From positions 1 to 21,835 of IMG/VR virus record IMGVR_UViG_3300017719_000253: DNA of 21,835 bases; one strand, 5' to 3'. Positions 1-21,835 of the stretch are shown here, one piece after another (positions within the stretch are counted from its first letter, which is position 1; each line of letters starts with the position of its first letter). Source of the stretch: a virus. The notes beneath the pieces are model-generated. The model was not told the DNA's origin. It ran no database searches and saw only the letters and a list, made by a program, of their open reading frames with translations. Made by a program: the position numbers and the translations under genes.

Positions 1-3000
1 CGTAGAAGGGAAAGTGATTTTACCATTAGATAGATTCATTGTCCCTTCTGCGGAGAAAGTTCCTGCTCTATCTGTTATGAGGATTTTTATAGTAGCTGCA
101 CTGTACTCATAAGCCTCGTCAATAAGAATGCCGTTAAGCTCAAACACAGAGTCTAGATATACGACACCGCTTCCTATATGCTCCCAAGGCAAACAAAACT
201 CATTCCAATTATTGTTCCATTGATTCCACAAAATAGCATCATCAACGTAAGATACTTCAGTGAAGGAAAACACACCTAAGTCATCTACTGGAAGCGTGTA
301 TGTATTCGAACCAACAGTAATGTTTGCATTACTTACAGACTCTATACTAACTAAATATTCGTCATTATCTGGGTCAAAACCACCCACAACAACAGCCCTT
401 CTTGTTATCAAGTTTAAGTCTCTGAACTTATCTTCAAAGAAACTGCTCATTCCTTTATCACTAATTACAGTAATACCATCAGATGAAAGTCTTATAACTT
501 TTGCAGCAAGCGCATCTACATAGTAAACCACTCCGAATCTTTCTACAACAGATTCGGGGTTAAATGTTCCGTAATCTCCAGCGTAGTATGCAGGAAGACC
601 TAGTACATTTTTTGATACAGAAACTCCAGCTTGACCAGAAGAGTATTCCAAAAGCTGTCTGCTTACAGGCAACTGAGAAGCTTTACTTTCTTGTATCACT
701 GTTAAAGCATCACCTCTATTTACCATAGAAGTAATACCTCCGTACAATAAATCTAAATCTGTGTAATTAGCTAATGACAGATTAAAAGAACTAAGCCCTA
801 ACCTGTCTGAGTCTATAGTATATGCATCTGAATACGTTATAGATGACTTCCTGCGAACTGTTTTAGCATCTACCTGCCTTGCGTATGGTCTACCTTTAGA
901 AAAAGCCTTAGAAGTGAAAAAATCACTTACAGAGTAATCCTCTATAAAGTCTAAATCAAATGAAGGGCTAGCTGAAAATATATCGTTTAAAAACAATTCT
1001 CTATACCAGTCTACAGGCTTGAACAGCTGTCTAAGCCTAAAGTATACATCTCCTTGATTTAATGTGATTGCAGTAAGAGAGGTGTTGCCTACGGATTTAT
1101 TTGTATAAGATGCTTTTGTTACAGAGCCTGTTGCTGTAAAACCGTATTTAAACTCTCCATCAGTCTGTATAATTACTTCGGTAATAGTTAATGTTTGGCT
1201 ATCAACATCTGCTATTGTATCGTCTACAAAAAGCCTTGTTGCAGAAGTAAAAAATCCAGTAGTACCTGTATTTAAAACATTTATATCACAAGTAATGGAA
1301 GCTGTAACAGACCTGTCCCCAACATGCTTGTTTGAATCAATGTCGTACATCTTGCCCATTCCATAATACACAGGCTCTTCTACTTGCTTTTTAGGGGTGT
1401 ATATCTCTATAAGAGCGTTGTCGTTCCAAAAGTCATTCCCAGACATTATATCGTTATGAGAAAACCCTGTTTCATCTTTATCTTCTAAAGCCAAGAAAAA
1501 CCCTGTAAAAGAAGATTCAGCACCTTTCTGAATAAGGAACGGTGCTTCTTTTTCATCAGAAACAAAATCGTAAGAAAGAACATTAAACTCTACATCATCT
1601 GGATACACATCGTTTCCAGAAGAATCAACGTATTTTAATACTCTTACTTTATCTCCCTTTTCAAATTTATACTCTAAGTTGGCATCTTTCGTTTCTTTAT
1701 AGGAGCTAGACTTACCCTCTAGACCCGACATAGAAACATAAATGTTTTTATTTGCAGAATCTTTAGAAGGTAGTGCTAACGAGGCTGTGTATTGAATAAA
1801 CTTGTCGTATTCATTACTGCCTGCATAAACCACTTGCCACTTCTTCGCAAAAGAAGGTGGCGAATGAACTATTCTTAAATCTATCTGACTTCCAAACCTT
1901 CTGTTGTATCCTCCCGTTGTAGACCTTTCGCTTAAAGAAGCGATTTCTATAGAATCTATTTCGTTTACTGCGCTTGACCTACCTCTATCATCATAATAGA
2001 CTATTCCAAACTTATGAGATGCGTTTTCTTTAAAAGATTTAAAACCGTCTATGCTGTCTGCAAAAACAGAGGAAGACCCAGAAAAAGCAGCAGTATTATA
2101 ATCTATAACATCTGTTATCGTTGCGGTTACAGTAGAGCCATCAGCGTCTTGGTAAGTCATATTGTTGAAGTTACCATCAGTATCTGATTGACCTCCAATA
2201 TAAAGTTTATTAGCTTTTACAATATTTACTCTAGCTTCATAGTTTCCAACACTAGGAAGTGGAATACTGCTTAACCTCACAGTAAGGGCTTTAGGAAATA
2301 CTTCAGCCCCAGCAAATTTTAATCTAACATTAAGCAATCCACTTGATATAGATGTATTCCAGTTAGAAGATTTAAATGTCTGAAAGTTTGCCTTTCCAGC
2401 ATACCAAACTTTTGATTCAGTGTTTATCGTTGTGCATTGCTCTTTATCTGTATCATCAGCATCAACTACAGAATAACATTTAAAATAATTCAAAGCATCA
2501 GCAACTTGAGTTATAGCATCAGCTTGGCTGCCGCTACCTCCCGTTATGGTTACATCTTTCTTTATAATTATTCCTTCTGCTGGAAAAGCAATTTTTCCAG
2601 CGTCCCCCACAGTTAGTGTTACCGTATCTATAATATTAGTTGCTTCTCCACCTCTAGTTACTGGGTTTTCAAAAGCAACAACATTGTCGCCATAAGTACC
2701 TCCATTTGGGGTAAGCGCAAGTGTTTCAACGCCTAATGTGAGGTTTAATCTTATTATACTTCCATTAGGTACAGTTGCTGGCAGACTAGAAAAATCCAAT
2801 GCAAAATCAAATGCATTGGTGGGGACATTTGAAACGGTTCTATATATAGCATCAGCAGATGAATAATCAATTCTAGATGTTATATTGTAAATGTTTGGTT
2901 TCTCTCTAAGTGCAATGCTAGAAGTTACGTTTGTCAGCTTGTTTGGATAACCCTCTTTATAGTTTCCATACATCAATCTACCACCAACAACAGCTTGCGC

Positions 3001-3960
3001 CTTAGCAACTTGAGGCACATTGTCGTAACTCTTGTTTACCTCATCTGTAGAAAGAAACGATGACAAAGTATCGTTTCTAAATTGTATAGTTAAAGAAGCA
3101 CCGCTAGATGCGTTTGAAATTTCTTTCACTTCAAAAAATGCTCCCTCGTTTCCTTCTCTAGCGTAGAGTACAATTTTTTCTACATCGCCTTTAGAAGAGT
3201 TTACAAAAACATTAATCTGATTAAAAAAATCATACGCCCCATCGTCTACAAAGTCCTGCTTTAATTGAGCAGGAGCAACAGCAAGCGTAGAGTATTCTGA
3301 TAATGCACTATACTCACCATCAGTGTATTTGTATTGATAAGCAAATTGAAACGTCTTATCATTGATGTTGTTTTGTTTTATGTTAGTGTTACTAACAAGG
3401 TTAAATGTAGGTGCGTTTAGTGGAGGCTGTTTTGCCACAGTTAAAGACAACAGCTTCTCTTCATCAGTACCGCCAGTCAATGTAGCAGGATATGTACCTG
3501 CTACAAGACGATTTACATTTACCTTCATTGGTGGATTTGAGTTGTCTGTAAAGTACAGCAACGTCTCTCCATCTCCATTTACGATAACATCAGATTCTAC
3601 ATGTTGATACTTTCTAAATCCTAATACGCTATCTTGATACAGCTTACTGTATTTTCCAGAAGGTAGGTCTAATCTGTATATACCGTGATTGTTGTTTTCA
3701 TTCCATACAAAGAATAAAACCTCTTTATTTTCTTCATTAGAAACAGAACCTACAACTCTACACTCTCCAGAAGGCAAAGCATCTGCAGTGGTTTTATTTG
3801 TTACTTGAGTATTTCCCTTTATGTTTTTTACTACACCATCAGTTCCTTCATCGTCATTAGACACACGAACATTCAAGTTGTCTGTCATCTCAACAGACTT
3901 TACAAGTTTCTGGTCAGTATCCGAGTTGAGGTACTGAGGTATAAGTTTATCAATAGCCAT
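1..3960 (-). CDS. Giant phage tail protein (muzzle/tail-stabilisation type), 3' end missing
   Basis: I translated this by hand from the ATG at 3960. The frame stays open for exactly 1320 codons to the window edge, so the C-terminus is missing. The protein is rich in Thr, Ser, Asp and Asn with alternating hydrophobic residues, as in an all-beta virion protein. It opens MAIDKLIPQYLNSDTDQ. Around residue 330 it has the stretch VVGGRLMYGNYKEGY, a type of segment I associate with the large tail or muzzle proteins of Bacteroidota podoviruses. It is the last gene of the ring-protein operon, 3 bases after the 270-aa ring protein, which is where such phages place the protein that extends the tail below the rings. 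The role (tail tube end or DNA gate) is inferred from size, composition and position; no catalytic motif was seen. A receptor-binding function is also possible. Confidence 0.8.
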   Translation of the reverse strand, partial: MAIDKLIPQYLNSDTDQKLVKSVEMTDNLNVRVSNDDEGTDGVVKNIKGNTQVTNKTTADALPSGECRVVGSVSNEENKEVLFFVWNENNNHGIYRLDLPSGKYSKLYQDSVLGFRKYQHVESDVIVNGDGETLLYFTDNSNPPMKVNVNRLVAGTYPATLTGGTDEEKLLSLTVAKQPPLNAPTFNLVSNTNIKQNNINDKTFQFAYQYKYTDGEYSALSEYSTLAVAPAQLKQDFVDDGAYDFFNQINVFVNSSKGDVEKIVLYAREGNEGAFFEVKEISNASSGASLTIQFRNDTLSSFLSTDEVNKSYDNVPQVAKAQAVVGGRLMYGNYKEGYPNKLTNVTSSIALREKPNIYNITSRIDYSSADAIYRTVSNVPTNAFDFALDFSSLPATVPNGSIIRLNLTLGVETLALTPNGGTYGDNVVAFENPVTRGGEATNIIDTVTLTVGDAGKIAFPAEGIIIKKDVTITGGSGSQADAITQVADALNYFKCYSVVDADDTDKEQCTTINTESKVWYAGKANFQTFKSSNWNTSISSGLLNVRLKFAGAEVFPKALTVRLSSIPLPSVGNYEARVNIVKANKLYIGGQSDTDGNFNNMTYQDADGSTVTATITDVIDYNTAAFSGSSSVFADSIDGFKSFKENASHKFGIVYYDDRGRSSAVNEIDSIEIASLSERSTTGGYNRRFGSQIDLRIVHSPPSFAKKWQVVYAGSNEYDKFIQYTASLALPSKDSANKNIYVSMSGLEGKSSSYKETKDANLEYKFEKGDKVRVLKYVDSSGNDVYPDDVEFNVLSYDFVSDEKEAPFLIQKGAESSFTGFFLALEDKDETGFSHNDIMSGNDFWNDNALIEIYTPKKQVEEPVYYGMGKMYDIDSNKHVGDRSVTASITCDINVLNTGTTGFFTSATRLFVDDTIADVDSQTLTITEVIIQTDGEFKYGFTATGSVTKASYTNKSVGNTSLTAITLNQGDVYFRLRQLFKPVDWYRELFLNDIFSASPSFDLDFIEDYSVSDFFTSKAFSKGRPYARQVDAKTVRRKSSITYSDAYTIDSDRLGLSSFNLSLANYTDLDLLYGGITSMVNRGDALTVIQESKASQLPVSRQLLEYSSGQAGVSVSKNVLGLPAYYAGDYGTFNPESVVERFGVVYYVDALAAKVIRLSSDGITVISDKGMSSFFEDKFRDLNLITRRAVVVGGFDPDNDEYLVSIESVSNANITVGSNTYTLPVDDLGVFSFTEVSYVDDAILWNQWNNNWNEFCLPWEHIGSGVVYLDSVFELNGILIDEAYEYSAATIKILITDRAGTFSAEGTMNLSNGKITFPST

Positions 3961-3963
3961 AGA

Positions 3964-4776
3964 TTAACCTTTAGGGCTTTGCTTGTAATTCTTTCTAATA
4001 GTTTTAAGAGCTTCCTCTTTAGTAAACGACTTCAGTCTAGCGTTGGCTAGTCTTCTTTCGTTATAGTATTCTTTTCTTGCACGCATCTTTTCACCCATTG
4101 GGACATTTGACTTTCTCTCAACAAGTCTATAATAAACATAAGAACGCAAAGCATTTTCTGCGTAGATATGAATACTTGGATTTGTGCTTCTTGCCTCATC
4201 TGCAATATACTCTATAACTACCTCTTTGTAATTAGGGTTAGAAGCTAACTCTATTCTATTTTGCTCGTAGTTTACTCTGAATTGACCAGCATATCTTCCC
4301 CCACCAGCACCATAAGCACGACCAGAATAACCTTGATACATAAAGTTTCTAAAAGCGTAGGTTTCAAGGTCTGCATCAGCTGAAAGAGTACTTACTTCTT
4401 TTTTAGCATCTACCCTGTCAAAGACACCATCACCGTCAGTATCAATAGGGTCTCCGCTACCATCAAGGCTGTATTTTAGTGCAGCGTTAATGTTTTTGTT
4501 TTCTCCAAACACATATATTATTCCGTCACCACCAATAGCTCCGATTTTAACATAATCTACAAAATCGTCTGGAAGGTCAACAGCATCTTTAGTTGTGTCT
4601 ACTGTAAGAAGAAGAGATTTTACTTTTTTCTGAATATCAAAGTTCATCTCACGTATACCACGAAGTGCGTAGTTACGTACAAGCATGCCGTTTGCATTGT
4701 TTGCGTAGTCATCGCCATCTAAGGCGAGCATAAAGTCGTTTACAACTTGGTCTACTGAAACTGTATTTCTAGCCAT
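3964..4776 (-). CDS. Head-tail ring/adaptor protein with a DxDxDG loop
   Basis: This 270-aa protein is probably part of the ring stack between portal and tail. It lies between another ring-like protein and the giant tail gene, with gaps of 3 bases on each side. The N-terminal half is helical (ANGMLVRNYALRGIREMNFD, residues 28-47), followed by a strand-rich part with LPDDFVDYVKIGAI. This helix-then-LPxDFv pattern is typical of podoviral adaptor or tail-tubular A proteins. Residues 112-120 read DTDGDGVFD, a calcium-loop motif of the EF-hand/thrombospondin-3 kind. The C-terminus (from about residue 225) is strongly basic, with many Arg and Lys, and could face DNA or the next ring. The exact ring identity is not resolved; a simple structural role is much more likely than an enzyme. 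Confidence 0.72.
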   Translation of the reverse strand: MARNTVSVDQVVNDFMLALDGDDYANNANGMLVRNYALRGIREMNFDIQKKVKSLLLTVDTTKDAVDLPDDFVDYVKIGAIGGDGIIYVFGENKNINAALKYSLDGSGDPIDTDGDGVFDRVDAKKEVSTLSADADLETYAFRNFMYQGYSGRAYGAGGGRYAGQFRVNYEQNRIELASNPNYKEVVIEYIADEARSTNPSIHIYAENALRSYVYYRLVERKSNVPMGEKMRARKEYYNERRLANARLKSFTKEEALKTIRKNYKQSPKG

Positions 4777-4779
4777 TTA

Positions 4780-5511
4780 TTACTGCTTTTGTTTCTGCTC
4801 TTCACCACTTGTGTATGCAAATACATCTTGGTCACGCAGGTTAATGCCAATCATTTTACCAATCTCTAAAACTAAATGCGGTACATAGTGGTCTGGTAAT
4901 TCAAAATCTACAGATGTTGATGCTTGAAATACTTCAGTCGCACCACCTAGGTTTTGTGCATTGTATTTAGGAGATGAAGATGTTCTAGCACCTGTGCTTA
5001 CATTCCTTCCTTCTGGGTATTTGTAATACCTTACTTTTATATTTGCAATACCAGATGTGGGAAATATATTAATATCATCAGATATCAAAGCAACTGGAGA
5101 AGATGTTGAAGGTGCAGAAAGATTAGATGCGGTTATATAATCAATCTTAGCCTCATCGTATATAATATCTATAGGTACATCAGTTGATAGTCCAGATGTT
5201 TTCATAGATATAATTCTAGCCAAGTCGTCTGGCTTTGATGAAACTCCAGTACTTACAGCTATGTTTCCAGATGTTTTAGAAAAGTATGCTAAATCTTCTT
5301 GCAGTCTTTTTAAATAAGACTTATCGCCACCAGCATCAACATTACGCAAGCGTAAAGTCTTAGCTTTAGACATTTCATTGAATAAATCGTTAAATATCTT
5401 ATTCTGTGCAATAGAAGTAAACGTGTTGAACACCTTTGGGGTGATGAATCCACGTTCGTCTTTATTAGCCAGACTTTTGAGTGCTGAATAAACTTCGTTT
5501 ACAGATGCCAT
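4780..5511 (-). CDS. Head-tail connector (ring/gatekeeper) protein
   Basis: This 243-aa protein is the first gene of the tail operon, 19 bases downstream of a TAnnTTTG promoter that follows a terminator. The N-terminal helical part contains ITPKVFNTFTSIAQNKIFND, the middle is Ser/Thr-rich beta, and near the C-terminus DHYVPHLVLEIGKMIGINLR leads into DVFAYTSGEEQKQKQ. That C-terminal pattern (an aliphatic helix, then GxxLRDxDV, then a Glu/Lys/Gln tail) resembles a conserved structural protein placed just before the tail-tubular protein in Bacteroidota podoviruses. The function as a portal-proximal adaptor ring is inferred from that resemblance and from its place between capsid genes and tail genes. 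No signal peptide, membrane segment or enzymatic motif is visible. Confidence 0.65.
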   Translation of the reverse strand: MASVNEVYSALKSLANKDERGFITPKVFNTFTSIAQNKIFNDLFNEMSKAKTLRLRNVDAGGDKSYLKRLQEDLAYFSKTSGNIAVSTGVSSKPDDLARIISMKTSGLSTDVPIDIIYDEAKIDYITASNLSAPSTSSPVALISDDINIFPTSGIANIKVRYYKYPEGRNVSTGARTSSSPKYNAQNLGGATEVFQASTSVDFELPDHYVPHLVLEIGKMIGINLRDQDVFAYTSGEEQKQKQ

Positions 5512-5530
5512 AATATTCCTGTTCTATACG

Positions 5531-5538
5531 CAAAGATA
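5531..5538 (-). promoter_or_regulatory. TAnnTTTG promoter element for the ring/tail operon
   Basis: The minus strand reads TATCTTTG, matching the Bacteroidota -7 consensus TAnnTTTG. It lies 19 bases before the ATG at 5511 and directly after the U-tract of the 5546-5573 terminator. A clear -33 TTG at the usual spacing is not obvious. Confidence 0.7.
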
Positions 5539-5540
5539 CA

Positions 5541-5573
5541 AAAAAGAAGGGGCTGCTTTTAGGCAACCCCTTC
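5541..5573 (-). terminator. Rho-independent terminator after the 272-aa gene
   Basis: In the minus-strand transcript GAAGGGGUUGC pairs with GCAGCCCCUUC. The stem has about 11 pairs including one G-U, with a loop of roughly 6 bases, and a run of U follows (the A-run at 5541-5545). It closes the transcript of the gene ending at 5598. Confidence 0.88.
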
Positions 5574-5597
5574 GTATACAGTATATTATAGATAAGA

Positions 5598-6416
5598 TTA
5601 GATTTTAGAAAGCTGTTCTTCTATTTCTGCATATGCCGTAGCTCCTTTCTCTGACAAACAGAATCTTGTGGCTACATCCATTGTGTCTTGACCTACTGGT
5701 GTAGAAACAATTAAACCATTAGTATCAAACCATCTTAAACCATCATTACTGGATTTTAAGATTTGGAAATCAACAGCACTAGTCAAAGTACTCCTAACTT
5801 TAACTGTTGGGTTGTCAAACATTTTAACAAAACCTGTTGGGTTTGATTTAGCTTCAGCTAACAATTCACGCTTAATCTCAATGTTTTTTTGATTTACATT
5901 AATGCCTAAGTACAAAGCCACAGGTAACAACTCGTCAATAGATTTATCACGAACCATACTAACAGCATCAACTACTGCAAATTCTGTTTCAATTTCAACT
6001 TCAGCTTTTACTTCATTGTTAACTAAAGAAAATTCACTTCCTCCGTTAGCAATATTATCTGGATGTAAGTCTAAGTACTTGCACAGATTAGGTTTAGTGT
6101 AAGGAACATAAAGCTCTTTTCGTCTAAAGATGATTTGCTCTCTTAGAGCATTTTGGCTTTGTTCATCTGCAAAAATACTATTCTCGTTTGCAGCGTAGAT
6201 AAGCTGTCTTACAGAGTTTGTCGTTTCGTCAAAAATAGTAATGTCTCTTTGGCGTAGTTTATACCAAATACCCCCACCGTTTTCGATTTTGTAAACTTTT
6301 GTTTTTCTAGCATCATCTTCTAGATTTCTTTTAATCTTAGATGATTTTTTTTGAATCGCTGCAATAGGTGCAGCTTTAGGCGCAGCTTTGGGAGCTGCTT
6401 TAGCAGTTTTTGCCAT
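5598..6416 (-). CDS. Head-region protein following the major capsid gene, function unknown
   Basis: This 272-aa protein is encoded just downstream of the major capsid gene. The first 25 residues are a low-complexity Ala/Lys/Pro segment (KAAPKAAPKAAP), histone H1-like and probably flexible and able to bind nucleic acid. The rest is mixed alpha/beta and holds IFDETTNSVRQLIYAANENS, an aromatic/basic stretch ELYVPYTKP and KYLDLHPDN. I recall such a pattern in phage proteins located after the capsid gene but cannot name a function. A minor head protein or head-completion factor fits the position. The gene stands alone between two strong terminators (6441-6472 and 5541-5573) and has no good consensus promoter of its own, only TAATTTTA at 6434-6441, one mismatch from TAnnTTTG. 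It may depend on read-through from the capsid gene. Confidence 0.6.
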   Translation of the reverse strand: MAKTAKAAPKAAPKAAPIAAIQKKSSKIKRNLEDDARKTKVYKIENGGGIWYKLRQRDITIFDETTNSVRQLIYAANENSIFADEQSQNALREQIIFRRKELYVPYTKPNLCKYLDLHPDNIANGGSEFSLVNNEVKAEVEIETEFAVVDAVSMVRDKSIDELLPVALYLGINVNQKNIEIKRELLAEAKSNPTGFVKMFDNPTVKVRSTLTSAVDFQILKSSNDGLRWFDTNGLIVSTPVGQDTMDVATRFCLSEKGATAYAEIEEQLSKI

Positions 6417-6440
6417 TTTGTTTATGTATTAAATAAAATT

Positions 6441-6472
6441 AAAAAAAAGAGAGGGGACTTAGCCCCCTCTCT
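6441..6472 (-). terminator. Rho-independent terminator after the major capsid gene
   Basis: In the minus-strand transcript AGAGAGGGG pairs with CCCCUCUCU (9 pairs) around a 7-base loop, followed by eight U (the A-run at 6441-6448). It sits just downstream of the capsid stop codon, as expected for a very strongly expressed gene. Confidence 0.9.
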
Positions 6473-6485
6473 ATATTATGTATGA

Positions 6486-7877
6486 TTAAGCTGACTTAAT
6501 CAATACGTGCTGGTTAGCAGCACGAGTAACCAAGTTACACTCAGAACGGTAGTGGAATGAAACAGCATCCTCAGTTGAGTTTGTTGCTCCAAGAACAGAA
6601 CCTGTCATCCAGTGCTCCATTTCACGAGAGTATCCGTTAACAGCCTTGTAGTTCATTTCCAAAGATGGAGACTTCTCACCAGTCTTAGGGTCAGCAACTT
6701 TAGCCATAGGTACACAAACACCAGCAAACTTAGAATCAGCCAACAATGTTGGGTCGTTCAATAGTTTCCAGTCATGCTTGTGGAAGCTGTAACCGCCACG
6801 ATTGAATGAGCGGAATCCTAAAGAAATTGCTGTTTCTGGGCTGTTGTTGAATGAACCGAATGCAGCAGCACCTGTAGTTACAGAAGCACCTACACCTTGA
6901 GCAAGGATATCATCAATACGCAAGTCTTGCGCTCTGTTTACGTACATAGCGTACTCAGATGCTCCACCTTCTTTGTCAAGAACTTTTATCAAGTCATCCA
7001 TATCAGACAAAGACGAAATCAAGTCAGAAGCAACAATACCTCTATCCTCGATTGCAGCAAAGTAACCTTCACCACCATCAATATCATTATGGTCTACTGT
7101 ATCAGAACCATTAATAGCTGCTGCTAGTGCGATGTCATCACCTAAAATCATCATCATTTCACGCTTGTCCATAAAACGCTGACGAGTGTCAGCCTCAGAC
7201 TTGATGTACCACATGTTTTGTCCACCTACGTTGACCCATCCAATGTTAGTAGCTTGAGAACCACTTACTTTATAGATGTCTTTAATGATGTTGTATTTGT
7301 TAGCACGTCTAACGATACCAGATTGCATCCATGCTGTAGGTTGTTCGCTACCTTCAGCATACAAGTTACCTACTATGGTTAATTCATCACTTGTAGTAAA
7401 TGTGTCCAAGTTAGCATCAGCTAAAGGAACAAGGGTGTAAGCATTAGCACCATCGTTAGCTACAACAAGCGCACGCTTACCAGCTTTTGTCAATACAACG
7501 TCATTGTTTCTTACGATTAGTTTACCAGAAGCACAAGCCAATACAACACGCTTAGAAGTGTTACCACCAGTAATAGAAGAGATTGTTTGCTTTCTGTGTA
7601 AACGCTCTTCTTCCCAGTACTGTACTTCTGAAGCAGAACCGTTAGCTTTTACAGCCCCTACCATTTGCAAGAAACCTGTAATGCCTTGAGCACCGTAAGT
7701 TTTTACAAGTAAGTCTCTGTTGTCTGGTCTCTCAATTAAATCGTAAAGAGAAACATAGTTAGCAGCCGTTAAAGAACCAATTCTTTGGGTTGCGTATCCA
7801 CCAGCAGATGTGTTGTCTGGTGTGTATAGCGGATGCGTAAATGAAGCACCTGCTGAGTTAGTATCTAATGTTGCCAT
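6486..7877 (-). CDS. Major capsid protein
   Basis: This 463-aa protein is best explained as the HK97-fold major capsid protein that forms the icosahedral shell. The evidence is mostly contextual but consistent. The gene directly follows a long acidic scaffold-like gene (5-base gap), is closed by a strong terminator, and encodes a soluble alpha/beta protein of typical capsid size with no enzymatic motif. A long helical stretch containing ADTRQRFMDKREMMMILGDD, near the middle, looks like the spine helix of the HK97 fold. The N-terminal extended segment is rich in Gly, Thr and Ser and could be the N-arm. Codons look more uniform than in its neighbours, with frequent GCT/GCA Ala and ACT/ACA Thr, as expected for high expression. 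It shares the promoter at 9033-9040 with the scaffold gene. Confidence 0.82.
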   Translation of the reverse strand: MATLDTNSAGASFTHPLYTPDNTSAGGYATQRIGSLTAANYVSLYDLIERPDNRDLLVKTYGAQGITGFLQMVGAVKANGSASEVQYWEEERLHRKQTISSITGGNTSKRVVLACASGKLIVRNNDVVLTKAGKRALVVANDGANAYTLVPLADANLDTFTTSDELTIVGNLYAEGSEQPTAWMQSGIVRRANKYNIIKDIYKVSGSQATNIGWVNVGGQNMWYIKSEADTRQRFMDKREMMMILGDDIALAAAINGSDTVDHNDIDGGEGYFAAIEDRGIVASDLISSLSDMDDLIKVLDKEGGASEYAMYVNRAQDLRIDDILAQGVGASVTTGAAAFGSFNNSPETAISLGFRSFNRGGYSFHKHDWKLLNDPTLLADSKFAGVCVPMAKVADPKTGEKSPSLEMNYKAVNGYSREMEHWMTGSVLGATNSTEDAVSFHYRSECNLVTRAANQHVLIKSA

Positions 7878-7882
7878 TATTT

Positions 7883-9007
7883 TTAAATTTTAAACGTTAA
7901 TCCATTATCATTTAAACCTAGAGCTTGGCGAAGCTGTTCTTTTGTATCTGGCTGATTTGGATTTGTTGCGTTGCTAACTTGACTTGGGTCAGAGTACTGC
8001 ACGTTAGCAGCCTTATTAACCAATCCACGTTGACCTTCTCCAAGACCTTGAGAATAAGCGGATTTAACTATCGTTTCGATATTGTCTAGCACAGCTTGGT
8101 GCATATTCCATTTCTCAAAGTCCCATTGACCTTGCTTATCCATATACGAGCCAAAGAAATCTTCGATTTGCTCATTTTTAGACTTGAGTTCCGACTTGTA
8201 GTTATCTTCCAATCCGAATGTAAACGCTTTGTCTTTTGATACTTGAAACTCGATGCCATCTAGTGCATCGACCTCAGCAGACATAGTGTTAACCCATTCT
8301 TCATTTACAATTCCTTCGTACTCTTGCTGCTCCTGCTTAACAGGTGCAGCGTATTGAGAACGCAAGCCTTCAATCTCTTGTCTAGCTTTGTCCGCATCCA
8401 TCTTAAGCTGAATCTGTGATAAACGAATCTCATTGTCTTCGTACATTTCTGCGTCCAGTTTGTACTTATTGTTGACAAGTAGATTTAAATCATCATTAGA
8501 CAAGTCACCGTATTGACTCTTAAGCTGTGTTTTTATCGCACTTAAATCATCCATTTCGGATGGATTCATAGCTTGATATGTAAACCAATCTTGAGGGTCA
8601 CGACCTGTCTGTGTAACGAATTCGTTTATCGCAGCTACACGCTCATCGATATCTACAGACTTATTTTGAGTTTCATTGAATTCATCAAAACTACTTACTT
8701 GTCTACCGAGCCTTTCGCTCATATAAGAAAGCATTGCAGCTTCGATGTCCTCGTCAGAAACATCATCTTCTTCTTGTAAAGAACTTTCTGGCTGCTCTAC
8801 GGCTGCCTGTTGTTCGGGTTGTACATTTTCTACAACCTCTTGCACAGCTTGTTCTTGCTGTGGCTCTTCTGGTTGAGCCGTTTCCGCTTGTGGTTGCGGC
8901 TCACTAGGAGCTTCTTGTTGAGGTGTTTCTTCTGGTTGTGGATTTGAATTTACCTGAATCCCCATAGAACCAGCAATATCCTCTAATGCTTTGTTTAAAT
9001 CACTCAT
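7883..9007 (-). CDS. Probable capsid scaffolding protein
   Basis: This 374-aa acidic protein directly precedes the major capsid gene, the standard place for the internal scaffold that shapes the procapsid and is later removed. Residues about 20-85 are a Gln/Glu/Pro low-complexity region (EETPQQEAP, EEPQQEQ, QPEQQ) likely to be disordered. A mainly helical, charged region follows, with coiled-coil-like stretches around residues 190-225 (MYEDNEIRLSQIQLKMDADK) and 255-300. The C-terminus ends in a small helix, LRQALGLND, and a basic tip, KI, which could bind the capsid protein. No protease active site was recognised, so any maturation protease must be encoded elsewhere. A minor internal head protein is the main alternative. 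The promoter is TAATTTTG at 9033-9040. Confidence 0.75.
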   Translation of the reverse strand: MSDLNKALEDIAGSMGIQVNSNPQPEETPQQEAPSEPQPQAETAQPEEPQQEQAVQEVVENVQPEQQAAVEQPESSLQEEDDVSDEDIEAAMLSYMSERLGRQVSSFDEFNETQNKSVDIDERVAAINEFVTQTGRDPQDWFTYQAMNPSEMDDLSAIKTQLKSQYGDLSNDDLNLLVNNKYKLDAEMYEDNEIRLSQIQLKMDADKARQEIEGLRSQYAAPVKQEQQEYEGIVNEEWVNTMSAEVDALDGIEFQVSKDKAFTFGLEDNYKSELKSKNEQIEDFFGSYMDKQGQWDFEKWNMHQAVLDNIETIVKSAYSQGLGEGQRGLVNKAANVQYSDPSQVSNATNPNQPDTKEQLRQALGLNDNGLTFKI

Positions 9008-9032
9008 ATTTTATTTAATTGCAATTATGATA

Positions 9033-9040
9033 CAAAATTA
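9033..9040 (-). promoter_or_regulatory. TAnnTTTG promoter element for the scaffold-capsid operon
   Basis: The minus strand reads TAATTTTG, 25 bases before the scaffold ATG at 9007 and immediately after the U-tract of the terminator at 9044-9075. Its location between a terminator and the capsid genes supports a real promoter. Confidence 0.65.
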
Positions 9041-9043
9041 AAC

Positions 9044-9075
9044 AAAAAAGGGATACGTTATTAGCGTACCCCTTT
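9044..9075 (-). terminator. Rho-independent terminator ending the two-component operon
   Basis: In the minus-strand transcript AAAGGGGUACG pairs with CGUAUCCCUUU (about 11 pairs with one G-U), with a 7-base loop, and is followed by U residues (the A-run at 9044-9049). It lies 18 bases after the stop of the DUF5872-like gene. Confidence 0.85.
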
Positions 9076-9093
9076 ATTAATCAGTCTTTTGCA

Positions 9094-9483
9094 TTACTTC
9101 CTGTATTGTCTAACCTTCTTGGCTATCCTTTTGGGTTGTCTTACAAACTGTTTTCCTTTTTTGTTGCCTGCTGCCTTTGCTCTATTAGTAGCTCTTTTTT
9201 CCGCTGGACTTAGTGCTTTCCAAGCTGCATCTGGTAAGTAACGTTTCTTTCCTCCAGACTTCTTTCCATCTGATGTTCTCCACTTTTGCTTCGTCCACTT
9301 ACTTAGTTTATTGCTTTTCTTCTTAGCACCTCTGTAACCTCCTCCTCCTTTTTTATATCTAGCTACAGCCAGCTGTGCCTTACGAGCAGACCACTGACCA
9401 GCACGACCACCTTTCGTACCAGCTTTTACTGCTGCTACGATGCGCTTCCATAATGCAGGGTTTGATTTCTTAGCGGAACTCAT
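9094..9483 (-). CDS. Very basic small protein, DUF5872-like
   Basis: This 129-aa protein is extremely rich in Lys and Arg. It contains the run GGRAGQWSARKAQLAVARYK, then KLSKWTKQKWRTSDGK, then RYLPDAAWKALSPAEKRATN, and ends in FVRQPKRIAKKVRQYRK. I recognise this pattern (WSARKAQLA / LSKWT / RYLP..W..LSP.E..ATN) as that of DUF5872-type proteins known from phages and large eukaryotic viruses; this is from memory and unchecked. The function of the family is not established. The charge suggests binding to DNA or RNA, perhaps inside the head. It is the last gene before a terminator, 3 bases after the stop of a 33-aa acidic peptide with which it could be co-expressed. Confidence 0.72.
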   Translation of the reverse strand: MSSAKKSNPALWKRIVAAVKAGTKGGRAGQWSARKAQLAVARYKKGGGGYRGAKKKSNKLSKWTKQKWRTSDGKKSGGKKRYLPDAAWKALSPAEKRATNRAKAAGNKKGKQFVRQPKRIAKKVRQYRK

Positions 9484-9486
9484 AAT

Positions 9487-9588
9487 TTAGCTGCCACAGG
9501 CTTCACAGTCTTCTGGATTATCAATCCCACAGGTTGGTTGTTCTGCTGATTCTAATTCGTTGACGAAATTTGCAAAGCTGTCGCTCAT
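9487..9588 (-). CDS. 33-aa acidic peptide with a CxxC ending
   Basis: This short frame (ATG at 9588) encodes an acidic peptide opening MSDSFANFVNELESAEQ. It has Cys at residues 20, 28 and 31 (CEAC near the end), compatible with a small metal site or a disulphide. It fills the otherwise empty stretch between the 105-aa membrane protein and the DUF5872-like gene and stops 3 bases before the latter's start (TAAATTATG). The codons look like those of neighbouring genes. A weak promoter-like TAACTTCG (one mismatch to TAnnTTTG) lies 34 bases before the start, at 9623-9630. Because of its small size the call is tentative; no function is proposed. Confidence 0.5.
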   Translation of the reverse strand: MSDSFANFVNELESAEQPTCGIDNPEDCEACGS

Positions 9589-9645
9589 TGGAAAATATTT
9601 ATAGGTTAAACAAAAACGAACTACGAAGTTACGAATTATACTGCT

Positions 9646-9963
9646 TTATTTTTTACGCATCATGCCAAGTATAGTATCTTTTCTTTTTTCGTTTAGAGCT
9701 TTATTATTGTCCCTGTATAATATCATTGCAAATATTATAAGAACTATCATAATAGCAAAAAAGGTAGGGACTATCCAATATTGCCAATTAGCTGTAGCTA
9801 CACCTTCATTACTTTCTTCTTTCCCCTTCCAACTGTCTTTATGGTCTTTATGAACATAGATGTAGCGCATTTGAGAAACATCATAATCTACAGCTACACT
9901 ATCTTTATAGCCGCTTGCCCAATCTCTTACACTATCTGCGTAACTAGTTTTTTTCTGTGGCAT
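9646..9963 (-). CDS. Single-pass small membrane protein
   Basis: This 105-aa protein has one clear membrane segment at about residues 62-83 (IVPTFFAIMIVLIIFAMILY). It is flanked by a 60-residue polar N-terminal part rich in Lys, Asp, Tyr and Ser and a short basic C-terminal tail (KRKDTILGMMRKK). The positive C-terminus suggests that end is cytoplasmic and the N-terminal domain lies outside or in the periplasm. The start overlaps the end of the upstream 181-aa membrane gene by 20 bases, so the two are probably translated together. It belongs to the operon carrying the histidine kinase and receiver genes. It could be a holin or spanin-like lysis accessory or a signalling partner; the sequence alone does not decide. 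Confidence 0.72.
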   Translation of the reverse strand: MPQKKTSYADSVRDWASGYKDSVAVDYDVSQMRYIYVHKDHKDSWKGKEESNEGVATANWQYWIVPTFFAIMIVLIIFAMILYRDNNKALNEKRKDTILGMMRKK

Positions 9964-10489
9964 ACTTCACTCCCATTATAGTTCCTATGATACTGAAGCT
10001 GTTGGTCAGTAGTATACCAAACAGATTACTCCAAGCGTTTCCTAGTATTGTAGTGTCCTTATTAGCTAACATAGCTGTAACATACATAAGGGTAGTTAGT
10101 ATGCCTACACCTATAATAATAACCAGAGCAACCTTTACAATAAGACCTATCAGCTCAAACTGAGTACGCTTTTGCATAAGGTCTAAATCTTCAACAGCTT
10201 CATCCCTTAGTTTTTCAGCTTCACCCTTTTCATTTTGAAGCTCTATTACAAGAGCTTCTTTTACTACAGCAGCTTCTTCCAGTTCTTTGTTCTGAGCCTG
10301 TACTTGCTTAGTAACGTCAAGCCTTTTTCTTCTGGCTAGTCTGTCTTTTGTTTTGCACTCCTCTATATATGTAACGACATCTTTATGTAAAGAATCTTTA
10401 AGAATCTTTACAAAGTTTCCTTCTATGTAAACCTTTTTAGCTTTTGCTTTACGTAAGGCTTCATTTATAGTGTCGTTACCATTTATCAT
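9944..10489 (-). CDS. Coiled-coil membrane protein coupled to the receiver gene
   Basis: This 181-aa protein has three parts: a basic soluble N-terminal portion (1-55, with ALRKAKAKKVYIEGN), a charged heptad-like coiled coil (about 55-110, with KELEEAAVVKEALVIELQNE), and two membrane segments (about 113-140, LIVKVALVIIIGVGILTTLM, and about 150-174). With two helices in the membrane the soluble part and the short C-terminus are probably on the same side. Its ATG overlaps the stop of the receiver gene (ATGA), a sign of translational coupling. It is a candidate output partner of the phage two-component system, or a holin-type protein with an unusual cytoplasmic stalk. No known family was recognised; function is inferred from neighbours only. 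Confidence 0.75.
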   Translation of the reverse strand: MINGNDTINEALRKAKAKKVYIEGNFVKILKDSLHKDVVTYIEECKTKDRLARRKRLDVTKQVQAQNKELEEAAVVKEALVIELQNEKGEAEKLRDEAVEDLDLMQKRTQFELIGLIVKVALVIIIGVGILTTLMYVTAMLANKDTTILGNAWSNLFGILLTNSFSIIGTIMGVKYATEKN

Positions 10490-10923
10490 TTATATATTTT
10501 AAATGGAGCTTTTCGAGACACGTAGCCGTCATAGTCTTTTACAAACTCTTCTAAACGTGGTTCTATTTCATCAGACTTAATAATCCAAAACTGTGCGCCT
10601 ACTTCTTTCGCTTTATCAATTTCTTGGTTATCATCAGAGCTAGATATGATGCCAATAACCACTCCATTTCCATAATCTGTATTTATTTTTCTGATAAGCT
10701 CAATGCCGTCAAAGCTTGAGCCAATAATGTTTAGGTCTACAAAGACACATTCTGGTCTGTCCATTGCTGGGCTTTCTTCAAACCACTTTTTAAAAAGGCG
10801 GTCTGCTTCATCTGAAGAGTTTAGTGCTTGTAGAGATAGTGTCATGTCAAGAAGGCTACACGCATCTTCAAAGACTAAGTGAAATAGGTCTTCGTCATCT
10901 ATTAGTAGTATAGAGTCAATCAT
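10486..10923 (-). CDS. Stand-alone response-regulator receiver (REC) protein
   Basis: This 145-aa protein is a single receiver domain that would accept a phosphoryl group from the neighbouring histidine kinase. The key residues are in place: the acidic pair in LLIDDED (D9, D10), the phospho-acceptor Asp in VFVDLNI (D63), the switch Ser in GIISSSDD (S94 or S95) and the conserved Lys in WIIKSDE (K116). After the REC fold only a short tail remains (about 20 residues, YVSRKAPFKIYK), so there is no DNA-binding or enzymatic output domain and it must act through a protein partner. Both ends overlap neighbours by ATGA junctions: the kinase upstream, the coiled-coil membrane protein downstream. That partner is a natural candidate target. 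The REC assignment is secure; the target is inference. Confidence 0.92.
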   Translation of the reverse strand: MIDSILLIDDEDLFHLVFEDACSLLDMTLSLQALNSSDEADRLFKKWFEESPAMDRPECVFVDLNIIGSSFDGIELIRKINTDYGNGVVIGIISSSDDNQEIDKAKEVGAQFWIIKSDEIEPRLEEFVKDYDGYVSRKAPFKIYK

Positions 10924-12152
10924 AGTTGTATTCTTATTTTTGTTCCTTGTTCTAATTTTTCTGCTGTTATTTTAAATCCGTGTTCTTCAACGATGGCTAC
11001 ACATATATTTAATCCAAGACCGCTTCCATTTTCATTTTGGTCTTCCTTCCTAGCATATGCTTTGGAGTAGTTATCAAAGTTTTCTTGATTCATACCCCTT
11101 CCATTGTCTTCAACTACTAAAATACTTTCGCTTTCCATATAAATAGACACCCTTTTTGTAGAGTTATCATTATATTTTAGTCCGTTTCTAATTAGGTTGT
11201 CTACAGCAGTACAGAACAAAGCCTCGTTGACTTTGAAATCTACCAGTTCTTTTATTTCTACTTGTTTAATGTATGATGTTGACGATAAGTAACTCAACAG
11301 GATATCTCGTAGGTTTACTACGTTCTTTTCTAATTGAGCATCATTCTTTACAAGGTTGGTAAACTCTTTAACACCCTTGTATACTTTCTGTGTATGTATC
11401 AACCCCTCTTGTATCATTTTAAGCGGTGCTGATATTTTTAAATCTGTTATGTTTTGTTGCGTTAATCTGCGTTTTAAGGAGCTTAATCCTCTTGGTATAT
11501 ATGTGTTGATACCAGAATGCATATCGTGTCTTAGAATCTTTGCAGCGTGTTCTAGATACCCATTCTTTTTATTTACCTCAAACTCTATAATCTTCTTGTC
11601 GGTAATATCTGTAGCAATCTTAAGCACACGATAAACTTCTCCGTATGGATTTTTAATAGGGTTGTAGTTTCCGTATATCCAGAACTCCTTGCCCTTTTTA
11701 TCTATACGCAAAAACTCACCGCTACTTACTTTGCCTTTTCTCAGGTTATACCAAAAGGTATTGTATTTATCTTCATCTGTATCACTAGGCATAAACATTC
11801 TGTGATGTTTACCTATAACCTCTTCTTCAGAATAGCCTGTAGTATCACAAAATATACTGTTACAAGAAAGTATAGTTCCGTTTGTGTCAAACTCTACTAG
11901 TGCGTTAGACTTGTTGATTGCCGAAAGTGTATCGTCTATAGACTGAAATTTATACCTAACCTTTCTGATAAACTCTACAGCAACAAAAAAGAAGAAAGGC
12001 ATAAAAGAAACAATAGCTATCCATCCGTACCAAACAGATTTCCTGCTAAGTTCAGCATACTCTATAAGCAATGCGCTTTGATAAGAAAAAAAAGACACCA
12101 TAATAGCAATGGCTATTGCTAAAGATATCTTAGATAGTAACGAGAGTTTCAT
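10920..12152 (-). CDS. Membrane PAS-sensor histidine kinase
   Basis: This 410-aa protein is a complete sensor kinase. Two membrane segments (about 8-30 and 43-63) enclose only a short external loop. A PAS domain (about 75-187) carries the HHRMF motif at 116-120 and ends TDITDKK; this type is familiar from PAS domains of chemoreceptor-like sensors. The dimerisation/phospho-acceptor helix has RHDMHSGIN with H209 as likely phospho-site. The ATPase domain has an N-box (NLIRNGLKYN, 319-328), G1 (VEDNGRGM, 347-354) and G2 (GSGLGLNI, 376-383). It autophosphorylates on His and should pass phosphate to D63 of the next gene's REC protein, whose start overlaps this stop codon by ATGA. The very short periplasmic loop suggests a cytoplasmic or membrane signal. 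A kinase of host type inside a phage late operon is unusual. Divergence of the H-box from the common HExRTPL form is noted. Confidence 0.93.
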   Translation of the reverse strand: MKLSLLSKISLAIAIAIMVSFFSYQSALLIEYAELSRKSVWYGWIAIVSFMPFFFFVAVEFIRKVRYKFQSIDDTLSAINKSNALVEFDTNGTILSCNSIFCDTTGYSEEEVIGKHHRMFMPSDTDEDKYNTFWYNLRKGKVSSGEFLRIDKKGKEFWIYGNYNPIKNPYGEVYRVLKIATDITDKKIIEFEVNKKNGYLEHAAKILRHDMHSGINTYIPRGLSSLKRRLTQQNITDLKISAPLKMIQEGLIHTQKVYKGVKEFTNLVKNDAQLEKNVVNLRDILLSYLSSTSYIKQVEIKELVDFKVNEALFCTAVDNLIRNGLKYNDNSTKRVSIYMESESILVVEDNGRGMNQENFDNYSKAYARKEDQNENGSGLGLNICVAIVEEHGFKITAEKLEQGTKIRIQL

Positions 12153-12310
12153 TTTTTAGCCTTGTCTTTCCGAAGAAGATACCAGCGTTGTAAGGTGTAT
12201 CCGATAGATACGATTAGAAGCATTAGCTTGAGAGCCATCTCAACGTGAGCCATAGATATTGTAAAAGCTGTTGCGTTTAGTAATATTAATCTGAAGTCTG
12301 ATTCCGTCAT
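12149..12310 (-). CDS. 53-aa single-pass membrane protein
   Basis: Hand translation from the ATG at 12310 gives a 53-aa protein opening MTESDFRLILLNATAFTISM. One or possibly two hydrophobic stretches follow (AFTISMAHVEMALKLMLLIV, about 15-34, continuing to about 40) with a basic tail (LLRKDKAKK). Its start overlaps the stop of the upstream basic protein (TAATG) and its stop overlaps the kinase start (ATGA). It is therefore locked between two genes by translational coupling, which strongly supports that it is real despite its size. Similar tiny membrane proteins are common in marine phages, with no settled function. A small holin or an accessory of the adjacent sensor kinase are both possible. 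Which side the tail faces (cytoplasm by the positive-inside rule) is inference. Confidence 0.78.
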   Translation of the reverse strand: MTESDFRLILLNATAFTISMAHVEMALKLMLLIVSIGYTLQRWYLLRKDKAKK

Positions 12311-12603
12311 TACCACTTAACTTTATTAGCCCAATATGCTGCACTTAAAACGCCTTTAACAATGTTTTTTCTGTGACGAGCTTTGAACGATTTTCTTTTT
12401 GCTTTCATTTTAGCAGACTCGCCAGCTTTAGGTTTTCCTGCTGTGCTTGCCCCTTGTTCTCCAAAACGAATTGTTTTAATAGTAGAGCCAGACTTAGCGA
12501 CAACGATGTGAGACTTTTTAGGATGGTTAGGGGTACGCTTAGGTTTGTTATAACCAGATACTCCTGCCCTTTCTAAACGTGAGTCTTTCTTCTTCGCTTT
12601 CAT
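12310..12603 (-). CDS. Small basic phage protein of the AAYWANKVKW type
   Basis: This 97-aa, strongly basic protein contains SGYNKPKRTPNHPKKSHIVV, TIRFGEQG and an end reading FKARHRKNIVKGVLSAAYWA followed by NKVKW. I recall this as a widespread small protein of marine and other phages, commonly encoded near head genes. Its function is not known to me; a nucleic-acid-associated virion role would fit its charge. It opens the operon that continues through the two-component genes. A TAnnTTTG element ends only 4 bases before this ATG, so the mRNA may have almost no leader. No other in-frame ATG occurs before residue 66, and the conserved-looking N-terminus favours this start. Confidence 0.8.
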   Translation of the reverse strand: MKAKKKDSRLERAGVSGYNKPKRTPNHPKKSHIVVAKSGSTIKTIRFGEQGASTAGKPKAGESAKMKAKRKSFKARHRKNIVKGVLSAAYWANKVKW

Positions 12604-12607
12604 TAGA

Positions 12608-12615
12608 CAAAGATA
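12608..12615 (-). promoter_or_regulatory. TAnnTTTG promoter element for the two-component operon
   Basis: The minus strand reads TATCTTTG. It begins where the U-tract of the preceding terminator ends and finishes 4 bases before the ATG at 12603, implying a leaderless or nearly leaderless transcript. All genes down to 9094 lie in the same direction without another strong promoter. Confidence 0.68.
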
Positions 12616-12645
12616 TAAAAAAAGGCTGCACGTAAATGCAGCCTT
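12616..12645 (-). terminator. Rho-independent terminator after the four-paralogue cluster
   Basis: In the minus-strand transcript AAGGCUGCA pairs perfectly with UGCAGCCUU (9 pairs) around a 6-base loop, followed by a run of U (the A-run 12616-12623). It ends the cluster transcribed from 14085 and 13288 and touches the next operon's promoter. Confidence 0.92.
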
Positions 12646-12670
12646 CTGAATATCAGTATATTAATAATTC

Positions 12671-12979
12671 TTATGCAAAAGTAACAGCATCTACATTGTT
12701 TGTTGGTGCAACTACGTAGTATTTTTTGCTTTTTAACTCACCGATAGGCGATGCTAAGTCTGACATTGCTTTTTTAATTTGTAATACAATCGCATCACGA
12801 ACATTTTCGTCAGCGTGATTTTCAGTAGTCAATGTTACCAAACCACCATCAGCGTAATGAATTTTACAACTTGTACCACTGTGTTGGTCTACTGTAGCAA
12901 TACCTTCAGCAGCAATTACAATATCTGGTCTTGCAGTACCACTGTTATCGAATGGAATTTTTAAATATTTGCTTGTCAT
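12671..12979 (-). CDS. Small unknown protein, paralogue 4 of 4
   Basis: This 102-aa protein is of unknown function. It shares with the three genes upstream a layout of an N-terminal strand (KYLKIPF), a second hydrophobic block (IVIAAEGIATV), the pair HYADGGLVTLTTENHADENV around a Gly-Gly turn, and a helix (VRDAIVLQIKKAMSDLA). The closest match in the cluster is the 118-aa member: both have GG followed by HxDExxR. It is the last gene before the terminator at 12616-12645 and is separated by 12 bases from the 98-aa member. Soluble, with no membrane segment or catalytic motif. The cluster lies in the head-gene region, so a minor or decorating virion component is plausible but unproven. Confidence 0.75.
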   Translation of the reverse strand: MTSKYLKIPFDNSGTARPDIVIAAEGIATVDQHSGTSCKIHYADGGLVTLTTENHADENVRDAIVLQIKKAMSDLASPIGELKSKKYYVVAPTNNVDAVTFA

Positions 12980-12991
12980 GATAATTTTTTA

Positions 12992-13288
12992 TTAAGCTGT
13001 TGCTATTGCAGATACAGCTTCAGTTAGTGTAATATTTTTCTCTTCAACGTCTCTTATAGAAGGACTTGGAGATTTTAGAGCATCTTGAGCTGCTTCAATA
13101 CCTGCTAACAATTCTGTGTAGACCGCATCTGCAGTAGAATCATCATTATGAGTACAACTAGTCACTACTCCTCCTTTTTGAAAAATCACAGTTGTGTCAT
13201 TAGCAGTCTGTGCTATTCCAATTATATCTTTCACGGCAATCGTATGATTACCTTCACCAGTAACTGCAAATGTTATAAATCTTGCCAT
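12992..13288 (-). CDS. Small unknown protein, paralogue 3 of 4
   Basis: This 98-aa protein follows the cluster pattern: RFITFAV strand, HTIAVKDIIGI (the D-I block), TTVIFQKGGVVTSCTHNDDS (the Gly-Gly turn followed by His and Asp), a helix ending EAAQDALKS, then PSPSIRDVEEKNITL. That last segment echoes PSMDLRLKDVDCELT in the 120-aa member, so these two may be the closest pair for the C-terminal part. It has its own TAnnTTTG promoter 27 bases upstream. Function unknown; probably a small structural protein. The N-terminal ATG is preceded by an A-rich leader (AAAAAAAATAAAC), typical of Bacteroidota genes that do not rely on a Shine-Dalgarno site. Confidence 0.75.
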   Translation of the reverse strand: MARFITFAVTGEGNHTIAVKDIIGIAQTANDTTVIFQKGGVVTSCTHNDDSTADAVYTELLAGIEAAQDALKSPSPSIRDVEEKNITLTEAVSAIATA

Positions 13289-13315
13289 GTTTATTTTTTT
13301 TAATCTTTTACGCTA

Positions 13316-13323
13316 CAAAGATA
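13316..13323 (-). promoter_or_regulatory. TAnnTTTG promoter inside the paralogue cluster
   Basis: The minus strand reads TATCTTTG, 27 bases before the ATG at 13288. It lies inside a short dyad, CGCTA-TCTTTG-TAGCG (13311-13326). About 20 bases upstream is GTTAAAAG, which could be part of the -33 region. Confidence 0.66.
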
Positions 13324-13359
13324 GCGATTATTTCTTTTAACTATTTATGTTTCAATACC

Positions 13360-13716
13360 TTACACTTCTGAAACAGCTATGCTAGGATTAAAGAATGTTG
13401 CTTCATCTGTAAGCTTCGATACATTTGTGTCTCCGCTATCTACAAGAGTAGAGGCAACTGGGTAAACAACTTGGTTCTTTTTTCCTGCACTATGATAATC
13501 AGACCTTGCGAGTTTAATAAGTCTGTATATTTCGTTTCTTAAAGTTTCGTCAGTGTGACTTACTACAGGTAATTCAATAATAGCACCGCCTTCGTAAAAT
13601 ATTTTTATTTTAGTATTTTCACCGTTATCAATACTTACGATATCGTCTACACTAAAGTAAAACGGAGGAGCGTCACTAATATTTACTTGAATCTCTATTA
13701 ACTTGTGACTTTTCAT
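13360..13716 (-). CDS. Small unknown protein, paralogue 2 of 4
   Basis: This 118-aa protein fits the four-gene pattern: N-terminal strand KLIEIQVNI, the block FYFSVDDIVSI, the Gly-Gly turn in IKIFYEGGAIIELPVVSHTD followed by Glu, and a helix LRNEIYRLIKLARSD. A longer C-terminal extension (about 75-118) with VYPVASTLVDSG and a final hydrophilic stretch is unlike the shorter members. It starts 6 bases after the stop of the 120-aa member and so shares its transcript. No enzymatic motif, signal peptide or membrane segment. Function unknown; a head-associated accessory role is inferred only from location between head-fibre and scaffold genes. Confidence 0.74.
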   Translation of the reverse strand: MKSHKLIEIQVNISDAPPFYFSVDDIVSIDNGENTKIKIFYEGGAIIELPVVSHTDETLRNEIYRLIKLARSDYHSAGKKNQVVYPVASTLVDSGDTNVSKLTDEATFFNPSIAVSEV

Positions 13717-13722
13717 AATATT

Positions 13723-14085
13723 TTAAGCTAATGTTTGTTGTGTGTATGTAGCTCCTGTAGAAAGACCTACAGCAACCTGTAAAACTTCAAATGCAGTTGG
13801 AGGATATGTTAATTCACAGTCTACGTCTTTAAGTCTTAAATCCATACTAGGCATTCTGACCTCAGCTCTAGCTTTTTTGTAACTAGCTAAAGCGGTAGCT
13901 ACCTGTTCAGCGCACTTAGCCATAGTTCCTGCGGTACTAGCTTTCACCTCAGCAACATGACCGCCTTTTAAATAAAAAACTAAAGTCGTGTTTGATGAAC
14001 CTCTGCCAAAAGCTTGAATATCGTCAAGAGCAATTTTAAACTCTCCTTCGTCAGTATCTGTTTTTACTACTATGTACTTGTGCAT
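13723..14085 (-). CDS. Small unknown protein, paralogue 1 of 4
   Basis: This 120-aa protein is the first of the tandem group. It shows KYIVVKTD, then FKIALDDIQAFG (D-I block), TTLVFYLKGGHVAEVKAS (Gly-Gly turn) and a helix, AEQVATALASYKKA. A C-terminal region follows with MPSMDLRLKDVDCELTYPPT and a Gly/Thr-rich end. It is transcribed from a TAnnTTTG promoter 22 bases upstream (14108-14115). Unknown function. The group has diverged strongly in sequence while keeping the order strand, D-I block, GG turn and helix, so duplication must be old or selection for variation strong. Confidence 0.74.
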   Translation of the reverse strand: MHKYIVVKTDTDEGEFKIALDDIQAFGRGSSNTTLVFYLKGGHVAEVKASTAGTMAKCAEQVATALASYKKARAEVRMPSMDLRLKDVDCELTYPPTAFEVLQVAVGLSTGATYTQQTLA

Positions 14086-14107
14086 AATACCTCTTTTATA
14101 TCAATTA

Positions 14108-14115
14108 CAAAGATA
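14108..14115 (-). promoter_or_regulatory. TAnnTTTG promoter for the paralogue cluster
   Basis: The minus strand reads TATCTTTG, 22 bases before the ATG at 14085, in an AT-rich 80-base gap between genes (14086-14165). No convincing terminator hairpin was found in this gap. Confidence 0.68.
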
Positions 14116-14165
14116 AGAAGAATTATAATATGTTTTTATTGCATGTACCTGTAAATCAATGTGTT

Positions 14166-14372
14166 TTATTCTATATCGGGTATTGGCACATGGTCTATTT
14201 CTTCTAACTCTTCAAGCTCGCTATGTTTAGCTTCATAGGCTGGGTGTGTTAGTACTCCCTTTCCTATTATATAGTTTCCGTTTGCATCGGTTGCAAATCT
14301 TAAAACTCTAGAGCCGTTTCTATAGCCTTCTAGGGCTTTGTATTGCGCTTGTGTTGCTTTAAGTACTTTCAT
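14166..14372 (-). CDS. Short acidic protein after the fibre gene
   Basis: This 68-aa protein begins MKVLKATQAQYKALEGYRNG, has a central GNYIIGKGVLTHPAY and an acidic tail with SELEELEEID. It starts 4 bases after the stop of the 278-aa fibre-like gene and is last in that transcript. Similar small proteins are often found beside fibre genes in marine phages, as far as I recall. It might be a fibre chaperone or a minor subunit, but nothing in the sequence proves either. No membrane segment or signal peptide. Confidence 0.65.
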   Translation of the reverse strand: MKVLKATQAQYKALEGYRNGSRVLRFATDANGNYIIGKGVLTHPAYEAKHSELEELEEIDHVPIPDIE

Positions 14373-14376
14373 TCTA

Positions 14377-15213
14377 TTATGGAGATAAAGTTGCTACATA
14401 AGTATCTACTGCCGTTACAAATTCACCCCATTGGGTAGAAGTAAACTTACCTCCGACAAAACCTAGTTTTATATTAGCATCACTATAATTACCGCTATAT
14501 CTTAAAAACCATAAGTTATTCGTTGCAAGTGCAGCAGCAGAACCAGCAGACCTTTCATGTACTATGCTACCACTAGAATCTAAACCTGCATTTTTACCGC
14601 CAGAGCTTTTCATCATACCCTGCAAACCTGCTGCAGAAGAAGGAGGATTAGGATTTGCCAACCCAGCGGATGATACCCCTAACCTGTTAGCTCCGTTCCA
14701 TTGGTTTAGCCACCTTATTCTATAGCTGCTTTCATTAAACGAAATAGGATAATGTCTACTATTATTTGCATTGTTTATTAGTTGAGCAGTATATATACCA
14801 ACACTAGCACTGTCTACTTGAAACTTAGTAACTGGTGATGAGGCACTAGGTACAAAGTTAGTGTCTATATAATCAGCAGAACCATCTCCAGTAAATCCGT
14901 TATCTGAAGCCCAAGCAATACTGCTTACTGCATCTGCTTCTGCTGCTGATGTTAAGTTCTTCCAATTTATAAGAGCAAAGGCTTCGCTACCATTATTAGC
15001 AAAAACGTAAAGTCCGTCTAGCTCATCCCAAACATTAGCACCACCTTTTAAAGAAGCTACTAGAGCATTTTGGGCTGTTTGTTGGGCAGCATTTGGAGCG
15101 GTATGTCCTTCTCCGCTAGCATAGTCCAAAATAGCTTGATAGTCGGAATCAAACGACACACCTCCACCTCCAACAAAAGAAGACTTACCTAATGAAAGAC
15201 CTAATCCTAACAT
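14377..15213 (-). CDS. Probable head-fibre or decoration protein (LamG-like)
   Basis: This 278-aa protein begins with a Gly-rich segment (GGGGVSF) and a helical stretch (DYQAILDYASGEGHTAPNAA). It then has VYVF/LINWKN-type strands (LDGLYVFANNG, FALINWKN) and GDGSADYIDTNFVPS, a pattern typical of concanavalin/LamG-like beta-sandwich domains in phage fibre proteins. The C-terminal half is rich in Ser, Asn and Gly, as in exposed adhesive domains, and ends in a helix, QWGEFVTAVDTYVATLSP. It sits between the portal and capsid genes rather than with the tail, so a head fibre is more likely than a tail fibre. It follows the 93-aa decoration-like gene by one base and precedes the 68-aa gene. A sugar-binding function is possible but unproven. 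Confidence 0.66.
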   Translation of the reverse strand: MLGLGLSLGKSSFVGGGGVSFDSDYQAILDYASGEGHTAPNAAQQTAQNALVASLKGGANVWDELDGLYVFANNGSEAFALINWKNLTSAAEADAVSSIAWASDNGFTGDGSADYIDTNFVPSASSPVTKFQVDSASVGIYTAQLINNANNSRHYPISFNESSYRIRWLNQWNGANRLGVSSAGLANPNPPSSAAGLQGMMKSSGGKNAGLDSSGSIVHERSAGSAAALATNNLWFLRYSGNYSDANIKLGFVGGKFTSTQWGEFVTAVDTYVATLSP

Positions 15214-15214
15214 A

Positions 15215-15496
15215 TTATCCTAATGCTCTAAAGTATGCAATAGCTTTACCTGCGCTTAAATGCACTCTAGTAAAATCACCATAGATAGTAATGCCAGCAG
15301 GAAGTGTTACGGCAGCAGGTATATTATCCCCTGTAGTGGTTACGATTTCATTACTTCCCACAGTAGCATCCTCAAGAACAGTAATAGCTACAAAATCTAG
15401 TGCTGTTGCTCCCGTGTCTGCTGCTGCAATATAATCAAATCCTGCTGCTCCAAATGTTTGCTGATTTACAGCGTTTGGGCTAAAATTCTTACTCAT
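15215..15496 (-). CDS. Small decoration-like virion protein
   Basis: This 93-aa protein is nearly all beta by composition: AGFDYIAAADTG, ALDFVAITVLEDATV, LPAGITIYGDFTRVHL and GKAIAYFRALG. The order YIxxxxxG - AITVLEDAT - LPAGxTIYGxFT - LxxGKxIAY is one I recall from small virion proteins encoded next to fibre genes in many phages, probably at the fibre base or on the capsid surface. It opens the fibre transcript 16 bases after a TAnnTTTG promoter and is separated by one base from the 278-aa gene. Precise role is inferred. Confidence 0.68.
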   Translation of the reverse strand: MSKNFSPNAVNQQTFGAAGFDYIAAADTGATALDFVAITVLEDATVGSNEIVTTTGDNIPAAVTLPAGITIYGDFTRVHLSAGKAIAYFRALG

Positions 15497-15512
15497 TATC
15501 TTATATTTTTTA

Positions 15513-15520
15513 CAAAGTTA
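15513..15520 (-). promoter_or_regulatory. TAnnTTTG promoter for the fibre genes
   Basis: The minus strand reads TAACTTTG, 16 bases before the ATG at 15496 and 8 bases after the portal stop codon. It is placed like the other TAnnTTTG elements. Confidence 0.62.
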
Positions 15521-15527
15521 CTAATTA

Positions 15528-17966
15528 TTAAGACGTTAGCGTATCGACTAGGCTATCACCTTCGTCTTGCAGCTCTCCTCTATTTCCTTTTCTCTGCTCA
15601 ATCATTTTAGACATTTCAACAGCTTGCTTTTTAACACGGTCATCTTTGCGGTCATCCTTTTCAGATTCTAAGCTTTTTCTAAACTGCATATCCTGTTGTT
15701 TCATGCCTGCATTTAATTGAGCTTTACCAGATTCAATCTGACCTTTAAGCCCATATTCTAATTGCAACAACTGAGCATCAGCTTGAGCCTTCGCTTGAAT
15801 TTCAGCAATCTTAGCTTGTGCCTGCATTTGAATCTCCTGCATTCTTCCTTGAGAAGTAGCTTGAGCAGTAGCTTGATTTGCTTGTGCCTGCATCTGAGAG
15901 TTTTGTTGAGCAATCTGCTGATTCATACCCATACGTTTCTTACGTCTTACAATAAGAAGTCTTTCTGCTTGGTCTACATCTTTTAGTTGTCGGACTGCCA
16001 TAGCATCCTCCAAGTCTATCTCTCTCTGAGAAAGTGCTACTTGAATATTTTGCTCTAGGTAGGCTTTCTCTGTTTCGTCCATTTCTGTCTGAATCTTTAC
16101 ACCAAAATTATACATTGGTAAATCCCCAAATGAAGACAACACTTCCATGTTGGTTTTACCAATAGCTCTTTCATAAGCTTCAAACAACACAGATTTGACA
16201 GGTAGTATTTGAAGACATTTTACGATGTCTTCGCATACCCTACTATATAAATAAATAGCAGAGTTTGTAATATCATAAATAGCGTTGTTACCAGCAGCGA
16301 TAGCCTGTTGTCTTACGCCAACTAATTGTTCTCCTTTTGGAGAAGTGCCATCCATAACTTCGTTTATCCCTGTTGTATCACGAATGAGGCGAAGATTATG
16401 ATTATAGATACCGATAAGCTCATTGATATTGCGAATGCTGTTATCCAAAGAACGGACTGGTGGGTTTTGGAAACCACCTTCTGGGTTCTTGCTTCTGTAG
16501 TAGAATACACCTGTTTGTTCATATATATCTTGAATATCTAAAGGCTGTAATTCACCGCCTTTACCTAGCTGCACATTTTCTAATCCTTCAACATCTACAA
16601 TCAAACCGTCTGGCTTTGCTTTAGCAATTGCTTGTTGAAGCTTTAAATGTGAAAGCTGTAATTGGTCTGCAAAACCTATTACAGAAGCTACAAGGGACTT
16701 AGGCATCATTCTGCGTAAGTTGGTAGCTACTACAGAGTAAGACAATCTTGCCCTTGTTAAATCATGAGCGTTTTTAGGCACGTTGGCTTTTTGTCCGTAA
16801 TCATAAATATAATCACAGCCTACAACATAACTACCACCAAACACAGTTTGTACACTCATGTTAAAAGGCTTTCTATCGTAAACAGATTCTTTTGGAGGTG
16901 TGTACTCCATTCCTTTGTAGTAAAAGCCTACATTTCCAAACTTAGAGCCTTTCTCTTCAAACATCATGTCATCTACAGACAGGAACTCAAAGTCCATAAC
17001 TTCAACAATAAACTCATCATATCCGTAAGTAGTACGGTCTTGAGTCTGGTCATACATTCTAGAAGTTAACCTTTCAGAATTGTTGTTGTATTTATTTTTT
17101 ACGCTTTGCGCTATCTTTTCATACTGCTCTTCTGTAAGCTCATCACCAGCGATACGTTTGAGTTCAGAAATGCTAATCCTTTTGATGTGTCCTGCATAAA
17201 CGAGGTCACTAAATGTAGGGTCTTCGGTGTAGCTATGAAAGAAATAGGCTGGGTCGATATACTCTTCTGATATGCCATAGTTTGGGTCATTGTTTCTCTT
17301 AATCACACCTATACCACAAGAAACCAAGTCGTTTACCGCTCTACGGTAAACACGCTGGTCAAAATCGTTCCACTCTAATGTAATATTTGTACCAACCTGC
17401 GCTGCTATTTCAGCTGCAGTTTTAATATTGGTATCCATAAAAATTTCTGCTTCTTCTGGAGTCTCTGGTACTTCTTTTAAGTTCGTACCAGTCTCCACAC
17501 CCATGTCTTGCATTTGAGAAATAAGCTGTCTGTTTTTTACCTCAAACATTTTTTTAGCACGCTCTTTGTCTTTATCGCTTTGTGACAAAGGGTCGATAGC
17601 ACGTACATTTGGATATGGTTTTCTAGATAGAATGTTGTTTACAACAATCTTTACAAACTTAGGGACGATAGGCACTGGAGACCAATCAAGGTTTAGTAAC
17701 GTACCGTCCCCATTATTAGGGTCTAATGAGTTGAGAATCTGTTTATAGATTGAAGTATCTTGTGTCCCGTTTGCATAATCCCGATTAGTTTCAAAATCAC
17801 TATACCTTCTTCTGAAAAGACTCTTTTCATCAGTATAACTACCCCATTGTTTTTCAATAGATTTAGCATACTTCAGTCCATAAGATTTGGATATTTTCTT
17901 AGAGAAAGGTGCAAATGGGTCTGGAAAGCTACCATACTTTCCTTTATTGTTGTCGTTATTGTACAT
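15528..17966 (-). CDS. Portal protein
   Basis: With the ATG at 17966 this is an 812-aa portal, the 12-subunit ring at the head vertex through which DNA is packaged. It follows TerL directly. Near the N-terminus it has RDYANGTQDTSIYKQ and then LNLDWSPVPIVPKFVKIVVN (about 91-110), a pattern I associate with large portals of Bacteroidota podoviruses. The central part is alpha/beta, and the last 130 or so residues form a Gln/Ala-rich coiled coil (QAQAKIAEIQAKAQADAQLL) with a charged tail, like the helical barrel of long portals. The frame is open up to a TTG at 17993, but that codon lies within a TAnnTTTG promoter, so the ATG 27 bases later is preferred. The length is well above the roughly 500 residues of many siphovirus portals. 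Confidence 0.9.
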   Translation of the reverse strand: MYNNDNNKGKYGSFPDPFAPFSKKISKSYGLKYAKSIEKQWGSYTDEKSLFRRRYSDFETNRDYANGTQDTSIYKQILNSLDPNNGDGTLLNLDWSPVPIVPKFVKIVVNNILSRKPYPNVRAIDPLSQSDKDKERAKKMFEVKNRQLISQMQDMGVETGTNLKEVPETPEEAEIFMDTNIKTAAEIAAQVGTNITLEWNDFDQRVYRRAVNDLVSCGIGVIKRNNDPNYGISEEYIDPAYFFHSYTEDPTFSDLVYAGHIKRISISELKRIAGDELTEEQYEKIAQSVKNKYNNNSERLTSRMYDQTQDRTTYGYDEFIVEVMDFEFLSVDDMMFEEKGSKFGNVGFYYKGMEYTPPKESVYDRKPFNMSVQTVFGGSYVVGCDYIYDYGQKANVPKNAHDLTRARLSYSVVATNLRRMMPKSLVASVIGFADQLQLSHLKLQQAIAKAKPDGLIVDVEGLENVQLGKGGELQPLDIQDIYEQTGVFYYRSKNPEGGFQNPPVRSLDNSIRNINELIGIYNHNLRLIRDTTGINEVMDGTSPKGEQLVGVRQQAIAAGNNAIYDITNSAIYLYSRVCEDIVKCLQILPVKSVLFEAYERAIGKTNMEVLSSFGDLPMYNFGVKIQTEMDETEKAYLEQNIQVALSQREIDLEDAMAVRQLKDVDQAERLLIVRRKKRMGMNQQIAQQNSQMQAQANQATAQATSQGRMQEIQMQAQAKIAEIQAKAQADAQLLQLEYGLKGQIESGKAQLNAGMKQQDMQFRKSLESEKDDRKDDRVKKQAVEMSKMIEQRKGNRGELQDEGDSLVDTLTS

Positions 17967-17990
17967 AGCGTTTCGCAGAATACTTCCTCG

Positions 17991-18006
17991 CAAAGATACA
18001 AAATTA
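17991..18006 (-). promoter_or_regulatory. Tandem TAnnTTTG promoter for the portal gene
   Basis: The minus strand reads TAATTTTGTATCTTTG: two adjacent copies of the -7 consensus between the TerL stop (18019) and the portal ATG (17966). The nearer copy ends 24 bases before that ATG. It argues against the TTG at 17993 as a start codon. Confidence 0.7.
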
Positions 18007-18018
18007 AAACACTGCCTA

Positions 18019-20145
18019 TTAGCGTCTTATTTCCTTGTATCTACGGAAAAACTTTTTGTCATTGAACTCTGATTCTTTCTTTATTGTTTTTGTTTTTTGA
18101 GCACCTAACAGTGCCAATCCACTTGATATAGTTAAATCGTATTTAGTACGATTATCTATCTTATATCCAATCCAGTCTTCAAGGGTTCTGTCAAAATACA
18201 TTTTACCCATATCCCCTGTCTGAGTATTTATACCTACGTGTTCTTCTACAAAAGCTTCAATAGCCTGTGCGTGAGACTGTATAACGTCTACAGAGTTTGA
18301 TGGTATACCACGAGTCTTTGTATTAGAAGCTGCATTAGGAGACTTCAAATGGTCGGGTCTTTTCATCACGTACTCTTCGTATCCCCTTGATTCGAAATAC
18401 CTTACAATACCATACTTGTTGTTTTCAATAAGCAGTGGGTAGCCATAGAATACAGCAGCAAGCAGCACATCCTCGTAAAAGATACGTGCCAAAGGTGGAC
18501 GAGATGCATACTCAGCAACAAACATATTTGCTGGTGCAGCCATGTTGAATTTATTATAAAGATGGCAAGCTCCTTTTGAGCCTCTATTGTCTGTCGTTGA
18601 ATCTAAGTCATAGCTATCGACACCACCTACTCCTATATGGTCGTTTGCTGGATGCTTTTTGCCATATATTATTTTGTATTTGTTTCTGTCTTCTGGCTTA
18701 GGCATCCAAGAAACATGCCACCTACCCTCTTTATTTGGATTAAAAACAACCTCTTTGTCGTTGCCTCCCTCTTTCCAGCTAAAGTTACCACGAACTACGG
18801 GGTTAGGAAACAACTCTTGATTGTGTTCTATTTGCTCGTATATCCTTCCAATATTAAAAGTAGACCCAGTAATACTATCACGCATAGCCTCATCAATAGT
18901 AAAAGGAAACTGTCTAACCTGCTCATTTAATTCTCTGGCATCGTGCTTTAAAGCATCCCTTTCATTTTTAAGATAAGTCTTTGCACCAATGTCCACATAC
19001 TCCCCGTCAATCGTTTTAACTGGTGTTTCTGGGTCTTCAATAATTGGATTACCATACTCGTCAAAGAAACCTTCGAGAGCTTCGTAGGATGGTATAAATA
19101 ATCTATAAAGTCCAGTTTTTGTTCTTCCGTTTGCATTTCTGTCATCTGGGTCTGAGTCTCTCCAGAGTTGTTTATATTGTTTTCCACCTTTATCCATTGG
19201 GTTTACAGTAGAACCCACCAAGGCTTTGCCTACAATTCTTCTACCTACAATTAAACAGGTTCTTTCAATACGCCATGCCTCACGAATGTCTGTAGGTCTT
19301 TCCCACTTCCCTGCCTCATCAAGATACAGGATATGAAGTTTCTCACCATCGTATGCGTTATTGGTAGTATTCTTCCAATTAATAATCGTGTTAAGAGCTT
19401 CTCCTTTATTTGCTGTTTTGTTGTTCTTGGTAATACGCTTAGAGGGTTCACGAAATGCCAGCTCCATACGAGGGTTAGTTGTACCATCTTGGATTGGTTT
19501 AAAGAAAAAAGGAAGTGACCTGTACATAGGAACTACCTTCTTCATGAAGATATTTTCTTGTGCATCCTTACCCGTCTTAGACTGAATACCCAACAGCTTT
19601 TCTTTTACCTGTGTACCTTCGTCTACAAGTATTGCTGATGATATATTGGTGTATCCAGAACGTCTACATTTAACGTAGTTTTGACCCATAGAGCGTGGGT
19701 CTACCTCACACGCAGCAAAGTGAACAAACAGCCTCCTCTGAAACTCTAAATAATACCCGTAACCAATGTCTAGCTTCTCCCATTGGAGCATCATATAGTG
19801 TCTGCCTGTAATGTAGACAGGCTCACCATTATTGTAAAACCAAAGACCGTTACGCCTCCTTTCAAACTCTTTTTCGATGTACGGAGAAAAACGCTTTTTG
19901 AATTCGGAAGGCATTTCGTACCACTCATCCATAGAGCGAATCCTCTGCAATTCCTCTGGCACAGGAAGTCGTCTCCACATTTGCAGATGTTGCTTCCTGT
20001 CATTAAAGAGGATTTGTTTTTTAGGGGGTAGTTTGGGAAGCTGAATATTAATCCCACCAATTTCGGTAACCTCCCCACCTGTATCGTTGGGACATATATT
20101 GATAACGTAGTTATCATAGTCCTCAACCTTTTTAAGACCTGCCAT
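18019..20145 (-). CDS. terL: Terminase large subunit (packaging ATPase-nuclease)
   Basis: This 708-aa protein is the motor that pumps DNA into the head. The N-terminal ATPase shows a divergent P-loop (KCRRSGYTN, 159-167), Walker B ILYLDEAG (272-279, D276 and E277) and coupling motif LVGSTVNP (309-316). The C-terminal RNase-H-like nuclease has GVGGVDSYDLDST (505-517, D510 as a likely metal ligand), LLIENNKYG (571-579, with E574) and a late acidic stretch at FDRTLEDWIGYKIDN (651-665). The gene lies between a candidate TerS and the portal, the standard packaging order. The Walker A departs from GxxxxGK[ST], as happens in some phage terminases. Several open frames on both strands inside it are shadows. 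No frameshift or truncation; the ATG at 20145 fits the gap after the upstream gene. Confidence 0.93.
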   Translation of the reverse strand: MAGLKKVEDYDNYVINICPNDTGGEVTEIGGINIQLPKLPPKKQILFNDRKQHLQMWRRLPVPEELQRIRSMDEWYEMPSEFKKRFSPYIEKEFERRRNGLWFYNNGEPVYITGRHYMMLQWEKLDIGYGYYLEFQRRLFVHFAACEVDPRSMGQNYVKCRRSGYTNISSAILVDEGTQVKEKLLGIQSKTGKDAQENIFMKKVVPMYRSLPFFFKPIQDGTTNPRMELAFREPSKRITKNNKTANKGEALNTIINWKNTTNNAYDGEKLHILYLDEAGKWERPTDIREAWRIERTCLIVGRRIVGKALVGSTVNPMDKGGKQYKQLWRDSDPDDRNANGRTKTGLYRLFIPSYEALEGFFDEYGNPIIEDPETPVKTIDGEYVDIGAKTYLKNERDALKHDARELNEQVRQFPFTIDEAMRDSITGSTFNIGRIYEQIEHNQELFPNPVVRGNFSWKEGGNDKEVVFNPNKEGRWHVSWMPKPEDRNKYKIIYGKKHPANDHIGVGGVDSYDLDSTTDNRGSKGACHLYNKFNMAAPANMFVAEYASRPPLARIFYEDVLLAAVFYGYPLLIENNKYGIVRYFESRGYEEYVMKRPDHLKSPNAASNTKTRGIPSNSVDVIQSHAQAIEAFVEEHVGINTQTGDMGKMYFDRTLEDWIGYKIDNRTKYDLTISSGLALLGAQKTKTIKKESEFNDKKFFRRYKEIRR

Positions 20146-20182
20146 TTCATTTAATTAATAATCCCAATATATAAATACTTGA

Positions 20183-20476
20183 CTACTTTGAGAATCGCTC
20201 TGCGAATCCTCCAGAGTAGTCTTTGTCTTCTTCAATTCCTCCTGTGTCTTTGATTTCTTTGACCATTTGCTCAAGTCGCTGGTATTCGATGAGGAGTTCT
20301 TTGGCATCTGTTGCTGTTTGTTTAATACTCTGTAGTTCAGCCTTTCGCTGAGAGCCAGAAAGCTCTGCATCTACAGGCTTTCTGATTTCATCAATCATAT
20401 TGTTGATTGCAACCTCCATAGAGGAAAGCAATCTTGTTGATGCTTCTATTGTGGTAAATTTAGTCTTTCTTGGCAT
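20183..20476 (-). CDS. Small helical protein, candidate small terminase subunit
   Basis: This 97-aa protein is almost all helix, opening MPRKTKFTTIEASTRLLSSM, with a central QRKAELQSIKQTATDAKELL, EYQRLEQMVKEIKD and a charged tail, EEDKDYSGGFAERFSK. It lies immediately before TerL, the place usual for the DNA-recognition subunit TerS, and it has a basic N-terminus and an oligomer-like coiled coil. It has no clear helix-turn-helix, and TerS proteins are poorly conserved, so the call rests on position. Its ATG overlaps the end of the co-chaperonin gene (20460-20476), suggesting coupling. An alternative is a co-chaperonin partner or an unrelated head factor. Confidence 0.5.
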   Translation of the reverse strand: MPRKTKFTTIEASTRLLSSMEVAINNMIDEIRKPVDAELSGSQRKAELQSIKQTATDAKELLIEYQRLEQMVKEIKDTGGIEEDKDYSGGFAERFSK

Positions 20477-21035
20477 ACACTAATTCTGTTATTCTCATTC
20501 TATATACCGTGTCACCATTAGCTAGCTCCATCTTATAGTCTGAATTCTTTGTGTAGCCCACCACATCACCAGTGCTCGCTCCAATCCACTCTGAATCTTC
20601 TGGCAGAATAAGTAACTCTCCTTCGTCTTTAGGTTCTTTTTTGAGTTCAAGAACAATACCAGAATCACTTGTTTTTTCTTCTGGCTCAACGGCTGGTGCA
20701 ACAAAACACCAATCCCCAAGCATATCAATATCACCAGCTTCATTTTCAATTGCGATGGCGTGATTTTCATATCCTCCATTGGGGTCATAATCAACCAAGT
20801 ATAAATTATCTCCAATGTCATAACGCTGTTCTAATACCACATGATGGTGAAAATACAATATCTGACCTATTGCGGCTTTTTTAAATCCAACAGGCGCAGA
20901 GACAATATGACCATAATTAAACCTATGCTCAAACTCACTAAATTTATTAACTAGCTTTATCGTAGAGCCACCTAATTTTATTTCATCCTTAAACTTGTTA
21001 GGGATGTTGACTATAAATTGACGTAATGGTTTCAT
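20460..21035 (-). CDS. Double GroES-like co-chaperonin
   Basis: This 191-aa protein looks like two fused GroES/Cpn10-type domains. The second (about 108-191) is clearer: WCFVAPAVEPEEKTSDSGIV places SGIVL (125-129), the mobile-loop tripeptide IVL that GroES uses to touch GroEL. DEGELLILP, TGDVVGYTKN and a final RITELVYAK follow, matching the usual end of Cpn10. The first domain (about 1-105) has FIVNIP, a loop DEIKLGGSTIKLV, a YGHIVSAP strand and GQILYFHHHV in similar order. A GroES domain is about 97 residues, so the length fits two. Known precedent: phage T4 replaces GroES with gp31 to fold its capsid protein. The position ahead of the packaging and head genes fits a capsid-folding role with host GroEL; that role is inference. 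Confidence 0.75.
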   Translation of the reverse strand: MKPLRQFIVNIPNKFKDEIKLGGSTIKLVNKFSEFEHRFNYGHIVSAPVGFKKAAIGQILYFHHHVVLEQRYDIGDNLYLVDYDPNGGYENHAIAIENEAGDIDMLGDWCFVAPAVEPEEKTSDSGIVLELKKEPKDEGELLILPEDSEWIGASTGDVVGYTKNSDYKMELANGDTVYRMRITELVYAKKD

Positions 21036-21036
21036 T

Positions 21037-21177
21037 CTATTTAATTTTTCTGCCCACTCCTCTTAAATAAGACTTAAGAGCGGCTTGGGTTGTTTTTAAT
21101 CTTTCTTTGTACTCTTCATAGGTTTCACCTTCAAACCTAGAATTACTCATACTTGCGTATCTTTCTTCTCTTGTCAT
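21037..21177 (-). CDS. 46-aa charged protein, unknown
   Basis: Hand translation from the ATG at 21177 gives a 46-aa charged protein, opening MTREERYASMSNSRFEGETY and with a basic C-terminus (LRGVGRKIK). It begins immediately after the stop of the 76-aa gene (TAAATG) and ends one base before the start of the co-chaperonin gene, filling the gap exactly. The tight packing and neighbour-like codon use support it. Likely a single helix pair; no function recognised. Confidence 0.65.
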   Translation of the reverse strand: MTREERYASMSNSRFEGETYEEYKERLKTTQAALKSYLRGVGRKIK

Positions 21178-21408
21178 TTAGTCAAATTTTAAATCGTATT
21201 CAAGAATACAAGGCATATTGTCTATTGCTTTCCAAAGCATAGTGCCTTCATCGTTTTCAGTGTAAATAAGATATCTGATTGACGAATATTTGTAGAGATA
21301 CGATTCGTCTTGCGTAATGGCAACTACTTTGCCTGCACCTGCTCGCATACCGATATAGTATGCCATAGCATCTTTGGGGTCTCGCCCAATAACTATTTTC
21401 CTAATCAT
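21178..21408 (-). CDS. 76-aa hypothetical protein
   Basis: This 76-aa protein opens MIRKIVIGRDPKDAMAYYIG and contains KVVAITQDESYLYKYSS and an acidic C-terminal part ending EYDLKFD. It is mixed alpha/beta with no membrane segment or known motif. It starts 16 bases after the 3' end of the tRNA and abuts the 46-aa gene. I do not recognise it. The GRDPKD and GxGKVVAI stretches recall small phage regulators, but too weakly for a call. Confidence 0.7.
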   Translation of the reverse strand: MIRKIVIGRDPKDAMAYYIGMRAGAGKVVAITQDESYLYKYSSIRYLIYTENDEGTMLWKAIDNMPCILEYDLKFD

Positions 21409-21423
21409 TGTTATTTAATTTAG

Positions 21424-21496
21424 TACACCAGATAGGAGTCGAACCTATAACCGACAGCTTAGAAGGCTGTTGCTCTATCCATTGAGCTACTGATGC
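21424..21496 (-). tRNA. tRNA-Arg (anticodon UCU)
   Basis: The 73-base minus-strand sequence folds as a full cloverleaf: acceptor GCATCAG/CTGGTGT (7 pairs, two G-U), D stem GCTC/GAGC, anticodon stem ACAGC/GCTGT around loop CTTCTAA, and T stem ATAGG/CCTAT around TTCGACT. The anticodon is TCT, so it reads AGA and AGG. The discriminator is A and CCA is not encoded. It lies between two protein genes on the same strand. AGA is a common Arg codon in this window, so the tRNA probably supports phage translation. Confidence 0.95.
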
Positions 21497-21504
21497 AAAT
21501 CTAT

Positions 21505-21831
21505 TTAATTCTCTTCTCCGTCTCTTCGTCCGAAGTTTATCCAATAGTCTATTTTAGAAGCATCTTCTTCTGACTCCATTCTGTGCGCTTCGGCACAGTA
21601 AGAAAGCAGGTCTTCTAACTCTTCTTCATCTTGAACAGAAAAAGAAGACAACAGACTCATGTTGGCTTTTTCATCACCGTATTCATCAATATGTGTGTTT
21701 TTCATGTCTAAAAAACCTACAGCAAGACAAGCTATAAACTCATCCTCAAGACCGTGCTTTTTTACCGTCTCGTTTATTGCGAGCATCAGCTCTTGAATTT
21801 CATTAATACATTCCTTCTGACGTTCAGTCAT
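21505..21831 (-). CDS. Acidic hypothetical protein
   Basis: This 108-aa, very acidic protein opens MTERQKECINEIQELMLAIN, then EDEFIACLAVGFLDMKNTHI, an acidic stretch DEEELEDLLSYCAEAH and a final FGRRDGEEN. It is helical with a hydrophobic core segment but no membrane span. It ends 8 bases before the tRNA. I do not recognise its family; acidic proteins of this size in phages are sometimes host-protein or restriction inhibitors, but nothing specific points to that here. The ATG lies 4 bases from the window edge, so an upstream in-frame start cannot be ruled out. Confidence 0.62.
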   Translation of the reverse strand: MTERQKECINEIQELMLAINETVKKHGLEDEFIACLAVGFLDMKNTHIDEYGDEKANMSLLSSFSVQDEEELEDLLSYCAEAHRMESEEDASKIDYWINFGRRDGEEN

Positions 21832-21835
21832 ATTA

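Follow-up and report, generated by a model that had tools for sequence, protein, structure and literature searches.

A phage-borne histidine kinase, stand-alone receiver and coiled-coil membrane protein with a probable role in host lysis

A five-gene cassette within a phage late operon

The window analysed here is the entire virus record IMGVR_UViG_3300017719_000253, a 21.8-kb linear fragment (21,835 nucleotides). Its TerL, portal and capsid proteins were assigned to PHROG head-and-packaging families, with the nearest TerL matches being from uncultured, Flavobacterium and Cellulophaga phages. The cassette lies within the late operon of a flavobacterial-type phage, and every gene of the cassette region is on the minus strand. 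The five overlapping genes proposed in the original prediction (9646-12310) were all open at the positions given in Table 1 and their junctions were confirmed, with 4-base overlaps (ATGA) at TM53/HK, HK/RR and RR/CC-TM and a 20-base overlap at CC-TM/TM105. On the upstream side, the 97-aa gene overlaps TM53 by 1 base (TAATG), and on the other side the phrog_14910 gene precedes the scaffold and capsid genes. The related genomes MW202828 and elemoA share the packaging genes and lack the cassette. No recognised lysis gene was found within the 21.8-kb window.

Table 1. Genes of the cassette and the adjoining backbone genes, with their positions in the window
Gene	Position	Strand	Description	Basis
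97-aa gene	12310..12603	-	Backbone gene upstream of TM53, no function assigned in PHROG	phrog_7595
TM53	12149..12310	-	Small membrane protein of 53 aa whose tail is basic; holin candidate only	
HK	10920..12152	-	PAS histidine kinase	Pfam
RR	10486..10923	-	Stand-alone receiver without output domain	Pfam Response_reg
CC-TM	9944..10489	-	Coiled coil and C-terminal two-helix membrane hairpin	Alignment and AlphaFold2
TM105	9646..9963	-	Single-pass membrane protein, accessory	
phrog_14910 gene	9094..9483	-	Backbone gene downstream of the cassette, no function assigned in PHROG	phrog_14910

An intact kinase and receiver

Pfam domains were detected in both HK (PAS_9, 1.3e-14; HATPase_c, 3e-15) and RR (Response_reg, 1.1e-7). 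HK has two N-terminal TM helices followed by a PAS domain (about 84-190), a phosphoacceptor helix, HDMHSGINTY, with H209, and an ATPase domain carrying the N, G1 and G2 boxes. The H, N, G1 and G2 boxes were kept in 98-105 of 105 HK relatives, and HDMHSGIN in all 105. In RR, D63 occupies the phosphoacceptor position and K116 is present; these residues, together with D9, D10, E11 and S94/S95, were found in 109/109 relatives. The prediction of a complete two-component system whose output acts at the protein level was borne out for this locus; all HK boxes and RR residues are intact, and RR has no output domain. Phosphotransfer from HK to D63 is very likely.

RR was the most conserved member, with 75 of its 145 positions conserved at 99% or more among 109 relatives. 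At 85% identity the relatives fell into 10 representatives for RR (109 members), 56 for HK (105) and 50 for CC-TM (108). The sensor part of HK occurred as two TM helices with PAS, two TM helices only, double PAS, a TM-less form or a form with a long extra N-terminal domain. RR and the core of the kinase thus show almost no variation; the sensor parts vary, vanish or get duplicated.

The nearest solved relatives of the window PAS were the sensors MmoS, Aer and NifL. Its FW aligned at the MW position, with similarity at the conserved Trp position of the FAD-binding PAS domains (Aer/MmoS), and the domain may bind flavin. LOV-type light sensing was ruled out, as the flavin-binding cysteine is missing in the alignment. 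As in Aer, MmoS and NifL, then, the phage PAS has the FW/MW alignment and no LOV cysteine; unlike in those sensors, it is coupled to an HK core or, in the fusions described below, directly to a coil and hairpin.

A trio conserved across phages

Searches of IMG/VR retrieved at least 594 relatives of HK, 134 of RR and 167 of CC-TM, which were dereplicated to 116 loci. HK was present in 108 of these, RR in 111 and CC-TM in 108, while the capsid protein of the window was found in only 11. The HK-RR-CC-TM trio recurs on many unrelated phage backbones, all known from metagenomic contigs among which related loci are not independent. The same five-gene order, for which relatives had been proposed as a check, was seen in 12 dereplicated loci including the window, whereas the conserved unit comprised HK, RR and CC-TM only.

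At least 1.5 kb of sequence past RR was available in 90 loci, and a CC-TM call was missing in just one of them (L025). This gap is an ORF-calling miss, since CC-TM is present in the same record. We thus found no kinase and receiver relatives lacking the membrane gene, CC-TM being next to RR wherever the sequence sufficed. To reduce the bias towards the window, we collected a second sample by looking for the H-box of the kinase and the tail of CC-TM through degenerate DNA patterns. In this sample 35 loci had enough sequence on either side, and the order was HK-RR-CC in 28, HK-HK-RR-CC in 4 and a PAS-CC fusion in 3. The tandem kinases suggest that several signals may feed one output.

In 85 of 107 loci HK and RR overlap by precisely 4 bases, and dN/dS was low; the arrangement is not a chance assembly, in agreement with the original prediction. 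On the other hand, the further expectation that the overlaps fix the expression ratios found no support in our analysis. Compared with the nearest relatives, dN/dS was 0.06-0.13 for HK, 0.02-0.07 for RR and 0.035-0.054 for CC-TM, values that place all three under evident strong purifying selection. TM105 was more variable than these three (0.12-0.73).

No match to CC-TM or RR was found in 50,697 GenBank phages, and HK had generic PAS-level matches only; the best of these, MT836939, encodes a PAS-containing bacterial chemoreceptor and was set aside as irrelevant. When the genomes of 84,980 species of bacteria and archaea were scanned with two exact peptide patterns, which fusions with altered motifs would escape, a single CC-TM match was detected. 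It lies on a phage contig, whose other genes include a terminase, a portal and a PhoH-like gene, as named from their sequence. A further 244 genomes from the phylum of the matching bin gave no match. Within the scope of these species genomes and exact patterns, the trio is to all appearances phage-only. PAS kinases with single-domain receivers are common in Bacteroidota, and the pair might be an ordinary host two-component system, recently captured and without a dedicated viral role. We consider this very improbable: the trio occurs in more than 100 phage loci on unrelated backbones with an invariant CC-TM partner and under purifying selection, and recent capture is ruled out by the genome scan, with its sole match on a phage contig, and by the negative same-phylum genomes.

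The two small membrane genes

Relatives of TM53 (n=26) were directly upstream of HK in 24 cases, and those of TM105 (n=25) directly downstream of CC-TM in 24. In a survey of the neighbouring genes, the upstream neighbour of HK was TM53 (24 loci), a different membrane protein of 62-80 aa (28) or a holin_4_1 protein (10); that downstream of CC-TM was TM105 (27 loci), a soluble 179-aa protein (22) or others. Both small membrane genes are exchangeable, varying with the backbone. The relatives of TM53 share invariant D, N, E, LK and SIxYT positions. Its matches to holin profiles were marginal, the best being phrog_920 (E 0.035, in 3 of 16 members), and its comparison with T7 gp17.5 was not significant (hhalign probability 0.9%). 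A T7-type (class II) holin is suggestive for TM53 and not established.

The coiled-coil membrane protein

CC-TM consists of an N-terminal module (1-70), a heptad coiled coil that enters TM1, and a second TM helix (WSNLFGILLTNSFSIIGTIMGVK). AlphaFold2 predicted a single helix (36-141) entering the membrane and TM2 at 147-180, with a mean pLDDT of 79. The coil stretch between two conserved motifs was 35, 42, 49, 56 or 63 residues long in 95/95 measured proteins (10 others did not fit the search expression), so that its length changes in seven-residue steps only (35+7n). Selection therefore acts on the heptad register, as it should if the coil relays a signal or keeps an oligomer together. TM2 was among the best conserved regions.

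No sequence or fold relative of CC-TM was found in PDB, and the viral fold search gave one match, an uncharacterised protein of an uncultured Caudovirales (46% identity). Neither the Pfam nor the PHROG holin and antiholin families gave a credible match, the holin-profile matches among 50 members being scattered, at E about 0.01.

Fusions of PAS to the coil and hairpin

Three CC-TM loci (L221, L252 and L258) have neither kinase nor receiver; instead, a PAS domain is fused to the coil and hairpin. In each, the fusion gene has a small holin-like gene on one side and a GH19-type endolysin gene on the other, with overlapping frames, and a spanin-like gene follows. The order in L221 is holin-like / PAS-CC-TM / GH19 / spanin-like, with the frames of the first three overlapping. 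A search with the PAS-CC-TM fusion retrieved 336 stretches, giving 55 dereplicated loci at which the coil and hairpin, retained in 55/55, are preceded by one or two PAS domains. An endolysin of the Phage_lysozyme/GH24, Peptidase_M15, Glyco_hydro_19 or PG-binding type was at most four genes away in 52 of the 55. In a structure model of the fusion, one helix (125-206) comes after the PAS and enters the membrane; the mean pLDDT was 75, with lower values for the membrane part.

The RRKR/QxQN motifs of the N-terminal module were present in 103-104 of 105 trio CC-TM proteins versus 0 of 55 fusions, and the PAS thus occupies the place of the module. It follows, as the simplest reading, that the module is the predicted docking site of the receiver. 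This domain swap and the invariant adjacency make signalling from RR to CC-TM likely. The coiled-coil membrane protein had been named at the outset as the obvious candidate target of RR, and on the present evidence it is the best one.

Association with lysis genes

A recognised lysis gene (amidase, holin_4_1, DUF5675 or other endolysins) was present in 63 of 116 trio loci and at most five genes away in 59, versus 39.8 expected under random placement (P<5e-5); with curated lysis families over whole long records, 23 of 35 were within 4 kb (6.6 expected), and the same test by backbone group gave 6 of 11 (2.0 expected, P about 0.005), most lysis families having been selected after the neighbourhoods were inspected and the P values being optimistic because the dereplicated loci are still related. 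In two other groups (G018; G039 and G042), the curated families were distant from the trio. Lysis regions also tend to accumulate accessory genes.

In two loci (L017 and L019), the five-gene block of the window is flanked by DUF5675 and a holin-like gene before it and by a u-spanin gene after it, the u-spanin having a lipobox and a C-terminal TM. In the nearest relatives of the window, the triad of holin-like, DUF5675 and u-spanin genes shares the strand of the trio and lies about 20 kb upstream of it, outside the span of the window. DUF5675 may be a peptidoglycan enzyme, judged by where it stands in the triad and by an HTGN...HTAGC motif. The holin-like gene (c3) had no significant match to holin profiles, and its label is based on size, topology and position. 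CC-TM has a hairpin topology and in many relatives a location in a lysis cassette, most clearly in the case of the PAS fusions; on the backbone of the window itself, the triad is some 20 kb away.

A proposed pathway and its alternatives

We favour, with moderate confidence, a signal pathway owned by the phage and controlling host lysis, in which a sensor gates CC-TM and CC-TM acts as an effector or regulator of lysis. The proposal draws on the intactness and invariance of the trio, the purifying selection, the heptad coil, the domain swap and the lysis-cassette location across backbones, all of them read from sequences. HK, held by its TM hairpin, would read a cellular signal, here through an Aer/MmoS-type PAS and plausibly the redox or respiratory state, and would phosphorylate RR at D63. 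RR would then bind the N-terminal module of CC-TM, and the continuous coiled coil would pass this binding on to the membrane hairpin, altering its state or oligomerisation. The hairpin may either promote or restrain membrane lesions alongside holin, endolysin and spanin, thereby setting the time of lysis. In the sister family the PAS, attached straight onto coil and hairpin, would do so without kinase and receiver. Lysis is the probable output; lysis timing was one of several speculations in the original prediction, and it is the one that the comparative evidence favours, as an inferred role.

Another speculation, the exclusion of other phages, gained no specific evidence. As a superinfection-exclusion or moron module, the two-component system and CC-TM would sense the envelope or energy disturbance caused by a second phage and alter the membrane to exclude the intruder, and the site in lysis regions would reflect mere late expression and tolerance of insertions. 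The late-operon insertion and the variable sensors are in keeping with this, as are the absence of the cassette from elemoA and MW202828 and its movement between backbones (TM53 of L030 has a dS of 0.11 to the window, with 1.17 for MCP). Exclusion genes are usually less conserved and less consistently placed. Moreover, the fusion gene has holin-like and endolysin genes as its two neighbours, the frames often overlapping and the endolysins being varied, and none of the known defence families in PADLOC matched when its models were compared with six proteins. We therefore regard exclusion, along with its account of the lysis-region site, as unlikely.

An equally doubtful alternative is a switch of host physiology, in which the targets of RR would be host proteins of respiration, envelope synthesis or gliding and CC-TM would only anchor RR. 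It would suit a receiver without output domain, the extremely conserved RR surface and a PAS that resembles energy-sensing PAS domains. However, TM2 is among the best conserved parts of CC-TM, and the fusions without a receiver keep the hairpin tied to PAS, so that the common output would be the hairpin and not the receiver. Returning to control of lysis, we hold the chances to be even that there is a widespread phage class in which a phosphorelay or a direct PAS sensor acts on a membrane effector gating lysis, with sensors exchanged over a fixed output.

Relation to known systems

The trio resembles canonical two-component systems with a single-domain receiver (CheY / Rcp1 type) in its intact HK boxes and receiver residues; such receivers normally have their output via protein contact, and the same logic would hold here. 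Unlike those systems, it is phage-borne, has a fixed coiled-coil membrane-hairpin partner and occurs among lysis genes. T4-type lysis inhibition (holin T with antiholins RI/RIII) and TeaA/ArrA of ICP1 are alike in that membrane proteins shift the lysis time on sensing the surroundings or the cell state. To our knowledge, neither has a kinase or a PAS, and CC-TM differs from both in having no sequence similarity to holin or antiholin families. Studies of environmental lysis control have so far dealt mainly with the lysis inhibition that superinfection triggers in T-even phages and in ICP1 (PMC7182436).

A precedent in uncultured marine phages comes from pelagiphages, which encode histidine kinases next to curli (T8SS) genes; unlike here, the cluster is one of curli genes, and the portion of that report consulted mentions no receiver partner or lysis link (PMC9599517). 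In flavophage isolates, GH19 enzymes and u-spanins count as proteins of lysis (PMC8776804), and GH19 endolysins and unimolecular spanins flank the cassette here also; on the other hand, the word "histidine" is absent from the main text of that paper, and the trio from the GenBank phages searched. The original prediction knew of no described phage system of this form, and we likewise found none in the open-access literature, nor any open-access paper joining PAS domain, holin, endolysin and lysis timing.

Lysis timing determines the burst size and generation time of a phage. If the proposal is true, this timing would be regulated according to the energy or redox state of the infected cell, and a two-component system or PAS switch in lysis genes would be a general viral route to sense the condition of the cell. 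The idea can be tested directly with the three-gene cassette and the one-gene version, and it would supply a likely function for a large protein family that has neither annotation nor solved relative. The mechanism would then span hundreds of uncultured phages, on contigs of up to about 300 kb.

Additional genes around the conserved trio

The stand-alone receiver (RR) and the coiled-coil two-helix membrane protein (CC-TM) were separated in 16 of the related loci, including L071, L114 and L077, by an inserted gene; its 165-aa product contains a short coiled coil in addition to 2–3 TM helices. Immediately upstream of the histidine kinase (HK), 28 loci encoded a membrane protein of 62–80 aa (cluster c5) in which a CPSKW-like motif is conserved. 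A 357-aa 4-TM coiled-coil protein (cluster c17) was often present downstream of CC-TM. One group of phages (L156, L154, L160, L159 and L164) carried, immediately after CC-TM, a gene for a 228-aa protein which, judged by its sequence, is a PhoH-like ATPase.

A tandem pair of HKs of the same family, with sensor domains differing between the two, preceded a single RR and CC-TM in L217, L244, L278, L297, L330, L332, L347 and L348.

As for GenBank record MT836939.1 (L430), named 'Bacteriophage sp.', it encodes a bacterial chemoreceptor as well as GGDEF-EAL type proteins and is probably bacterial DNA.

Small genes and tRNA in the window

Four small paralogous proteins (102, 98, 118 and 120 aa; 27–32% identity) are encoded in tandem immediately upstream of the 97-aa backbone gene. 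On the other side of the cassette, the 33-aa Cys-containing ORF ends C-terminally in PTCGIDNPEDCEACGS, and a 40-aa ORF resembling it was detected in L434. The window also carries a tRNA-Arg (tct) gene.

Coordinates of the accessory features in the window and related loci
Feature	Record	Position	Strand	Context
Cys-containing 33-aa peptide ORF	window	9487-9588	-	between TM105 (single-pass membrane protein gene) and 129-aa backbone gene
Tandem paralogues	window	12671-14085	-	
tRNA-Arg (tct) gene	window	21423-21496	-	
c5 example	L187	1085-1285		
c17 example	L114	9972-11045		
40-aa ORF	L434	623-745

Follow-up and report, generated by a model that had tools for sequence, protein, structure and literature searches.

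A candidate two-domain co-chaperonin gene with conserved overlapping reading frames in the packaging region of a putative Bacteroidetes phage

The window analyzed here, meaning the whole 21.8 kb stretch of a virus fragment, carries on its minus strand a gene for a protein of 191 residues that runs from an ATG at 21035 to a stop codon at 20460. An initial annotation of this DNA had placed a reading frame of that length upstream of the packaging genes, and this is indeed its position: a 97-aa ORF, the terminase and the portal gene come next. The features of interest are as follows.

21178..21408, minus strand: small ORF (76 aa) that immediately precedes the co-chaperonin gene
20460..21035, minus strand: candidate tandem co-chaperonin gene, stop codon included, 191 aa with two Cpn10-like domains
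20736..21035, minus strand: domain 1 (D1), residues 1-100, predicted Cpn10-like barrel whose mobile-loop region is changed and which contains a conserved His-His
20949..20987, minus strand: D1 loop DEIKLGGSTIKLV, residues 17-29, with I26 and L28 kept and the preceding glycine lost
20463..20735, minus strand: domain 2 (D2), residues 101-191 (about), predicted Cpn10-like barrel whose mobile loop is canonical
20649..20663, minus strand: GroEL-contact motif SGIVL of D2, residues 125-129, strongly conserved in the clade
20522..20821, minus strand: overlapping ORF of 99 aa in the +1 frame, within the second half of the co-chaperonin gene, an orphan with a hydrophobic stretch
20183..20476, minus strand: conserved ORF of 97 aa between co-chaperonin and terminase, overlapping the end of the co-chaperonin gene by 17 nt
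19791..20150, minus strand: +1-frame ORF of 119 aa whose start lies 5 nt ahead of the terminase ATG
18019..20145, minus strand: terminase large subunit (PHROG 6681, E 3.9e-199)
15528..17993, minus strand: portal protein (PHROG 6547, E 1.4e-194)

The PHROG matches put the identity of the terminase and the portal protein beyond doubt, and the 97-aa ORF is possibly small-terminase-like. ORFs comparable in size to the latter occupy the same position in ctfjg026, phi18:3 and L194. In elemoA, Panino and phi38:1 (noted for L027, L028 and L030) it is missing, and the terminase is ~170 residues longer at its N-terminus. That the 97-aa ORF has become fused to the N-terminus of the terminase in elemo, Panino and phi38:1 was considered and set aside, the profile comparison being too weak (prob 5-8). 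On the other side of the co-chaperonin gene, short ORFs like that at 21178..21408 stand at the equivalent place in ctfjg026, elemoA, Panino and phi38:1, and a tRNA-Arg (TCT) gene at 21423-21496 (minus strand) resembles the tRNA-Arg of crAss-like and other phages. The window also encodes a sensor histidine kinase with a PAS domain (10486-12152, minus strand; HATPase_c E 3e-15) beside a response-regulator domain, both lying within the phage structural gene cluster; ORFs comparable in size to those of this region are found near 28.6-30.3 kb in the related contig G002.

By terminase identity, the closest relative of the window is ctfjg026 (45%), followed by the Flavobacterium elemo phages and Maribacter phage Panino (39% each) and the Cellulophaga phages (35-37%). 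Given this kinship and a 44% co-chaperonin relative, with identical gene order, on a contig assigned to a Bacteroidetes MAG, a host among the Bacteroidetes is likely for the window phage. Relatives of the co-chaperonin in IMG/VR reach 64-82% identity, and dN/dS for the gene against L001 is ~0.15, indicating purifying selection. More distant orthologues occupy the position immediately ahead of the terminase in phages of Cellulophaga, Flavobacterium and Maribacter. Several of them are already annotated as co-chaperonin GroES (phi18:3 gp096, phi38:1 gp089, Calle_1 gp013, elemoA gp33 and Panino CDS0088), and that of ctfjg026 (UOF82516) is annotated as a hypothetical protein. The Panino paper reports GroEL and GroES homologues of the phage (PMC11590407). 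The tandem two-Cpn10 design goes unmentioned in the orthologue annotations and the literature searched, which likewise gave no description of a tandem phage GroES.

The initial annotation had read the protein as a fused double GroES-like co-chaperonin, and profile and fold now bear this out, strongly for D2 and moderately for D1. PHROG 13932 ('co-chaperonin GroES') aligns with residues 1-187 over profile positions 1-197 of 200 (E 2.7e-20), and D2 also matches PHROG 3188, of the same name (E 3.1e-5). Pfam and NCBIfam leave the window protein unmatched. Its clade members L002 and L012 score 17.7 and 19.3 bits, both below the Pfam Cpn10 cut-off of 21.1 bits, which phi18:3, phi38:1 and Calle_1 exceed in their second half only. 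With phmmer, the window protein gave chance matches only among the PDB chains (acyl carrier proteins at E 0.15).

Each half was also compared with a single-GroES profile of eight sequences, seven from related phages plus that of E. coli GroES. In hhalign, D2 matched this profile at prob 96.4-96.8 and D1 at prob 69-83 over all families and the window clade (top 83). Since E-values of single-pair hhalign runs are not equivalent to database E-values, reversed controls were used, and these stayed at or below prob 0.4 (0.3 for D1 at prob 83). When individual proteins were searched, i-E values below 0.01 were obtained for D1 in phi18:3 and 13 of 14 elemo-type proteins, and for D2 in phi18:3, in eight of the 14 elemo types and in 34 of the 36 proteins of the window clade; the best reversed control was 0.27. 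In phi18:3, the profile matches each half independently. The window protein's own D1 is weak by sequence (i-E 0.22), and the window-clade D1 matches the elemo D1 at prob 96.8 across 107 columns. Direct profile comparison of D1 with D2, the shared segment excluded, revealed no similarity. Support for D1 comes chiefly from its fold and from orthologues that match in both halves.

The AlphaFold model of the full protein, built on a 56-sequence alignment, has a pLDDT of 83.7 and a pTM of 0.79. Its best Foldseek match, over the full length, is 7ekq_R (E 1.6e-5), named in the PDB as a Cpn20 co-chaperonin subunit of Chlamydomonas, and VIA superposes the model on the same chain with a Z of 10.6 over 166 residues. 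The 16 best VIA rows for the whole model are all Cpn10-type chains, with residues ~102-190 (D2) reaching Z 7.5-9.4. D1 modelled alone (pLDDT 77.6) likewise has Cpn10 or co-chaperonin chains in all of its 15 best rows (Z 5.5-7.3), after which GroES-like alcohol dehydrogenase domains follow. A Cpn10 barrel is therefore predicted for both halves, as the initial annotation had anticipated, and on these models we assign the fold to D2 with high confidence and to D1 with moderate confidence.

The mobile loops of the two domains are of particular interest. The motif SGIVL, which had been picked out in the second domain at the outset, is well kept in the window clade: among 29 distinct proteins, G126 is invariant (100%), S125, I127 and L129 are each present in 96%, and the consensus of the loop is S-G-I-[IVL]-[LI]. 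The motif reads SGIII in L012 and EGIII in L194; since both genes lack the overlapping ORF described below, it is not a by-product of that overlap. In D1 of the same 29 proteins, position 26 is mostly L, otherwise I, L28 is found in 100%, and there is no glycine. GroES requires hydrophobic residues at I25 and L27 (PMC5575113), with which positions 26 and 28 of D1 are in step. Both GroEL-contact positions are hydrophobic in D2 (I127, L129) as well as in D1 (26, L28), and because these two positions are kept, the D1 loop may still bind GroEL. The proposal that the loops are unequal therefore stands in part: the D1 glycine is gone and the loop is changed, but both hydrophobic contact residues are retained. 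The elemo types carry the canonical motif in D1 (G-L-[IV]-L, 14/14) and a shortened loop in D2, and in the ctfjg026 types the better loop is likewise in D1. The idea of a reciprocal loss of loops between the domains was toned down, since D1 of the window clade keeps its contact positions and phi38:1 fits the scheme poorly.

The long roof insert of E. coli GroES is absent from the phage single GroES set in the alignment, and the roof stretches of both D1 and D2, counted by eye, are short compared with E. coli GroES. Such short roof loops in both domains would give the lid a more open roof. D1 also contains a His-His pair at residues 63-64 (20841-20849, minus strand), which 90% or more of the 56-sequence family retain. 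Such a pair is not known to have a role in GroES; a metal or partner site is possible.

Many of the related phages encode chaperonins of their own. GroEL is present in eight of 14 related records (ctfjg026, elemoA, Panino, phi38:1, Calle_1 and three IMG/VR contigs), all eight of which also have a separate single GroES. In phi18:3 and G008, the tandem gene is accompanied by a single GroES, and a search of these two for GroEL gave no match. Tandem gene and separate single GroES therefore occur together in ten related genomes. A three-part phage chaperonin set, consisting of GroEL and/or single GroES in addition to the tandem, can be recognized in most relatives (loci L025, L027, L028 and L030; genomes W01-W06 and G005-G008). 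In the window clade, neither GroEL nor a separate GroES was found in the two contigs G001 (61.8 kb) and G002 (65.0 kb), where the only convincing matches to the single-GroES profile are the tandem genes themselves. Both are IMG/VR contigs classed as linear, and they share structural as well as replication genes with the circular genome of ctfjg026 and are apparently near-complete. Since GroEL and a separate GroES are missing from both, the window clade probably relies on the GroEL of its host.

A further protein appears to be encoded, in another reading frame, by the D2 half of the gene. In every distinct gene of the window clade except L012, the +1 frame is open for 97-112 codons. Over codons 86-165 in 23 relatives, it contains four stops, all of them in L012, where codon usage predicts 113.9, a depletion of about 25-fold in counts that are not independent across related sequences; since synonymous divergence across the clade is large, this avoidance probably does not go back to a single chance event. 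The other four frames of these codons hold 0.75-1.49 of the expected stops. Synonymous sites have diverged strongly in the D1 half but little in the D2 half, amino-acid divergence being similar in the two. With amino-acid type corrected for and the terminase as comparison, observed over expected synonymous change is ~1.0-1.2 in codons 1-70 and ~0.5 in codons 101-160, the latter lower than in any 60-codon stretch of the terminase (minimum 0.58). The region of low values corresponds to ORF 20522-20821. Recombination was rejected as its cause, since amino-acid divergence is not lowered and stops are strongly avoided in one frame only, and an antisense ORF over the same stretch was rejected since antisense stops are not strongly depleted. 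The start of the ORF is not fixed across the clade, its peptide has no match in Pfam or PHROGs, and that peptide is no more hydrophobic than codon-shuffled controls (p 0.12). Relatives outside the window clade have the co-chaperonin gene without the +1 ORF; its absence from the related phage groups examined suggests that it was overprinted within the window clade.

A second overlap of this kind is seen at the start of the terminase gene. The ATG of ORF 19791-20150 is kept in 21 of 23 relatives, and over terminase codons 1-95 these relatives contain two +1 stops, both in L003, against 125.5 expected, a depletion of about 60-fold. Synonymous change in this stretch is 0.60-0.73 of expectation. 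Stops are few in one antisense frame of the same codons as well (0.14 of expectation), which probably reflects that avoidance of TTA and CTA serves both frames. Like the first, the peptide has no match in Pfam or PHROGs. Toward its end, the 97-aa gene has another +1-frame ORF (20155-20370, minus strand), open over the last third in 22 of 23 relatives and with mild synonymous suppression only (0.79). In both larger overlaps, a second frame is conserved open, stops are avoided beyond what codon usage predicts, and synonymous changes in the main frame are suppressed. From these sequence comparisons we read ORFs 20522-20821 and 19791-20150 as two putative overprinted genes, so far unannotated.

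Based on its predicted fold and the genes around it, we propose that the tandem protein is a chain of two Cpn10 domains built like chloroplast Cpn20, and that it forms a lid on host GroEL which helps virion or packaging proteins to fold. We consider this account quite probable as a whole; a co-chaperonin function as such is plausible. D1 and D2 would be neighbors in a single lid ring built from some seven or eight domains, in which the D2 loops would bind host GroEL, perhaps with help from the D1 loops, and the lid would assist the folding of late virion or packaging proteins. The location of the gene among late genes suggests head or packaging proteins as clients. A seven-fold ring in two layers, which the initial annotation had entertained, was not borne out: the model superposes on Cpn20 and its linker is only a few residues long, which favors a single-layer arrangement. 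Chloroplasts and apicoplasts have tandem co-chaperonins, and in Cpn20 the two domains are neighbors within one ring. Cpn20 lids meet the seven-fold chaperonin as eight domains, one of them unbound, or together with single-domain subunits (PMC5780408). Cpn20-type tandems can work with GroEL (PMC3542282, PMC5780408), and the apicoplast Cpn20 of the malaria parasite can replace GroES in E. coli (PMC3542282). A lid engineered from seven modules can, to some extent, bear the weakening of two or three of its loops (PMC5575113), so that unequal loops are compatible with a lid. Joined to the overprinting, the combined reading appears moderately probable: the co-chaperonin gene would be dual-coding, with a +1-frame protein of ~100 aa that spans most of D2 and was overprinted within the clade, a ~119-aa protein would be encoded at the terminase start, and the two-domain lid would act on host GroEL in phages without a chaperonin of their own.

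The tandem chain might instead enter a mixed lid with a single GroES, that of the phage itself in most relatives and that of the host in the window clade. Seven domains would result, for example, from three tandem chains and one single-domain subunit, as in the CPN11/20/23 complex of Chlamydomonas. Seven-domain hetero-oligomers of Cpn10 and Cpn20 are documented (PMC5780408, PMC3542282), a complex of CPN11, CPN20 and CPN23 has been observed by cryo-EM (PMC8889267), and the ten genomes with both kinds of gene are what such a partnership would call for. In the window clade, however, there is no phage single GroES, so that the partner would have to come from the host, and we regard a mixed lid as unlikely. 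A role of the family other than that of a lid is also possible, because relatives that have GroEL and GroES keep the tandem and two groups have lost its D2 motif. The protein could then be a packaging or assembly factor, its Cpn10 fold acting outside the GroEL cycle and directly on terminase, portal or head proteins. Such a role would fit the constancy of its position ahead of the terminase across several phage groups, some with a full GroEL/GroES pair elsewhere, and also the His-His conserved in D1; among the groups that encode GroEL and a single GroES themselves, two have a shortened D2 loop without the motif, with the tandem still beside the terminase. The window clade, however, retains the canonical GroEL-contact motif and has no other recognizable GroES, and in phi18:3 several structural proteins carry MS/MS proteomics notes while the tandem gene carries none, so that its product is probably no major part of the virion; we consider a packaging factor rather unlikely. 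That the halves merely share a common small barrel with Cpn10, without any link to chaperonins, is very improbable given the profile and PHROG evidence. In favor of this reading, the Z values of D1 (5.5-7.3) are of the intermediate size for which the tool advises caution, but the best rows (15 for D1, 16 for the whole model) are Cpn10-type and the profile matches beat their reversed controls.

The Cpn20-like design predicted here belongs to an abundant phage group, with 540 relatives of one subtype in IMG/VR, and often stands alongside GroEL and a single GroES encoded by the phage itself. This provides a bacterial system for asking how lids of paired domains fit a seven-fold chaperonin, and phage tandem lids offer a way to ask how many active loops a lid needs. 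If the overlapping frames are true genes, the packaging region would contain two overprinted genes, for which the comparative evidence is strong enough to justify proteomics.

The same-locus orthologues of phi18:3, phi38:1, Calle_1, elemoA, Panino and ctfjg026 resemble the window protein in length (~180-200 aa) and pre-terminase position, and can be aligned over the whole of it. They differ in sequence, with just 19-26% identity, in that most of these phages have GroEL and a single GroES besides, and in that the conserved +1 overlapping ORF is absent from all of these groups. Single-domain GroES (PF00166) has the fold and the D2 mobile-loop motif in common with the window protein, which in turn has two domains and no Pfam hit. 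The initial annotation had named T4 gp31 as the known parallel. This holds in so far as gp31 is a phage-encoded Cpn10 fold that VIA matches to both domains, with a Z of 8.5 to D2 (2cgt_O) and 5.5 to D1 (1g31_A); gp31, however, has one domain where the phage tandem has two, it was not found with the window protein by phmmer, the orthologues were already named GroES, and Cpn20 is the nearest tandem. Cpn20 has a mobile loop and a roof in both domains (PMC3542282), whereas the phage protein has short roofs and a changed D1 loop, and sequence similarity between the two is marginal. Since roof and mobile loop are not retained in both domains, we do not file the phage protein as a member of Cpn20, only as a protein of like build that may also work in a like manner. 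Nevertheless, Cpn20 of chloroplasts and apicoplasts (PDB 7ekq) likewise consists of two Cpn10 barrels head to tail, in a similar domain placement.
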